Position numbers and translations under genes: made by a program
Shown here: positions 1 to 64,000 of the stretch, one piece after another
Numbering within the stretch: the first letter of the stretch is position 1
Layout: the number at the start of each line of letters is the position of its first letter
The notes under the pieces: generated by a model
Told to the model about the DNA's origin: nothing
Database searches by the model: none
What the model saw: only the letters and a program-made list of their open reading frames with translations
Origin: Alphaproteobacteria bacterium Ga0077535
Lineage (GTDB): Bacteria; Pseudomonadota; Alphaproteobacteria; Caulobacterales; Aquidulcibacteraceae
Length of the DNA stretch: 64,000 nt
Direction: 5' to 3'
Assembly (NCBI GenBank): GCA_001464425.1
Contig: LNEK01000020.1
Span: 496,001-560,000, forward strand

Positions 1-1
1 C

Positions 2-265
2 CTTGTGCGCCTTAAGGGCCGCCAAAGCGCGACGCATGTGTTCACCGTCGCAGGCGAACACGCCGCCGCACCGACCCATGCCGCGTTTCTGGATGCATTC
101 CGGCAAGGGCGCCTGGACGAAGCGCGCACCGAGCTTGCGCGTTTACAGGAAATCTCGCCGGCGGCTTTGACGCGCCTTTATGCGAATTATGCTGAGAGAC
201 TAGCCGCCGCAGGCGCCGCCCCGCCGGAGCATTGGGACGGCGTGTACGATCCTGAGCGCAAGTAG
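2..265 (+). CDS. Adenylate/guanylate cyclase, C-terminal fragment (5' end outside window)
   Basis: Only the last ~87 residues are present; the reading frame is open to the window edge. The start of the fragment (LKGR, then VFTVAGE) resembles the end of a class III nucleotide cyclase domain. The tail (AFRQGRLDEA, then PPEHWDGVYD) resembles the C-terminal extension of alphaproteobacterial CHASE2-type adenylate/guanylate cyclases. No catalytic residue lies in the visible part, so the assignment rests on the tail alone. The gene is convergent with the OmpA-like lipoprotein gene, with one base between the two stop codons. Confidence 0.55.
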   Translation, partial: LVRLKGRQSATHVFTVAGEHAAAPTHAAFLDAFRQGRLDEARTELARLQEISPAALTRLYANYAERLAAAGAAPPEHWDGVYDPERK

Positions 266-266
266 C

Positions 267-698
267 TTACGGCGCGCGGGCGTCGACAATGATGCGGGCG
301 CGGCGGCGCATGGGGACATTGAGCCCCTCTTCCGTAACCGCGCCGCGTTCACCCAAAGCAGCGACCGTCATGCGCGAGCGCGGCCAGCCCACGCGCTGTG
401 CGAGATAGTCGCCGAGCACGATCGCGCGTCGCTCTGAGATTTCTTCGCTGGTCACAGCGCCCGGCGCCGCATCAGCAGCGCCGATCACGCGCACGCTTTC
501 AATGTAGCAACCGCGCAAATTCTCACCCATCGCGTCGATGACTTCGCGGGCTTCGGGGCTGATGTCGGTGCTCAGCCCATCGAAATAGACGTTGAAGTCG
601 CGGTCGTAGCATGCGGCCGGGTCGAACGCGGCTTCTTCCGTGGCAGTCGCGCATGCAGAAAGCGCCAACGCCGCAAGGCCGATCACAACAAACCGCAT
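267..698 (-). CDS. OmpA-like lipoprotein
   Basis: A 143-residue envelope protein. It begins with a short hydrophobic signal sequence ending in a lipobox (LSAC), so it is probably acylated and anchored in a membrane. The rest looks like a compact OmpA/MotB-type peptidoglycan-binding domain: VYFD near the start, a SERRAIVLGDYL helix and an RRRARIIVD end. I chose the third of three closely spaced in-frame ATGs because AGAGGG lies 8 bases upstream of it. It follows ihfA on the same strand with 24 bases between them. Its role, probably envelope-peptidoglycan tethering, is inferred from the domain. Confidence 0.75.
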   Translation of the reverse strand: MRFVVIGLAALALSACATATEEAAFDPAACYDRDFNVYFDGLSTDISPEAREVIDAMGENLRGCYIESVRVIGAADAAPGAVTSEEISERRAIVLGDYLAQRVGWPRSRMTVAALGERGAVTEEGLNVPMRRRARIIVDARAP

Positions 699-722
699 AC
701 TCATGTCCCTCTGGATTATCAC

Positions 723-1037
723 TTAGCTCTTGGCGCGACCGCGCCCAGCTTTCTCAACAAATTCGCGCAACATTTGTGACGGCCGGAAGGTCACCACGCG
801 CCGCGGCGTGATCGGCACTTCCTCACCCGTCTTAGGATTGCGGCCGATGCGCTGGCGCTTGGCGCGCACATTGAAATTGCCGAACCGCGAGAGCTTCACG
901 GTATCGCCCTCGACCAGCGCGTCCTGCATCATTTCGAGCATGCGCGTCAGCAGCCGGTTTGCGTCGGCGCGTTGCATGTTCGCTCGACGGGCCAAAGCTT
1001 CGACCAGATCGGCACGTGTGACTGTCTTTTCCGTCAC
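723..1037 (-). CDS. ihfA: Integration host factor subunit alpha
   Basis: A 104-residue HU/IHF-family DNA-bending protein. It shows the dimerisation helices (TRADLVEALA, LTRMLEMMQDAL) and the beta-arm sequence with the intercalating proline (IGRNPKTGEEVPITPRRVVTFRPS). It would form the IHF heterodimer with IhfB, which is not in this window, and bend DNA for replication, recombination and transcription. A GTG start at 1035-1037 is chosen because GGAGG lies about 8 bases upstream; the longer frame has no ribosome site. It lies downstream of plsX-fabH on the same strand, an order typical of alphaproteobacteria. Confidence 0.93.
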   Translation of the reverse strand: MTEKTVTRADLVEALARRANMQRADANRLLTRMLEMMQDALVEGDTVKLSRFGNFNVRAKRQRIGRNPKTGEEVPITPRRVVTFRPSQMLREFVEKAGRGRAKS

Positions 1038-1119
1038 CGGAGCCCCCTCCGCTGCGCGTCTCACGCGCGCAGGGAAAAGCTAGTCGTCTCGGTAGCTTAG
1101 GTCAAATCTTGCGACGCGT

Positions 1120-2079
1120 TCACATGCGTACGAGGGCTGCGCCCCAGGTGAGGCCGCCGCCAAGCGCTTCCATCAGGACGAGATCCCCCGCCTTGATGCG
1201 CCCGTCGCGGATGGCCGTATCGAGCGCCAGCGGCACGGAAGCTGCGGAGGTGTTGCCGTGGACACCGACGGTTGACACGACCTTGTCCACGTCGATGCCC
1301 AGTCGGCGGGCGACGCCGTCCAGAATGCGCTGATTGGCCTGATGCGGCACAAACCAATCGACCGTGTCGATCGAGACGTCGGCGCGCGCGCAGGCTTCCA
1401 GCATCGCTGCGGAAATGTGTTCCACCGCTTGGCGAAACACAGCGTTCCCAACCATACGCACTTTGCCGATCGTCCCAGTCTCCGAGACGCCGCCATCCAC
1501 GTAGAGCAGATCGTGCATGCGCCCATCGGTGCGCAGGAATGTGGAAATCACACCGCGCTCGCGGGCATCCTCCTGGGCTTCCAGCACCACCGCGCCGGCC
1601 CCGTCGCCGAAGAGGATGCATGTCCCGCGGTCTTCCCAATCGAGCAGACGCGAGAACGTCTCCGCGCCGATGACCAGCGCGGTTTTGGCTTGTCCCCGGA
1701 CAAGAAAATTGTCCGCGGTCGCAAGCGCGAAAATGAAGCCGGAGCAGACAGCCTGGAGATCGAACGCCGCGCCCTGGTTAATGCCAAGCGCGGCTTGAAC
1801 GCGCGCCGCCGTCGCCGGAAAGGTCAGGTCCGGCGTGGTGGTGGCGACGATGATGAGATCGATATCCTTCGCCTCGCGCTCCGCCGCCTTCATGGCGTTC
1901 AGCGCGGCGGTGCAAGCTAGGTCGGAGGTTTTTTCATCAGACGCTGCGATGCGGCGTTCGCGGATGCCGGTGCGCTCGACGATCCATTCATCGCTGGTGT
2001 CAACGCGCTGGGCCAGCTCGGCGTTGGTAAGCACCCGCTTGGGCAGATAGCTGCCGGCGCCGAGCAGGACCGAACGCAT
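1120..2079 (-). CDS. fabH: Beta-ketoacyl-ACP synthase III (FabH)
   Basis: A 319-residue thiolase-fold enzyme of usual FabH length that condenses acetyl-CoA with malonyl-ACP to start type II fatty acid synthesis in the cytoplasm. The catalytic triad is visible: Cys112 in AVCSGF, His246 in PHQAN and Asn276 in HGNTSAAS. The glycine-rich C-terminus [10 protein letters not shown] is also typical. The start codon overlaps the plsX stop by one base (TGATG), so the two are probably translationally coupled. The plsX-fabH-ihfA order is conserved in this bacterial class. Confidence 0.96.
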
Positions 2080-3137
2080 CAGCCGGTTTCCTTGGCCGAC
2101 GCCGTCTCCGCAGCCGCGCGTTTCAGGCGGGCGAGGTTCCCAGCAATCTCTTCGCGATAGTGGCTGCGCGCCATTTTCTCCGCCACCCCAATCGCCGCGG
2201 CGTAACCGCTGGCGTTGGCGCCGCCGTGGCTCTTCACCACGAGGCCGTTGAGGCCTAGGAACAGAGCGCCGTTGAACGTGCCGGGATCCATTCGCGCTCG
2301 CAGTTTTTTCAAAGCAGGATACGCGATCAACGCGCCAAGCTTCGCCAAGGGTCCGCTGGTCAGCGCTTCGCGCAACAGCTGGCCAACGAGGCGGGCCGTG
2401 CCCTCGCCTGTCTTCAACGCGATATTGCCGGTGAAACCATCGGTAACAACGACATCGACGGTGCCCTTGGAAATGTCGTCGCCTTCGACAAAACCGCGGA
2501 AATTGAGCTCTACGCCCGCTTCTCGGATGAGCCGCGCGGCAGCGCGAATTTCCTCGTGACCCTTTTGATCTTCGGCGCCGACATTCAGCAGGGCCACCGT
2601 CGGCCGGCCGACACCAGAGACCGCGCGCTGGAACGCCTCGCCCATGATGGCGAACTCGACCAATTGTTCGCCGTTGGCTTCAACGTTGGCGCCAACGTCG
2701 AGGATCACAACATAGCCGCCGTTCGCCGCTGGCCAGCGCGCCGCGAGCGCGGGGCGATGGACACCCTCCATCGTACGCAGGCGGAACATCGAGATTGCCA
2801 TATAGGCGCCTGTGTTCCCGGCGGAGACCACTGCGTGGGCTTGGCCGGTCTCGACTGCCGCTACGGCATTCCAAAGGCTGGAGCCCTTGCCTTGGCGAAG
2901 CGCTTGGCTCGCCTTGATTTCCATCCCGATCGCTTTTTCAGCGGGAACGATCTCAGAGACGGCCTTCGCCTCCGGATGTCGGTCGAGCAATTGCTGCAGG
3001 CGGGCGGCATCGCCGTGGATGAGATAGCGGACGCCGCCGCCATTGGCTCGAGCAGCAAGCGCGACACCTTCGACAACGATGTCGGGCGCGTGATCACCCC
3101 CCATCCCGTCGATTGAAAGAACGAGATCGTCAGCCAT
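2079..3137 (-). CDS. plsX: Phosphate acyltransferase PlsX
   Basis: A 352-residue protein with the PlsX opening [17 protein letters not shown] and conserved blocks [24 protein letters not shown] and [17 protein letters not shown]. PlsX converts acyl-ACP and phosphate to acyl-phosphate, the donor for PlsY in phospholipid synthesis, and acts at the membrane surface. fabH follows with a one-base overlap. The DUF177/YceD gene (and often rpmF) that commonly lies upstream is not present here; only ~90 non-coding bases separate plsX from the cytochrome chaperone gene. Confidence 0.96.
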
Positions 3138-3226
3138 TCGGATGTCTTGCTTGCCCTGACTGCAAAGGCGCCGCGAGGGGGCGCCGCAGGGCGCGGACCA
3201 TAGTCCCGGCGCCCGGGATTGCCAAA

Positions 3227-3754
3227 CTAGGTTTCAGCCGGTGCGGGCCAGCCATGCGCTTCGAACATGGCTTCTGCCGGGCCTGCGAGTTGGGCCTGGG
3301 TCACGGTTTGTGCGTATGCCGCGAGCCGGCTGGCGAAGGGATGGGCCTCGTCTCCCCAGAAATTCCTGCCCAGCGCGGCGCTGAGCGCCATCTGGTCAGC
3401 CCCCGTGATCGCTGCCCCATAGGCCTGGAGGCGCCCATAAAAGGCGCTGGCCATCTTTTGCATCCGTTTCGGGACCGAGGTGTCGCCTACCCCCGCCTCG
3501 CGGAGGCCGGCGTCGAACTGCCGAAACAGCTGGTCCGTGAAGGCCTGCGCCAGGGGCGCCAAGGCGGGGTCGGCCTGGAGCCGAACCAGGGCCAGGGAGC
3601 CATTGAGCGTCATCAGCTCAAAGCGGCCCTCAAGCGTATCGGGAACCCTTCCGGCCCCGAACAAGGATGGCCGCCGGCTCGCGTCCGTGACCGCCACCAA
3701 CAGGCGCTCAGCGTCTTGGCTCGCGCGTGAACGGCGAAATGGCCACATCGGCAT
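3227..3754 (-). CDS. Ubiquinol-cytochrome c chaperone family protein
   Basis: A 175-residue protein similar to the CBP3/UPF0174 family that assists assembly of the cytochrome bc1 complex. Recognisable blocks are the internal FRQFDAGLREAGVGDTSVPKRM and the MASAFYGRLQAYGAA region. It has no signal peptide, as expected for a membrane-associated cytoplasmic factor. It is divergent from bamE with ~93 bases between them, the arrangement found in Caulobacter-like genomes. The gene symbol is uncertain, so I leave it empty. Confidence 0.82.
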   Translation of the reverse strand: MPMWPFRRSRASQDAERLLVAVTDASRRPSLFGAGRVPDTLEGRFELMTLNGSLALVRLQADPALAPLAQAFTDQLFRQFDAGLREAGVGDTSVPKRMQKMASAFYGRLQAYGAAITGADQMALSAALGRNFWGDEAHPFASRLAAYAQTVTQAQLAGPAEAMFEAHGWPAPAET

Positions 3755-3847
3755 GCCTGAACCTGTGCTCCCCTCTTGCCCCTTTGGGCGCTCCGCCTTA
3801 CCCGTGAAGCCCTGTTTGGGGCGGTCACGCCCGCGAGGTGAACTTCT

Positions 3848-4330
3848 ATGAATCGCGGATTCTTGCGTCTTTCGGCGGCCATGGCTTTGGGTCTAGCGGC
3901 GGCGACCACAGCGTGCGCACCTGTGCAGACCTACAACGGCTTCCGTTCTGATCGCAATAACGAGGAAATCCCGGATCCGCAGGTGGGCGTAGATACGCGC
4001 GACACCGTGATGCAGCGCTTCGGTTCGCCATCCACCACGGCGGTCTTCGATCAGACCGCCTGGTACTATGTGAGCTCGGTTGAAGAGCGGATCGCCTTCT
4101 ATGAGCCGCGCACGATCGACCGGCGCGTGATGGTTGTCCGCTTCGACGGCGACACTGTCTCCGCAGTCGAAAAGTTCGGCATGGAGCGCGGGCGCCTCAT
4201 TGCCTACAACGACGAAACCACACCGACGCGTGGCCGTGAGCTTGGCGTCATCGAGCAATTGCTCGGCAATGTCGGACGCGCCCCGCCGATCCCTGATCAG
4301 GAGCGTGGCGGACGTCCGGGCCGGAACTAA
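3848..4330 (+). CDS. bamE: Outer membrane assembly lipoprotein BamE (SmpA/OmlA family)
   Basis: A 160-residue lipoprotein. A signal sequence ends in the lipobox TTAC, and the BamE domain follows (DTRDTVMQRFGSPSTTAVFDQ, then WYYVSSVEE). BamE is an accessory subunit of the BAM complex that folds outer-membrane beta-barrels from the periplasmic face. GAGGTG about 7 bases upstream supports the ATG. The extra ~50 residues after the core are Pro/Gly/Arg-rich and look disordered. A strong terminator follows at 4357-4390. Confidence 0.88.
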   Translation: MNRGFLRLSAAMALGLAAATTACAPVQTYNGFRSDRNNEEIPDPQVGVDTRDTVMQRFGSPSTTAVFDQTAWYYVSSVEERIAFYEPRTIDRRVMVVRFDGDTVSAVEKFGMERGRLIAYNDETTPTRGRELGVIEQLLGNVGRAPPIPDQERGGRPGRN

Positions 4331-4356
4331 TTACTTCGAAGATTGAGACAAAGAAA

Positions 4357-4390
4357 AACGCCCCGGCATCGCTGCCGGGGCGTTTGCTTT
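4357..4390. terminator. Intrinsic terminator between bamE and hppA
   Basis: A perfect 12-bp stem, AACGCCCCGGCA with TGCCGGGGCGTT, closes a TCGC loop and is followed by GTTTGCTTTT on the plus strand. An A-rich tract precedes it (AAAGAAAAACG), so it also has a U-run on the minus-strand transcript. It probably works in both directions for the convergent bamE and hppA. Confidence 0.9.
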
Positions 4391-4405
4391 TCAGCTTAGC
4401 GCTGA

Positions 4406-6571
4406 TCAGCCGTTCCAGTGCGCCAGCACCGCGAGCAAGAGCAGCGCGACGATGTTGGTGATCTTGATCATCGGGTTCACAGCCGGGCCGGCGGTATCCT
4501 TGTAGGGATCGCCGACCGTATCGCCCGTAACCGCGGCCTTGTGAGCTTCAGAGCCCTTGCCGCCGTAATGACCTTCTTCGATCAGCTTCTTGGCGTTGTC
4601 CCAAGCGCCGCCGCCCGAAGTCATCGAGATGGCGACGAAGAGACCCGTCACGATCACGCCGACGAGCAGCGCACCGAGAGCCGCGAGGCCCTGAGCCGGA
4701 CCAGCAATGGCCCAGATCACCAAGAAGAGAGCGATTGGCGCCAACACCGGAAGCAGCGAAGGCACGATCATTTCCTTGATCGCCGCTTGCGTCAGGATGT
4801 CGACGGCGCGGCCGTAATCCGGCTTTGCAGTGCGCTCCATAATGCCCGGTATTTCGCGGAACTGACGGCGGACTTCTTCGACCACCGCTTGCGCCGCGCG
4901 ACCAACAGCGGTCATCGACCAGCCGCCGAACAAGTACGGCAGCAGACCGCCGATGAAGAGACCGACGATCACGTACGGATTGCTGAGCGCGAAATCCGGC
5001 ACCACGCCTTCGAAGAAGCGGAATTCTTCAGGGTGAGCTGCGTAGTAACGCAGATCCTCGAAGTAGGCCGCGAACAGCACCAGGGCGCCGAGACCGGCAG
5101 AGCCGATCGCGTAGCCCTTGGTGACGGCTTTGGTTGTGTTGCCAACTGCGTCGAGCGCGTCGGTGGTGACGCGCACTTCCTTCGGCAGGTCCGCCATTTC
5201 GGCAATGCCGCCGGCGTTGTCGGTGACCGGGCCGAAGGCGTCGAGCGCGACGATGATGCCCGCGACCGAGAGCATGGTCGTGACAGCGATCGCAATGCCG
5301 AACAGGCCAGCCAGAGTGTAGGTTGCGATAATACCCGCAACGATGGTGAGCGCCGGCAGCGCCGTCGATTCCATCGAGACCGCGAGACCTTGGATGACGT
5401 TCGTGCCGTGGCCCGACTTCGAGGCTTCAGCAACGCTCTTCACCGGACGAAAGCCCGTGCCGGTGTAGTATTCCGTGATCCAGACGATGGCGCCCGTCAC
5501 CAAGAGGCCGATGAGGCCGCAGATGAAGAGCGACTGGCCGGTGATCTGGCCAAGCTCAGACGTCGGCCCAAGGCTCGGTGCAATCGGTCCGAACGGATTG
5601 CCTGCCGGGCCAACGACGTAAATCGCAGCGGCGAGGCCGAAGGCCGAGAGAATGCCCGCAACCACGAGGCCCTTATAAAGCGCGCCCATAATGTTGTTGG
5701 AGGGGCCGAGCTTCACGAAATACGTGCCGATAATCGAGGCGAAGATGGCGAGACCGCCAATCGCCAGCGGCAGCAGCATGATGGCTGAAACTTCGCTCGC
5801 ATCGCGGAACAGGATCGAGCCCAGCACCATCGTTGCGACCGCCGTGACGGCGTAGGTTTCGAACAAGTCGGCAGCCATACCGGCGCAATCGCCGACGTTG
5901 TCGCCGACGTTGTCGGCGATCGTGGCCGGGTTGCGTGGGTCGTCTTCAGGGATGCCGGCTTCGACTTTGCCGACCATGTCGCCGCCAACGTCAGCGCCCT
6001 TGGTGAAGATGCCGCCGCCGAGACGGGCGAAGATCGAAATCAGTGAAGCGCCAAAACCGAGGGCGACGAGCGAGTCGACAACCGTGCGGCTGGTGGGCTC
6101 TAGGCCCATGAACTGGGTGAGGATCAGATAGTAAGCTGCAACGCCGAAGAGTGCGCCGCCGGCGACGAGCATGCCCGTCACTGCGCCAGCTTTGAACGCC
6201 ATCTTGAGGCCGCCGGCGAGCGAGGTGCGCGAAGCTTCCGCCGTGCGCACGTTCGCTTGCACCGACACGTTCATGCCGATGAAGCCAGCCGCGCCCGAGA
6301 GCACAGCGCCGATGATGAAGCCGACCGGGATTTGCCAGACCGGCCAAAACAGAATGCCGAGGATAATCACGACGCCCACGCCGACGATGGCGATGGTGCG
6401 ATACTGGCGGTCGAGATAGGCGCGCGCGCCTTCTTGAATCGCCGCCGCGATTTCCTTCATCCGGTCGGTGCCGGCCGGCGCTTTGGTGATGGCTTGAGTT
6501 TCGAGCCAGCCGTAGAGCGCGGCGATAACGCCGCTGGCTACGACCAGCCAAAGGATAAGTTCTTGGCTCAT
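4406..6571 (-). CDS. hppA: Membrane-bound proton-translocating pyrophosphatase, K+-independent type
   Basis: A 721-residue integral membrane protein with about 16 hydrophobic segments. It hydrolyses pyrophosphate and pumps protons out of the cytoplasm. The substrate-site signature is intact: [15 protein letters not shown], then [15 protein letters not shown] and [16 protein letters not shown]. The potassium-specificity site reads [10 protein letters not shown], with Lys where K+-dependent pumps have Ala, so this is the K+-independent type. It recycles pyrophosphate from biosynthesis and can support the proton gradient under low energy. It is convergent with bamE and stands alone as a transcription unit. 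Confidence 0.96.
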
Positions 6572-6661
6572 TTTACCTGTCCTGGGCGCGGGACCGCGCC
6601 GGTTGGGGAAATGGGTTGGCCGCGCCGCGACAGTCCGTCAGCGGGTGCGCTTCCCCCAAAG

Positions 6662-6689
6662 GTGGCGGCTTACTGCCAAAAGTCGCCAC
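6662..6689. other. Hairpin upstream of hppA
   Basis: GTGGCGGCTT and AAGTCGCCAC can form a 10-bp stem (one G-T pair) around an 8-base loop. It lies ~50 bases past the stop of the exported-protein gene and ~90 bases upstream of the hppA start, both on the minus strand. No U-run follows on the minus strand, so it may be a weak or Rho-assisted terminator, or a structure in the hppA leader. The rest of 6572-6739 shows nothing else I can name. Confidence 0.4.
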
Positions 6690-6739
6690 ATTCCGCAACG
6701 GGCGGTGTAGCGCACATGAGCATGGCAGCTCCAAGAATG

Positions 6740-7186
6740 TCAGATACCCGAGCCCTGGCTCGAATAAGTCGCCACAATTGAGACGCCGCCGACGGCCCTT
6801 TCGCCTAGGGCTTGCACGGCGGCCGCCCGATAAACCTCAATCGCGCGGGCTTCGTTGAGAGCGTTGTTGTCCGTAGGATCGGCCAGATCGTGGTCGTGGC
6901 TGGCGCGGACCAGGGCGTCCCTGAGGAAGTGAGCCCGTTCGCGCGTCGCCCAAAGGTCCACGCCCTGGGCGATCTCGATGCGGATCGAAACGAAAAGATA
7001 GTTCGCAAGCACACCGTCCCGCACCACCGGTACGGCAAGATAAGGTGCGTCCATCGAGCGAGACGAAAGCGCTGGGTCCTCAGCCGCGGCTTCACCGCCC
7101 TTTTGTTTCGAAGGCGGACCGGATGCGTTGGCAAACCCGATCGCCATGGTCGAGGCGATGAGTATGGCGGCGATCGCGTTTTTCAT
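6740..7186 (-). CDS. Exported protein of unknown function
   Basis: A 148-residue protein with a signal peptide (MKNAIAAILIASTMAIGFANA, cleavage probably after NASG or ANA), a charged linker and a ~100-residue domain. The domain pattern (YLAVPVV, YLFVSIRIEIA, a helix with FLRDALVRA, then VGGVSIVATY) faintly recalls FliL-like flagellar proteins, but the match is too weak to name it. It lies 35 bases downstream of thiL on the same strand and could be co-transcribed. Confidence 0.6.
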   Translation of the reverse strand: MKNAIAAILIASTMAIGFANASGPPSKQKGGEAAAEDPALSSRSMDAPYLAVPVVRDGVLANYLFVSIRIEIAQGVDLWATRERAHFLRDALVRASHDHDLADPTDNNALNEARAIEVYRAAAVQALGERAVGGVSIVATYSSQGSGI

Positions 7187-7221
7187 GCCGCGGAAAATCT
7201 GCTGCGTCGGTTAGGGACGCG

Positions 7222-8298
7222 TTACCGGCCGAGTTTGTGACTGAAGCCCGCATTGGAGATGGGGATATCGTCGCCCTGCGCGTTGACGACGCGCACCCCC
7301 TCACCCGCCTCGACCGCCCCAATCCGCGACAGCCGCAACGCGCCGGCCCACTCCGAGGTCTCCAGTTCGCCGCGCTGGCCTGGATCAGCCGTAAACAGCA
7401 CGACGTAATCGTCGCCACCGGTGATCAGATTACGAAAGTCGCCGCCGCTGAACGCCCATCGCTCGCTCGGGATCGAGAACGGCACAGCGTTCGCATCAAT
7501 CCGTAGCGCCACATTCGATGCAGCGGCCAGCTTGGCGGCGTCAGCCACGAGGCCATCTGAGACATCCATCGACGCACGCGCATACGCAGCGACCACGCTG
7601 GCGCACTCCAGGCGCACGAATGGCGCAAGGTATGTCGACATGAGCCACGCCGCCTCGGCGTCGAAGGGCTCGCCGGGGAGCGAGAGATAGTCGGGTACGT
7701 GCCCTGCCATCGCCTCTGAATCAGCACGCGCTTGCGCTTCGTCGCGATCGCGGCGGATTTCGTCGAGCTTCATCGCGCCAGAGCGCAATTGAAGCCCCAG
7801 CCAAGCGGAGCCTATCTCGCCGCCGACGAGCCAAACATCGTCGCCCACCTGCGCATCCGCACGCGATGGTGTGCGCGGGCTAAACGGTTCACCAAACGCA
7901 GTCACCGATATCGTGAGCGGCCCATCGGTTGATGTGGTGTCGCCGCCGAGCAGGGTCATGCCAAAGTGCTGAAGGTCGCCGCCGAAGGCTTCCGCAAAAA
8001 CGGCGATCTCCTCGGCAGGTCGCGACCTCGGCCATATCAACGTCATCAGCGCGGCCGTCGGCCGCGCACCTTTGGCCACAAGATCGGAGACGTTCACCCG
8101 CACCGCTTTCATCGCAACGGTCGCGATCGGATCACCCGGTAGGAAGTGCACGCCCTCCACGATCGCATCGGTGGTGACGACGAAGCGCCCTTCGATCAGG
8201 GCCGCGTCATCGGTCAGACCGCGCGCGCCCGCGTTGTCAGCGTACGGCGCAAACAGCGTGCGAATAATCTCAAATTCGTCGGCAGACTCAGAGGCCAT
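7222..8298 (-). CDS. thiL: Thiamine-monophosphate kinase
   Basis: A 358-residue PurM-fold ATP-dependent kinase converting thiamine monophosphate to the active diphosphate. Family features are present: GLTDDAALIE near the N-terminus, TTDAIVEGVHF, MKAVRVNVSDLVAKGARP, GGDTTSTDGPLTISVTAFG, MDVSDGLVADAAKLA and GGDDYVVLFT. It follows nusB on the same strand by 11 bases, the nusB-thiL order common in proteobacteria. Confidence 0.95.
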   Translation of the reverse strand: MASESADEFEIIRTLFAPYADNAGARGLTDDAALIEGRFVVTTDAIVEGVHFLPGDPIATVAMKAVRVNVSDLVAKGARPTAALMTLIWPRSRPAEEIAVFAEAFGGDLQHFGMTLLGGDTTSTDGPLTISVTAFGEPFSPRTPSRADAQVGDDVWLVGGEIGSAWLGLQLRSGAMKLDEIRRDRDEAQARADSEAMAGHVPDYLSLPGEPFDAEAAWLMSTYLAPFVRLECASVVAAYARASMDVSDGLVADAAKLAAASNVALRIDANAVPFSIPSERWAFSGGDFRNLITGGDDYVVLFTADPGQRGELETSEWAGALRLSRIGAVEAGEGVRVVNAQGDDIPISNAGFSHKLGR

Positions 8299-8309
8299 AC
8301 CGAAAGCGC

Positions 8310-8777
8310 TTACGCGCCTTCATCCGCCGAACGCAAGTCACGAGCGCAAGCATCTAGCGTCGCGTTCACAAAGCCCGGCTCCGGCCCGTCAAAGAACGAG
8401 TTGGCGATATCAACATACTCGTTGATCACAACAGCAACCGGAATGTCGTGCCGTTGCTCCAACTCCGCCGCGCCTGCGCGAAGGATAGCGCGCGCGACAG
8501 CATCGAGGCGCTCCAGGCGCCAGCCTTTGCCGAGATGGCCGGCGATTACCCGATCGAGCGTGCGCTGGCGATCAACCGCCGCCTCCACCAGCACTTTGAA
8601 CAACTCGAGGTCGCCTTCAGATTCGGTGTAACTCGCCTCGGTCTCACGCGGCAGTTTTCCCGCGATAAAATCTGCGATCACATCGGCCGTCGACGCGCCA
8701 GAGACTTCCATCTGATAAAGCGCCTGCACAGCGCCCAAGCGGGCGGCGCTGCGGGCTGCGTTGGGATTGGCGCTCAT
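8310..8777 (-). CDS. nusB: Transcription antitermination factor NusB
   Basis: A 155-residue all-helical RNA-binding protein that joins NusE/S10 at boxA for rRNA antitermination. It shows ARLGAVQALYQMEVSG at the N-terminus and the C-terminal block DIPVAVVINEYVDIANSFFDG, then FVNATLDACARDL. The start at 8777 gives an ATGA overlap with the ribH stop, better supported than the longer frame starting inside ribH. The riboflavin genes precede and thiL follows. Confidence 0.93.
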   Translation of the reverse strand: MSANPNAARSAARLGAVQALYQMEVSGASTADVIADFIAGKLPRETEASYTESEGDLELFKVLVEAAVDRQRTLDRVIAGHLGKGWRLERLDAVARAILRAGAAELEQRHDIPVAVVINEYVDIANSFFDGPEPGFVNATLDACARDLRSADEGA

Positions 8778-9250
8778 TGCGGCTCGCCAGCGAAGTGACG
8801 CTTTAGCGCAATCATGGCCAGGCAAGCGCGCGTCGCTTCCCCGCCCTTATCGCCGCGCCGCGTGTCTGCACGCTCTTCCGCTTGGGTAAGGCTTTCAACA
8901 GTGAGAATGCCGTAGCCGATGCACAGCCGCTTGCGGACGGACAAATCCATCAAACCGCGCGCGCTTTCACCACAAACATAATCGTAATGGCTGGTCTCGC
9001 CGCGCACGACGCAGCCGAGGCCGACGAAGCCATCATATTGCTTACTGCGCGCCGCGTGCGCGATCGCGCCCGGGATTTCAAACGCGCCCGGCACGTTGAT
9101 GTGCTCCGTCGTCGCTTCCGCGGCGGCTGCGGCTGCCCGGGCGCCGGCTACGAGGTGGTCACTAATGGCGCGATAGTACGGCGCAACCACAAGCAAAAGG
9201 CGCGCGCCTGGCACCTTCACCACCGGCGTTTGTTCTCGTTCTTGCTTCAC
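8774..9250 (-). CDS. ribH: 6,7-dimethyl-8-ribityllumazine synthase
   Basis: A 158-residue enzyme that makes the riboflavin precursor from RibB's product and the pyrimidinedione. Conserved blocks are visible: NVPGAFEIPGAI, GLGCVVRGETSHYDYVC with the catalytic His, GYGILTVESLTQAEERA, and NKGxEA-like DKGGEATRACL. It overlaps ribB upstream and nusB downstream by four bases each (ATGA), implying coupled translation in the rib operon. Confidence 0.95.
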   Translation of the reverse strand: MKQEREQTPVVKVPGARLLLVVAPYYRAISDHLVAGARAAAAAAEATTEHINVPGAFEIPGAIAHAARSKQYDGFVGLGCVVRGETSHYDYVCGESARGLMDLSVRKRLCIGYGILTVESLTQAEERADTRRGDKGGEATRACLAMIALKRHFAGEPQ

Positions 9251-10374
9251 GATTTGAACCCACGCCAGCCATCGATCGAAAGACCATAGCCATCGAGACC
9301 AACGAGCTTTTGCGGCGTATCGGAAAGCACCGTCATGCGGCCGACGCCGAGTTCGCGCAGAATTTGCGAGCCCACGCCGATCACCCGGAGAATGTCATCC
9401 GTTTCGGTCTCAAGCGGCTCGCCGCTTAAGCGCCTTGAAAGAGCGTCGGGGACCAGATCGCGCAAGAGTACGACGACGCCCGCGCCTTCTGCGTCAATCT
9501 CAGCGACCGCGCGGTCTATCAAACCTGCGCGTGCGCCATAACCGCCCATCACGTCCGCGGCGAAGTCGATGCGATGCACACGCACCAGCGTCGGCTTATC
9601 GGCGCTGATTTCGCCCTTGACCAAAGCCGCGTGCTCTACGCCGTCGAGTTTGTTGCGGAAGACGACCAGCTTGAAGCCCGTGCCGCCGCGCACCTCGAAT
9701 GGCGCCTCCGCGACTTTTTCCACCAGGCGTTCGTTCACACGGCGATACGCGATCAACTCATCAATCGCGCCAATTTTCAGATTATGAAACTGCGCGAACG
9801 CGACCAGCTCCGGCAGACGCGCCATAGTGCCGTCATCGTTCATGATCTCGCAAATCACGGCAGATGGGTTGAGCCCAGCTTGGCGCGAAATATCAACGCT
9901 CGCTTCGGTATGCCCCGCGCGCACCAGCACGCCGCCTTCGCGCGCCGTCAACGGAAACACGTGGCCGGGCGAGACGATGTCGCGGCGATCCTTGGTCGGA
10001 TCAATTGCGGTGGCGATGGTCAGCGCGCGATCGTGCGCGGAAATGCCGGTGGAGACGCCTTCTCGCGCTTCGATTGAAACAGTGAAGGCCGTACCCATGC
10101 GTGTCTGATTGCGCGGCGTCATCGGATCGAGGCCGAGCACTTCGGCGCGCTCCGGTGTGAGCGACAAACAAATCAGGCCGCGGCCGTGCTTGGCCATGAA
10201 GTTGACCTGCGCCGGCGTTGCAAACTGCGCCGGGATAACGAGATCGCCCTCGTTTTCGCGATCTTCCTCATCGACGAGGATGAACATACGCCCTTCGCGC
10301 GCTTCCTCGATGATTTCGGAAATCGGCGAGATGGCGCGCTTGAGCTCGGTCAGGGGGGACGGCTTGGCCGCCAT
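9247..10374 (-). CDS. ribB: 3,4-dihydroxy-2-butanone-4-phosphate synthase fused to a degenerate GTP cyclohydrolase II-like domain
   Basis: A 375-residue protein. Residues ~1-205 form an intact RibB domain: [42 protein letters not shown] and [10 protein letters not shown]. Residues ~210-375 keep the outline of RibA ([28 protein letters not shown]) but lack the zinc-binding Cys residues of HSECLTGDVFGSxRCDC and the EGRGIGL block. GTP cyclohydrolase II activity is therefore not expected. Similar RibB-X fusions are known in proteobacteria. The start overlaps the ribE stop by one base. Confidence 0.92.
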
Positions 10375-10985
10375 TATGCATCTCTCCGCGCTTCCATGAG
10401 GCGCGCCGCATAGCGCGCCATCATGTCGGCTTCCAAGTTGACCTTATCGCCCGCTTTGAGCTTCGACAAAGTTGTCACCGCCCAAGTATGCGGAATGATG
10501 AGGACGCCGAAACCCTCGGCATCGACCTCATTTACTGTCAGCGATACGCCAGACACCGCTATAGAGCCTTTCGGCGCGATCAGGTGGGCAATTGTTTGTG
10601 GTGGACGAATCTTGAGCCGCCAGCCTTCGCCGTCCTGGCGCACCGCCAGCACTTCGCCCAGCCCATCGACGTGACCTTGCACAATATGGCCGCCCAATTC
10701 GTCGCCCACGCGAAGTGAGCGCTCAAGATTCACGTGATCGCCATCCTGGAGGCCGCCCAAAGTGGTGAGCGCCAAGCTCTCAGCCGCCACCTCAACGACG
10801 TGCGACATGCCATCAGCGGTGCGATGCGTTTCCACCACCGTGAGGCATACGCCATCGTGCGCGATCGACGCGCCAAGATCGACGCCGGCCGGATCATAGG
10901 AGCTGTCGACGCGCAGGCGCATTAGGCCGCTCGCGCGCTCAACCCCGGTGACCTTCCCCAGCGCGGAAACAATTCCAGTAAACAT
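10374..10985 (-). CDS. ribE: Riboflavin synthase alpha subunit
   Basis: A 203-residue protein with two tandem beta-barrel halves. It begins [12 protein letters not shown] and carries [13 protein letters not shown] in the first half and [15 protein letters not shown] in the second. It dismutates two lumazine molecules to riboflavin. The second half includes the [24 protein letters not shown] ending typical of the family. It lies 9 bases after ribD and overlaps ribB by one base. Confidence 0.95.
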
Positions 10986-10994
10986 GGCTCTCTC

Positions 10995-11660
10995 TTACGA
11001 GGCTCGCTCGTAGCTTTCCCAGAGATCGGGGCCAAGCTCGCGGATTGCAACGCGGCGCCATTTCGGCGCTTCCGAGAGTCGCGCCAGCGTCAACGCCGCT
11101 ACGGAAGGGCGACCATCGGCGCCGAGCAGGATCGGCGCACGGAACCATTCCAGGCGGTCGATCGCGTCGGCGGTGAAGAGCGAAGCCGCGAGCTGGCCGC
11201 CGCCTTCCACCAGCACACTTTCGACGCCATCAACGCCAAGCAGATCGAGCGCCGCCTCCGCGTCGACGCCCACCGGCCCACGCGCCACGGCGGCGGTGCG
11301 TGCGCCTGCGGCTTCAAGTGCGGCGCGCCGGGACGCGTCTGCGTCGCCCGCGCCAATTATCAGTAGTGGCGCCTGGTCGAGGCTCGCAAACAAGCGCCCG
11401 CGTGGCGTCAGTGAGAATTCGGTATCGAGCACGACCCGCAGAGGCTGGCGCGGCGGCGGTGGTTCGGTGCGAGCAAGGAGTTCTGGATCGTCAGCGCGCG
11501 CGGTGCCGGCGCCGATCATCACGGCGTGCGCGGCTGCGCGCATTGTCTGAACCTGCGCGCGCGATTCCTGTCCGCTGATCCAACGGCTTTCGCCAGAGCT
11601 TGTCGCTATCCGCCCATCGAGCGAGGTCGCGAGTTTGAGGGTAACGTGGGGACGCGCCAT
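10995..11660 (-). CDS. ribD: RibD reductase domain, stand-alone (no deaminase domain)
   Basis: A 221-residue protein matching only the C-terminal half of bifunctional RibD. It opens RPHVTLKLATSLDGRIAT, continues with SGQESRAQVQTMRA, VMIGAGTARADDPEL and VESVLVEGGGQLAASL, and would reduce the ribosylamino-pyrimidine to its ribityl form with NADPH. The ~145-residue zinc-dependent deaminase with its HAE and PCxxxG motifs is absent. Only 45 bases separate this gene from nrdR, and they do not encode the domain. The deaminase step must be supplied elsewhere. Confidence 0.88.
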   Translation of the reverse strand: MARPHVTLKLATSLDGRIATSSGESRWISGQESRAQVQTMRAAAHAVMIGAGTARADDPELLARTEPPPPRQPLRVVLDTEFSLTPRGRLFASLDQAPLLIIGAGDADASRRAALEAAGARTAAVARGPVGVDAEAALDLLGVDGVESVLVEGGGQLAASLFTADAIDRLEWFRAPILLGADGRPSVAALTLARLSEAPKWRRVAIRELGPDLWESYERAS

Positions 11661-11705
11661 CGGCGCAATATGGACCGCCTGCGTCCATTCCCGCTAGCTA
11701 GTAGG

Positions 11706-12173
11706 CTAGTCTTTGCGCTTCGGCGATTTTCCGGCTTCTTCGATGAAGTCAGCAAAGTCGGAGGTTTCGCGGAAGTCGCGATAGACCGAGGCGTAGCGGA
11801 CGTACGCCACCGGATCGAGGTTTGCCAGAGCGTCCATAATCATCTCGCCGATCGTTTCGGACGGCACTTCGCTCTCGCCCTGGCTTTCGAGTTTGCGCAC
11901 GATGCCTGAGATCATTTGCTCGATCTGATCCTGCTCGATCGGCCGTTTGCGCAGCGCGATGGCGAGCGAGCGCGCAAGCTTATCACGGTCAAACGGCACC
12001 CGGCGGCCGGAGCGCTTCAACACCACAAGATCGCGCAGCTGCACTCGTTCAAACGTCGTGAAGCGTGACCCGCACTTATCGCATTGGCGGCGACGGCGAA
12101 TGGCGGCGCCGTCTTCGGTGGGACGGCTATCCTTCACCTGGGTGTCTTCGTTCTGACAAAACGGGCAGCGCAT
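11706..12173 (-). CDS. nrdR: Transcriptional repressor NrdR
   Basis: A 155-residue regulator of ribonucleotide reductase genes. The N-terminal zinc ribbon has four Cys ([10 protein letters not shown] and [11 protein letters not shown]), followed by an ATP-cone from ~residue 45 ([21 protein letters not shown]). It binds NrdR boxes in nrd promoters, which are not in this window. It lies between glyA and ribD on the same strand, a common alphaproteobacterial order. Confidence 0.96.
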
Positions 12174-12215
12174 ACGGCGAACTCCCGCGGGACGCCGAAT
12201 CAGCGCGCCGCCGCC

Positions 12216-13514
12216 TTAAGTATAGATCGGGAAACGCGCGGTCAGCGCCTCGACCTTAGCGGCCACAGCAGCCTCGACCGAAGAATTGTCGCCATTTGAG
12301 CCCTGCAACCCGTCCAACACTTCGCAGATCAGGTCAGCAACGTGTTGGAATTCGGCCGGCCCGAAGCCGCGTGTGGTGCAGGCCGGCGTGCCGAGGCGGA
12401 TACCGGACGTCACCATCGGCTTTTCGGGATCGAACGGTATGCCGTTCTTGTTGCAGGTGATCATCGCGCGTTCGAGGCTGTGCTCACCGAGTTTGCCGGT
12501 TGTCCGCTTCGGACGGAGATCGACGAGCATCAGATGGCTATCCGTGCCGCCGGAGACGACCGCGAGGCCATTCTCGATAAGGCGCGCAGAAAGCGCGCGC
12601 GCGTTATCGAGCGTGCGCTGCGCGTAAAGCTTGAACTCGGGCTGCAACGCTTCCTGGAACGACACTGCTTTCGCGGCGATGACGTGCATGAGCGGCCCGC
12701 CTTGCAGACCAGGGAAGACGGCGGAATTGATCTTCTTGCCGAGATCCTCGTCGTTCGAGAGGATCATGCCGCCGCGCGGGCCGCGCAGCGTCTTGTGCGT
12801 TGTTGTGGTGACAACATGCGCGTGTGGCAGCGGCGAGGGATATACGCCGCCGGCGATCAGGCCGGCATAGTGCGCCATGTCCACCATTAGATAAGCGCCA
12901 ACTTCATCAGCGATCTGACGGAAACGCGCAAAATCAATCTGGCGCGAATAGGCGGAGGCGCCGGCGATAATGAGCTTCGGACGTTCGCGGCGCGCAACTT
13001 CGGCGACTTGATCGTAATCGATGAGGTGATCGTCTTCGCGCACACCGTACGCGACAGGCTTGAACCACTTGCCGGAAATGTTGACCGGCGCGCCGTGAGT
13101 CAGGTGACCGCCGCAGGCGAGGTCCATGCCGAGAAAAGTGTCGCCTGGATTGAGCAACGCGAAGAACACGGCCTGGTTGGCGTTGGCGCCGGAGTGCGGC
13201 TGCACGTTCGCGTACTTGCAATTGAAGAGACGCTTCGCGCGTTCAATGGCGAGGCGCTCGACTTCGTCAACGTATTCGCACCCGCCGTAATATCGACGGC
13301 CTGGATAACCCTCAGCGTACTTATTGGTGAGCACCGAACCCTGTGCTTCGAGCACCGCCCGCGAGACGATGTTTTCCGACGCGATGAGTTCGATCTGGCG
13401 CTGCTGGCGACCAAGCTCAGCCGCGACGGCAGAGTGAACGTCCGGATCACTCCGCTCCAGCCGCGCTTCAAAGAAACGGTCGCGCTCTGCCGCGCGTCCG
13501 GCTGTCTGGGTCAT
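12216..13514 (-). CDS. glyA: Serine hydroxymethyltransferase
   Basis: A 432-residue fold-type I PLP enzyme that interconverts serine and glycine and supplies one-carbon units on tetrahydrofolate. Conserved blocks include [28 protein letters not shown] and [14 protein letters not shown], where Lys241 should bind PLP. Its length is typical. It is the first gene of the reverse-strand glyA-nrdR-rib cluster and is divergent from mucR. The ~220-base spacer is noticeably more AT-rich than the flanking genes and probably carries both promoters. Confidence 0.97.
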
Positions 13515-13735
13515 GCAAATCTCGCCACAACTTGAGGTGTTGGAATCTATCGGCCGAACATAGTTCGCCTTCGACCTGTAAGCAAAGCTACTGATGGTGT
13601 TCTTGTATTCCGAACCTCAACTGTCGATTGGCAGACTAACCTCCGAATAGGCCGAGAGTAATACTTGCCGGCGTTAGACCTTGCGGCGTATATCGAACAG
13701 AGAGCGTTGTATTCGCTGCACAAAAGGCGCCGTTG

Positions 13736-14167
13736 ATGCGGGACGAGGACGAGCAAACCGCCGGCGGCAGCGTCGAAGCCTTGCGAATGACCACCGACAT
13801 CGTCGCCTCATTTGTCGCAAACAACAAAGTGTCATCAGACGAAATCGGTGAGCTCATCCGGTCGGTGCATCGGACCTTAGCGTCGCTTGGCGCAACTGGC
13901 GCTGCGGTCGTTGCTGAACGCCCTAAACCGGCTGCACCGATCAACAAGTCCGTGCACACAGATTACATCATCTGCCTGGAAGACGGCAAAAAGCTGAAGA
14001 TGCTGAAGCGCTACCTGCGCTCGACCTACAACATGTCGCCGGACGAATACCGCAAGCGTTGGGGATTGCCCGCTGATTATCCGATGGTTGCGCCAGCTTA
14101 CGCGGCGCGCCGCTCGGAGTTCGCAAAGAAGATCGGCCTCGGCAAAGGCGTTCGGCGCAAAGACTAA
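13736..14167 (+). CDS. mucR: MucR/Ros family transcriptional regulator
   Basis: A 143-residue DNA-binding protein. The N-terminal helix (MTTDIVASFVANNKVSSDEI) is the oligomerisation part. The C-terminal domain has the family blocks LEDGKKLKMLKRYL, MSPDEYRKRWGLPADYPMVAPAYAARRSE and KKIGLG. Three of four classical Ros zinc ligands are replaced: the second Cys is Asp and both His are Tyr. MucR proteins regulate cell-cycle and surface genes and bind AT-rich DNA with T-A steps. The first ATG at 13736 is used; the ATG at 13787 is also possible. It may act on the neighbouring AT-rich spacer (inference). Confidence 0.88.
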   Translation: MRDEDEQTAGGSVEALRMTTDIVASFVANNKVSSDEIGELIRSVHRTLASLGATGAAVVAERPKPAAPINKSVHTDYIICLEDGKKLKMLKRYLRSTYNMSPDEYRKRWGLPADYPMVAPAYAARRSEFAKKIGLGKGVRRKD

Positions 14168-14388
14168 ACGATCTTACCGGGTCGCGGCGGCGGAGGATCT
14201 TCGGACTCGGCGGAAAGCGCCCGCTTCAGTTTTCTCAGCGCCAGGTCACGTACATCTACGAGCGCCGCGTTGGCAGGCGCCTGCACCACAACTTCAATTC
14301 CAGTTTCTACATCGATGGCAGCAACGCGCTGTACATCTCCGACGCGAACCGTCTCGAAGATCACCTCGCGCTCGTCGCCGCCGCTCAC
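14164..14388 (-). CDS. Small DUF6898-like protein
   Basis: A ~74-residue protein with the pattern [32 protein letters not shown] and [10 protein letters not shown], resembling a small conserved alphaproteobacterial family of unknown function. The GTG start at 14386-14388 overlaps the hemA stop (GTGA), suggesting coupled translation; an ATG at 14418 inside hemA is the alternative. Its stop shares four bases (CTAA) with the convergent mucR stop. A Pro-rich end ([10 protein letters not shown]) follows the domain. Confidence 0.65.
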
Positions 14389-15608
14389 GCCGAAACGTGC
14401 ACCGGGCACATCGCCCACACCGCCTTCAGCGATGTGATCAACCGGTCCATCAATTCATCATCGTGGAAGGGGCTCGGCGTGATCCGCAGCCGCTCGGTGC
14501 CGCGCGGAACCGTGGGGTAATTGATCGGCTGCACGTAGATGCCGTGATCATTGAGCAAGATATCCGAGATCTTCTTGCAGCGTGCGGCGTCGCCAACCAG
14601 CACCGGGACGATGTGCGTGGTCGACTCCGACATCACCGGAATGCCAGCGTCGCGCAGAAGCGCCTTCAGGCGCTCGGCGCGGTCCTGCAAACGATCTCGC
14701 AAATGCGGGCATTCTCGCACCATGCGAACGCTTTCCAGCGCCGCAGCTGCGATCGACGGCGCGAGGGAGGTCGTGAAAATAAACCCGGACGCGGTAGAGC
14801 GGATCGCGTCCATCGCTGCGGCCGGGCCGCTCACGTAGCCGCCCATGGTTCCAAAGGCTTTGGCGAGGGTGCCCTCGATGAAATCGACGCGGTGCATAAC
14901 CCCGTCGCGCTCAGCAACGCCGCCGCCGGTGGGACCATAGAGGCCGACCCCGTGGACTTCGTCGAGATACGTCATCGCGCCGTACGCTTCGGCGAGATCG
15001 CAGATCGCTTCGATCGGCGCGGTATCGCCATCCATCGAATAGACGCTCTCGAACGCAATCAGCTTCGGCGCATCGGCCGGCGCTTCGTTCATCAACGCTT
15101 CGAGATGCTGGATGTCGTTGTGGCGGAATACGCGGCGCTCGCACTTGGCGCGCTTAATGCCTTCGATCATCGAGGCGTGGTTTTGCGCGTCCGAGAAAAT
15201 CCAAAGGTTCGGAAAAAGCTTCGCCAGCGTCGAGAGCGTTGCATCGTTCGACACATAGCCCGACGTGAACAACAGCGCCGCTTCCTTGCCGTGCAACGAC
15301 GCCAGCTCGCGCTCAAGATCAACGTGATAGCTCGTTGTACCGGAAATGTTGCGCGTGCCGCCGGCGCCGGCGCCGACTTTGTCCAACGCCGCGTGGGCAG
15401 CGTCGAGCACTTCGGGGCTTTGGCCCTGGCCGAGATAGTCGTTCGAGCACCAGACGACGATGTCGTGAATAGACCCGTCGTCGCGGCGGAGTTTCGCGTA
15501 CGGGAAACGTCCGCGCTCGCGCATGATATCGGCGAAGACGCGATAGCGCCCTTCGTCACGGATCTCCGCGACGGCGCTCTCAAACACCTGCTTGTCTTCG
15601 TCTCTCAC
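14385..15608 (-). CDS. hemA: 5-aminolevulinate synthase (C4 pathway)
   Basis: A 407-residue fold-type I PLP enzyme condensing glycine with succinyl-CoA, the first step of tetrapyrrole synthesis in alphaproteobacteria. Diagnostic parts are [51 protein letters not shown] and [14 protein letters not shown], with PLP Lys250. A GTG at 15608 is preferred because GGAAAGG lies ~8 bases upstream; a frame extending 51 codons further lacks homology. It is divergent from hemB, and the DUF6898-like gene is coupled behind it. Confidence 0.95.
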
Positions 15609-15707
15609 GGCTCGGCCTTTCCGGAGCGCGCTTGCGCGCAATCGACTTATAGAATGTTTCAGGCGAGAACAGTAACTGAGACGCGTAGGCGCACGATGAT
15701 GCTCAGT

Positions 15708-15722
15708 TGCGAACGGTTCGCA
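15708..15722. promoter_or_regulatory. Perfect palindrome touching the hemB start codon
   Basis: TGCGAACGGTTCGCA is a 7+1+7 perfect inverted repeat whose last base is the A of the hemB ATG. No clear ribosome-binding site is seen upstream of that ATG. The repeat could be an operator for the hemA/hemB spacer or an RNA hairpin covering the start. No binding protein can be named. Confidence 0.45.
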
Positions 15723-16735
15723 TGAAATCTTATTCCGGACGTTACCCCAGCGCGCGACCACGCCGTTTGCGCCAGAACAATTGGATCCGTCGCCTCACGC
15801 GCGAAACGCAGCTGAGCGCCGACGATCTGATCTGGGCAATGGTCGTTCACGATGGCGACGAGGACGAAGTTCCAGTTGCCGCCATGCCTGGGACAGCGCG
15901 CTATTCCGTGCGCGCTGCGGCGGCCGCGGCAAAGCGCGCAGAGAAGTTGGGCATTCCGGCGATCGCCGTCTTTCCGCACATCGATGGGCGCAAGAAGGAC
16001 GCGAGCGGCAAAGAAGCGCTCAATCCGGACGGGCTGGTTTGCACCGCCGTGCGGGCGATGAAGGATGCCGCGCCAGGCGTGGGCCTCATGGTGGATGTCG
16101 CGCTCGATCCCTTCACCGACCACGGCCATGACGGCCTCTTGAAGGATGGGCGCATCGCCAACGACGAGACGATCAAAGTTCTGGTCGAACAGGCGATCGT
16201 GCAGACCCGCGCTGGCGCTGAAATCGTCGCGCCTTCCGACATGATGGACGGCCGCGTCGGCGCCATCCGCGCTGGGTTAGACGCAGCCGGCTTCGAGGAC
16301 ACTTTGATTATGTCCTACGCCGCCAAATACGCCTCGGCCTTCTATGGCCCGTACCGCGAGGCCATCGGCTCAGGAAAGCTGGGCTCCGGCGCCAGCGCCA
16401 ACCCAGGCGATAAGCGCACCTACCAGATGGACTACGGCAATACCGATGAAGCGCTACGCGAAGTCGCGATGGATGTAGCCGAAGGCGCCGACATGCTGCT
16501 GGTGAAACCCGGCATCGCCTACCTCGACATCGTCACGCGTGTGAAGGACGCGTTCGGGCTACCGACCTACGCGTTTCAGGTCTCAGGCGAATACGCGATG
16601 ATCAAAGCCGCCGCAGCCAATGGCTGGATCGATGAAGAACGGATCGTGCTGGAAACGCTCACCGCGTTCAAACGCGCCGGCGCCGACGGCATAGTCACGT
16701 ACTTTGCGCCGAACGCGGCGGAGCTGCTGGGTTAA
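15722..16735 (+). CDS. hemB: Porphobilinogen synthase (delta-aminolevulinate dehydratase), Mg-type
   Basis: A 337-residue TIM-barrel enzyme joining two 5-aminolevulinate molecules, the step after HemA. The metal segment reads [15 protein letters not shown], with Asp/Ala in place of the Cys residues of zinc enzymes, so this is the magnesium/metal-switched type. Active-site lysines are in [14 protein letters not shown] and [14 protein letters not shown] at 15722 is used; a TTG five codons upstream is in frame. It is divergent from hemA and shares a TTAA stop overlap with the next gene. Confidence 0.95.
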
Positions 16736-17574
16736 GCGGCGCGCTGCATCGCGGCTTTGCCGACAGCTTGGCGAACGCCTTCAGCGATCTCCTCGCGCCG
16801 CGCAGCTTGTTCGGGCCCGAGCGACACGAGCTTTACGACGCCGTTCACGCACACTTCGAGCGCCGAGCGCACCGCTTCAGGCCGGAGGCCCTTGGCGGAA
16901 GAGAGCTGCAATGCGAACGCCGCACAAGCGCGCATCAATGGCCCATCACCAGCGTTGACCGCGTAAGCCTGCACTTGGCGCAGCGCGAGTTCACAGCCCT
17001 CGAGCTTGTTTGAATCCGCGGCGTAGGCGGCGGCGGCGGCCACCAATGCGTCCACCACGGTTTTCAGGGTCTTCATGTCAGCCGCGGTGACGACTGAATC
17101 GTCGGCCTTACGACGCTTCTTCGGCGCGCCGGCAGTGACGATCCCAGCGCGGCGGCACGGGCCGACATAGCCTTCCGCATCGATGAACTCACGCGGTTTG
17201 CCGAGCACTTTGGCTATCGTCGCCAACAACACTTTGGCCGAGATCGGCTTGCCGATCAGCGCGTTGGCGCCGGCATGACGGCACTCTTCAGCCATAGAGA
17301 GCGAGAATGCGCCCGACGTGATGAAGATAGCTTGCTTGCGGCCGGGCAGTCGTTTGTTGCGGCGGTATGCGCGCGTCCATGCGGCGCCGTCGAGCGGCCC
17401 CATCTCAAACGACGCGATGACGACGTTAGCGTTGTAAACTTCAAGCAAATCGTTCGCCGCATCCTGCTCGGTGCAGACCTTCACCCGATCCACGCCGGCA
17501 TTGCGCAGAAGATCGAGAATGATTTGTCCCTCGAACTTATTCGGCTCGATGACACAGACGGTCCACGACTTCAC
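16732..17574 (-). CDS. Degenerate response-regulator (pseudo-receiver) protein
   Basis: A ~280-residue protein. Residues 1-125 fold-match a CheY-like receiver (SWTVCVIEPN, NVVIASFEMGPLDG, AIFITSGAF, ALIGKPISAKVL). The phospho-acceptor Asp is Ser55 and the acidic pair is reduced to one Glu, while the Thr/Ser and Lys-Pro positions remain. A basic linker (PKKRRKADD) precedes a helical, Ala-rich C-terminal domain of unknown fold. The start is unsure; GTG at 17574 and a TTG two codons upstream, with GGAG 8 bases before it, are close alternatives. Confidence 0.72.
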   Translation of the reverse strand: MKSWTVCVIEPNKFEGQIILDLLRNAGVDRVKVCTEQDAANDLLEVYNANVVIASFEMGPLDGAAWTRAYRRNKRLPGRKQAIFITSGAFSLSMAEECRHAGANALIGKPISAKVLLATIAKVLGKPREFIDAEGYVGPCRRAGIVTAGAPKKRRKADDSVVTAADMKTLKTVVDALVAAAAAYAADSNKLEGCELALRQVQAYAVNAGDGPLMRACAAFALQLSSAKGLRPEAVRSALEVCVNGVVKLVSLGPEQAARREEIAEGVRQAVGKAAMQRAA

Positions 17575-17693
17575 GTTCAAGGCAACGCTCCACCCCAAGG
17601 AGCGCAAACTACACGACAGCGTTTAAAAGACCTTGAAGGCCCAACGTAAAGTCAGCTACAGATTCAGCGCGCATTAACCACGCGCGCGGCGCC

Positions 17694-18560
17694 TCAGCTT
17701 TTCTGCCGCTCAAGCCGCGCGATTAAGCTCGACGTATCCCAGCGCTTGCCGCCCATCGCTTGAACGTCCGCGTAAAATTCATCGACGAGCGCCGCGAGTT
17801 CGAGTTTTGCGCCATTGCGCTCAGCCTCTTCGAGCACCAGCCCAAGATCCTTGCGCATCCAGTCGACCGCAAAGCCAAAATCGAAGCGGCCTTCGACCAT
17901 CGTCTTTGCGCGGTTTTCCATTTGCCAACTTTGCGCGGCGCCTTTGGAAATCGCAGCGACGACTTTGTCGGTATCGAGCCCTGCGCGCTTGGCAAAGTGC
18001 AGACCTTCCGCCAAGCCCTGCAGCACGCCCGCGATACAGATTTGGTTCACCATCTTCGCCAGCTGCCCCGAACCAGCCGGGCCGATCAAAGTCATGTTTG
18101 CCGCATACGCGGCCATGATCGGCTGCGCTTCAGCGAACACGCTGGGATCGCCGCCAGCCATGATCGTCAGCTTGCCGGCTTCGGCCCCGGCTTGGCCGCC
18201 CGAGACGGGCGCGTCGAGAAACCCTAGGCCTTTTTCCTCAGCGCGCGCCGCCAGTTCGCGCGCGATTTCGGCAGAGGCCGTGGTGTGATCGACGAAAATC
18301 GCGCCCTTGCGCATCGTCTTCGATGCAGCCTCGAACACTTCGCGCAGGTCGCGATCGTTGCCGACGCATGAGAATACAATGTCGGCGCCCTCGGCGGCGT
18401 TCGCGACGGAGGTGTAGGTGCGGCCGTGATGCTTCTGCGCCCAATCGCGCGCTTTGTTCTCAGTACGATTGTAAACCGAGACAGCGTGCCCCGCGGCGGC
18501 CAGATGACCCGCCATCGGCGCGCCCATGACACCGAGCCCAATAAAAGCAGTCTTCGCCAT
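17694..18560 (-). CDS. NAD(P)-dependent beta-hydroxyacid dehydrogenase (3-hydroxyisobutyrate dehydrogenase family)
   Basis: A 288-residue oxidoreductase. The N-terminal Rossmann motif is FIGLGVMGAPMAGHLAAAGH; the substrate loop is LDAPVSGGQAGAEAGKLTIMAGG, and the catalytic Lys sits in GSGQLAKMVNQI. It could act on 3-hydroxyisobutyrate, tartronate semialdehyde or a related acid; the sequence does not decide which. It overlaps the flavin reductase gene by one base on the same strand, so the two are probably co-transcribed. Confidence 0.88.
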   Translation of the reverse strand: MAKTAFIGLGVMGAPMAGHLAAAGHAVSVYNRTENKARDWAQKHHGRTYTSVANAAEGADIVFSCVGNDRDLREVFEAASKTMRKGAIFVDHTTASAEIARELAARAEEKGLGFLDAPVSGGQAGAEAGKLTIMAGGDPSVFAEAQPIMAAYAANMTLIGPAGSGQLAKMVNQICIAGVLQGLAEGLHFAKRAGLDTDKVVAAISKGAAQSWQMENRAKTMVEGRFDFGFAVDWMRKDLGLVLEEAERNGAKLELAALVDEFYADVQAMGGKRWDTSSLIARLERQKS

Positions 18561-19048
18561 TACGTGCTCCTCGTATCGTCGACGCTGCCATAAGCGCCGC
18601 GAAAGAATGAGAGCGCAGGTCCCGCCTTCACCCGAAAGTCGGTCACCTCGCCAATGATGATCAAATGGTCGCCCGCGACACGTCGATCATGCGTGCGGCA
18701 GGCAAACTGCGCCACGCCCGCGCGCAGCAACGGCGCACCGCCAAACATCTCAGCCTCACCGCTTTCGATGCTCTCCCGCTCGGCGCGCGAATAACGGACG
18801 GCGATCGCTTCTTCGTCGGCGCCCAAAACCGTGACACCCCAGGCGTCGGCGTTTGCGAAAATATCATAACGCTCCGACTGATCGCCAAGGCACCAGAGCA
18901 GCAAGCGTGGCCGCAGTGATACGGATGTCAGCGAGTTCACGGTGATGCCGGACATGCGCCCATCGTCGCGCGCCGCAGACACCACGGTCACCCCCGTGGC
19001 GAATGCGCTCATGGCGCGGCGAAACGCCTGTTCTGGCTCAACTTCCAT
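18560..19048 (-). CDS. Flavin reductase family protein
   Basis: A 162-residue FMN-binding split-barrel protein. Family features are FRRAMSAFATGVTVVSA, GITVNSLTSVSLRPRLLLWCL and the GDHLIIIGEVTDF segment near the end. Such proteins supply reduced flavin to two-component monooxygenases or bind flavin directly. The start overlaps nothing upstream. motB is divergent, 78 bases away. The partner enzyme is not obvious; the luciferase-like gene at 53 kb is far away. Confidence 0.88.
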   Translation of the reverse strand: MEVEPEQAFRRAMSAFATGVTVVSAARDDGRMSGITVNSLTSVSLRPRLLLWCLGDQSERYDIFANADAWGVTVLGADEEAIAVRYSRAERESIESGEAEMFGGAPLLRAGVAQFACRTHDRRVAGDHLIIIGEVTDFRVKAGPALSFFRGAYGSVDDTRST

Positions 19049-19126
19049 GCGCGCGAACTCCAGTCCTCAACGCGATCTTAACGCTGTTCAGCGAATGTCG
19101 CGCCTCTCCGCCAGATCGGACCGACA

Positions 19127-20044
19127 ATGGCCTCTGCGACCAATCAACGCCCTATCATTATCAAGAAGGTCAAAAAGGTCGTTGGTGGCGGGCACCACGG
19201 CGGCGCGTGGAAGGTCGCCTATGCCGACTTCGTGACCGCGATGATGGCGTTCTTTCTGCTCATGTGGCTAATCAACACGACAAGTCCAGAGCAGCGGCGC
19301 GGCATTGCAGAATTCTTCGCACCCGCCAGCGTGAGCCGTGTCTCATCGGGCGCCGGCGGCTTGCTCGAAGGCACCAGTTTCGCTGAGGAAGGCGTGCGCC
19401 ACGGCCACTCAGCGCCGGTGGCGGCGGCGTCAGAGCCGCAATACACCTCGAACGCGTCCGACGAAAATCAGTCACAGAGCCAAACTGAGGCCGGCGGCGA
19501 GCAGACGCCGGACGAAACCAGTCTCTCCCGCGCGCGCACCTTGCGTGAGAATGCAGAGTTTTCACGCGCCGAAATCGCGATCCGCCAAGCCATGCAGGAC
19601 ATGCCGGATGTGGCGGAGCTTTCGCGCAACGTCATCATGGAGCAGACCCCGGAGGGCCTGCGCATCCAGCTGATCGATCAGGAAGGCCGCTCGATGTTCA
19701 ATCCTGGCGACGCTGCGCTCAACGAGCGCGCGCGCCGGCTGATGACGGCCGTCTCCACGGTCATCGAACAATTGCCCAACCGCATCACCATCTCGGGCCA
19801 CACAGACGGCTCCCGCCCCGGCGGCCGCTATGCGACGAACTTCGAGCTGTCTGCCGCTCGCGCCAATGAGGCCAGGCGCATCCTGCAAGCGCAAGGCATC
19901 CCGTCTAACCGCATCTATGAGGTAGCCGGCCGCGCGGACAGTGAGCCGCTCTTTGCCGACGATCCCGGCCTGCCCGGCAACCGGCGCATCGCCATCACTC
20001 TGCTCCGCGAAGCCCCGCCGCTCCCCGCCGACCACGGGCTCTAA
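19127..20044 (+). CDS. motB: Flagellar motor stator protein MotB
   Basis: A 305-residue protein with an N-terminal cytoplasmic segment, one transmembrane helix carrying the proton-binding Asp (AYADFVTAMMAFFLLMWLI), a Ser/Gln-rich plug and linker region and a C-terminal OmpA-like peptidoglycan-binding domain (ITISGHTDG, then FELSAARANEARR). It would form the stator with MotA, which is not in this window. The HHGGAWKVAYADF lead-in is typical of MotB. No other flagellar gene is visible here. Confidence 0.94.
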   Translation: MASATNQRPIIIKKVKKVVGGGHHGGAWKVAYADFVTAMMAFFLLMWLINTTSPEQRRGIAEFFAPASVSRVSSGAGGLLEGTSFAEEGVRHGHSAPVAAASEPQYTSNASDENQSQSQTEAGGEQTPDETSLSRARTLRENAEFSRAEIAIRQAMQDMPDVAELSRNVIMEQTPEGLRIQLIDQEGRSMFNPGDAALNERARRLMTAVSTVIEQLPNRITISGHTDGSRPGGRYATNFELSAARANEARRILQAQGIPSNRIYEVAGRADSEPLFADDPGLPGNRRIAITLLREAPPLPADHGL

Positions 20045-20068
20045 CCCCCGTTACCGCCCTTTATCGGC

Positions 20069-20111
20069 TTGACTTCCTTTTTGCGCACACATACCTTTTT
20101 TACAGAAGGTA
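20069..20111 (+). promoter_or_regulatory. Promoter with inverted-repeat operator upstream of padR
   Basis: A -35-like TTGACT (20069-20074) is followed after 17 bases by a -10-like TACCTT (20092-20097). That element is also the left arm of a perfect inverted repeat, TACCTT-N8-AAGGTA (20092-20111), which overlaps the likely start of transcription. The right arm AAGG also serves as ribosome site for padR. Self-control by PadR is the simplest reading. Confidence 0.65.
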
Positions 20112-20115
20112 GCTT

Positions 20116-20442
20116 ATGTCGGACGCGAACGAACAATTTGCCGGGCTTCGCAAGGGGCTTTTGGAATTTGCCATCCTGACCGTGGTGTCGGGGCGGACGG
20201 TGTACGTCGGCGATATTCTGGCAACGCTCGCGCCGACCCCTTTCGCCACCCAGGAAGGCACCCTCTACCCGCTCCTCTCCAAACTCCGGCGCGAGGAGTA
20301 CGTGGACTATCAATGGGTCGAGAGCGGCCAGGGCCCGCCCCGCAAATATTATCAGCTCACTGACAAGGGCGCCGCGCGCCTCGAAGAACTCGCGGCCTAT
20401 TGGCGCCACCTCACCACCACTTTCGAAAACCTAGGGCGATAG
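20116..20442 (+). CDS. PadR family transcriptional regulator
   Basis: A 108-residue winged-helix repressor of the short PadR type. Key parts are FAILTVVSGRTVYVGDIL, the EGTLYPLLSKLRREEYV recognition helix and wing, and PRKYYQLTDKG. It lies 6 bases before pspC; in many bacteria PadR regulators pair with membrane proteins of this kind and respond to membrane-active stress. It probably binds the inverted repeat at 20092-20111 and controls its own operon (inference). Confidence 0.92.
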   Translation: MSDANEQFAGLRKGLLEFAILTVVSGRTVYVGDILATLAPTPFATQEGTLYPLLSKLRREEYVDYQWVESGQGPPRKYYQLTDKGAARLEELAAYWRHLTTTFENLGR

Positions 20443-20448
20443 AGAGCC

Positions 20449-21573
20449 ATGGAACGCGTCGTCACGATCAATCTCAACGGCAACCCGTACCAGCTCGAAG
20501 AGCCGGCCTACGATGCCCTGCGCGCTTACATGGATCGCGCCCAAGCGGCGCTAGCGGACAATCCTGACAAGGCCGAGATCGTGCGCGATCTTGAGCAAGC
20601 GATCGCCGACAAATGCGCCGGCTACCTCTCGCCTGCAAAGTCAGTAATCTCGCGTGACGAGATGAGCCGCATCCTCACTGAGATGGGCCCTGTAGAAGGC
20701 GCGGCCCCTGAAGGCGCCGAAGCGCCGCGCGCTGAAAGCTTTGGCGGCGCATCAGAGGGCCCACGCCGGCGGCTTTATCGCATCAAGGATCGCGCCGTTG
20801 TCTCCGGCGTCTGCTCCGGCATCGGCGCGTACTTCGACCTTGATCCGAATGTCATCCGCCTCCTCTTCATCTTGGCGACGCTCTTCACCTCAGGCTTCGG
20901 CATACTGGTCTACATCGTGCTGATGTTCGCCATCCCCTCGGCGCACACGAGCGAAGAATGGGCCGCGGCGCACGGCGTGCCGTTCAATGCCCAGGAAATC
21001 ATCGACCGCGCCAAGCGTGAGTACGGCAAGTTCGCTGACGACAGCGCCAAAAGTTGGCGGAGCGAACAACGCTCATGGCGGCGTGAATGGCGCGATCAAC
21101 AACGCAGCTGGAACACCTCGTTCCGCTCGTGGGAGACGGGCGCGAATACGCCTGCAGCAGCGCCGACGAAGCCTGTCGGCTATGCGGAGCGGATCTTCGC
21201 CGGATTGTTCGCCTTCATCTTCAGCGTTATTACCGCGGCGTTCTTGATCGCTTTCCTTATCGCGCTCTTCTCTTACCTGACCACCGGCGCGATCTTGGGT
21301 TGGGAGGCGCCGAACGACGTGCCGTACTGGCTGGTGTTGTTGATCATCTGCATTGTTTATGGCGCCGTCGCTACGCCCTTCGCCGCTTTGCGCCGCACGT
21401 CATACGCCACGTTGAATGGGCGCCGCGATGTCGGCGCCGCGGATGACTTCATCGTGCTCGTGCTTGCGGCAGTCGCGGCTTGGTTCGCTTGGGTCTATGT
21501 GCCGGAAGCCCGCGAGCTGATGGAGCAGAGCTACATCGTCGTCCGCGACTTCATCACCCATTGGACCAACTGA
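20449..21573 (+). CDS. PspC domain membrane protein
   Basis: A 374-residue protein with three parts. Residues ~1-85 form a helical HAAS/DUF1700-like segment. Residues ~105-165 hold a PspC domain (RIKDRAVVSGVCSGIGAYFDLDPNVIRLLF plus a membrane helix). About three to four further transmembrane helices lie after residue 240. Residues 201-229 form a Trp/Arg-rich stretch with W at 203, 210, 214, 221 and 228, all on one face of a helix. It is probably a membrane-stress protein controlled by the upstream PadR gene. A strong terminator follows. Confidence 0.85.
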   Translation: MERVVTINLNGNPYQLEEPAYDALRAYMDRAQAALADNPDKAEIVRDLEQAIADKCAGYLSPAKSVISRDEMSRILTEMGPVEGAAPEGAEAPRAESFGGASEGPRRRLYRIKDRAVVSGVCSGIGAYFDLDPNVIRLLFILATLFTSGFGILVYIVLMFAIPSAHTSEEWAAAHGVPFNAQEIIDRAKREYGKFADDSAKSWRSEQRSWRREWRDQQRSWNTSFRSWETGANTPAAAPTKPVGYAERIFAGLFAFIFSVITAAFLIAFLIALFSYLTTGAILGWEAPNDVPYWLVLLIICIVYGAVATPFAALRRTSYATLNGRRDVGAADDFIVLVLAAVAAWFAWVYVPEARELMEQSYIVVRDFITHWTN

Positions 21574-21598
21574 CGGTCCTTAAGGCTCCATAGCCTAG

Positions 21599-21631
21599 GG
21601 GCGCGATCCTTGGGATCGCGCCCTCTTTTTT
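21599..21631 (+). terminator. Intrinsic terminator after padR-pspC
   Basis: GGGCGCGATCC and GGATCGCGCCC form a perfect 11-bp stem around TTG, followed by TCTTTTTT. It ends the plus-strand padR-pspC unit 26 bases past the pspC stop. The U-tract runs into the last bases of the convergent protease gene. Confidence 0.93.
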
Positions 21632-22661
21632 AGCCCCAAGGACCAGTCTTCCCGCGCGCGGGGGCGACGGCGACAGTCGGTTGCTCGACACGACCGCCAG
21701 CGAATTTCGCCAGCGCCTCAATGCGTTTGGCGATCGGCGGGTGCGTGGCGAAGTCCGAGTGGGGGTTCTCGATGAACATCTCGCGCACTTCCGACGGCGC
21801 CTCGACATGGGCGTTGCCTGAAATTTTCTGAAGCGCCGAGATCATCGCATCGGGATTTTTGGTTAGCTCCACCGCACCGGCGTCGGCGAGATATTCCCGC
21901 CGCCGCGAGAGCGCAAAACGGATCACGATCGCAAGCGCATAGGCGATGGCGATGATCACCAGCGCAACGATAATGGCAATTGCCGCGCCGCCGCCAGAAT
22001 CCCGGCTGCCGCCAGACGAGCGCCGTGAGGAAGAGCCCCCGCCCATACCCCCGAAGCGCAAGCCGCGAAACGCGACTTCACCCACGAAGCTGAAAATGCC
22101 TACGAAAATCACTGCGATAATTAGCAGGCGAACATCGGCATTGCGGATGTGCGTGAGCTCATGCGCCAGGACCGCTTCCAATTCTTCGTCGTTGAGCTGG
22201 TTCATCAGCCCGCGTGTGACAGTGATCGAATACTGCTTCTTGTGCAGCCCAGTCGCGAAGGCGTTCATGCCATCGCTTTCGATGATGCGCAGATCGGGCA
22301 TCGTGATGCCGCGTGAGATACAAAGGTTCTCAAGCAGATTGTAGAGCTTCGGCTCCTGCTTGCGATCCACTTTCTTCGCGCCCGTCGCGGCGTCGATGAT
22401 GTTTTGGTAGAATGCGTAGGCGATGCCGAACCACAGGATCGCGCCGGCAATCGCGAAGGGCCACGCCTGCGCCAGCGCTTGCCCCGCCCAGATGAAATAG
22501 CCGGCCACCGGATCGGGGCCGACGCTCATACCGGAAAAGCCTGCGAACAGCAGGAAGAGCCCATAGGTCAGCAGGATCAACAAAACTGGAAAACCGGCCA
22601 TCAAGAGCACGGTCTTCCAGTTGTTGCTCCAGATATGGGTCTGTAGGCCGTAAGCGCCCAC
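21630..22661 (-). CDS. M48 family (HtpX-like) membrane metalloprotease
   Basis: A 343-residue membrane protease. Two N-terminal transmembrane helices precede the zinc site HELTH in AVLAHELTHIRNAD, and the third ligand is in RREYLADAGAVELTKNP. Two more hydrophobic segments flank a Gly/Ser/Arg-rich loop. It probably degrades damaged membrane proteins. It lies 12 bases after a LemA-family gene; the LemA-M48 pairing is recurrent in bacteria. Its size and long insert differ from classic HtpX (~290 aa), so I do not use that symbol. Confidence 0.88.
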   Translation of the reverse strand: MGAYGLQTHIWSNNWKTVLLMAGFPVLLILLTYGLFLLFAGFSGMSVGPDPVAGYFIWAGQALAQAWPFAIAGAILWFGIAYAFYQNIIDAATGAKKVDRKQEPKLYNLLENLCISRGITMPDLRIIESDGMNAFATGLHKKQYSITVTRGLMNQLNDEELEAVLAHELTHIRNADVRLLIIAVIFVGIFSFVGEVAFRGLRFGGMGGGSSSRRSSGGSRDSGGGAAIAIIVALVIIAIAYALAIVIRFALSRRREYLADAGAVELTKNPDAMISALQKISGNAHVEAPSEVREMFIENPHSDFATHPPIAKRIEALAKFAGGRVEQPTVAVAPARGKTGPWG

Positions 22662-22673
22662 GTGATCAGCGGC

Positions 22674-23249
22674 CTAGTTGAATTTCACCGCAGGGGGTGC
22701 GGCGTCCATCGAAGCACGGCTCTCTTCACCAACATCGAAGAAGTCGCGCGGACCGAAACCAAACATGCCGGCGAAGATTACTGCCGGGAATTGTTCGCGC
22801 GCGGTGTTGTATTCGCCGACGGCGTTGTTGAAGAAGCGACGCGCAGCGGCGAGCTTGTTCTCGATGTCAGAGAGTTCGGCCTGCAGCTGCTGGAAGTTCG
22901 TGTTGGCCTTGAGGTCCGGATAGGCTTCCGACAATGCGATCAGCCGCCCGAGCGCTTGACCAAGAATGCCTTCCGCCGCGCCCATGGCTTTCGGATCGCC
23001 GGTGCGTTCGGCGCTGACAGCGGCGTTCCGCGCCTGGATCACCGCTTCCAACGTGCCGGCTTCATGCGCGGCGTAGCCTTTCACGGTCTCGACTAGGTTC
23101 GGAATGAGATCGTGGCGCTGCTTCAACTGCACGTCGACGTCAGCGAAAGCTTGGTTGCAGTTCTGCCGGAGCGCGACCAGCCGGTTGTAGATGCCGATAA
23201 GCAGCACCGCCAAAACGGCGATGATGATCAGAATGATGATCAGGGTCAT
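22674..23249 (-). CDS. LemA family protein
   Basis: A 191-residue protein with one N-terminal transmembrane helix (LIIILIIIAVLAVLLIGIY) and the LemA core: IYNRLVALRQNCNQAFADVDVQLKQRHDLIPNLVETVKGY. A coiled-coil-like helical segment continues to FFNNAVGEYNTAREQFPA. Its biochemical role is not known. It sits upstream of the M48 protease on the same strand and is probably translated with it. Confidence 0.93.
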   Translation of the reverse strand: MTLIIILIIIAVLAVLLIGIYNRLVALRQNCNQAFADVDVQLKQRHDLIPNLVETVKGYAAHEAGTLEAVIQARNAAVSAERTGDPKAMGAAEGILGQALGRLIALSEAYPDLKANTNFQQLQAELSDIENKLAAARRFFNNAVGEYNTAREQFPAVIFAGMFGFGPRDFFDVGEESRASMDAAPPAVKFN

Positions 23250-23302
23250 GGAGCAGCCTTCCGTGAAGTCCGGCCCCTTTTACCGGAACTTCCTAACAAG
23301 TG

Positions 23303-25543
23303 CTATCCAATCACGTCGCTGAAGCGGCCTGAGCGGGAGAAGCCCTTGGGCGCAACCTTGCCAGCGGAGCCGCGCTTGCCGCGAAACTCCTTCCACTCGG
23401 CCACCACGCGGTTGCGGCCGGCGCTGTCTTCCCAGCTGAGGCCCTCGGCCTTGTCGAATACCTTAACGTCGGCAAGCCCGCGGTCGTGATAGCTTTGCAG
23501 CTTCACGCCTTTGCCGCGTGTCATCTCCGGAAGCTCGCTGAGCGGGAACACCAGGAGCTTTTTGCGCTCGCCGATGACGGCGACCTGGTCTCCAAGCACC
23601 TTCGCGGCCTGCATCGCGCGGCCGTTGAGGATTTGCTTGCCGGAGCGCTTGGTCGCCAACATCTCGTCCTCGCTAACGACGAAGCCGTAGCCTTCATGGC
23701 TGGCGACGACGCGTTTGGCGCCCTGCTCGTATTTGAACAGCGCCACCACTTCGTCGATGTCGCCGAGTTCAACCGAAAGCCGGATAGGTTCGCCGTGACC
23801 GCGCCCGCCAGGGAGCTTGTGGGCATCGAGGGTGAACGCGCGGCCGTCTGACGCGAACGCGAGCAGCTTGTCCGTCGTTTCGCAGCGGACGATGTGCTGT
23901 GCGTGATCGCCCTCTTTGAATTGTAGATTGTCGAGGTCGCCGTGGCCTTTGAGCGCGCGGATCCAGCCTTTCTCCGAGAGGATCACCGTCACCGGCTCGC
24001 GCACCACGAACGCTTCGATATCGACGTCCGCCGACACCGCCGCCGCTTCGCCTAGCTCAGTGCGCCGCTTGCCCCACGCCGTGCCGGGACCGAAGAGCTT
24101 GCGCGTTTCCTTCAACTCGGCGCCGACCTTGCGCCATTGCTTGCGCGTGTCTTCGAGCAAGCCCTGCAACTCTTTCTGCTCTTCACGCAACGCCGCATCT
24201 TCCCGGCGGATTTCCATCTCTTCCAGTTTGCGCAATTGGCGTAGGCGCGTGTTGAGAATGGCCTCGGCTTGGGTGTCGTTGAGTTTGAAGCGCGCAATGA
24301 GTTTGGCTTTTGGATCATCCTCGTTGCGAATGATCCGGATCACCTCATCCAGATTGAGGAAGACGATCAGCAGGCCTGCCAACACGTCGAGCCGCGCTGC
24401 GATCTTTTCGAGGCGATGCGCCGTGCGCCGCTGCAGAACGTCACGCCGGTGATCAAGGAACGCGCGCAGGACGTCCTTCAGGCTCATCACGCGCGGCGCG
24501 CCATCGGCGTCCAGAACGTTCATGTTGAGGCTGATACGAACTTCCAGCTGCGTGAGCTTGAACAAGCTCTCCATCAGCACCGCAGGCTCAACCGTGCGGG
24601 ATTTGGGCTCAAGCACAAGCCGCATCTCTTCGGCGCTTTCATCGCGCACGTCGCCCAGCAGCGGCGCTTTCTTGTTTTCGATGACAGCCGCCAGCGCTTC
24701 AACGAGCTTCGACTTCTGCACGAGGTGCGGAATTTCGGTGACGACGATGCGCCACATGCCGCGGCCAAGATCTTCCGTGATCCAGCGGGCGCGCACACGG
24801 AAACCACCGCGGCCGGTATCGTAGGCTTCGCGGATCGTCTCCGGCGCTTCAACAACGATGCCGCCGGTAGGAAAGTCAGGCCCGGGAATGACTTTGAGCA
24901 GATCGTCAGTCGTCGCTTTCGGACTATCGATCAGCAACAAGCAGCCGTCGATGAGTTCGGCGACATTGTGCGGCGGAATGTTCGTCGCCATGCCGACGGC
25001 AATGCCGGATGAGCCGTTCGCCAGCAGGTTCGGGAACGCGGCCGGCAGCACCACCGGCTCTTCCTTCGAGCCGTCATAGCTGGGTCGAAAGTCGACTGCG
25101 TTTTCGTCGATGCCATCGAGCAGCGCTTCGGCTGCTTTGGTCATGCGGCTTTCAGTGTAGCGCATGGCGGCAGGGTTATCGCCGTCGATGTTGCCGAAAT
25201 TGCCCTGGCCGTCGATCAGCGGGTAGCGGGAGTTAAAGTCCTGCGCCAAGCGCACGAGTGCATCGTAGATCGATTGGTCACCGTGCGGGTGAAAATCGCC
25301 CATCACATCGCCGACGACCTTCGCGCTTTTGCGGAATGCAGCGTCAGCGGTGAGATTGAGGCGACGCATCGCGTAGAGCACGCGCCGGTGCACGGGCTTT
25401 AAGCCGTCGCGCACATCGGGCAGCGCGCGGCTGGTGATCGTCGAGAGTGCATAGGCGAGGTAGCGCTTCGCCAGCGCTTCGCCGATCGGCTCATCTACAA
25501 TGCGCCCGCCCTCTTCTGGCGAGCGGGTAATGTCGTCAGCCAT
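23303..25543 (-). CDS. parC: DNA topoisomerase IV subunit A
   Basis: A 746-residue subunit that cleaves and rejoins DNA to unlink daughter chromosomes with ParE. The catalytic Tyr129 is in AAMRYTES, and the five-bladed C-terminal domain is present but short compared with GyrA, with a degenerate GyrA box. The quinolone-region residues are HPHGDQSIYD: Gln90 stands where E. coli ParC has Ser80, while Asp94 keeps the acidic site. It is the last gene of a long reverse-strand run with recO, era and rnc. Confidence 0.94.
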   Translation of the reverse strand: MADDITRSPEEGGRIVDEPIGEALAKRYLAYALSTITSRALPDVRDGLKPVHRRVLYAMRRLNLTADAAFRKSAKVVGDVMGDFHPHGDQSIYDALVRLAQDFNSRYPLIDGQGNFGNIDGDNPAAMRYTESRMTKAAEALLDGIDENAVDFRPSYDGSKEEPVVLPAAFPNLLANGSSGIAVGMATNIPPHNVAELIDGCLLLIDSPKATTDDLLKVIPGPDFPTGGIVVEAPETIREAYDTGRGGFRVRARWITEDLGRGMWRIVVTEIPHLVQKSKLVEALAAVIENKKAPLLGDVRDESAEEMRLVLEPKSRTVEPAVLMESLFKLTQLEVRISLNMNVLDADGAPRVMSLKDVLRAFLDHRRDVLQRRTAHRLEKIAARLDVLAGLLIVFLNLDEVIRIIRNEDDPKAKLIARFKLNDTQAEAILNTRLRQLRKLEEMEIRREDAALREEQKELQGLLEDTRKQWRKVGAELKETRKLFGPGTAWGKRRTELGEAAAVSADVDIEAFVVREPVTVILSEKGWIRALKGHGDLDNLQFKEGDHAQHIVRCETTDKLLAFASDGRAFTLDAHKLPGGRGHGEPIRLSVELGDIDEVVALFKYEQGAKRVVASHEGYGFVVSEDEMLATKRSGKQILNGRAMQAAKVLGDQVAVIGERKKLLVFPLSELPEMTRGKGVKLQSYHDRGLADVKVFDKAEGLSWEDSAGRNRVVAEWKEFRGKRGSAGKVAPKGFSRSGRFSDVIG

Positions 25544-25587
25544 TCTTGGCTCTCCGGAACGATCGCGTCGGGTGTTGCCCGCTTAGA

Positions 25588-26316
25588 TCAGAGTCGGCCA
25601 GCAAATCCCAATCGCTCGATCAGGCGGCGACGGGATTCCGGCATGCCTTCGCCCCTTTGCTCGAACACCCGCCGCTCCAGGAAATGGCCCGCCAGCGCAA
25701 AAGCATCGGCGACATCGCCGGATTCCAGTTTCGCATCCGCATCGATCAGGAACGGCGGCAGGCGCAAAAGCACGTCCGCATGAGGCGCGCCGGCGTCAAA
25801 CGTAGCGGCGCGGCCGGTCCGAGGGCTGACCCAGGCCAAATTCTCCGTCTCGCCCGTTACCGCACAGCGCGAAAGATCGAGCCCGTAGCCCAACGCTGAC
25901 AGCAGCCCGAGTTCAAATCGAGTGTAGATCGCCGGCCAAACTTCGGTCTGCGGCATCGCTTCGATCAGAACGATAAGCGCGTCATAAAGTTGAGGATAAG
26001 CTTGCCGCTCCGGCGTTGCGGCGCGGATCAGCGTCACTGCGGAAGAAAGGCCAGCGAGCGCGATCGGATCGTCCAGCAGCCGCGTTGCGTGCGGTTCAAC
26101 CAATTCGAGGGGGCTATAGAAGCCAAGCTGCTCCGAGAGCCGCGCCTTCCAACCAGCGTGCACGAGATTGCCCGCTTGCAGCATCGGCTGCGATTTGCGG
26201 CCCGCATGCACGACCCCGCCGTAGCGGCCATGCTCACGCGAAAACACTTCAGCGACGAGCTTGCCCTCGCCGAACTGCCGCGCGCCAAGAACGATGGCGT
26301 TGTCGATCCATTCCAT
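25588..26316 (-). CDS. recO: DNA repair protein RecO
   Basis: A 242-residue protein with the N-terminal OB-fold (MEWIDNAIVLGARQFGEGKLVAEVFSREHG) and a helical C-terminal domain. It works with RecF/RecR to load RecA on SSB-coated DNA. The zinc-ribbon cysteines of some RecO proteins are mostly missing; only SRCAVTGE is seen. It lies downstream of era with 19 bases between them, the normal order in alphaproteobacteria. Confidence 0.92.
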   Translation of the reverse strand: MEWIDNAIVLGARQFGEGKLVAEVFSREHGRYGGVVHAGRKSQPMLQAGNLVHAGWKARLSEQLGFYSPLELVEPHATRLLDDPIALAGLSSAVTLIRAATPERQAYPQLYDALIVLIEAMPQTEVWPAIYTRFELGLLSALGYGLDLSRCAVTGETENLAWVSPRTGRAATFDAGAPHADVLLRLPPFLIDADAKLESGDVADAFALAGHFLERRVFEQRGEGMPESRRRLIERLGFAGRL

Positions 26317-26335
26317 TAGTTAGCGCCTTGGCGCG

Positions 26336-27265
26336 TCACGCTTCGTAATCCAGCCCGAGCCTCTGATAGAGCGCGCGTTCTTCGGTCCAGCCTTCGCGCA
26401 CCTTCACGTGCAGGAAGAGGTGAATGCGGCGGTCGAAAGCGGCCTCCATCTCTTTGCGCGCTTGTTCGCCGATGATCTTGATCGTTTGGCCTTTGGCGCC
26501 GATCGCGATTTTTCGTTGGCTCTCACGCGCGACGTAGAGAATTTGGTCGATCTTCGCGGAGCCGTCTTTGCGCTCTTCCCACGTTTCGGTTTCGACCGTG
26601 AGCTCGTACGGCAACTCTTCGTGCAAACGCAGGAACGCCTTTTCGCGCGTGATTTCGGCCGCGAGCACACGCGCGGGCGCGTCCATGGTTTGATCTTCCG
26701 GGAAAAGCCAGGGGCCTACCGGTGCGCGTTCAGTCAGGACGCGCGCAATGTCATCAACCCCATCGCCCTTCTTGGCCGAGACCATGAACACGTCGGTGTA
26801 GAGCCCTTCTTCAACCAGCTTGGTGGTGATCTCGAGCAGCGCCGGGCGCGCAACCGCATCGACTTTGTTCAGGACCAGGATCGACGGCAGATCCATCTGT
26901 TTGAGTTTCGCTGAGATCGAAGCCGCGTCTTCGATCGAGCGCACGTCAGCGCCATGCTTATCGGTGCCAGCATGCGCAGCTGCATCAACGACGTGCAGGA
27001 TCGCGTCAGCGCCTTCCAGCGCACTCCAGGCGGCGGCGACCATTGCGCGCTCCAGCCGCTTTTTCGGCGCGAACACGCCCGGCGTATCGATGAGGATGAG
27101 CTGTGTGCGGTCGCGCATGGCGATGCCGCGAACCAGCGCACGCGTGGTCTGCACCTTCTGCGTCACCGCCGCCACCTTGGCGCCGACGAGCGTGTTCACT
27201 AGCGTCGATTTACCCGCGTTCGGTGCGCCAAGAACGGCGACGACCGCGCAATGTTGCTCAGTCAT
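26336..27265 (-). CDS. era: GTPase Era
   Basis: A 309-residue ribosome assembly GTPase. The G motifs are G1 GAPNAGKST, G3 DTPG, and G4 NKVD; the C-terminal KH domain contains IAIGAKGQTIKIIGEQARKEME. It binds 16S rRNA near its 3' end. It overlaps rnc by 8 bases, and the rnc-era-recO order is conserved. Confidence 0.97.
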   Translation of the reverse strand: MTEQHCAVVAVLGAPNAGKSTLVNTLVGAKVAAVTQKVQTTRALVRGIAMRDRTQLILIDTPGVFAPKKRLERAMVAAAWSALEGADAILHVVDAAAHAGTDKHGADVRSIEDAASISAKLKQMDLPSILVLNKVDAVARPALLEITTKLVEEGLYTDVFMVSAKKGDGVDDIARVLTERAPVGPWLFPEDQTMDAPARVLAAEITREKAFLRLHEELPYELTVETETWEERKDGSAKIDQILYVARESQRKIAIGAKGQTIKIIGEQARKEMEAAFDRRIHLFLHVKVREGWTEERALYQRLGLDYEA

Positions 27266-27959
27266 GGACGCCTCGTGCTTTCAAGAACGCCGCCGCCGCC
27301 GCGCGCTGCGCATCGCGCTTGGAACTGCCTTCACCGCGCTCGGCGGCAAAGCCATCGATGCGCGCCTCAACAACGAAGTGGGGCGCATGCTCGGGTCCGG
27401 TTTGTTCGATCACAACATAGCTCAAACCACGTTTCTTGGCCGCCGCCCACTCTTGAAGCGCGGTTTTCGCATCGCGCGGCGCATTGGCCCCGGTTGCGAA
27501 CGCCTCGCCCCAGAAGCGCAGGATGAACGCCCGCGCCGCATCGAGGCCGGCATCCAGATAGATCGCGGCGATTACGGATTCGCAGACATCGGCGAGAATG
27601 GCTTCCTTGCCGCGGCCGCCGCTGGCATCTTCGGAAGGGGACAGGATCAGCGCCGCCCCCAAATCCGCAGCCCGTGCGGCGTGAGCGCAGGCGTGGCGGT
27701 TGACTAGCGCGTTGTAGCGCGGCGCCAGCTCGCCTTCTTCTTCGCTTTTGTGCCGTTGCAGTAATTCATCAGCCACGACGAGGCCAAGCACACGGTCGCC
27801 TAAAAACTCAAGCCGGTCGTAGGAGCGCTTCTTCTTTGCGCCGTCGAGCGCACTGCCATGGGTCATTGCTTCGCGCAGCAAGGTGCGATCGGCAAACGTG
27901 TGACCTAGCCGCTGCTCCAGCGCGGCAAGACGCTCGTCATGCTTGCCCGGCCCGCTCAT
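27258..27959 (-). CDS. rnc: Ribonuclease III
   Basis: A 233-residue double-strand RNA endonuclease that matures rRNA. The signature RLEFLGDRVLGLVVADEL carries the catalytic acids, and DVCESVIAAIYLDAGLDAAR completes the site. The C-terminal dsRNA-binding domain spans ~160-230 (KTALQEWAAAKK, SSKRDAQRAAAAAFL). It follows lepB by 10 bases and overlaps era by 8. Confidence 0.96.
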   Translation of the reverse strand: MSGPGKHDERLAALEQRLGHTFADRTLLREAMTHGSALDGAKKKRSYDRLEFLGDRVLGLVVADELLQRHKSEEEGELAPRYNALVNRHACAHAARAADLGAALILSPSEDASGGRGKEAILADVCESVIAAIYLDAGLDAARAFILRFWGEAFATGANAPRDAKTALQEWAAAKKRGLSYVVIEQTGPEHAPHFVVEARIDGFAAERGEGSSKRDAQRAAAAAFLKARGVHD

Positions 27960-27969
27960 GGGGCCGCGC

Positions 27970-28737
27970 TCACTCGACGGATTTCAGGAAGCGATCGCCG
28001 CGGAAGCCAGTGAACAATGTCCAAGGCTGGAACAGCGATGTGGTGTTGTCGAACGACACAACGACGAACTGCGCCGGGCCGACGAGATTGTCGTACGGCA
28101 CAAAACCGACGACCGAAGGCACGCGGCTGTCCGCAGAATTATCGCGGTCGTCGCCCATCATGAAATAGTGGCCCGCTGGCACTTCGAACACGCGGGTGTT
28201 GTCGAGCTCGGTCATGCCTTTATCGCAGGTAACGTAACTCACGCCATTGGGCAGCGTTTCGCGATAGGTATGCACTTCGCCGATGACCGGACCGTTCTGG
28301 TCGGGGCATTCCTCGGTTGCGCCGAGCAACTCGCGTTCAACGGCCTGGCCATTGATGTGCAGAACGCCATTGATCACCTGGATGCGGTCGCCCGGCAAAC
28401 CGATCACGCGTTTGATGAAATCGCGGTCCGGATCGGGCACGGGGCGAAACACGACAACGTCGCCGCGCTCAGGTTCGCTCCCGAAAAGCCGGCCATGCGG
28501 GAGCAACCCTTCCAGCGGCGCGAAGGAAAAGCGTCCGTACCCGTAAGTCCACTTGGTGACGACGATGTAGTCACCAATCGCCAGCGTCGGCTGCATGGAG
28601 CCGGAAGGAATGCGGAACGGCTGCGCGATGGTGAAGCGCAGCACCATGGCCAGCGCCAGCGCGTAAAGGATCGTCTTCACGTTATCCCAGAAGACGCTCA
28701 TCGCGGGCGAACTGTCGCCGGTCGTGGTCATGCTCAT
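27970..28737 (-). CDS. lepB: Signal peptidase I
   Basis: A 255-residue membrane-anchored protease that removes signal peptides from exported proteins. One N-terminal transmembrane helix precedes the catalytic Ser (RIPSGSMQPTL) and Lys (DFIKRVIGLPGD), and GDDRDNSADSR is the conserved box near the C-terminus. ATG at 28737 is used; a second ATG two codons in is equally possible. The 126-base space to acpS may hold its own promoter. Confidence 0.95.
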   Translation of the reverse strand: MSMTTTGDSSPAMSVFWDNVKTILYALALAMVLRFTIAQPFRIPSGSMQPTLAIGDYIVVTKWTYGYGRFSFAPLEGLLPHGRLFGSEPERGDVVVFRPVPDPDRDFIKRVIGLPGDRIQVINGVLHINGQAVERELLGATEECPDQNGPVIGEVHTYRETLPNGVSYVTCDKGMTELDNTRVFEVPAGHYFMMGDDRDNSADSRVPSVVGFVPYDNLVGPAQFVVVSFDNTTSLFQPWTLFTGFRGDRFLKSVE

Positions 28738-28845
28738 ACTTTTCTCACATAGCGCCTGTGGCGGCGGCGGCGCTCAAAGCCCCGTCGTCACCCTAGACGT
28801 TTGTCCCACTGACCCTACCGACACCGGCGCGGCCAAGCTCTTCTC

Positions 28846-28862
28846 CCGACCGGCGAGGTCGG
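28846..28862. other. Short hairpin just after acpS
   Basis: CCGACC-GGCGA-GGTCGG forms a 6-bp stem starting two bases beyond the acpS stop on the minus strand. It has no U-run, so at most it is a weak terminator between acpS and lepB. The rest of 28738-28863 shows no gene. Confidence 0.3.
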
Positions 28863-28863
28863 C

Positions 28864-29289
28864 TCACACACCCGGCGGCGTCGGGATGGGTTCCGACTCC
28901 GCCGAAATAATGACGTAAGCGACAGCAAGCGGGAAATCGTCCGTCAATGTGACATGGACGAAAGGGGTGTAGCCCGCCGGGGTCATGGCGGCGAGCCGGG
29001 CGGCCGCGCCATTGGTCAATTTGATCGTCGGCTGCCCGCTTCGGAGGTTGGTAACCCCCATATCCCGCCAAAAAACCCCTTGTTTCAGGCCTGTACCCAA
29101 AGCCTTGGAGCACGCCTCCTTGGCCGCAAAGCGCTTGGCGAAGGTCGCCGCCCGCTCCAGCGGCTTACGCTCGGCCCTGGCCCGTTCGGCCTCGGTATAG
29201 ACCCGATGGGTGAACCGATCGCCAAAACGCTCCAGCGTTTTTTCGATACGGCGGATGTCGATGATGTCTGAGCCGATGCCGAGGATCAT
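28864..29289 (-). CDS. acpS: Holo-[acyl-carrier-protein] synthase
   Basis: A 141-residue phosphopantetheinyl transferase that activates ACP using CoA. Motifs are [26 protein letters not shown] with the Mg-binding Asp, and [18 protein letters not shown]. It lies between pdxJ and lepB in the conserved alphaproteobacterial order. It serves the same pathway as fabH and plsX at the left end of the window. Confidence 0.96.
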
Positions 29290-29298
29290 GGGGCGGTT

Positions 29299-30057
29299 CT
29301 AGGCGCCTGCCCGCCCGCCGTCGATCCGGCGGCGCATTTCGCCCACCGCGTCCGCTAGTCCGATGAAGATCGCCTCGCCGATCAGGAAGTGGCCGATATT
29401 GAGTTCGGCGACCTCTGGAATGGCGGCGATCGGCGCTACCGTCTCGTAATCGATGCCGTGGCCGGCATGTACTTCGAGGCCGAGGCTCGCAGCTTGGCGC
29501 GCACCGGCCTTAAGCGCTTCCAGGATCGTAGCCGCCTCATCGGCAAGGCCATCGCGCGCAGCGTCACAGTACGCGCCCGTGTGAAGTTCAATCACTTGCG
29601 CGCCGGTGCGGCTCGCCGCTTCGATCTGCAAAGGATCGGCGCCGATGAAGAGCGAGACGCGGCTGCCGGCGTCGCGCAATTTCTGCACAAACGGCGCAAT
29701 CCAGTTATGGCCGCCGGCGACATCAAGCCCGCCTTCGGTGGTGCGCTCTTCACGTCGCTCCGGCACGAGGCACACGGCCGGCGGGCGATGCTTCAGCGCG
29801 ATCTCAAGCATCTCTGAGGTCACCGCCATTTCGAGATTGAGCGGCCTGCCGCGCTCGCGCAGCATCGCCGAGAGATTTTCAATGTCAGCGTCAGAGATGT
29901 GGCGGCGATCTTCGCGCAAGTGCGCGGTGATGCCGTCTGCGCCCGCTTCAAGTGCAACGATCGCGGCGCGCGCAGGATCGGGATAGGAAACGCCGCGCGC
30001 GTTACGGATGGTCGCGACGTGATCAATGTTGACGCCGAGACGGACGCGTTCGCTCAT
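29299..30057 (-). CDS. pdxJ: Pyridoxine 5'-phosphate synthase
   Basis: A 252-residue TIM-barrel enzyme that makes pyridoxine phosphate from deoxyxylulose phosphate and aminoacetone phosphate. It begins [17 protein letters not shown] and contains [23 protein letters not shown] and [12 protein letters not shown], with [10 protein letters not shown] near the end. The start at 30057 makes an ATGA overlap with pyrE; the 51-codon longer frame lies inside pyrE and has no family match. Confidence 0.96.
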
Positions 30058-30638
30058 GCGGCGAGACCGCGTGAGCCGGGTTTCGTCGCTGGGATTGCCG
30101 CGAGCTCTGGCGGCAATTGGTCGGCGGGGTAAGCGGGCGCTGTCACCGCGGCGAGCGAGATGAGCTTTGCGCCGATATCGGCTTTGCCGCCGGAGCGATC
30201 GATCAGGCATGCGGCGCCCACGAGCTCACCCGGATGACCGCGGATCGCGTCGAGGCATTCGCGCGACGAGAGCCCAGTGGTGACGACATCCTCCACCATC
30301 AGCACGCGCTCGCCAGGTTGAATGGCAAAGCCTCGGCGCAACTGGAATTCGCCCTTCTCGCGCTCTACGAACATCGCCTTGGCGCCGAGATGGCGCGCCG
30401 TTTCGTATCCAGGAATGATCGCGCCGACGGCAGGCGAAATCACAACATCGATCTTGCCGAACGCGGCCTCGGCCTTCTGCGCCAGCGCCCGGCAAAGGCG
30501 CTCCGTCCGTGCAGGGTCCATGAACACGGCGTTCTTCTGAAAGAACACCGGGGAGTGGAGGCCGGAAGAGAGGACGAAATGCCCCTCCAGCAAAGCGCCG
30601 GCGGCGCGGAATTCGTCGAGCACTTGATCGTGATTCAT
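30054..30638 (-). CDS. pyrE: Orotate phosphoribosyltransferase
   Basis: A 194-residue type I phosphoribosyltransferase of pyrimidine synthesis. It shows [29 protein letters not shown] and the PRPP-binding loop [21 protein letters not shown]. It overlaps pdxJ by four bases downstream; rsh lies 53 bases upstream on the same strand. Confidence 0.95.
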
Positions 30639-30691
30639 GCGCGCTTCTTACTCCTCCGGAGCGACCGCGTCATCTGCCGTATCGTGCGACG

Positions 30692-32935
30692 TCAGCCCTT
30701 TACGCGATCGACTTCCTTGACCGATTTGCTGGTGCGGATCGCGGCCAGGATATTGGTCAGGTGTTTTGCGTCGGCGACCTCGATGTCGAAAATCATGTCG
30801 AAGAAATCGCTGGTGCGTTTGGCCATACGCAGATTGAGAATATCGCCCTGGTTCTCCGCGATGATGCGGCAAAGCTCCGCCAGCACGCCGCGCTTGTTCT
30901 CGACCGTGACGAGAATGCGCCCCGTCGCCAGCGCCTTCTTCATCGCCGTCAGCGTCCAGGCAAGATCGACCCACGTTACGCTGTCGTCTTCCTCGAGCGC
31001 CGCGAGCTGCTCGCAATCGATCGTGTGGACGACGACGCCGCGGCCCGGAATCTGAACGCCGATGATGCGGTCGCCCGGGATTGGCGAACAGCATTCGGAA
31101 AAGTGCAGCGCAACGCCAGGCGTAAGTTCGCTGCCGGTGACATAGAGCTTGGCCTTTTCCCGCTCCATCGGACGGCGGCCCTGATCCTTGCGAACCTTTT
31201 CTTCAAGGCCAGGAAAAGCCGCCACAGCAACCGCACTTGCCTTCAGTGAGCCTTCGCCGACTGCGACGAACAATTCTTCCTCGTCTTCTTTGCCGAGATG
31301 TTCAGCGGCGTGCTGCAGCGCCGTGTCGGCCAATTCGTGGCCGTAGCGGTGCAGCGCATGGGAAACCAGATCGCGGCCGAGCCGGGCGAACTGCTCGCGC
31401 TTGGCGCTGCGTTCGAGCCGACGTTGAGCAGACTTTGCACGGCCCGTCTTCGTCAGGTTTTCGAAACCGGGCACGGGAGCAATCTTCTCGCCGACCACGA
31501 TTTCAACGACGTCCCCGTTGCGGAGCGCAGTGCGTAACGGGCGCTCGACGCCGTTAATCCGCGCGCCCGCGCAGCGATCGCCGATTGAGGAGTGGACGGC
31601 GTAAGCGAAATCGAGCGGCGTCGCGCCTTGCGGCAGCGGGATCAGCGCCCCCTTCGGCGTGAAAGCGAAGACGTGATCGGTGTACATTTCGAGCTTGGCA
31701 TGCTCGAGAAATTCCTGCGCCTCGCCGCCATGCTCAGCGATTTCAAGCAACGAGCGGGTCGCCTCGCGCGCATCAAGACCAACTGACGCCGCTAGTTCCT
31801 CATCAAAACCGTAGGATTCGTTTTTATAACGCCAGTGCGCTGCAACACCGTTCTCGGCAATCGCATCCATCTCTTCAGTACGGATTTGGATTTCAACGCG
31901 CACATTGCCGGGCCCGATCACAATCGTATGGATCGAGCGGTAGCCGTTCGGCTTTGGGTTGGAGATATAATCTTCCACCTGATCCGGCACGCAGCGCCAC
32001 GTCTGGTGGATCAAACCCAGCGCTCGATAACAATCATCGGGATTGTTCACGATCACGCGAAACGCATAAACGTCCGCCAGATCGGCGAACTCCATGCTTT
32101 TGCGCTGCAGCTTGCGCCAGATTGAGTACGGCTGCTTCTCGCGTCCGAACACGCGCGCATCGATGCCCGCGAACTCAAACACTTCCATAATCGTTTGGAT
32201 GATGATGGCGACGTTGGCGCCTTTCTCGATCCGCAGCTGCTCGAGCCGCGCGAAGATCGCAGCTTCCGCTTCCGGGAACGCCTCATGAAATGCGAGGCTC
32301 TCCAATTCCCTCGCCATCTTCTCGATGCCGATGCGCCGCGCCAGAGGCCCGTAGATTTCGAGCGTCTCCATCGCGATGCGCTGACGCTTTTGCTTGGTCG
32401 GGATGTGGCTGAGCGTGCGCATGTTGTGCAGGCGATCGGCCAGCTTCACGATCAGCACGCGCACATCGCGCGACATCGCGAGAATGAACTTCTGCAGGTT
32501 TTGCGCCTGCTTGTTTTCTTCCGACTGGATCTCAAGCTTCGAAAGCTTGGTGACGCCCTCGACCAGATCGGCGATCTGCCCGCCGAACATGCCTTCGATT
32601 TCTTCGCGCGTGGCTTCAGTGTCTTCGATCGTGTCGTGCAGAAGCCCGGCGACGATCGTCGCCGCATCGAGTTTGTACTCAGTGAGGATGCCTGCGACTT
32701 CGATCGGATGCGCGAAGTATGGATCGCCTGAATGGCGCTTCTGGCTGCCGTGCTTAGCCGTCGCGTACACGTAAGCGCGGTTGATCAGGCTTTCATCGAG
32801 TGAGGGATCGTACGCCCGCACGCGCTCAACCAGTTCGAACTGGCGCAGGTAGCGCGTGCGCGGCGGCGCGTCTCCCGCGCCAGCCTGTTTGGAGCCAGCG
32901 GGGGTTTTGGCGGCGACTCCGTCACCGCCTGACAT
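30692..32935 (-). CDS. rsh: Bifunctional (p)ppGpp synthetase/hydrolase (Rsh)
   Basis: A 747-residue stringent-response enzyme. Residues ~60-210 form the HD hydrolase domain (SGDPYFAHPIEVA, GLLHDTIEDTEA). The synthetase domain spans ~240-390 (DVYAFRVIVNN, PNGYRSIHT, VEIQIRTEEMD). TGS lies ~415-480, and a C-terminal ACT domain ends the protein. Both catalytic halves look intact, as expected for the single long RelA/SpoT protein of alphaproteobacteria. It lies three bases from rpoZ, whose product also senses ppGpp in some bacteria. Confidence 0.95.
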   Translation of the reverse strand: MSGGDGVAAKTPAGSKQAGAGDAPPRTRYLRQFELVERVRAYDPSLDESLINRAYVYATAKHGSQKRHSGDPYFAHPIEVAGILTEYKLDAATIVAGLLHDTIEDTEATREEIEGMFGGQIADLVEGVTKLSKLEIQSEENKQAQNLQKFILAMSRDVRVLIVKLADRLHNMRTLSHIPTKQKRQRIAMETLEIYGPLARRIGIEKMARELESLAFHEAFPEAEAAIFARLEQLRIEKGANVAIIIQTIMEVFEFAGIDARVFGREKQPYSIWRKLQRKSMEFADLADVYAFRVIVNNPDDCYRALGLIHQTWRCVPDQVEDYISNPKPNGYRSIHTIVIGPGNVRVEIQIRTEEMDAIAENGVAAHWRYKNESYGFDEELAASVGLDAREATRSLLEIAEHGGEAQEFLEHAKLEMYTDHVFAFTPKGALIPLPQGATPLDFAYAVHSSIGDRCAGARINGVERPLRTALRNGDVVEIVVGEKIAPVPGFENLTKTGRAKSAQRRLERSAKREQFARLGRDLVSHALHRYGHELADTALQHAAEHLGKEDEEELFVAVGEGSLKASAVAVAAFPGLEEKVRKDQGRRPMEREKAKLYVTGSELTPGVALHFSECCSPIPGDRIIGVQIPGRGVVVHTIDCEQLAALEEDDSVTWVDLAWTLTAMKKALATGRILVTVENKRGVLAELCRIIAENQGDILNLRMAKRTSDFFDMIFDIEVADAKHLTNILAAIRTSKSVKEVDRVKG

Positions 32936-32938
32936 GGC

Positions 32939-33289
32939 TTAATACCGTTCGTCGCGCTGGGCTTCGGCTTCCTGCTGCAGCGCCCGCAGGACGTCCTCTT
33001 CGCTGGTGTCGACCGGCGCGGCGAGGGCGAGGCGATCCTGCTCGTCTTCAGCCTGGGTTGCAGGCTGCACGTCCTGATAGAGCATCACGTAGCTGTCGCG
33101 GAGCTCTTCGGGGCTGACGGCGGAATCGGCGATTTCGCGCAGCGCCACGACCGGGTCTTTATCCCGGTCCCGGTCCACAAGTGGTTCAGAACCTGAGGAA
33201 ATATTGCGTGCGCGATGGGCCGAGAGCAGCACCAGCGAGAACCGGTTCGGGATCTTATCAACGCAGTCTTCGACGGTTACGCGAGCCAA
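32939..33289 (-). CDS. rpoZ: RNA polymerase omega subunit
   Basis: A 116-residue subunit that stabilises beta' in RNA polymerase. The family block is [32 protein letters not shown], then [12 protein letters not shown]. The start is a TTG at 33287-33289, with GGAAGC a few bases upstream; this gives the expected L/M-ARVTVED terminus. The C-terminal ~55 residues are acidic and variable. It is the first gene of the rpoZ-rsh-pyrE-pdxJ run. Confidence 0.93.
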
Positions 33290-33399
33290 GGCGTGCTTCC
33301 TTCGGTCAAAAATGATCGGAATGGTTCGCCAACCTAGTGGGGCCGGCGGTTTTTCGCAATGCACCGCACCACCGCAGGCGCGAAAAGCGCAGGACCGCC

Positions 33400-33924
33400 C
33401 TATTCCGCCGGATCGACCAAGCTCCCTACGAGGCGGTAAGTGGAGACCACCATCAGGCCGGCCAGCAGTTCGGCGGGTGTTTGCCGAAGGATGGGGTGCA
33501 GCCAGTCAGTGCCGAGCTCCGCCAATGGCGCGAGCACGAATGCGCGCTCGTGCATGCGGGCATGGGGGATATCGATGCCATCAAACGATCCGGCGAGATC
33601 TCCGATGGAAACGATATCCAGATCCAAAGTTCGGGGTTCCCATTTCTCCCGCCGAGTGCGTCCGAAGCGCCCCTCGATTTCCCGCAAAGCCGCGTACAGC
33701 GATTGCGGCGTGAACTCAGACGCGTCGATCTCCACAACTGCGTTGTGATAGTCCGCCTGCCCGCTGCCGGCGGGCCACGCCTCGGTGCGCCACACGCTTG
33801 ATCTAGCGAGCAACACAAAGCCAGCTTCGCGCATTGCAACAAGTGCGCGTTGTAGCAACTCGCAGCCTTCGGCGCCCCCGAATGGCATGTTGGTGCCCAA
33901 GGCAATGAAAGCGCTGGCGTGCAT
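33400..33924 (-). CDS. folK: 2-amino-4-hydroxy-6-hydroxymethyldihydropteridine pyrophosphokinase
   Basis: A 174-residue HPPK of folate synthesis. Conserved parts are [33 protein letters not shown], and the ATP/Mg signature [12 protein letters not shown] followed by [20 protein letters not shown]. The ALGTN entry replaces the usual ALGSN. It is upstream of rpoZ; the 110-base space has no visible gene and may carry the rpoZ promoter. Confidence 0.94.
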
Positions 33925-33986
33925 TAAGCGATATCGACTAGAGCCCAGGAAATGCAGAGTGGCGCATCATTTCCGAACGTACGCCA

Positions 33987-34631
33987 ATGAGCGCAACGCC
34001 GCCAGAAGCGCCAAAGGATTGCTCGCTTTGCCCGCGGCTCGCGGCGTATCGCGAACAGAACAAGCGCGCTGAGCCCTCTTGGTTCAACGGCGCCGCACCC
34101 TCCTTCGGTGACGCGAACGCGCGTTTGCTGATTGTGGGCCTTGCGCCAGGCCGTACTGGCGCCAACCGGACCGGACGGCCGTTCACGGGCGATTACGCTG
34201 GCGACCTCCTCTACGGCACATTGAAAAAGCTGGGCCTAGCGGAAGGGGAGTACCGCGCAGACCCTGCTGATGGTTTCACCCTGAAAGGTGCGATGATCAC
34301 CAACGCTGTCCGCTGCGCACCCCCAGAAAACAAACCGACGCCTGCCGAGATCGCCACCTGCCGGCCCTTCCTCGCTTCCCGCGTGAGCGGCTTGCCGAAG
34401 CTGCGCGCGATGCTGGCGCTTGGCTCGATCGCGCACGAAAGCGTGCTGCGCGCGCACGCAGTAAAACCCAGCGCGGCAAAGTTTGGCCATGGCGCCGAAA
34501 CGCTCCTGCCAGGCGGCTGCATCATGGTGTCGAGCTATCATTGCTCGCGCTACAACACGCAGACGCGGCGCCTCACCACGGAGATGTTCGAAACCGTTAT
34601 GGCGCGCGCGAAGGCCATCGCCTTCGGCTAG
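33987..34631 (+). CDS. Uracil-DNA glycosylase, family 5 (UDGb type)
   Basis: A 214-residue DNA repair enzyme removing uracil and other deaminated bases. Cys12 and Cys15 at the N-terminus plus NAVRC and IATC supply four iron-sulphur ligands. Motif A is GLAPGRTGANRTGRPFTGD, which lacks the polar catalytic residue of families 1 and 4, and motif B is SYHCSRYNTQTRRLT; both point to family 5. It shares a CTAG stop overlap with the convergent TPR lipoprotein gene. No LexA box is seen upstream. Confidence 0.9.
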   Translation: MSATPPEAPKDCSLCPRLAAYREQNKRAEPSWFNGAAPSFGDANARLLIVGLAPGRTGANRTGRPFTGDYAGDLLYGTLKKLGLAEGEYRADPADGFTLKGAMITNAVRCAPPENKPTPAEIATCRPFLASRVSGLPKLRAMLALGSIAHESVLRAHAVKPSAAKFGHGAETLLPGGCIMVSSYHCSRYNTQTRRLTTEMFETVMARAKAIAFG

Positions 34632-35461
34632 ATCTGAATATTGTAGCTCTCATAAAGTCGCGCCACCCCGGGCTCGGCCCGCTCGGCAGCCGCCATGTCC
34701 GCTTGACCCGCTTGCGTCTGCCCTAAGCGAACGCGCGCTACGCCGCGGCCATAGCGATAGTGCGCGCTATTGGGCTCAAGCGCGAGCGCAGCCTCATAAT
34801 CGGCCAAAGCCGCCGCGTGATCACCGCGCTTCAGGTAGACTAGCCCGCGACTGTCCAAGGCCGCGGCCATGCGTGGCTCGAGACGCAAAGCTTCGTTGCA
34901 ATCAGCCAGCGCAAAATCCAGTTCATCGCCTTCGACCGCGCGTATCCAGCAGCGATTGTTCCAGAGCGACGCGTCGCTAGGCCGGCGCGCGAGAGCCTCA
35001 GAGACAATATCGAGTTGGCTCGCCAGCGCCGTTGTCTCACCACGCAGCGCCTCCGCGCGCCCCTGCAGAGCGATTGGATGATTGGGCTCAAGCGCCAGAG
35101 CCGCATCATAGTCACGCAAAGCGTGGTCGTAGGCGGCGCGCGCAAAATGCAGCCGCGCGCGCTCGACATAGGCGCCGCTCAGCATCGGATCGATGCGAAG
35201 CGCACGGCCGAAATCGGCGACTGCGCGTGCATCTTGCTCGGTGTCCGCCCGCAAAATTCCGCGCTGAAGCAGCGCCTGGGCGCGCCGCGCCGGATCGTCC
35301 GTCGCCGCTGCGATCACTGCCGAGCACGCCTCGATTCGTTGATCAGCGAGCGCGGCGCCGCCTTCGCAGAGCCGCCATTGTTGAGCGAGTTGCACCGCTG
35401 GATCGGCCGGGGCGCAGGCCGCAAGCGTCGCGATTACGATCACTCCCGCCAGCGCGCGCAT
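34628..35461 (-). CDS. TPR-repeat lipoprotein
   Basis: A ~277-residue envelope protein. A signal sequence ends in the lipobox LAAC, and about five tetratricopeptide repeats follow (for example ALRDYDAALALEPNHPIALQGRAEALRG and LADYEAALALEPNSAHYRYGRG). It is likely an adaptor in an envelope complex. The ATG at 35461 follows the smpB stop by one base; a GTG at 35470 overlapping smpB is the alternative. Confidence 0.85.
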   Translation of the reverse strand: MRALAGVIVIATLAACAPADPAVQLAQQWRLCEGGAALADQRIEACSAVIAAATDDPARRAQALLQRGILRADTEQDARAVADFGRALRIDPMLSGAYVERARLHFARAAYDHALRDYDAALALEPNHPIALQGRAEALRGETTALASQLDIVSEALARRPSDASLWNNRCWIRAVEGDELDFALADCNEALRLEPRMAAALDSRGLVYLKRGDHAAALADYEAALALEPNSAHYRYGRGVARVRLGQTQAGQADMAAAERAEPGVARLYESYNIQI

Positions 35462-35462
35462 G

Positions 35463-35936
35463 TCAGCCACGATCCCGTATCAACCGCGCCTGCTGGCGCT
35501 TCCAGTCACGATCTTTCGTCGCTTCGCGCTTGTCATGCGCTTTCTTGCCCTTCGCGAGCGCGATCTCGACTTTGGCGATACCACGATCGTTGAAATAGAG
35601 CTTGAGCGGCGCGATCGTTCGGCCCTCACGCTCCACGGCGATGATGAGCTTCTTCAACTCGCGGCTACGCACCAAGAGTTTCCGGCGCCGCCGCGGCTCA
35701 TGATTGAACTGCCCGGCCGGCGGGTATTCAGGGATTGTCGCGTTGATCAACCAGAGTTCGCCGCCCTCCGTGCCAGCGTAGCTTTCCGCGATGTTCGCCC
35801 GCCCAGAGCGTAAGGACTTCACCTCGGTGCCCACCAACTGGACGCCAGCCTCCAGTGAATCTTCGATCGCATAATCGAACCGCGCACGGCGGTTCTCGGC
35901 GATGAGTTTGCGGTTAGGATCTGCCTTCTTCGCCAT
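35463..35936 (-). CDS. smpB: SsrA-binding protein SmpB
   Basis: A 157-residue tmRNA partner in ribosome rescue. It has [32 protein letters not shown] and a basic C-terminal tail ([22 protein letters not shown]) that enters the mRNA channel. tmRNA itself is not in the window. The gene is packed three bases after dapA and one base before the TPR gene. Confidence 0.97.
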
Positions 35937-35939
35937 AAC

Positions 35940-36839
35940 TTAGATCAGCCCCGCATGAGTCATGGCGGCGCGAACCTGCGCCTTGGCCGCATCGCTGCAG
36001 GCCAGAAGTGGTAAGCGCACCTCATCGCTGCACAGTCCCAGAAGCGAGCAGGCATACTTCGCCGGCGCCGGCGACGGCTCTACGAAGAGCGCCCTGTGCA
36101 AAGGCGCAAGCAAGTCGTCGATCTCACGCGCTGCATCAAACGCACCTTGCCGCGTTGCATCCTGCAAGCGCGCGCACAACCCCGGCGCCACATTCGCCGT
36201 CACGGAAATGCAGCCGACACCACCTTCGGCATTGAACCCAATAGCGCTCGGATCTTCACCCGACAGCTGCACAAAATCCTCACCGCAAAGCGCCCGATGG
36301 CGCGCAACGCGAGAGAGATCGGCGCTCGCATCCTTACACCCCACAACGTTGGAGAGTTTCGCCAACCGTCCCATCGTCTCGGCGCTGATATCCACAACGG
36401 TTCGGCCCGGTACGTTGTAGGCGATGATTGGAATATCCACCGCGTCATTGACGGCCGCGAAATGCGCGACCATCCCGTCCTGGCTTGGCTTGTTGTAATA
36501 AGGCGCCACCACCAGCACCGCGTCGGCGCCGGCATCCTTCGCCGCGCGCGCCAACTCCACTGCATGCGCAGTATTGTTCGACCCCGCGCCGGCGATAACG
36601 GGAACTTTCCCCGCAGCCGTCTCAACGCAGAGTTCAACGACACGCATATGCTCTTTAAAGCTCAGCGTGACGCTCTCGCCTGTGGTGCCGCACGGCACCA
36701 GAGCGTGCGATCCCTCGCGAATCTGCCGTTCCACCATGGTTTGGAAGGCACGTTCATCCAGGATTCCGTTTCGGAATGGCGTAATGAGAGCCGGAATCGA
36801 CCCATAGAACTTGGCGGAGGAGGCGCGCGGATGTGGCAT
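35940..36839 (-). CDS. dapA: 4-hydroxy-tetrahydrodipicolinate synthase
   Basis: A 299-residue aldolase-type TIM barrel condensing pyruvate with aspartate semialdehyde for lysine and diaminopimelate synthesis. It shows [24 protein letters not shown], Tyr141 in [10 protein letters not shown] and the Schiff-base Lys169 in VVGCKDAS. The start at 36839 gives the normal length; the longer frame runs into the divergent transglycosylase region. dapF of the same pathway is at the right edge of the window. Confidence 0.95.
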
Positions 36840-36938
36840 TGGCGCGATTCCTGCCACAGTGTCGGGCAAGGTTAAATAGCGGCGCGCCAACTGCGGCGTG
36901 CTGGGACACCGTTGTTTCGTATCGGTGCGGAGAAGGTT

Positions 36939-38999
36939 ATGGACGTTCCCCAAATGACCCGCATCGCCCTGACGGCGCTGGCCGCGAGCGCCTTTTTGGT
37001 CACCTCGAGCGTTGGCCAATCCGGCACCGCGCCGGCGCCCACGACCGCGCGGGCCTCCGCATACACGCCGCCTGCGGCCATGCCGTCCGCCTCAGAACGC
37101 ATGCGCCTGCGCAGCGGGCTCGCCGCCGCCGAGTCTGGCGATTGGACCGGACTTGCCCAATTGCGCGACGGCGCGACCGACCCGCTTGTGCGCCGCATGC
37201 TGCAATGGCGCTGGGCCTCCGCCAATGAAGCGCCGCTCTACTTTAACGAAATCTCGCAAGCGCTGACTGAGCTGCAGGGCTGGCCCGGCCGCACGACGAT
37301 GCGCACGCGCGCCGAACAATCGATCTTGGATTCGCGCCTCTCGCCACAAGAACGCGTCACGTTCCTGCGCGCCGAAAACGGCCCGATCACCGGCGACGGC
37401 CGCATGGCGCTTGCCATCTCCCTGAAGGACGCAGGCCAACGCAGCGAAGCCGCCGAAGCAGCACGCGCCGCCTGGCGCGACGATGCGCTGTCCACGGCGA
37501 TGGAAGATCGCGCGCTGGCTGAGTTCAGTTCCAACTTCACCAGCGAAGATCACGCGGCGCGTGTCAGCGGCCTGCTCTGGCGTAACCAACACACTGCTGC
37601 CCGTCGCTTGTTCTCGCGCATTCCCACGGCGGATCGCTTGCTCGCTGAAGCGCGCATCGCCATGCAAAGCCGCGCCCGCCGCGGCCTGCAAGCCGCCGTC
37701 GATGCAGTGCCTTCCTCGCGCGCCGATGACCCGGGCTTCCTTTACGATCGCGCTCAATACCGCCGCCGGGCCGGCAACCCCGAAGAAGCGATGCCGCTCA
37801 TGGTCGAGATCGACCCGCGTCAGGCGCCGCTCTCGGCCCGCGCCGCGATCTTCGCCGAACGGCGGCTTTACGTGCCGCGCTCACTGCGCGCGCGCAATTA
37901 TCGTCAGGCTTATCAACTCGTCTCGAACCATGGCCTGACATCCGGCGAGGCGTTCGCCGACGCCGAATGGATGGCCGGCTGGCTGTCGCTGCGTTTCCTC
38001 AACAACAACGCGCAAGCTCGCGAGCATTTCGCGCATCTCAGCGAGAACGTGTCCTCGCCGGTCAGCTTGTCGCGCGCACTTTACTGGCGCGCTGAGGCTG
38101 AGCGGGCGCTCGGCAACACTGCGGAATCCACCCGTTTGCTGGATCAAGCTGCGCGCTTCAACTTCACCTATTATGGCCAGCTCGCCGCCACCCGCGGCGG
38201 CCGCACCGCCATGCTCTCGCTGCCCGACACCTCGCGCGTCACCACCGAGGCGCGCACGCGCTTTGAGAACCGCGAACTGGTGCGCGCGCTCCGCGTCATG
38301 ACCGAGGTCGGCGCGCAACGCGATTTTGAGTCGATCGCCTTCTATCTCGACGACACGCTCGATGATCCGATGGAGTTGGAGTTGCTCTCGCAAATGGCGC
38401 GCGAGCAATCCTATCACCGCACCGCGCTGCGCAACGCTAAAGCTGGGCTCTTCCGCAATGTGGTCGCCACCAGCGCCGCCTATCCGACGCTTGAGCTGCC
38501 GTCTGTCGTCCAATCGCGCGGGCGACCCGAACCGGCTTTGGTTCACGCCATCATCCGCCAAGAGAGCGAGTTTGATCCCGCCGCCATCTCCAGCGCCAAC
38601 GCCCGCGGCTTGATGCAGCTCATCCCGTCGACAGCGCAAATGGAAGCGCGGCGCGCCGGCATGACCTTTCAACGCTCGGCGCTGACCACCGATCCGCAAT
38701 ACAATATGACTTTGGGCTCGCAGCACCTCGCCGGGCTGATCGATGATTTCGGCGGGTCCTACGTTATGGCAATCGCGTCGTACAACGCGGGCTCCGGCAA
38801 CGTCCGCAATTGGGTCAACGATTGGGGCGATCCGCGCTCGAACAGCGTCGACGTGATTGACTGGATCGAACTCATCCCGTTCAGCGAGACGCGCAACTAC
38901 GTGCAGCGCGTGACCGAGAACCTACAGGTCTATCGCCACCGGCTCTCCGGCCAACCCGTCGCGATCGAACTTGAGCGTGACCTGCACCGCGGCCGTTAA
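36939..38999 (+). CDS. Soluble lytic murein transglycosylase
   Basis: A 686-residue periplasmic enzyme. It has a signal peptide ([17 protein letters not shown]), a long alpha-helical superhelix with many short repeats (residues ~60-510) and a C-terminal SLT domain. The catalytic Glu is in [16 protein letters not shown], followed by [12 protein letters not shown] and [11 protein letters not shown]. It cleaves glycan strands to 1,6-anhydro products during wall turnover. GGAGAAGG 4 bases upstream supports ATG 36939. It shares a TTAA stop overlap with the next gene. Confidence 0.92.
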
Positions 39000-39940
39000 G
39001 CTGCAAGCGCGCGCTCGAAGGTCTCCGCGTCGACATTACCGCCGCTGGCGATGACCGCCACGGTCTTGCCGGCTACGTCGGCGCCGCCCTCAAGCAGCGC
39101 AGCCAGAGACGCAGCGCCAGACGGCTCAAGCACGATCTTGAAGTGCCGGAACGCAAACTTCATCGCACGCAGCACTGCCTTGTCGCTAACACCCAGCGCC
39201 GCTTCGAACCGCTCACGCGCGATAGCGAACGTAATCTCGCCCATCTGATCGGTGAGTAGGCCATCACAGATCGAGCGAATACCCGGCGCGTTGCGCTGAA
39301 TAGCGCCGGTCTCCAGCGTGCGCGCGATATCGTTGTGCTCTTCAGGCTCTACCGCGATGATCCGCGCCTTCGGCAAGGCGAGCGCCACCCCGGTCGAGAG
39401 CCCGCCGCCGCTCGCCGGCACGAAGACGATGTCCGGCGCAATCTCATCGGCAATCTCTAACCCACACGTGCCTTGCCCGGCGATCACGAACGGATCGTCG
39501 AACGGCTTGATCAAGCTCGCGCCTTTCTCAGCTGAGAGACGCGCGCCGATTTCTTCGCGGCTTTCATTGACGCGATCATAGGTCACCACCGTCGCGCCCA
39601 AGCTGCGCGTGGTCTCCAGTTTAATCTTCGGCGCATCGGACGGCATGACGATCGTCGCCGCGATGCCGAAGTGCTTGGCGGCGGTTGAAACGGCAATGGC
39701 GTGGTTTCCAGACGAGAACGCGATCACGCCCTTGGCTCGAACCTCGGCCGGCAGCGCCGCGATCGCGTTCGCCGCCCCGCGCATTTTGAAAGCGCCGCCG
39801 CGTTGCAAGCATTCCGCCTTCACGAACACGCGCGCGCCGGTCGCCTCGTCCAGCGCGTCATTGCGCAGCAGCGGCGTGCGCACGGCTATGCCCTCGATGC
39901 GCTTGGCAGCGGCTTTCACATCTTCGATGGTCGGGATCAT
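38996..39940 (-). CDS. Threonine dehydratase/serine racemase-like PLP enzyme
   Basis: A 314-residue fold-type II PLP enzyme. The PLP Lys is in GGAFKMRGAANAI, the phosphate loop is ASGGGLSTG, and SSGNHAIAVSTAAKHFG is the substrate loop. It lacks the C-terminal ACT regulatory domain, so it is like catabolic threonine dehydratase or serine racemase rather than the isoleucine-pathway IlvA. AAGAGG about 8 bases before the ATG at 39940 fixes the start. It lies 135 bases downstream of hrpB. Confidence 0.88.
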   Translation of the reverse strand: MIPTIEDVKAAAKRIEGIAVRTPLLRNDALDEATGARVFVKAECLQRGGAFKMRGAANAIAALPAEVRAKGVIAFSSGNHAIAVSTAAKHFGIAATIVMPSDAPKIKLETTRSLGATVVTYDRVNESREEIGARLSAEKGASLIKPFDDPFVIAGQGTCGLEIADEIAPDIVFVPASGGGLSTGVALALPKARIIAVEPEEHNDIARTLETGAIQRNAPGIRSICDGLLTDQMGEITFAIARERFEAALGVSDKAVLRAMKFAFRHFKIVLEPSGAASLAALLEGGADVAGKTVAVIASGGNVDAETFERALAA

Positions 39941-40075
39941 CAGGAGCCTCTTGGTTTCGCGCGCCGTGTGGGCGGCGCCGTCAGCGGGTCTTCGGGCCAG
40001 GGATGGCGGGGATAGCGGCCGCGCATCTCGCTGCGCACAGCGGCGTACGAGCCACGCCAAAAACCGGGCAAGTCC

Positions 40076-42343
40076 TTAGTCGTCTGCACCGGAGCTCAGC
40101 GGCACACGCCCGCCTGCTACCGAGGGATGGCGATCCTGCCCAAACAATTCCTGTAACCGCACCTCAAGCGCAGGCCCGCCGTCAGCCGCGTAGTCGATCG
40201 AGAGGGAAGAGCCGGCAGGCGTCTCAAAGCGTGGCGGCGCCTGCCTATCCAGCTCATGGCGAAGCTGATGCGGCAGCGCACTCAACAGCGCCTTGGCCAC
40301 ATCGACGTCCTTCAGCCGCGTCACACCCTGCAAAGCCGGCGCGAGCCAGTCGCTCGCCGTCGCCAACAAAGCCTCATCACTCCAGTCCGGCCACACCTCA
40401 GCGTCCAACGTGCGCATGAACGCGACGCGCGCCCGCGTCTGCAACGCAGCTTCGTCCCACTCAAGCAACGCCAGTCCGTCATCGCGCACTGCTTCAAGCA
40501 ACGCCGCTTGCAGTTCTTCGCCGCTCAGCCGCTCCACAGGCGCATCGGAGATGACCATGCGGCCCAGCCTGCGCGTTCGCCGCGCACGCAGCGCGCCCGT
40601 GTCCGGATCGACCGTGGCCGAGACGCCATCTTCGATCTTCGCGCCAAACATCGCCTCGATGTCCGCCAACGCAATCGGTGCGGCCAACAATATCTGCGCC
40701 CGCCCAGCCGCCCCTGAAATATCGGCGATGACCAGGAAAGGCTCACGCGCCAGCGGCGAGGCGGCATCAACCGCCGCAGCACGACCATTGACCATCGTGA
40801 ACGAGCCACCGCGCGAGCGTGCAACACGATCGGGATAAGCCAGCGCCAGCACAGCCCCCGCGCGATCTTCATCGAACGCGGCGCTTCCGCCGTCAGCGCT
40901 ACGTGCGATCCGTTGCGCTAAACCACGCGCCGCGTCCGCGCGCTGTCCGCGCTCGCTTGTGAACCGATGCAGCCGCTCGCGTAGGTCGCTGCTGCGCCCC
41001 CCTAGACCTTGCTCAGTTAGCACCACCGCGATGTGCGCCGCGAGCAAGCGTTGTTCTCCAGCCGCTATCACCATATGCGCAAGCCTCGCCGGCAGGGGCA
41101 GCCGCGCAACTGCTGCGCCGTGCGGCGTTAATCGCCCGTTCTCATCCAGCGCGCCAATGCGCGTGAGCAACGCCAACGCTTCGGTCCAAGCCGGCTTCGG
41201 CGGCGGATCGAGCCAGCCAAGCGTCGCAGGATCACTGACGCCCCACGCCGCAAGATCGAGCGCAAGGCCGGAAAGATCGGCGTCGAGAATTTCCGGCCGA
41301 TCAAACGCTGGCAGCGCACGCGTTTCGCCCTCGCTCCAGAGGCGCCAGCAAACGCCCGGCTCCAGACGCCCCGCGCGCCCCGCGCGCTGCGTGACCGAAG
41401 CTTGGCTCGCGCGCACGGTTTCGAGCCGAGAGAGGCCAAGCGCTGGTTCGAAGCGCGGACGGCGCGAGAGGCCCGCATCCACAACGATGCGCACGCCATC
41501 AATGGTAAGGCTGGTTTCCGCAATCGACGTCGCCAGCACGACCTTGCGCCGTCCCGCCGCTGCAGGTGAAATCGCTGCGTCCTGGTCCGCTGGACTCATC
41601 GCGCCGTAAAGCGGGCGAACATCGATGCTCGGATCGGTGATCGTGCTGCGCAACACTTCCGCCGTCCGTTCGATTTCGCGCACGCCCGGCAAAAACACCA
41701 GAGCGCTGCCACGCTCGGCGGCCATCGCCGCGCGAACGGCGGCCGCGACCTCATCCTCCAACCGCGCACTCGCCAGCCGCGGCCGGTGGACGTAAGCGAC
41801 CGGAAACATCCGACCCTCGCTAACGATCACCGGCGCATCGCCGAGCAAAGCAGACACGCGCGCCGCATCAAGCGTCGCGGACATGACAACAAGTTTCAGA
41901 TCAGCGCGCAGGCCAAGCTGCGCATCGCGCGCCAATGCGAGCCCCAGGTCACCCTCAAGACTGCGTTCGTGAAATTCATCGAAGATGACGGCGGCGACGT
42001 CGCGCAATTCTGGATCATCGAGGATCATGCGCGTGAACACGCCCTCGGTAACGACCTCGACGCGCGTGCTTGGCCCAATCTTGGAATCGAGCCGCACCCG
42101 ATACCCAATCGTATCGCCCACACGCTCGCCGCGCTCGCTGGCCATCCGCGCCGCCGCCGCGCGCGCCGCAATGCGCCGCGGTGACAGAAGGATAATCTTC
42201 CCGGCGCCGACCCAGGGCTCGTCGAGCAAGGCCGGGGGCACGCGTGTGGTTTTGCCCGCGCCCGGCGGCGCCACCAGCACAGCCTCGCCGCGCGCCATCA
42301 GCGCCGCACGCAAATCGCCAAGAACATCCTCAACCGGAAGCAT
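40076..42343 (-). CDS. hrpB: ATP-dependent helicase HrpB
   Basis: A 755-residue DEAH-box RNA helicase. Helicase motifs are Walker [10 protein letters not shown], motif [10 protein letters not shown], motif III MSATLD, and motif [16 protein letters not shown]; the HrpB C-terminal domain follows from ~residue 470. It is somewhat shorter than E. coli HrpB (~810-820). Its substrate is not known. It is divergent from the lipoprotein gene at 42440. Confidence 0.93.
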
Positions 42344-42383
42344 ATCCGGGGCTTAGCGCGGTGCGGCGGCCATGTCTCCGCCA

Positions 42384-42412
42384 TTGGCGCGCCACGATGC
42401 TCAGGCTATAGG
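42384..42412 (+). promoter_or_regulatory. Sigma-70-like promoter for the lipoprotein gene
   Basis: TTGGCG and TATAGG are separated by exactly 17 bases, ending 27 bases upstream of the start codon, in the spacer divergent from hrpB. ACGGAGC just before the ATG is the ribosome site. Transcription start has not been shown. Confidence 0.45.
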
Positions 42413-42439
42413 CGGGCAAGCATTTCGACGGAGCTGACG

Positions 42440-42991
42440 ATGCGTAAGTGGGGATTGATCGCTGTCACGGCGCTCGTGCTGGTCTCGGCCTGCTCCAGCG
42501 GCCGCACCGCCGACACCCGCCGCGGCGTCACCGACGCCGCCTACACGCCGCTCCGTGACGTGAACATCATCCGCCCCGAGATCCCGCTCATCCTGCGCAA
42601 TCTCCAATATCCATATTCGACCGCGACCCTCACCGACTGCACCGCGGTGACGCGCGAGATCGGACAGCTCGACGCCGTGCTCGGGCCGGAAAGCTATCAA
42701 CCGGGCCCTAACCGCAACATCTGGGACCGCAGTGGCGACTTCGTGGAAGAGCAAACAATCGAGGCGGCGCGCGGGACAGCGGAAGATTTGATCCCGTTCC
42801 GCTCCTGGGTGCGCCGCATCTCGGGCGCGAGCCGCGCTGAGCGTGAAGCGCTGCGTGCAGTCGCCAACGGCCAGCAGCGGCGCACATTCTTGCGCGGCTA
42901 TGGCGCGTCCCTCGGCTGCCCCGCCATGATCCCGCCGCCACCGCCGCAAGTGCACACAACCCGCGAAGGTCGCGACCGCCCCGTGAACTAG
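42440..42991 (+). CDS. Lipoprotein of unknown function
   Basis: A 183-residue protein with a signal sequence and lipobox (VSAC), followed by a soluble region with two Cys ([12 protein letters not shown] and SLGCPAM) that might form a disulphide. It ends in a Pro-rich tail ([11 protein letters not shown]). I recognise no named domain. It stands alone in its direction and shares a CTAG stop overlap with tgt. Confidence 0.72.
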
Positions 42992-44100
42992 GCCGCGCGC
43001 TTGGCGTGAAATTCATCGCGAAAGTCGGCGAGCGTTCCGCTGGCGATTGCCGCACGCAGACGCGCCATCAGCGACTGGTAATACGCAACATTGTGCCACG
43101 AGAGCAGCGTCTGCCCGAGCAATTCGCCGGCTTTGAACAGATGGTGCAGGTAGGCCTTTGAATAGTCGCGGCTTGCCGGGCAATCGACGCTTTCATCGAG
43201 CGGCGACATATCTTCCGCAAACCGCGCATTGGTAATGTTGAGCGGCCCCGCATCGGTCCACGCTTGGCCGTGACGCCCCGAACGGGTCGGCAGCACGCAG
43301 TCGAACATATCAACGCCGCGCCAAACGCTCTCTACGATATCGATTGGCTTGCCGACGCCCATCAGATAACGCGGGCGATCTTGCGGAAGCAGCGGCGCCG
43401 TCACATCGAGCGTGGCCAGCATCGCCTCGTGCCCTTCGCCAACTGCAAGGCCGCCGATGGCGTAGCCATCGAAGCCCTCAGCCACGAGCGCTTCCGCCGA
43501 GACGCGCCGCAGTTCGGGATCAATCCCACCTTGGACGATCGCGAAGAGATTCTGCGCGCTCCTCGAACCAAACGCGCGCTTGCTCCGCCCTGCCCAGTCG
43601 AGCGAGAGGCGCATCGCTTTTTCGACATCCTCTCGCGCCGCCGGCAGCGCGGGGCACTCGTCCAGCTGCATCACAATTTCAGCGCCGATCTGGTCGGCCT
43701 GAATGCGGATCGAGTCTTGCGGCGTCAGGCGATGCTGTGAGCCATCAACATGGCTGCGGAAGGTGACGCCGTCCGCGTCGAGCTTGCGCAACTGCGCGAG
43801 CGACATGACCTGATAGCCGCCGCTATCGGTGAGGATCGGCTTGTCCCAGCGCATGAATTTGTGGAGACCGCCAAACTTTTCCATCCGCTCGCCGCCGGGG
43901 CGCAGCATGAGGTGATACGTGTTGCCGAGAATGATGTCGGCGCCCGTCTGCGCGACCTGATCCACGGTCATCGCCTTCACCGTACCGGCCGTGCCCACCG
44001 GCATGAAAGCGGGCGTGCGAATGTCGCCCCGCGGTGTTTTCAGCACGCCCGTGCGCGCCGCGCCGTCGCGCGCGTGGATTTCAAAAGGGAACGCCGTCAT
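42988..44100 (-). CDS. tgt: tRNA-guanine transglycosylase
   Basis: A 370-residue TIM-barrel enzyme exchanging guanine 34 for preQ1 in tRNAs with GUN anticodons. Catalytic and binding parts are [29 protein letters not shown] and [15 protein letters not shown]. In the zinc segment, [22 protein letters not shown] keeps one Cys of the usual CxCxxC; the other positions are Val and Ser. The start at 44100 gives an ATGA overlap with queA; an ATG four codons upstream is also possible. Confidence 0.94.
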
Positions 44101-45173
44101 GGCGCCCGCCATAGCAAGCTCGCGTCGCCGTAGGAATAGAAGCGATACTTTTGCGCGATGGCGTGCGCGTACACCGCCTGCATCCGCTCCAACCCGGCGA
44201 ACGCGGACACCAGCATGAACAGCGTCGACCGCGGGAGGTGAAAATTGGTCCAAAGCCCGTCGACGAGACGGAAGCGATAGCCGGGCGTAATGAAGATCGA
44301 CGTGTCGCCCGTTTCCGCACGCACGCTCCCGTCTTCATTTGCCGCCGATTCAAGCGAGCGCAACGCCGTTGTGCCAATCGCGATAACGCGCCGGCCCTCG
44401 GCCTTCGCCCGATTGATCGCAGCAGCAGCGCTCGACGAGATTTCGCGCCACTCCGCATGCATCACGTGCTCGGCGGTGTCGTCAGCCTTCACTGGCAGAA
44501 ACGTCCCCGCGCCGACGTGCAGCGTTATACTGGCGCGCTCCACACCCTTCGCATCCAGCGCCGCGAGCAATTCCGGCGTGAAGTGCAGACCCGCAGTCGG
44601 CGCCGCGACCGCGCCGTCCTTCGCTGCATACACAGTCTGATAGTCCGCACGATCCGCGTCATCTTCAGCACGACGGCCCGCGATGTAGGGCGGCAGCGGC
44701 ATCTCACCGCGCGCCGCGATGGCCGCATCAAGGTCAGCGCCAGCAAGGTCAAACTTCAGAACGATGAGACCGTCATCGCTCTTAGCGCCTACCGTCGCCT
44801 CAAGGGCAGAAGCCAAACATGCGCCTTCGCCTTCAGCGCCGAAACGCAGGCGATCGCCCTCTTTCAGCCGCTTGCCGGGCTTGGCGAAAGCTTGCCATTC
44901 GGAGGCCGAGACGCGCTTGTGCAGTGTCGCTTCCATCGCCAGTCGATTTTCATCGCGCCAGCGCACGCCCTTCAACCGCGCCGGGATCACGCGCGTGTCG
45001 TTGAACACCAAAAGATCGCCGGCCCGCAGCAGGCCCACGACATCTCGCACGCTTCGATCTTCGAACTCGCCTTCGGCGCGCACGTGCAGCAAGCGCGCAC
45101 TATCGCGCGGCCGCGCCGGGCGGAGCGCGATCAACTCTTCGGGTAAATCGAAATCAAACAGATCGACGCGCAT
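44097..45173 (-). CDS. queA: tRNA preQ1 ribosyltransferase-isomerase (QueA)
   Basis: A 358-residue enzyme making epoxyqueuosine from preQ1-tRNA and S-adenosylmethionine, the step after Tgt. It opens [28 protein letters not shown] and contains [33 protein letters not shown] and [13 protein letters not shown]. The ATG is directly preceded by a palindromic element and no ribosome-binding site is visible. Overlap with tgt implies coupled translation. Confidence 0.96.
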
Positions 45174-45247
45174 CAGGTGTCTGGTTTCAGGTTTCGGGTA
45201 TTAGACGATCCAACACTCAGCGTCTGATCCCTGACACCCGACACCTG
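45174..45247. repeat. Imperfect palindromic element between a cyclophilin gene and queA
   Basis: The left arm CAGGTGTCTGGTTTCAGG (45174-45191) pairs with the right arm CCTGACACCCGACACCTG (45230-45247) at 16 of 18 positions. Inside, TTAGACG (45201-45207) pairs with CGTCTGA (45221-45227). The arms are built from short GGTGTC/GGTTTC units. It fills almost the whole spacer and touches the queA start codon. It resembles a dispersed intergenic palindrome, but other copies cannot be checked here. Confidence 0.7.
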
Positions 45248-45258
45248 CAACCGAAAAC

Positions 45259-45720
45259 TTATTCCGCGCTTGCGGTGACGATCTTGCCCGGCGTGCGCGG
45301 CGGCTCACCCTTCGGCAGCGCATCGACAAAATCCATGCCTTCTTCGACCACGCCCCAGACCGTGTATTGCTTGTCGAGGAAGCGCGCATCGTCGAGGCAG
45401 ATGAAAAACTGGCTGTTGGCCGAGTTCGGATCGTTGGTGCGCGCCATGGAGCAGACGCCGCGCACGTGCGGCTCAGCGTTGAACTCCTGCTTCAGGTTCG
45501 GCTTGGTCGACCCGCCGGTGCCGTTGCGCTTTCCGCCGTCGCCGCCCTGCGCCATGAAGCCGGCGATCACGCGGTGAAACGGAACGTCGTTATAAAACCC
45601 TTCATTGGCAAGCTCGCCGATGCGCTGAACATGGTTCGGCGCGAGGTCCGGGCGCAGCTTGATCTTCACCGTGCCGGTGTCGAGTTCCAGCGTCAGGGTA
45701 TGAAAGGTATGATCGACCAC
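45259..45720 (-). CDS. Cytoplasmic peptidyl-prolyl cis-trans isomerase (cyclophilin)
   Basis: A 153-residue single-domain cyclophilin without signal peptide. Active-site blocks are FHRVIAGFMAQGGD, MARTNDPNSANSQFFICL and FLDKQYTVWGVVEEGMD. The GTG start at 45720 is preceded by GAGAGAGAAG and overlaps the end of the exported paralogue by 28 bases. The tandem pair probably serves cytoplasm and periplasm. Confidence 0.93.
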   Translation of the reverse strand: MVDHTFHTLTLELDTGTVKIKLRPDLAPNHVQRIGELANEGFYNDVPFHRVIAGFMAQGGDGGKRNGTGGSTKPNLKQEFNAEPHVRGVCSMARTNDPNSANSQFFICLDDARFLDKQYTVWGVVEEGMDFVDALPKGEPPRTPGKIVTASAE

Positions 45721-46574
45721 CAGCTTCTCTCTCTGTTTTCGCTATTGGGAACGCGCGCGGGAATTTGCACATCGCAGACCGAGAAGTCGGCGCGGCGTTC
45801 GCGGCGTGTGTCTTCAATCAGGTCGCGGAATTGCGGCCCGTCTGTACGCAATACATAGATCGGCGCGCGCTCGCTTTCAGGGGCGTCGGAAGCAACGCGC
45901 ACCGAAAGCATCCGATCCGGGTTCGGCGGCGGATTGCCGACGGCGATTCCCATCACCGCCTCCATGCCCCAAACCACACGGCCGAAGATCGTGTAGCGTT
46001 TATCAAGCGCCGAGTTCGGCTGTCGCATGATAAAGAATTGGCTGTTGGCCGAGTTCACGGGCTCGGCCCGCGCCATCGAAACAACGCCCTGACAGTGCAG
46101 CGCATTGGCGGAAACCCGCCCATCCACCGTCACCGCCATCTGCGCGTCGGGCTGGCTCTCGATCGGCAGCGCTTTGTAGAAACCAAGGCGCGCACGGCTT
46201 TGTTCGGCGGCTTGGATGAACGGCATTTCCGGCCCGCGGCGGAACATGAATTCCTCGCGCAGATCCGGCAGCGACGAGGCGCCCTCACCGGTGCCGAGCG
46301 GATCGCCCGTCTGCGCCATGAAATCATCGATGACGCGGTGAAACGTGAGACCATTGTAGAATCCGCCGCGTGTCAGCGTCTTGATCCGCTCGACGTGGCG
46401 CGGCGCGATTTCCGGATAGAGCTCGATCACGATCCGTCCATGGACAGTATCGATATAGAGCGTGTTCTCCGGATCGACCGGACGCCAATTGCGCGGGTCA
46501 GGCGTCTGCGCCGAAGCCACGCTCAAACTCAGCGCCATCAGCGCCGCCGCAAATATTCCACCCAAGCGCAGCAT
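45693..46574 (-). CDS. Exported peptidyl-prolyl cis-trans isomerase (cyclophilin)
   Basis: A 293-residue cyclophilin with a signal peptide (MLRLGGIFAAALMALSLSVASA, cleavage before QTP). The cyclophilin core has YIDTVHGRIVIELYPEIAP, FHRVIDDFMAQTGD, MARAEPVNSANSQFFIM and LDKRYTIFGRVVWG. Compared with the cytoplasmic copy it has an inserted ~40-residue loop after GDPLGTG and a ~60-residue C-terminal extension. Its start overlaps the coaD stop by one base. Confidence 0.92.
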   Translation of the reverse strand: MLRLGGIFAAALMALSLSVASAQTPDPRNWRPVDPENTLYIDTVHGRIVIELYPEIAPRHVERIKTLTRGGFYNGLTFHRVIDDFMAQTGDPLGTGEGASSLPDLREEFMFRRGPEMPFIQAAEQSRARLGFYKALPIESQPDAQMAVTVDGRVSANALHCQGVVSMARAEPVNSANSQFFIMRQPNSALDKRYTIFGRVVWGMEAVMGIAVGNPPPNPDRMLSVRVASDAPESERAPIYVLRTDGPQFRDLIEDTRRERRADFSVCDVQIPARVPNSENRERSWWSIIPFIP

Positions 46575-47077
46575 TACGAGACCTCGAATTTAGCCTTCAG
46601 TCGTCCTTCTACTTCTTTGGGCACGAAGTGCGCGACGCTTCCTTGCAGTCGCGCGATTTCTTTCACGAGCCTTGACGCGATCGCCTGGTGCGTCGGGTCG
46701 GCCATGAGAAAAACTGTTTCGATGGCTGGGTTTAGCTTCTGGTTCATCCCCACCATGGCGAATTCGTACTCGAAGTCGGCGACCGCTCTAAGTCCCCGGA
46801 CGATGATTTGCGCCCCTACGCTTTCGGCGAATGACATGAGCAATGTGTCAAAAGGTTGGATGATGATCTCGGCGCCGTCTTTGATCTTGGCGCACTGCTC
46901 CTGGACCATCGCCACCCGCTCATCGAGCGAGAAGAGCGGCCCCTTATCCTGATTGATGGCGACGCCGATAACCAGCCGGTCCACCAAGGTGGCCGCGCGC
47001 GCTATGATATCCACATGCCCGTTGGTGACGGGATCGAAGGTTCCTGGGTAAAGCCCGACGCGAACCTTCTTGGTCAC
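46574..47077 (-). CDS. coaD: Phosphopantetheine adenylyltransferase
   Basis: A 167-residue nucleotidyltransferase for the fourth step of coenzyme A synthesis. The signature VGLYPGTFDPVTNGHVDII and VRGLRAVADFEYEFAMVGMNQKL are clear. It overlaps gyrA by four bases (ATGA) and the exported cyclophilin gene by one, so the gyrA-coaD-ppi group is probably one operon. Confidence 0.97.
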   Translation of the reverse strand: MTKKVRVGLYPGTFDPVTNGHVDIIARAATLVDRLVIGVAINQDKGPLFSLDERVAMVQEQCAKIKDGAEIIIQPFDTLLMSFAESVGAQIIVRGLRAVADFEYEFAMVGMNQKLNPAIETVFLMADPTHQAIASRLVKEIARLQGSVAHFVPKEVEGRLKAKFEVS

Positions 47078-49812
47078 TTACCCGCCTCCTCGACGTCCTC
47101 GCCCGGCTCGCCTGCTTCGCCGCCCAACGCTTCCAGACGCTCGGCCGCCACGACATGTTCGTCGTCAGCGACATTGATCAGGATCACGCCCTGCGTCGCC
47201 CGGCCAGCGATCCGGATCTGATCGATGCCGGTGCGGATGAGCTGACCCTTATCGGTGACCAGCAACAATTCCTCGTCGTCGTTCACTGGGAACGAGGCAA
47301 CCAGGTTCGCGTCCTCGGTGAGGCGGTGGGCGATCAGGCCTTTGCCGCCGCGATTGGTGACGCGGTACTCGTAGGCCGACGCCCGCTTGCCGAGGCCGTT
47401 CGAGGTGACGGTCAGGATGAATTGCTCCTGCGTCTTCAGCCAGGCCAAGCGCTCAAACGGTGTTGGCGCCTCACCATCGACCGCCGGCGCCGCATCTTCC
47501 TGCTCAACTTCGACATCGCCGCGCGATTGCACGTCCCACTTGAAGTAGTCGCCGACTTCCTTCGAGGTCACGTCCACGTGGCGTAGCACAGCCATGCCAA
47601 TGACGTGGTCGCCGTCCTTCAGATCGACGCCGCGCACACCGGTGGAGTCGCGGCCCTTGAACACACGCACGTCTGTCGTGCGGAAGCGCACGCACATGCC
47701 GTTTGCGGTGGTCAGCAGCACATCATCTTCTTCAGAGCAGATCTGAACGCCGACGATGCCATCGCCCTCGTCCGGCTTCATGGCGATCTTGCCGTTGCGG
47801 TTCACCTGCACGAAGTCGCTGAGCTTATTGCGCCGCACGCCGCCTGAGCGGGTGGCGAACATCACGTCGAGCTTATCCCAATCGCGCTCATCCTCCGGCA
47901 GCGCCATCACCGAAGTGATGGTTTCGCCCTGACCGAGCGGGAAGAGATTGACCAGCGCACGCCCCTTTGTACGCGGATCGCCCGCCGGGATGCGCCAGGC
48001 CTTCATCTTGTAGACCATGCCCGAGGACGAGAAGAACAGGATCGGCGCGTGCGTGGAGGCTACGAACACCCGCGTGACGAAATCCTCGTCCTTCATCGAC
48101 ATGCCGGCGCGGCCTTTGCCGCCGCGGCGCTGGGTGCGGTAGGCCGCCAGTGGCGTGCGCTTCACGTACCCGCCGTGCGTTACGGTGACGACCATATCTT
48201 CGCGCGGGATCAGCGCTTCATCGTCGATGTCGCCTTCGGACTCGGAGAACTGCGTGCGGCGCGGAACGCCAAACGCAGCTTTCACCTCGGCCAACTCGCC
48301 GCGAATGATTTCAAAAATACGGTCGCGCGAGCCAAGGATAGAAAGCAATTCCTTGATCTCATCCGCGATCTCGTTTGCCGCCTTCGCGATATCGTCACGG
48401 CCAAGGCCGGTGAGGCGCGAGAGCTGCAGCGCGAGGATCGAACGCGCTTGTTCGTCCGAGAGCCGGATCGCATCGCCTTCAGTGACCACCGTGCGCGGAT
48501 CGGCGATCAGCGCAATCAAAGGCATCATGTCGCCTGACGGCCAGTCACGCGCCAGCATGCGCTCACGCGCCGTGCTCGGGTCGGGACTTTCGCGGATCAG
48601 CTTAATGACTTCGTCGATGTTCGCGACGGCGATCGCAAGGCCAACAGTTTCGTGGCCGCGCTTGCGCGCCTTCGCCAGCCGGAACTTGGTACGACGGGTG
48701 ACGACCTGCTCGCGGAACGAGATGAAGATCTCGAGGATCTTGCGCAGGCCCATCTGCTCGGGCTTGCCTTGGTTCAGCGCGAGCATGTTGACGCCGAACG
48801 ACGTTTGCAGCGCCGAGTAACGATAGAGCTGGTTCAACACCACGTCCGCAACAGCATCGCGCTTCAGCTCGATCACGAGCCGCACGCCCAGGCGGTTCGA
48901 TTCATCGCGGACCTCGGCAATGCCTTCGATGCGCTTTTCACGCACCTGCTCGCCGATCTTCTCCACCATCTCCGACTTGTTCACCTGATAGGGAATTTCG
49001 CTGAACACGAGCGCCTCGCGCCCGCGGATGGTTTCGATGTGATGCTTGGCGCGAATGGCCACCGAGCCGCGGCCGGTCATCAGCGCAAGCCGCGCACCAG
49101 CGCGACCCAAGATTTCACCACCGGTCGGGAAGTCTGGGCCCGGCACGATGTCGAGCAAATCGAGATCGGCGATGTTCGGATTATCGATCAGCGCGATCGT
49201 CGCATCGATTACTTCCGACAAATTGTGCGGCGGAATGTTCGTCGCCATACCGACCGCGATGCCGCCGCCGCCATTGACCAAAAGGTTCGGGAACCGCGCT
49301 GGCAGCACCGTCGGCTCTTGGACGGTGCCGTCATAGTTATCCTGGAAGTCGACTGTGCCTTCGTCGATGTCGTCCAGTAGCGGCCGCGCGGCCTTCGCCA
49401 AGCGCGCTTCGGTGTACCGCATCGAAGCCGGCATATCGCCGTCGACCGAACCGAAATTGCCCTGCCCGTCGATAAGCGTAAGGCCCATCGAGAAGTCCTG
49501 CGCGAGGCGCACGAGCGTCATGTAGATGGCTTGGTCGCCGTGCGGGTGGTAATTACCCATCACGTCGCCGACAGACTTCGCGCTCTTGCGATAGGCCTTG
49601 TCGTGCGTGTTCCCCGCCTCATCCATCGCGTAGAGGATGCGACGGTGCACAGGCTTCAGCCCGTCGCGCGCATCAGGCAACGCACGCGACACGATCACGC
49701 TCATCGCGTAATCAAGATACGAGCGCTTCAGCTCATCTTCGACGCTGATGAGCTGAACGCCTTTGGGAAGAGTTGGTCCGCCGTTCTCGGCGGGATCGGA
49801 CGTGTCTGACAC
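47074..49812 (-). CDS. gyrA: DNA gyrase subunit A
   Basis: A 912-residue subunit (GTG start at 49812). The N-terminal breakage-reunion domain has the catalytic Tyr133 in ASMRYTEAR, and the GyrA box TQRRGGKGR in the C-terminal pinwheel marks gyrase rather than topoisomerase IV. The quinolone region reads [11 protein letters not shown]: Gln94 and Met98 stand where E. coli has Ser83 and Asp87. An acidic insert ([17 protein letters not shown]) splits the C-terminal domain and an acidic tail ends the protein. No in-frame ATG lies near the start; the longer frame upstream has no homology and runs into sodC. Confidence 0.95.
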
Positions 49813-49944
49813 GGGATCCGGACTATCTGCTAAAGTTGATGAAAAACGCTTTTGAATGCGTTGGAAAAGACGAGAAAAAACCCGCCTGCGAATCCATGCC
49901 AAACTAACATCGGCACGGCACCGCCGCAAACCTAGGAACCGCTC

Positions 49945-50497
49945 ATGCGCCCCATCGCCACCCTCCTTCTCGCAGCTCTGCTGACCGCCTGCGCCAGCCG
50001 CGCGCCAGCCGATGTCGCTGTCACGCCGCCAGCGCCGCGCACAGCTTGGATCGTGGGCGCTGACGGCCGCGCCATCGGCCAGGCTTCGGCTCGAATTTTC
50101 TGCAGGCGCGCTGCCGCCCGGCTGGCATGGCCTACATCTGCACACACGCGGCGATTGCAGCGATTTCGCCGCTGGCTTCCAGGCCTCAGGCGGGCATCTC
50201 GGCATGAGCGATCGCGTCCAACACGGCCTGCTCAATCCGAACGGCCCCGAAGCGGGCGATCTCCCCAACATCTTTGCCTCGCCGAACGGGCCATTCGCCG
50301 CCGAAATGCTCTCGCCCTTCACCGTGCTGGCGCCGCAGCGAGTTCCCGGCAACGCCCGCAGCCCCGCCCGCGAGGCGCTGCTGGACGGCGATGGAACCGC
50401 GCTGCTGATCCACGCCAGCGTCGATGATCACGTCTCACAGCCGATCGGCGGCGCCGGCGCGCGCATCGCGTGCGCTGCACTCACGCCAATGCCTTGA
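49945..50497 (+). pseudogene. sodC: Cu/Zn superoxide dismutase family lipoprotein, frameshifted
   Basis: Two overlapping reading frames together encode one protein. The first (from 49945) gives a lipoprotein signal (LLTACAS) and AWIVGADGRAIGQA. The second continues RLEFSAGALPPGWHGLHLHTRGDC, a GGHLG...HG zinc/copper segment, AGDLPN, and LLIHASVDDHVSQPIGGAGARIACAAL to the stop at 50497. Removing one T at 50085-50086 joins them as IGQARLEFSAG in a 183-residue protein. Copper ligands are mostly present, but the zinc-ligand His before GDLPN is Glu. This is either a recent pseudogene or a one-base sequence error. Confidence 0.85.
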
Positions 50498-51374
50498 ACC
50501 TCCGCTCGGCCAGTGCGACGAGAGCGACACCGCTAATCGTCAGCGCTGCGCCAAGTAGGATCTGCGGCGTAATGCGGCTGCCGAGTATGAGCGCCGCAAG
50601 AACGAAAGAGAACACCGGCGTCATCAGCAGGTACGGCGTCGTCCGCGACACTTCGTATTTCTGCAAAAGCCGAAACATGAAAGCGTTGGCGACGATTGAT
50701 GACACGATCGCGCCAAACGCGACGCAAGCCCATGCGTACCATGGCGCATTGAGCGCAGCATCCAGCTGGCCAGTTTCGAACGCGAGCGATCCCAGAACCA
50801 TGGTTGGCGCTGTCGCCATGGCGACCCACGCCTGCATCGCCCACGGATCCAGTCCTCCGCCCAAGCGGCGCACCAAAACCGTGCCAAATCCATAAAAAAC
50901 GGACGCGAGCCCAACCAACAGCAGCGCCCAGCCTTGCGCAAACACCGCCGGGTCAAAATTCATCGACGCCGTACCTAGAAACGCCAAGCCCACACCTGCC
51001 CAACGCAAACCGCTCACCCGCTCGCCCAACAGCAGCGCCGCAAACACAACGGACGACGGCGCCCAAAGCTGCATCGCAACCACCATCGGCGTAATGTCGG
51101 TCGCCAATTTCAGGCCCGCATACTGCACGCCAAAGTGCAGCGGCCCGACAAACACGAGCATCAGCGCAAACAGCGCCAGGGTCTTCCGCGGCGGCGGTCT
51201 GATCCACAAAAACAGCGCCGCCAACACGATCACAAAGCGTAGCGACACTGTCATCATCGCGGGGAAGGCATCGACCGCGATCTTCGCAAAGATGTTGTTC
51301 ACGCCCCAGATCAGCGCGATCGAAATAAGCTGGATGAGATCGAGCGGCGCAAAGGCGCGCGAGGGCGTGGTCAC
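50481..51374 (-). CDS. EamA/DMT family transporter
   Basis: A ~297-residue inner-membrane protein with ten hydrophobic helices in two EamA repeats (first: ALIWGVNNIFAKIAVDAFP; second: ALLLVGLASVFYGFGTVL). The family exports or imports small metabolites; the substrate cannot be told. GTG at 51374 is chosen because AGGA lies 9 bases upstream; a longer frame to 51449 is open. Its 3' end overlaps the sodC end by 17 bases in the convergent direction. Confidence 0.82.
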   Translation of the reverse strand: MTTPSRAFAPLDLIQLISIALIWGVNNIFAKIAVDAFPAMMTVSLRFVIVLAALFLWIRPPPRKTLALFALMLVFVGPLHFGVQYAGLKLATDITPMVVAMQLWAPSSVVFAALLLGERVSGLRWAGVGLAFLGTASMNFDPAVFAQGWALLLVGLASVFYGFGTVLVRRLGGGLDPWAMQAWVAMATAPTMVLGSLAFETGQLDAALNAPWYAWACVAFGAIVSSIVANAFMFRLLQKYEVSRTTPYLLMTPVFSFVLAALILGSRITPQILLGAALTISGVALVALAERRFKALA

Positions 51375-51512
51375 CGGGCTGGTCCTAGCTCGACTCCCGG
51401 CCGCTCCGCCATGCCCGTAATCCTCCCCGTCTATGCGACCGGCGATCACGTCTGCGCGACGAGTTGTAACTTAGACTACACAGCCGGCTGCTAGCCTTGC
51501 TACAACCATCCT

Positions 51513-52596
51513 TTGTTGAAGCGAGCCCCCCTCCTGCACCCTGACGTGCAAGCGCCCGGTTCTGAGTGGCTGCCCTACATCCAGGACGCGGCCTGGCTTC
51601 CGCACGCCTACGACTGGCGCTCGGACACTCTGGTCTTCGCCAATCTTCCCAAAGAGGCGCAGCGGAGAGCCGTCTTCCTCGACTCCCGCTTCGTCGCCGA
51701 GGCGCCCCTCTCAGCGCCCGCGCCGGTCGAGGAGCTTTCAATCGGCGCTATCCGCGAGGTCTCCGGGCAGGTTCATTTTCTCTTCCACACCGCCTTCTGC
51801 TGCTCGACGCTGCTCGCCCGCGCGCTTGATATTCCGGGCGTCTCGATGGGGCTAAAAGAGCCCGGCGTTCTCTCGTCCTTCGCCGAGTACTGGTCCGGCA
51901 GCCGGCGCACACCCGGCGCGTTTCTGGCGCTCGGCGCGGCGCTGGACCTGCTCTCCCGTCCGCTTGAGCCGGGCGAAACGCAGATCGTCAAACCCAGCAA
52001 CGTCGTGAACCACATCGTGCCGCAAATGCTGCACGCCCGGCCCGACTCGAAGGCGATCATTCTTTACTCGAGCCTCGACACCTTCCTGCGCGCGATCGCG
52101 CGGCGCGGCATGGAGGGACGCGCCTTTGCGCGTCAGGTCTTCCAGCAATTTGCGCCGGTGATCCCGATCGAGAACGGCTTCACCGAAGCCGACATGGTGC
52201 TGCAGACCGACATGCAAATCGCCGCGCAAGCTTGGCTGATGCAAACGGCGTTTCTCGATTCCGTCGCCCGTCGCTTTGGCCGCAGCATCGTGCGTACCTT
52301 GAGCAGCGAGCGCTTCCTCGCCGACACCGCCGGCACACTCAACGCAGTGAGCGGCTTCTTCAATTTGAGCCTAGACAAACAACGCGCCGCCGAAATCGCC
52401 GCCGGCCCCGTGTTCAGCGAACACGCCAAGGAATTGGGCCGCCCATTCGACGCCGCCGCCTTGGAAGCGCAGCACAAACAAGCCGGCGCGATGTACGCCG
52501 ATGAGATCGCATCGGCCAAAAACTGGGCGCGCAATCTCGCCATGCGCTACGACACGCCGCTCAGCTTCCGCACGCACCTCAGCCGCGATCTCGTAA
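51513..52596 (+). CDS. Sulfotransferase-like P-loop protein, stop codon lost by probable frameshift
   Basis: The credible protein is ~360 residues. A P-loop-like segment [17 protein letters not shown] resembles the PAPS-binding loop of sulfotransferases, and [19 protein letters not shown] resembles the second PAPS site. The substrate is unknown. As read, the frame has no stop at the end of the protein and stays open to 53537, antisense to the luciferase-like gene. A TAA at 52594-52596 is one base out of frame, so one extra base in 52550-52593 would explain the loss. The start is a TTG at 51513. Confidence 0.65.
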
Positions 52597-53549
52597 GCAC
52601 GCACGCGCGCGCCGTGATCGTAGATGTGCGATGCAAGGATCAGTTCATCGGCGCCCGTACGCGCGATGAACGCTTCGATGCTGTGCTTCACCGTTTCCGG
52701 CGAGCCGATCGCGGAGCAGTTCAGCACCTCTTGCAGCGATGCGCGCTCAGCCTCGGTCAGCGACGCTTCGAACGCCGGATCGGGCGGCTGCAGCTTGCGG
52801 GGAATGCCACGACGCAAGCTCGCGAACGCTTGCATCAAAGAGGTCGCCAGCACGCGGCCCTCTTCATCGCTCTCGGCCGCGAACAGATTGAAGCCGAGCA
52901 TCACATACGGCTTCTGCAACTGCTCCGAAGGCTGAAAAGTAGCGCGATAGATCTCAATCGCGCTCATCATCTGCGCCGGCGCGAAGTGCGATGCGAAGGC
53001 GAACGGCAGACCAAGCGCCGCCGCGAGCTGAGCGCCGAACGTGGACGAACCCAAAATCCAGAGCGGCACGTTCGCGCCTTCACCCGGCACCGCGCGCACG
53101 ATCTGACGGGGCTGCGCCGGCGCCAGCAGCGCCTGCAATTCCAACACGTCCTGCGGAAACCGATCCTCACCGCCGACCAGCGTGCGCCTCAGCGCCATCG
53201 CAACGCGCTGATCGCCGCCCGGCGCGCGCCCGAGCCCGAGATCAATGCGGCCAGGATAAAGTGCTTCGAGTGTTCCAAACTGCTCCGCGATCACGATCGG
53301 TGCGTGGTTCGGCAACATGATCCCGCCGGCGCCGACGCGGATGGTCTTCGTCGCTTCCGCCGCATTCATGATTGTCAGCGCCGTCGCGGCGCTGGCGATG
53401 CCTGGCATATTGTGATGCTCAGCGAGCCAAAAGCGGTTGTACCCCAACCGCTCCGCATTCACCGCCAAATCGCGCGAATTGTGCAAAGCCTGCGAAACGT
53501 CTCCGCCCTCAATAACGGGCGCGAGATCAAGAACTGAGAATGGGATCAT
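52547..53549 (-). CDS. LLM class flavin-dependent oxidoreductase (luciferase-like), stop codon lost by probable frameshift
   Basis: The expected ~333-residue protein opens [14 protein letters not shown] and has [19 protein letters not shown] and [15 protein letters not shown], all typical of the MsnO8-like group of bacterial luciferase-family monooxygenases using reduced FMN. As read, the frame stays open to 52371, deep in the sulfotransferase-like gene. A TAG at 52549-52547 lies one base out of frame; removing one base in 52550-52593 restores it. The physiological substrate is unknown. Confidence 0.78.
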
Positions 53550-53559
53550 TGAGGCGATA

Positions 53560-53583
53560 TGGGCGCTCCATGCGGAGCGCCCA
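53560..53583. terminator. Strong hairpin after ssb, possible terminator
   Basis: TGGGCGCTCC-ATGC-GGAGCGCCCA is a perfect 10-bp stem with a 4-base loop, 14 bases past the ssb stop and ~10 bases before the luciferase-like start on the minus strand. No U-run follows, so termination would be weak or factor-dependent. It could also hinder translation of the downstream gene. Confidence 0.5.
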
Positions 53584-53597
53584 AGCCATGATCGTCC

Positions 53598-54080
53598 TTA
53601 GAACGGGATCTCGTCGTCCAGATCCTGGTTGAAGCTTTCGCGTGGGCCGTCACTGACGCGCTTGGAGCCCGCTTTCGAGCTGAACGAGCCGCCGCCTTCG
53701 TCGTCATACGACTTGCCGCCGCCGTCGCCCTTGCCGCCGAGCATGGTGAGTTCACCGCGGAATTTCTGCAGCACGACCTCAGTCGAGTACTTCTCGACAC
53801 CCGCCTGGTCGGTCCATTTGCGCGTCTGCAGCTGGCCCTCGATGTAAACTGTCGAGCCCTTCTTCAGATACTGCTCAGCGACCTTCGCGATGTTCTCGTT
53901 GAAGATCACAACGCGGTGCCACTCGGTCTTTTCCTTGCGCTCGCCGCTCTGCTTGTCGCGCCAGCTTTCCGACGTCGCGATCGAGAGGTTCACCACCGGC
54001 TCACCGGAATTGAGCCGCCGAATTTCCGGGTCCTTGCCCAGATTGCCGATCAAAATCACCTTGTTGACGCTGCCAGCCAT
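53598..54080 (-). CDS. ssb: Single-stranded DNA-binding protein
   Basis: A 160-residue OB-fold protein covering single-stranded DNA in replication and repair. It starts [21 protein letters not shown], has [24 protein letters not shown], a Gly/Ser-rich linker and the partner-binding tip DDEIPF. AGGAGG 7 bases upstream fixes the ATG at 54080. A LexA box lies ~70 bases upstream, so it is probably SOS-induced. It is divergent from ygiD-uvrA. Confidence 0.96.
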
Positions 54081-54148
54081 CGCCGACCTCCTGTTTCCTG
54101 CGCTTTCACTCGATGGACGAGGCATCCGCCGGGCGTATCCGGACAAAT

Positions 54149-54163
54149 GTTCTCCCTATGTTC
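54149..54163. promoter_or_regulatory. LexA (SOS) box for ssb
   Basis: GTTC-TCCCTAT-GTTC matches the alphaproteobacterial LexA site GTTC-N7-GTTC exactly. It lies 69 bases upstream of the ssb start codon. The rest of the 258-base spacer holds a second box, a promoter and no gene. Confidence 0.85.
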
Positions 54164-54250
54164 TGTAATGCGACTCGCCTCATTGGTAAAGGCCCATTAA
54201 CCAGTCGAACCGTTCTGGCGTATTTATGCGCCAACTGCCCCAGGACAGAT

Positions 54251-54265
54251 GTTCGCTAATTGTTC
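54251..54265. promoter_or_regulatory. LexA (SOS) box for ygiD-uvrA
   Basis: GTTC-GCTAATT-GTTC is a second exact GTTC-N7-GTTC site, 73 bases upstream of the ygiD start codon and directly before a -35-like TTGATG. Confidence 0.85.
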
Positions 54266-54293
54266 TTGATGTCCGGGCGACTCTGAATACTAA
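54266..54293 (+). promoter_or_regulatory. Promoter of the ygiD-uvrA operon
   Basis: TTGATG (54266-54271) and TACTAA (54288-54293) are 16 bases apart and adjoin the second LexA box, so LexA would block RNA polymerase here. The -10 match is modest. Confidence 0.45.
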
Positions 54294-54338
54294 ATATGGT
54301 GTCCGCAGGAGGCTCCGGCGGTCCCCGAAGAAAGTGCA

Positions 54339-55115
54339 ATGACCAGCAGAGCGCCCGCCCTGTTCGTCGGCCATGGTTCGCCGATGAACGCGATCGAAGA
54401 CACCCCCTCCGCCCGCGGCTGGGCCGAGATCGCGCGCGCGTTTCCGCGCCCACGCGCGATAGTCGTCGTATCTGCCCATTGGGTGACTGAGGGCGTCCAC
54501 GTCACCTCGAACGCGCGGCAGCCCACCATCCACGATTTCGGCCGCGGCTTTCCTCAGGCCCTGTTCGATGTCGAGTATCCAGCCCCCGGCGATCCCGCCT
54601 TGGCGGCCGACATCGTCGAACGCCTCTCCGCCTTTCGCGCGGAGCTCGACGACAGCTGGGGCCTCGATCACGGCGCCTGGAGCGTGCTCCGCCGCATGTA
54701 TCCTGACGCCGACATTCCCGTGGTGCAGGTGAGCCTCGACGCACGCCGTCCACCAGCCGAGCATTTCGCCATCGGCCAAGCGCTCACCGATCTCCGTGAC
54801 GATAACGTGCTGATCCTCGCCGCCGGCAACATCGTACATAATCTGCCCGCCTTCTTCCGCACGCGGGAGCTGCTGCCGTGGGTGCAGGCGTTCGATGAGT
54901 TCGTGACCAATGCCGCAGCAACCGGCGACGATGCGGCAGTGCTAAATTACGCCGCCCGGCCAGATGCAAGCGACGCGGCGCCGGATTGGGAGCACTTCTT
55001 TCCCGTCTTCTACGCTCTCGCCGCGCGCCGCGCTGGCGAAACGCCCTACATCTTCAACAAACACTACGATCCCGGGATCTCGATGACCGCTTTCGCGTAC
55101 GGCCTGCCGCAATGA
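54339..55115 (+). CDS. ygiD: LigB-type extradiol dioxygenase (DODA/YgiD family)
   Basis: A 258-residue metal-dependent ring-opening dioxygenase-like protein. Metal-site and family blocks are [76 protein letters not shown] and GNIVHNL. Related enzymes open DOPA or similar catechols; the natural substrate is not known. It is the first gene of a two-gene operon: its stop overlaps the uvrA start by four bases (ATGA), and a LexA box lies upstream. Confidence 0.9.
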
Positions 55116-58093
55116 GAGACGCGCTCACTCACATCCGCGTCCGCGGCGCCCGCGAGCACAATCTCAAAGGCGTCAACGTTGATATTCCGCGCAATGAGCT
55201 GGTGGTGATCACCGGCCTCAGCGGCAGCGGCAAATCTTCGCTCGCTTTCGATACGATCTACGCCGAAGGCCAACGCCGCTACGTGGAATCGCTCTCGGCT
55301 TATGCACGCCAGTTCCTGGAGCTGATGCAAAAGCCGGACGTGGATTCCATCGAAGGCCTCTCGCCCGCTATTTCGATCGAGCAGAAAACTACCTCACGCA
55401 ATCCGCGCTCCACCGTCGGCACTGTCACCGAAATCTACGATTACATGCGCCTCCTCTGGGCGCGCGTCGGCATTCCGTATTCGCCCGCCACCGGCCAGCC
55501 GATCGCGGCGATGCAAGTCAGCGAAATGGTCGATCGGATCATGGCGCTGCCCGAAGGCACACGCTTGTATCTGCTCGCGCCGATCGCGCGCGACCGCAAA
55601 GGCGAATACAAAAAGGAAATGGCCGAGCTCCTGAAGAAGGGCTACCAGCGCGCCAAGATCGACGGCGAATTTTACGAGCTCTCAGAGCCGCCAACGCTCG
55701 ACAAGAAATTCAAACACGACATCGACGTCGTCGTCGATCGCATCGCCGTCAAAGCCGGCATCGAAACGCGATTGGCGGACTCACTCGAACAAGCACTGAA
55801 GCTCGCCGACGGCATCGCCTTCGCCGAATTCGCTGACGCCAAGAGCGACGACGCCGCAACCGGCAAAGCCTCGCTCAAGAACAAGGCCAAGACGGCAGAG
55901 CGCCTGATCTTCAGCCAGAAATTCGCCTGCCCCGTCTCCGGCTTCACCATTCCAGAAATTGAGCCGCGGCTTTTCTCCTTCAACAACCCAGCCGGCGCCT
56001 GCCCGGCGTGCGACGGCCTCGGCGTCCAACTCAAGTTCGACGCCGACATGGTCGTCCCCGATCACGACAAGACGCTGAAGGAAGGCGCCGTCGCGCCGTG
56101 GGCCAAGGGCCCGTCGCCACTCTACGCGCAAACCCTCGAAGCCCTGGCCAAGCACTACAAAGCCAAGATCACCGCGCCGTGGAAAGACCTGCCGAAGGAG
56201 CTGAAACAAGCCATCCTTCACGGCACCAAAGATCCGATCAAATTCGTCTATGACGATGGCGTCCGCCGCTACGAGACGACTAAGAATTTCGAAGGCGTGC
56301 TGCCGAACCTCGAGCGCCGCTGGAAAGAAACCGATTCCGCGTGGGTGCGCGAAGACCTCGAAAAATATCAGAGCGAAGCGCCGTGCCCAGTCTGCGACGG
56401 CAAGCGCCTAAAGCCAGAAGCCCTCGCCGTAAAAGTCGCGATGAGCGATATCGCCACCGCGTCCACACTCTCGATCCGCGCCGCACGCGATTGGTTCGGT
56501 GAACTCAATGAGCAACTGACGCCGAAGCAAAAAGAAATCGCGGTTCGCATTCTCAAAGAGATCAACGACCGGCTGCGCTTCCTTGTCGATGTCGGCCTCG
56601 ATTATCTCTCCCTCGGCCGCGCCTCGGGCACGCTCAGCGGCGGCGAAAGCCAGCGCATCCGGCTCGCGAGCCAAATCGGCTCCGGCCTCACCGGCGTGCT
56701 CTACGTGTTGGACGAACCCTCCATCGGCCTCCACCAGCGCGATAATTCGCGCCTCCTCGAAACGCTCCGCCGGCTGCGCGATCTCGGCAATTCCGTGCTC
56801 GTGGTCGAGCATGATGAAGAAGCCATCCTGACCGCCGATCACGTCATCGACATGGGCCCCGCTGCCGGCATCCATGGCGGCACGATCATCGCCGAAGGCA
56901 CACCGGATCAGATCCAGAAAAACAAAAACTCGATCACCGGCGATTACCTCACCGGCCGCCGCGAAATTGCGATCCCGGAAAAGCGCCGCTGGCTGAACAA
57001 GAAGCGCATGATCTCGGTCAAAGGCGCGCGCGGCAACAACTTGCAGAACGTCGACGCCGACATTCCGCTCGGCACGTTCACGTGCGTCACGGGCGTCAGC
57101 GGCGGCGGCAAATCCACGCTCGTGATCGAAACGCTTTACAAAGCCGTAGCGCGCCAATGGCACGGCGCCGGCGATGTGCCCGCAGAGCATGACCGCATCG
57201 ACGGCCTCGAACACATCGATAAGATCATCGACATAGACCAATCCCCAATCGGCCGCACGCCGCGCTCAAACCCCGCCACCTACACCGGCGCGTTCACACC
57301 GATCCGCGATTGGTACGCTGGCCTCCCGGAATCAAAAGCGCGCGGCTACGGCCCGGGCCGCTTCTCGTTCAACGTCAAAGGCGGCCGCTGCGAAGCCTGC
57401 CAGGGCGACGGCGTCATCAAGATCGAGATGCACTTCCTGCCGGACGTCTACGTCACCTGCGATACGTGCAAAGGCAAACGCTACAATCGCGAAACGCTCG
57501 AAGTGCTCTACAAGGGCAAGTCGATCTCGGACGTGCTGGACATGACGGTCGATGAAGGCGCCAACCTCTTCAACGCCGTGCCCAGCATTCGCGACAAGCT
57601 CGAAACACTAAAGCGCGTTGGCCTAGGCTACGTGCACATCGGGCAACAAGCCACGACGCTCTCGGGCGGTGAAGCCCAGCGCGTGAAGCTCTCCAAAGAG
57701 CTCAGCAAGCGCGCCACGGGCCGCACACTCTACATCCTCGACGAGCCCACCACCGGCCTTCACTTCGAAGACACCAAAAAGCTGCTCGAAGTGCTTCATG
57801 AGCTGGTCGACAGCGGCAACAGCGTGCTCGTCATCGAGCACAATCTCGACGTCATCAAAACCGCCGACTGGATCCTCGATCTCGGCCCAGAAGGCGGCGA
57901 TGGCGGCGGGCGCGTCGTCGCTGTCGGCACGCCGGAAGATGTCGCCAAGGTCAAAGAAAGCTGGACGGGCCGCTACCTCAAAGAAGCGCTCGATCGCCAC
58001 CACGAACGCCGCGCGCCAAAGAAGCTCAAAGCCGCCGCCGCCGAAGCGCCGCCCGCTGCAAAAGCCCGCAAGAAGAAGCAAGCCGCCGGCTAG
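55112..58093 (+). CDS. uvrA: Excinuclease ABC subunit A
   Basis: A 993-residue damage-recognition ATPase of nucleotide excision repair. It has two ABC modules (Walker [10 protein letters not shown] and GVSGGGKST; signature LSGGESQRI and LSGGEAQRV) and zinc-binding Cys pairs ([31 protein letters not shown]). The start at 55112 overlaps ygiD, giving the expected [11 protein letters not shown] entry. The C-terminal tail is Lys/Ala-rich. Expression is probably SOS-controlled through the box at 54251. Confidence 0.97.
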
Positions 58094-59064
58094 TCGTTCG
58101 GCGGCGCCTCGGCGATTTTGCCTTCTTCCAGCGCGGCGAGCGCCGCACGCGCGTTCACGCCGTAGCTCATCAGCACGTAGCCGAGCGAAATCAAGCCACT
58201 GAACACATAGAGCGCGATCAGGATGCCAATCGTCTGCGCATTGAAGAGGCGCGCAACCACCTGCTCAGCCTGCTCATTGTTGACGTTCGGCCAGTCCGCA
58301 AACATCGCCCTCACCACGTCGCCGAGCAAGAAGGCGAAACCCGCGCCGTTCACGATCAAATAGACCGCTGCGCAAATCGCGCCCAGCAGGAAGAACGAAC
58401 CAAACAACGCCCAGAAGCGCCCATTGGTCACTGTCCATGCTTCAAACAGACTGAATCTCCGCCGCGCAATCGAAGTCGCAGCGGCCGGCGCGAAGCGCAC
58501 GCCCAAGAAAATCATTGGGATGTATTGCAGCAGCATGATCGGCAGCTGCACCGAAAGCTGCCACTGGATCAGCTGCACCGGATCGGGCGAAGGGTTCGAG
58601 AGGATGTCGCCCATGCTCATCATCATGAGTGGCATCGCCAGAATGCTGACCACCGTGCCGATCACCATGTAGCCGATAAGCCAGCACCAATAGATGCCGT
58701 ACACGCGCCACGTATCGTGATCGAGGGCGAGCCCGAAGAGCCCAGGCGCCTCGCCCCGGATCATCCAGCGTAAACACGCGGCCTCATAAGCGGCGAACGC
58801 CAGATACATTGGGATCATCAACAAGAAGCCGAAGCCGAACAGACCGAACATGCCGGCGACCATCAGCCCCGCATCCTGTTCGGAAGGTTCTTCAAAGCCA
58901 TTCGCGAACAGCGTTCCGAGATGACTGAAGAAGCCCCAATTCAGCAGCACGAGTAAACCGATTAACACCGCCTGGATCAGCACCAGCATAAACGTCGCCG
59001 GCGCCAGAACGGCGCGGTCGCGCTTTTTCAGCGTGAAGAATGTCGCATTGAGCGGTTCAGCCAT
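58090..59064 (-). CDS. Polytopic membrane protein of unknown function, paralogue 1
   Basis: A 324-residue protein with about six hydrophobic helices. Shared features with the next gene are [10 protein letters not shown] followed by a GE and DTWRVY, a central [18 protein letters not shown] segment before [11 protein letters not shown], and a [14 protein letters not shown] end. I recognise no named domain. It shares a CTAG stop overlap with uvrA and lies 7 bases after its paralogue. Confidence 0.8.
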
Positions 59065-59071
59065 AATCGTC

Positions 59072-60040
59072 TCACGCTTCCGCGGTGATCTTGCCTTCTT
59101 CCAACGCTAGCGCCGCGGCGCGTGCGTTGATGCCGAATAGCGCGATGATCCACACGAACGACGCCACAACACCCACCGCGCAGATCAGCACCAACGGGAC
59201 CAGCACAGCCGGCTGACTGAACGCTGCGAACACCTGCTCCGGCGAAGGATCGCCGCTCAATTGCTCGGCGTTGCTCATGAGGCCCACGGCGAACGCAGCG
59301 CCACCCGCGCCATACAGGATCGTCGTCGCGACAAAATACATGATCCACAGCAGCACGAAGGCGCCAAGCAATCCCCAGAACCGTCCGCTCGTCACCTTCC
59401 ACGCATCGAAGAACGCAAACCGGTTGCGCGCAATCGAAGTCGCCGCCGCGGGCGCAAGGCGCACGCCAACATACGTCATGACGACGAGCACGAGCAGGAA
59501 CACGAACGGCAGCGCCAACGCCATACCGCCTATGGAGCTCGTATCTCCGCCCGCGGCCCCAACCGCAAACAGCGCGCCAAACATCCCGCCGAACACGACC
59601 AGGAAGAGAATGCCGCACGCAACGGCGAGGAAGAACCAGATCCAATACGTGAGATAGACGCGCCAGGTATCGGCGCCAAACGAGAAGCCGAAGAAGCCCT
59701 TCTGCTCGCCCTTGATCAACCAGCGCAAACAAGCGGCTTCATAGGCAGCGAGCAGGATGTAGTAGAACACCTGAAATAGAAACATCATCGGCCCGAGCGC
59801 CATGACGCTGGCCGGCGGCGTCATCATCGATTGATCGACCGCACCGCCAGCGCTGCTCTGGATCACGCCCACATACCAGCTGAAATAGTCACCGAGCGCC
59901 GCCATGTTCAAAACCGCGAACAACCCGAACGACAGCAACGAGATCAGCACATAAGCGATGGTCGTCGTCAGCAGCACGCCGCTCTTCTCGCGCTTCTTGA
60001 AGGCGAAGAACGTGGCGTTGAGCGCTTGTTTCTCGGACAT
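59072..60040 (-). CDS. Polytopic membrane protein of unknown function, paralogue 2
   Basis: A 322-residue membrane protein clearly related to the gene beside it: NATFFAFKKRE at the start, [55 protein letters not shown] and INARAAALALEEGKI. The loops between helices differ much more than these motifs, so the duplication is not recent. It is probably co-transcribed with paralogue 1. Confidence 0.8.
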   Translation of the reverse strand: MSEKQALNATFFAFKKREKSGVLLTTTIAYVLISLLSFGLFAVLNMAALGDYFSWYVGVIQSSAGGAVDQSMMTPPASVMALGPMMFLFQVFYYILLAAYEAACLRWLIKGEQKGFFGFSFGADTWRVYLTYWIWFFLAVACGILFLVVFGGMFGALFAVGAAGGDTSSIGGMALALPFVFLLVLVVMTYVGVRLAPAAATSIARNRFAFFDAWKVTSGRFWGLLGAFVLLWIMYFVATTILYGAGGAAFAVGLMSNAEQLSGDPSPEQVFAAFSQPAVLVPLVLICAVGVVASFVWIIALFGINARAAALALEEGKITAEA

Positions 60041-60088
60041 CTGATCCCCCCGCGTCTGGCCAGACCATGCCCCCAGCGAAGGCCATGA

Positions 60089-60868
60089 TCAATCTCGGTT
60101 TGGCGACACTTGGCGCAAGCCCTCGATCAAATGCGGCGCCTGCGAAAGCCTTGCCTGTGCTTGAGACAACCGCTTGGCCAGATGCGGCTTCAAATGCCGG
60201 CGCGCGTCCGCCTCGTCACGCCCGCTCAGCGCCAGAAATACGGCCAGCGCAAAGCACCAACCATCCTCGCTAAAATAGCCCCAGGCGCCGCCCTGCCAAC
60301 CGCTGCGGCCAAAGTCCTGAAACTGCTCGAACTCAAACGCGCCATTGGCGGCGATCACAGCGAAGCCGAAATAGGCGACAGCCAATTCCGTCGCCAATTC
60401 TTCGATTATGGGCTCCACCTCCGCACCTGGCGGCGGCGTCGGGATCGTGTGCAGCACATAATGCGCTAGTTCATGCGCGAACGTGGCGATGAGATTGGTC
60501 GGCCGCCGCAACAGGTCCGGCGCGTACGTCACCACGACCTCGCGCCCATCGCTCTCGAACGTGCCAGCGACTGGTTTGCCCTGCGGCTGCAAGCGCATGA
60601 ACTCGCCGACCTCCGCGTTGGTTTGATCGCGCTCCACCAACGTACAAGGCCAAGCGCTGAGCCCCATCAGATCGCGCACGCGATAAAAGATCGCCTCCGC
60701 CACGGCATGGCCCTCGCCATCTGGCCGCGGAAAGAACTCAGCCGTCGGCAACACCAGCGGCGTCTCGCCCAGCGCCTCGACGCCGCCGAGATGGCGCATC
60801 ATCCAAGCCCAACATTCAATGTGCCACTCCTCGACCTCGGGATCGAGAAAGCGCTTCTTGCCGAACAT
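60089..60868 (-). CDS. HExxH zinc-metalloprotease-like protein
   Basis: A 259-residue protein without signal peptide. Its centre has FAHELAHYVLHT, then ~19 residues on EELATELAVAYFGF, a spacing like ImmA/IrrE-type or gluzincin metalloproteases (HExxH plus a distant Glu). The N-terminal part (DPEVEEWHIECWAWMM) and the C-terminal helical part are not assigned. It follows the exported-protein gene at 60875 by 6 bases on the same strand. Confidence 0.65.
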   Translation of the reverse strand: MFGKKRFLDPEVEEWHIECWAWMMRHLGGVEALGETPLVLPTAEFFPRPDGEGHAVAEAIFYRVRDLMGLSAWPCTLVERDQTNAEVGEFMRLQPQGKPVAGTFESDGREVVVTYAPDLLRRPTNLIATFAHELAHYVLHTIPTPPPGAEVEPIIEELATELAVAYFGFAVIAANGAFEFEQFQDFGRSGWQGGAWGYFSEDGWCFALAVFLALSGRDEADARRHLKPHLAKRLSQAQARLSQAPHLIEGLRQVSPNRD

Positions 60869-60874
60869 TACGCG

Positions 60875-62038
60875 CTAGGGGCGCGGCAGACGCGGCACGT
60901 TCGGAGCAGCGGGCGTCACGCGCGTGATGATGCGGCCGCGCGTCGTCATGGGCTGGTCGGACGAGGTGATGCGCGCAGTCATCGTGTAGTCGGTGACCGT
61001 TTCACGCGCCATGCCGGTGGTGAGATCGACAACCCCGCGCGTGGTGTCTTCGTAGTCGAAATCGACCAGCAGGGAATTGATCGCCTGCGCCAGCGCAGTG
61101 CCGTCCGGCGGCGCTTGCCCTTCCGGGAAATGCGGCGCCAGCGGCTCGATGAGTGTCTCCGACACGAACGCCGTCATCGCGTCGATGGCCGCACGGGCGC
61201 TCGCTTCATCCAGCTGCGAGCGGCGCGTGATAGTCGCCGTATTCGCGCGCCGGTCGATGCTGTCAAGCCGCAGCGTGCCGGTATAGCGCAGCGCAGGCGC
61301 GCCAAAAGGCATCTCGTATTCATCCACCACCTGCACGGTTTCGCGCCGTGTCAGCGTGCGCCCTTGCACATAGGCCGGGAGATACACGCTCCCCATCGAG
61401 GACGCCGCATCGCGCGAGTCGAACGAGTCGATCATCCGCGCAACGCCCGCCATCACCGGACCACGCAGCGTCTCCCAGCTCGGTGCAGCGCTCATGCCGC
61501 CCACGTCACCACGCTTCGGCGCGCCATCTTCTTCAACCGCAATGTCGGCGGTGGAGCGGTTGCCGGGAAACATCCGCGCGCCAGCGTCAAACGCGAGCGC
61601 CATGTTCTCGAGGCGCGAACTCCACAGCGGCCAATTGGTCATGTCCAGGCAGCGGCCATATTCATCGACGCGGCAGTCGAAGCCAACATCCGTCGCCATC
61701 CGCATCATCGCCGACATCATGTCGCTCATCACCGGCCAATTTACATTGGCGGCGGCTGGATCGATGCCCGGCGCTTCTGGCAATTGATACGAGACGCTGA
61801 TCGGCATGAAGCGCCACAGGCGTTGTTCAGCGTCGAGCACGTGGATGGAGTACACGTACGCCATCGTCGCGTTCATCTCTTGCCCGCCAATGTCAGCCGA
61901 TTGCGTGTAATCGACATTGACGGTGAACACGTCGCCCGTGCGCACCTGAAGGGGTGTGCTGATAGTTTGAGCTGCCGCCAACGGCGCCGCCAACAACGCA
62001 GCCGCAAACGCCGCAATTTTCAGAAACAGCCTGCTCAT
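60875..62038 (-). CDS. Exported protein of unknown function
   Basis: A 387-residue protein with a clear signal peptide (LFLKIAAFAAALLAAPLAAAQ). The mature part is rich in beta-strand-like segments and contains a central conserved-looking stretch (LRYTGTLRLDSIDRRANTATITRRSQLDEAS) and VVDLTTGMARETVTDYTMTARI, which recalls secreted beta-barrel or lipocalin-like domains. No family is named. It is upstream of the metalloprotease-like gene. Confidence 0.68.
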   Translation of the reverse strand: MSRLFLKIAAFAAALLAAPLAAAQTISTPLQVRTGDVFTVNVDYTQSADIGGQEMNATMAYVYSIHVLDAEQRLWRFMPISVSYQLPEAPGIDPAAANVNWPVMSDMMSAMMRMATDVGFDCRVDEYGRCLDMTNWPLWSSRLENMALAFDAGARMFPGNRSTADIAVEEDGAPKRGDVGGMSAAPSWETLRGPVMAGVARMIDSFDSRDAASSMGSVYLPAYVQGRTLTRRETVQVVDEYEMPFGAPALRYTGTLRLDSIDRRANTATITRRSQLDEASARAAIDAMTAFVSETLIEPLAPHFPEGQAPPDGTALAQAINSLLVDFDYEDTTRGVVDLTTGMARETVTDYTMTARITSSDQPMTTRGRIITRVTPAAPNVPRLPRP

Positions 62039-62100
62039 ATCTCACCCCCGTGTTGGGAGGTCTTTCACCGATTATCCAGGCCGGGGCAAGCACTCCGCGT

Positions 62101-62877
62101 TCAGCGCGGCGCGTGTTCAATCATGAGTGTCGGCGCGCCGGCCGTGCCATTTCGCACAGTGAACACCCGCGTACCGGGCTTAACGCCTTGACGGACTTCG
62201 GAAACATCGAGCCCAGCCGCAGCCAGTCGCGCCCGTTCAGCATCGGCGTCGCGCACCCGCCACGACAGTCCCCAAAACCGATCGCGCCCGCCCTCAATCG
62301 TGACGTCGTGTACAAGTTCAACCACCGCATCGCCGCAGCGGAAAAACATCAGCCGCCGCCCCGCCACTTCGCGGTCGAGCCGCATGTCCAAGCCAAGCCG
62401 CGCGCCATACAGCGCAGCGGCGCGTTCGGCGTCGGGCGTGCGAATGACGATGTGATCGAGACCCGTCACATGCGCAGCTTGCGCCGGCTCGGGCCGCGGA
62501 CTCATCACAAACAGACGCACACCGTGCGTGCGCTCATTGTTGAGACGGAAACTCCCACGTGCGGTGATCTCTTCCGGCGCCAAGCCCACGCGTTCGAACC
62601 GCGAATGCGCCTGCGCAACATCGCAAGTCGCAAACACCAAGCTCTTCAAACCCTCGCCGCCATCCTCGATCGCAGCCAACAACCGACGCGCCGTCTCGCC
62701 ACCGCCAATAGGCGCCATCAGTTCGACAGCAATGTTGGATGTCGCGATCAACGCCGTCGCAACGTCATCTTCTTCGCTTGCATCGCTCGCGTTCGCACCA
62801 AGCAGCGTCTCATAGGCCGCAACGCCCGCCGCGAGATCGCGCACGGCGATTACCACGTGATGAAATCCGATGATCAA
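62101..62877 (-). CDS. VOC (glyoxalase/dioxygenase fold) family protein
   Basis: A ~258-residue protein with two VOC modules: residues ~5-110 (FHHVVIAVRDLAAGVAAYETLLG) and ~140-255 (GLDHIVIRTPDAERAAALYGARLGLDM, then FFRCGDAVVELVHD). The His/Glu metal ligands look present in the second module. The exact reaction is unknown. A TTG at 62877 overlaps the stop of the preceding lipoprotein gene (TTGA); another TTG two codons upstream is possible. Confidence 0.82.
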   Translation of the reverse strand: MIIGFHHVVIAVRDLAAGVAAYETLLGANASDASEEDDVATALIATSNIAVELMAPIGGGETARRLLAAIEDGGEGLKSLVFATCDVAQAHSRFERVGLAPEEITARGSFRLNNERTHGVRLFVMSPRPEPAQAAHVTGLDHIVIRTPDAERAAALYGARLGLDMRLDREVAGRRLMFFRCGDAVVELVHDVTIEGGRDRFWGLSWRVRDADAERARLAAAGLDVSEVRQGVKPGTRVFTVRNGTAGAPTLMIEHAPR

Positions 62878-63296
62878 TCGCAACCGTCGCGGCGGCCCTG
62901 GAAGATTTCGCGATCCGCCCCATCGCCGATTACAGTGATGCGCAAGCGCTCACCATGCGCATCGATAAAGGCGCGGCCACCTTCGAGCGAACCGCCTTCG
63001 CCTTCCGCCACCGGCCAGCAGCGTGTCGCCGCACCATCGGCGTCCAGCTCACATAGGCTCGCGCCTGTTTCGCTCGGCTCCAGGGTATAGCGCGTGCCGC
63101 GCGGCGCACCGGTCTGCCCGTAAACGAGCTTGTGGCCCGCCATCACGCCCGGCCGCGCCCGATCCGGCAGCCACCGCATCGTCACCGCGCCCGCATCGCG
63201 GTTGATCCAGCAGCCGGCCAGCCGCTCAGCCGGCCCACGCGGCGACGGCGTCGCACACGCAGTGAGCAGGAGGCAGGCGGCGAAAGCGGCTCTCAT
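62874..63296 (-). CDS. Small lipoprotein of unknown function
   Basis: A 140-residue protein with signal sequence and lipobox LTAC. The mature part begins LAGCWINRDAGAVTMRWLPD and ends REIFQGRRDGC, with several Cys; such W-containing starts occur in small envelope proteins of the lipocalin-like type. The start at 63296 overlaps the dapF stop (ATGA). It is followed by the VOC gene with a four-base overlap. Confidence 0.72.
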   Translation of the reverse strand: MRAAFAACLLLTACATPSPRGPAERLAGCWINRDAGAVTMRWLPDRARPGVMAGHKLVYGQTGAPRGTRYTLEPSETGASLCELDADGAATRCWPVAEGEGGSLEGGRAFIDAHGERLRITVIGDGADREIFQGRRDGCD

Positions 63297-64000
63297 GCGG
63301 CTGGCAACTCCCCCGTCGATTCCAGTTCGATCGGCCCGGTCATCAGAACCCGGTCGTCGCCCGCGCGCCATTCAATCTCAAGTGAACCACCGTCCACAAT
63401 GACCTCGACCTTGCGCCCGGTCCGCCCCTGGCGATGCGCCGCCACCACCGCCGCGCACGCGCCCGTGCCGCACGCCTTGGTCAGCCCCACGCCGCGCTCC
63501 CAGACCCGCAAGCGGATCTGCTCTGGCGAGCGCACCTCCGCAAAACCCACGTTGACGCCCTGCGGAAAGAACGGATCGCGCTCCACCGCGGGGCCAATCG
63601 TGTCGATCGCCACGGCGCTCACGTCATCGACGAAAAACACCACATGCGGGTTGCCCATATTGACCGCGCCCGGCGCCTCGAGCCCGCGCGCCGCATAGTC
63701 CAGCCGATCCGTATTCATCGCCCGCGCAATCGGGATTTCCTCCCAGCGCAACAGCGGCGAGCCCATATCGACGGTGATCAAACCTTCTCCAGCGCGCTCC
63801 GCATAAAGCATCCCCGCCGGCGTCTCGATCCTGCGCGTCGCGGCCCCGCCTTCCTCCAGCAGCAGCCAAGCCACACAGCGCGTCGCGTTCCCGCACGCCT
63901 CGACCTCACCGCCATCGGCGTTCCAGATGCGCATGTACGCATCGCCCCGGATCGAGCGCTCCACCGCGATCACCTGATCGCAGCCCAGCCCCGTCTTCCG
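63293..64000 (-). CDS. dapF: Diaminopimelate epimerase, partial (N-terminus outside window)
   Basis: The last ~235 residues of a two-domain isomerase converting LL- to meso-diaminopimelate. The open frame continues to the window edge (KTGLGCDQV). Both catalytic cysteines are present, in EACGNATRC and KACGTGACA, with NMGNPHVVFFV between them. About 30-40 N-terminal residues are missing. It works in the same pathway as dapA at 36 kb. Confidence 0.94.
   Translation of the reverse strand, partial: RKTGLGCDQVIAVERSIRGDAYMRIWNADGGEVEACGNATRCVAWLLLEEGGAATRRIETPAGMLYAERAGEGLITVDMGSPLLRWEEIPIARAMNTDRLDYAARGLEAPGAVNMGNPHVVFFVDDVSAVAIDTIGPAVERDPFFPQGVNVGFAEVRSPEQIRLRVWERGVGLTKACGTGACAAVVAAHRQGRTGRKVEVIVDGGSLEIEWRAGDDRVLMTGPIELESTGELPAA

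Follow-up and report, generated by a model that had tools for sequence, protein, structure and literature searches.

An apparent long antisense overlap of two convergent genes in Alphaproteobacteria bacterium Ga0077535 and its probable origin in a short loss from the assembly

In a stretch of 64,000 nucleotides from assembly GCA_001464425.1 (contig LNEK01000020.1, positions 496,001 to 560,000), hereafter called the window, a sulfotransferase-like gene (sul) and a luciferase-like gene (luc) face each other tail to tail, and each reading frame runs far into the other gene. This raises the question of whether the two genes truly share about 1.17 kb, or whether their stop codons have been lost, and, if so, by what kind of event and whether in the organism or only in the record. 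Coordinates given without a contig name are window positions.

Two open frames and a one-base explanation

The features at the locus are as follows.

51513..53537, plus strand: sul as assembled, sulfotransferase-like, open for 674 codons
53549..52371, minus strand: luc as assembled, luciferase-like monooxygenase of the MsnO8 family, open for 392 codons
52557..52577: junction; codon 350 of sul ends at 52562, and codon 325 of luc (Val) is 52577-52575
52594-52596, plus strand: TAA, antisense of conserved luc Ala-Tyr-Glu codons
52549-52547, minus strand: TAG, antisense of sul Arg345-Tyr346, within the sul coding sequence

Both frames are as open as the original prediction had described, and the TAA and TAG that it named are present. 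The homology of sul to its relatives stops at about Pro349-Leu350 (52562), and the remainder of its frame is luc antisense. Likewise, the homology of luc stops at about residues 325-329 (52575-52563), and its final 60 or so residues are sul antisense. Only 12 nt separate the end of sul codon 350 from luc codon 325.

The original prediction held that a single extra base had removed both stop codons from an ancestral 50-base overlap, and that deleting any one base within 52550-52593 would bring the TAA and the TAG back into frame together. This was nearly correct as a statement about the sequence: 42 of the 44 possible deletions yield proteins of 360 and 333 residues, and only two do not, in that removing 52550 gives a plus-strand product of 345 residues and removing 52593 a minus-strand product of 318. 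Additionally, removing 52565 or 52566 yields a Glu-Leu in luc where its homology ends, as in many relatives.

However, such a double rescue does not indicate more than chance. When 9 sul and 16 luc genes, including those of the window, were joined in silico into 144 junctions, and stops were sought within 20 codons on both sides, the register for removing one base rescued both frames in 30 of the 144, and that for removing two bases gave double stops in 20 of the 144. In 13 of the 16 luc genes, a stop falls either where the TAA lies or one codon earlier, because that place is antisense to the conserved Ala-Tyr-Glu codons; judged by this position, the TAA is not a lost sul stop. Chance can likewise account for the long plus-strand read-through, which needs nothing more than a luc gene that, downstream of the joint, is free of TTA, CTA and TCA. 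Two of the 16 luc genes, that of the window and that of genome G010, have 321 stop-free codons in this antisense register, and yet G010 has neither a fusion nor a sul gene beside luc.

The encoded proteins show no sign of decay. The luc product matches PF00296 (E 2.2e-40) and TIGR03558 over positions 1-324 of the 325 of the latter model, far above the cut-off of 166.95, which places it among the MsnO8-family LLM oxidoreductases; the score is 427.2 bits at 333 residues and 426.4 at 392, so the 59 extra residues add nothing. None of the 192 columns invariant across 15 other luc genes is broken, and the terminal branch of luc (0.08) is near the median (0.072). The sul product breaks 1 of the 68 columns that are otherwise invariant in nine other sul genes. 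Decay is therefore not visible in either core, and both cores look constrained at the residue level. Between 51300 and 53700, no RNA family reached its gathering score.

The identity of sul is less direct. Its start is likely the GTG at 51546, which aligns with the starts in relatives. The window sul protein matched no Pfam or NCBIfam model, curated sulfotransferase models included, and among 11 sul members scanned, one touched PF13469 (best E 0.014) and one PF00685 (E 0.095). A profile of the sul relatives touches the CurM sulfotransferase of the PDB (E 0.0021). The predicted structure of sul has a pLDDT of 92.5, and Foldseek returns nine hits for it at E ≤ 0.001, every one a sulfotransferase (best E 2.3e-4); the model thus resembles the PAPS-dependent sulfotransferase fold, with TM-scores by query of only 0.31-0.43 (0.42 being reported with the first-ranked sulfotransferases). 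From this predicted fold and the CurM match, the label "sulfotransferase-like" seems fair. A partial sul-like copy (L021) lies elsewhere in the same genome, at G000:C43:14846-15169, with 36% identity to residues 246-353. No viral sul copy was found among 25 pattern matches.

The same gene pair in related genomes

We searched 61 genomes, that of the window included, and found a sul match in 16 and a luc match in 33. Within the genus set of 30 genomes, close luc orthologs (80-87% identity) occur in 15 besides our own. Each of the 29 luc loci retrieved in addition to that of the window has its own stop, at 326-337 codons; nine of nine sul loci read stop 2-16 residues past the aligned part, and a tenth also stops. 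Among these relatives, none uses the TAA or the TAG as its own stop.

In four genomes (G027, G005, G004 and G019), sul and luc are adjacent and convergent, and their stops overlap by 8, 4, 4 and 4 bp, respectively; the 50-base overlap proposed originally is found in none of them. In these four genomes, 34, 50, 38 and 41 nt lie between sul codon 350 and luc codon 325, so that the 12 nt of the window fall short by 22, 38, 26 and 29 nt. In a multiple alignment, the joint carries one long gap, and both stops of the relatives lie between the two landmarks. The comparison shows that about 22-38 nt, with both stop codons, are missing from the joint in the window.

Relatives whose stops are unrelated to the TAA and TAG were the very observation that the original prediction had named as its refutation, and we rejected a single-base insertion as the main cause since the relatives' stops lie elsewhere. 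What survives of the proposal is that one event suffices for both losses, but in that event about 22-38 bases were lost rather than one gained. One extra base had looked right because losses of 38, 26 and 29 nt, from three of the four comparisons, shift the frame as one added base does. In practice, the insertion version requires two events, first a loss in register and then the gain of one base, where a single loss is enough. With adjacent pairs overlapping by only 4-8 bp and chance rescue so common, we regard an inserted base in 52550-52593 as highly unlikely, even though nearly every single-base removal brings both stops in.

A functional, selected antisense overlap of some 1.17 kb would also account for two frames that are both open and for a register free of stops over 321 luc codons. 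However, all 15 further close luc genes in the 30 genus genomes are unfused, which led us to reject a conserved long overlap. Moreover, TTA, CTA and TCA codons are rare enough to account for the open register, G010 is equally open with no sul gene beside luc, and the extra luc residues contribute nothing to the family score. The probability of a selected overlap is close to negligible.

A third possibility is that the strain itself has lost about 22-38 bp, both overlapping stops included, leaving antisense-coded tails (about 324 and 66 residues), degradation, or dying genes. The genus offers some precedent. Several of its species share a conserved gene order of sodC, an EamA-type transporter gene, a variable slot, luc and ssb. 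A survey of gene content with sodC, EamA, sul, kelch-like, luc, ssb and dioxygenase genes as markers showed that the slot between the EamA gene and luc (L130-L147) holds sul, a kelch-like gene, both, or nothing, depending on the species. The sul gene is absent at the loci of G017, G010, G001, G006, G020 and others, luc is absent in 3 of 18 loci read (G003, G012 and G029), and in G024 another gene sits between sul and luc. The joint is therefore mobile in the genus, and a deletion there would not be strange. Additionally, G017, which has the nearest luc (87%), carries no sul gene but a sul-like C-terminal remnant (LTLGETLFQ and its own stop) beside the luc stop (L027:1460-1500), which suggests that a deletion at this spot may have occurred at least once. 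The intact cores are also compatible with a real deletion, since a recent one would leave no residue-level decay.

Three side observations were made at these loci. The tail-to-tail partner of luc overlaps it by 4 bp in six of eight cases and by 8 bp in two of eight. The G027 sul gene (L137) finishes in codons similar to those that close the kelch-like gene of G024 (L134; IFS and stop), which would fit a kelch-like gene lost from G027 except for its tail. Near its start, the G004 sul gene (L138, 3581-4578) has matches in two different frames, to residues 3-76 and to residues 62-350, and its N-terminal part looks frameshifted in the G004 assembly.

Gaps of similar size elsewhere in the assembly

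The same assembly was scanned against relatives for further gaps. A gap was called strict when it had the same length against every covering relative, measured at least 20 nt, and lay in a region covered by at least two relatives. Eight such gaps were found.

39943..42343, minus strand: HrpB helicase gene; 26 nt missing at about 40092 against six of six covering relatives
49945..50497, plus strand: sodC, Cu/Zn superoxide dismutase; 32 nt missing at about 50084 against six of six covering relatives
C20:346729: pyruvate dehydrogenase E2 (PDH E2) gene; 40-nt gap with a frameshift
C20:385608: mfd; 33-nt gap
C20:393349: 3-mercaptopyruvate sulfurtransferase gene; 32-nt gap
C20:328959: peptidylprolyl-isomerase-like gene; 33-nt gap
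C44:97783: unnamed place; 35-nt gap
C44:143457: sucA, the single sucA match in the genome; 30-nt gap

Several of these gaps break conserved genes. The last 50 residues of HrpB run on in another frame (40092-39943), where they are 94-98% identical to four relatives, and in sodC the frame changes between the N-terminal part, which reads in the frame of 49945, and the Sod_Cu part, which reads in that of 50012. The two halves of PDH E2 are 75% and 90% identical to G020, again in different frames, and this broken gene is the only close full-length copy, other matches in the genome being 33-36% alike. A further match of 94 residues (79%, C20:343442, query positions 2-95) is, by its position, probably the lipoyl domain. 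The mfd gap appears to lie within a stretch reading DHGVGRYEG in a relative. The eight lengths are 33, 40, 33, 32, 26, 32, 35 and 30 nt, of which three are multiples of three; the frame pattern is as would be expected without selection on frame.

Six of the strict gaps fall in 190,279 nt of our own contig C20 (C20:316001-576139), four of them resting on two relatives only, and two in 82,555 nt of C44, giving eight in 273 kb. When G027, G020, G023 and G010 were scanned alike, a single strict gap (G010) was found in 703,870 nt (binomial p 2.5e-4). G005, G019 and a further scan of G023 added 168,253 nt and no strict gap, so that the six relatives total one in 872 kb. The sul/luc gap itself is outside the strict eight because the spacing varies naturally between relatives; it was seen against three of the four covering relatives, at 38, 22 and 29 nt. 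Two further gaps that lie outside the window, at C20 352502 and C20 394068, were left out of the strict count since their lengths differ between relatives.

The contrast depends in part on how gaps are counted. Under two other alignment scoring schemes, seven gaps of the same or unequal length were found in our own genome and none in the controls; hrpB and sodC drop out under these schemes, as not every relative gives one gap of at least 20 nt. Looser counts narrow the contrast. In a first scan of the window region (at least 12 nt, three of four relatives), our own genome had six, G010 and G027 none, G005 three and G019 one. When the strict gaps are set aside, those of at least 20 nt that appear against 60% or more of the relatives covering them numbered four in our own genome, the sul/luc gap included, and one each in G020, G019 and G023.

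Other classes of change are not clearly raised. On C20, indels of 1-2 nt comprise 8 deletions and 21 insertions in our own genome versus 12 and 13 in G027; these being not clearly raised, the assembly is not generally poor, and general sequencing noise is unsupported as an explanation. The 1-2 nt insertions unique to our own genome (21, versus 13 and 12 in two relatives over similar lengths) may be due to chance. Strict insertions of 20-45 nt numbered two in our own genome, one in G010 and none in the others, which is not a clear excess, and larger gaps of 20-400 nt, sought in chained alignments with at least two relatives, were absent from our own genome and numbered two in G027. Hairpin-driven loss also found no support: the 70-nt DNA folding energies around the eight gaps, taken from relatives, are ordinary, and 12-94% of random segments are as stable as these regions. 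No clear microhomology at the gaps was seen in the alignments.

Cause of the losses and their meaning

After weighing these data, we consider a systematic defect of assembly or consensus, which lost about 22-38 nt at the joint amid other losses of 26-40 nt in conserved genes of the assembly, to be the probable explanation (roughly 0.8). Several species of the genus carry a sul gene convergent with an MsnO8-family luc gene, their stops overlapping by 4-8 bp. In the record, about 22-38 nt across the joint are missing and both stops with them, and each frame runs through the antisense strand of its neighbor to a chance stop. Contigs joined end to end over short uncovered gaps are one candidate mechanism. 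As inferred from the sequence comparisons, a defect of this type is the most likely cause of the gaps, and a single one explains at once those in conserved genes. In this respect, the suspicion of a sequence error behind the lost stops, to which the original prediction pointed, is likely to be right.

The broken PDH E2 gene points in the same direction because it is the sole close full-length copy, and an aerobic alphaproteobacterium would be severely affected by losing PDH E2. Eight like-sized gaps elsewhere also argue against the overlap existing in the organism. Such an excess, with the PDH E2 frameshift in it, makes a local biological cause unnecessary, and we therefore consider a real deletion in the strain rather unlikely. 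The other biological reading, that the 26-40 nt losses are real and that a burst of narrow-size deletions in this lineage fused the two convergent tails, seems decidedly improbable; selection should remove a lineage that suffers many deletions made without regard to frame. If true, it would be a deletion burst without hairpins or clear microhomology that hits housekeeping genes, an unusual mutational process. Among the matches listed in a literature search, no paper dealt with losses of 26-40 nt as a class, which is not evidence of absence.

The locus can be compared with three published accounts. PMC2174442 describes convergent overlaps that arise by a "stop codon mutation" mechanism, with read-through to a chance stop, as the commonest origin, which would favor a real deletion. 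Our case is the same in that the stops are lost and each gene reads into the antisense of its neighbor to a chance stop; both features of a stop-loss overlap are present, namely, orthologs that end separately or with short overlaps and ancestral stops lost at the joint. In the relatives, the overlaps of 4 bp belong to the types listed in that paper (CTAA, TTAA, CTAG, TTAG). What differs is that both stops went together here, through a loss of about 22-38 nt, and that like-sized losses occur elsewhere in the assembly. In PMC2478687, 124 of 178 convergent overlaps longer than 60 bp are attributed to 3′-end extension errors. The genes here resemble that class, since both exceed their orthologs in length at the 3′ end only and have cores of normal length; in contrast to it, both genes are extended, by a missing stretch and not by a frameshift or point change. 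According to its abstract, PMC11017572 finds assembly errors behind many purported pseudogenes. The broken conserved genes, as candidate assembly errors, are alike, although that abstract concerns frameshifts and internal stops in general, whereas here the class of losses is narrow (26-40 nt).

Taken as an assembly or consensus defect, the losses have consequences beyond this locus. The assembly is rated 99.98% complete and may nevertheless carry about a hundred short gaps in conserved genes, a figure extrapolated from eight in 273 kb to a genome of 3.96 Mb. Pathway or pseudogene calls made from it on PDH E2, SucA, Mfd, HrpB and SodC would be wrong, and gaps of the 26-40 nt kind can mimic both gene overlaps and frameshifts. 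Most likely, the long overlap exists in the record alone, and in the living organism both genes are probably ordinary, each ending normally and neither reaching far into the other. The finding thus has little biological significance, and its value lies mainly in its warning on assemblies.
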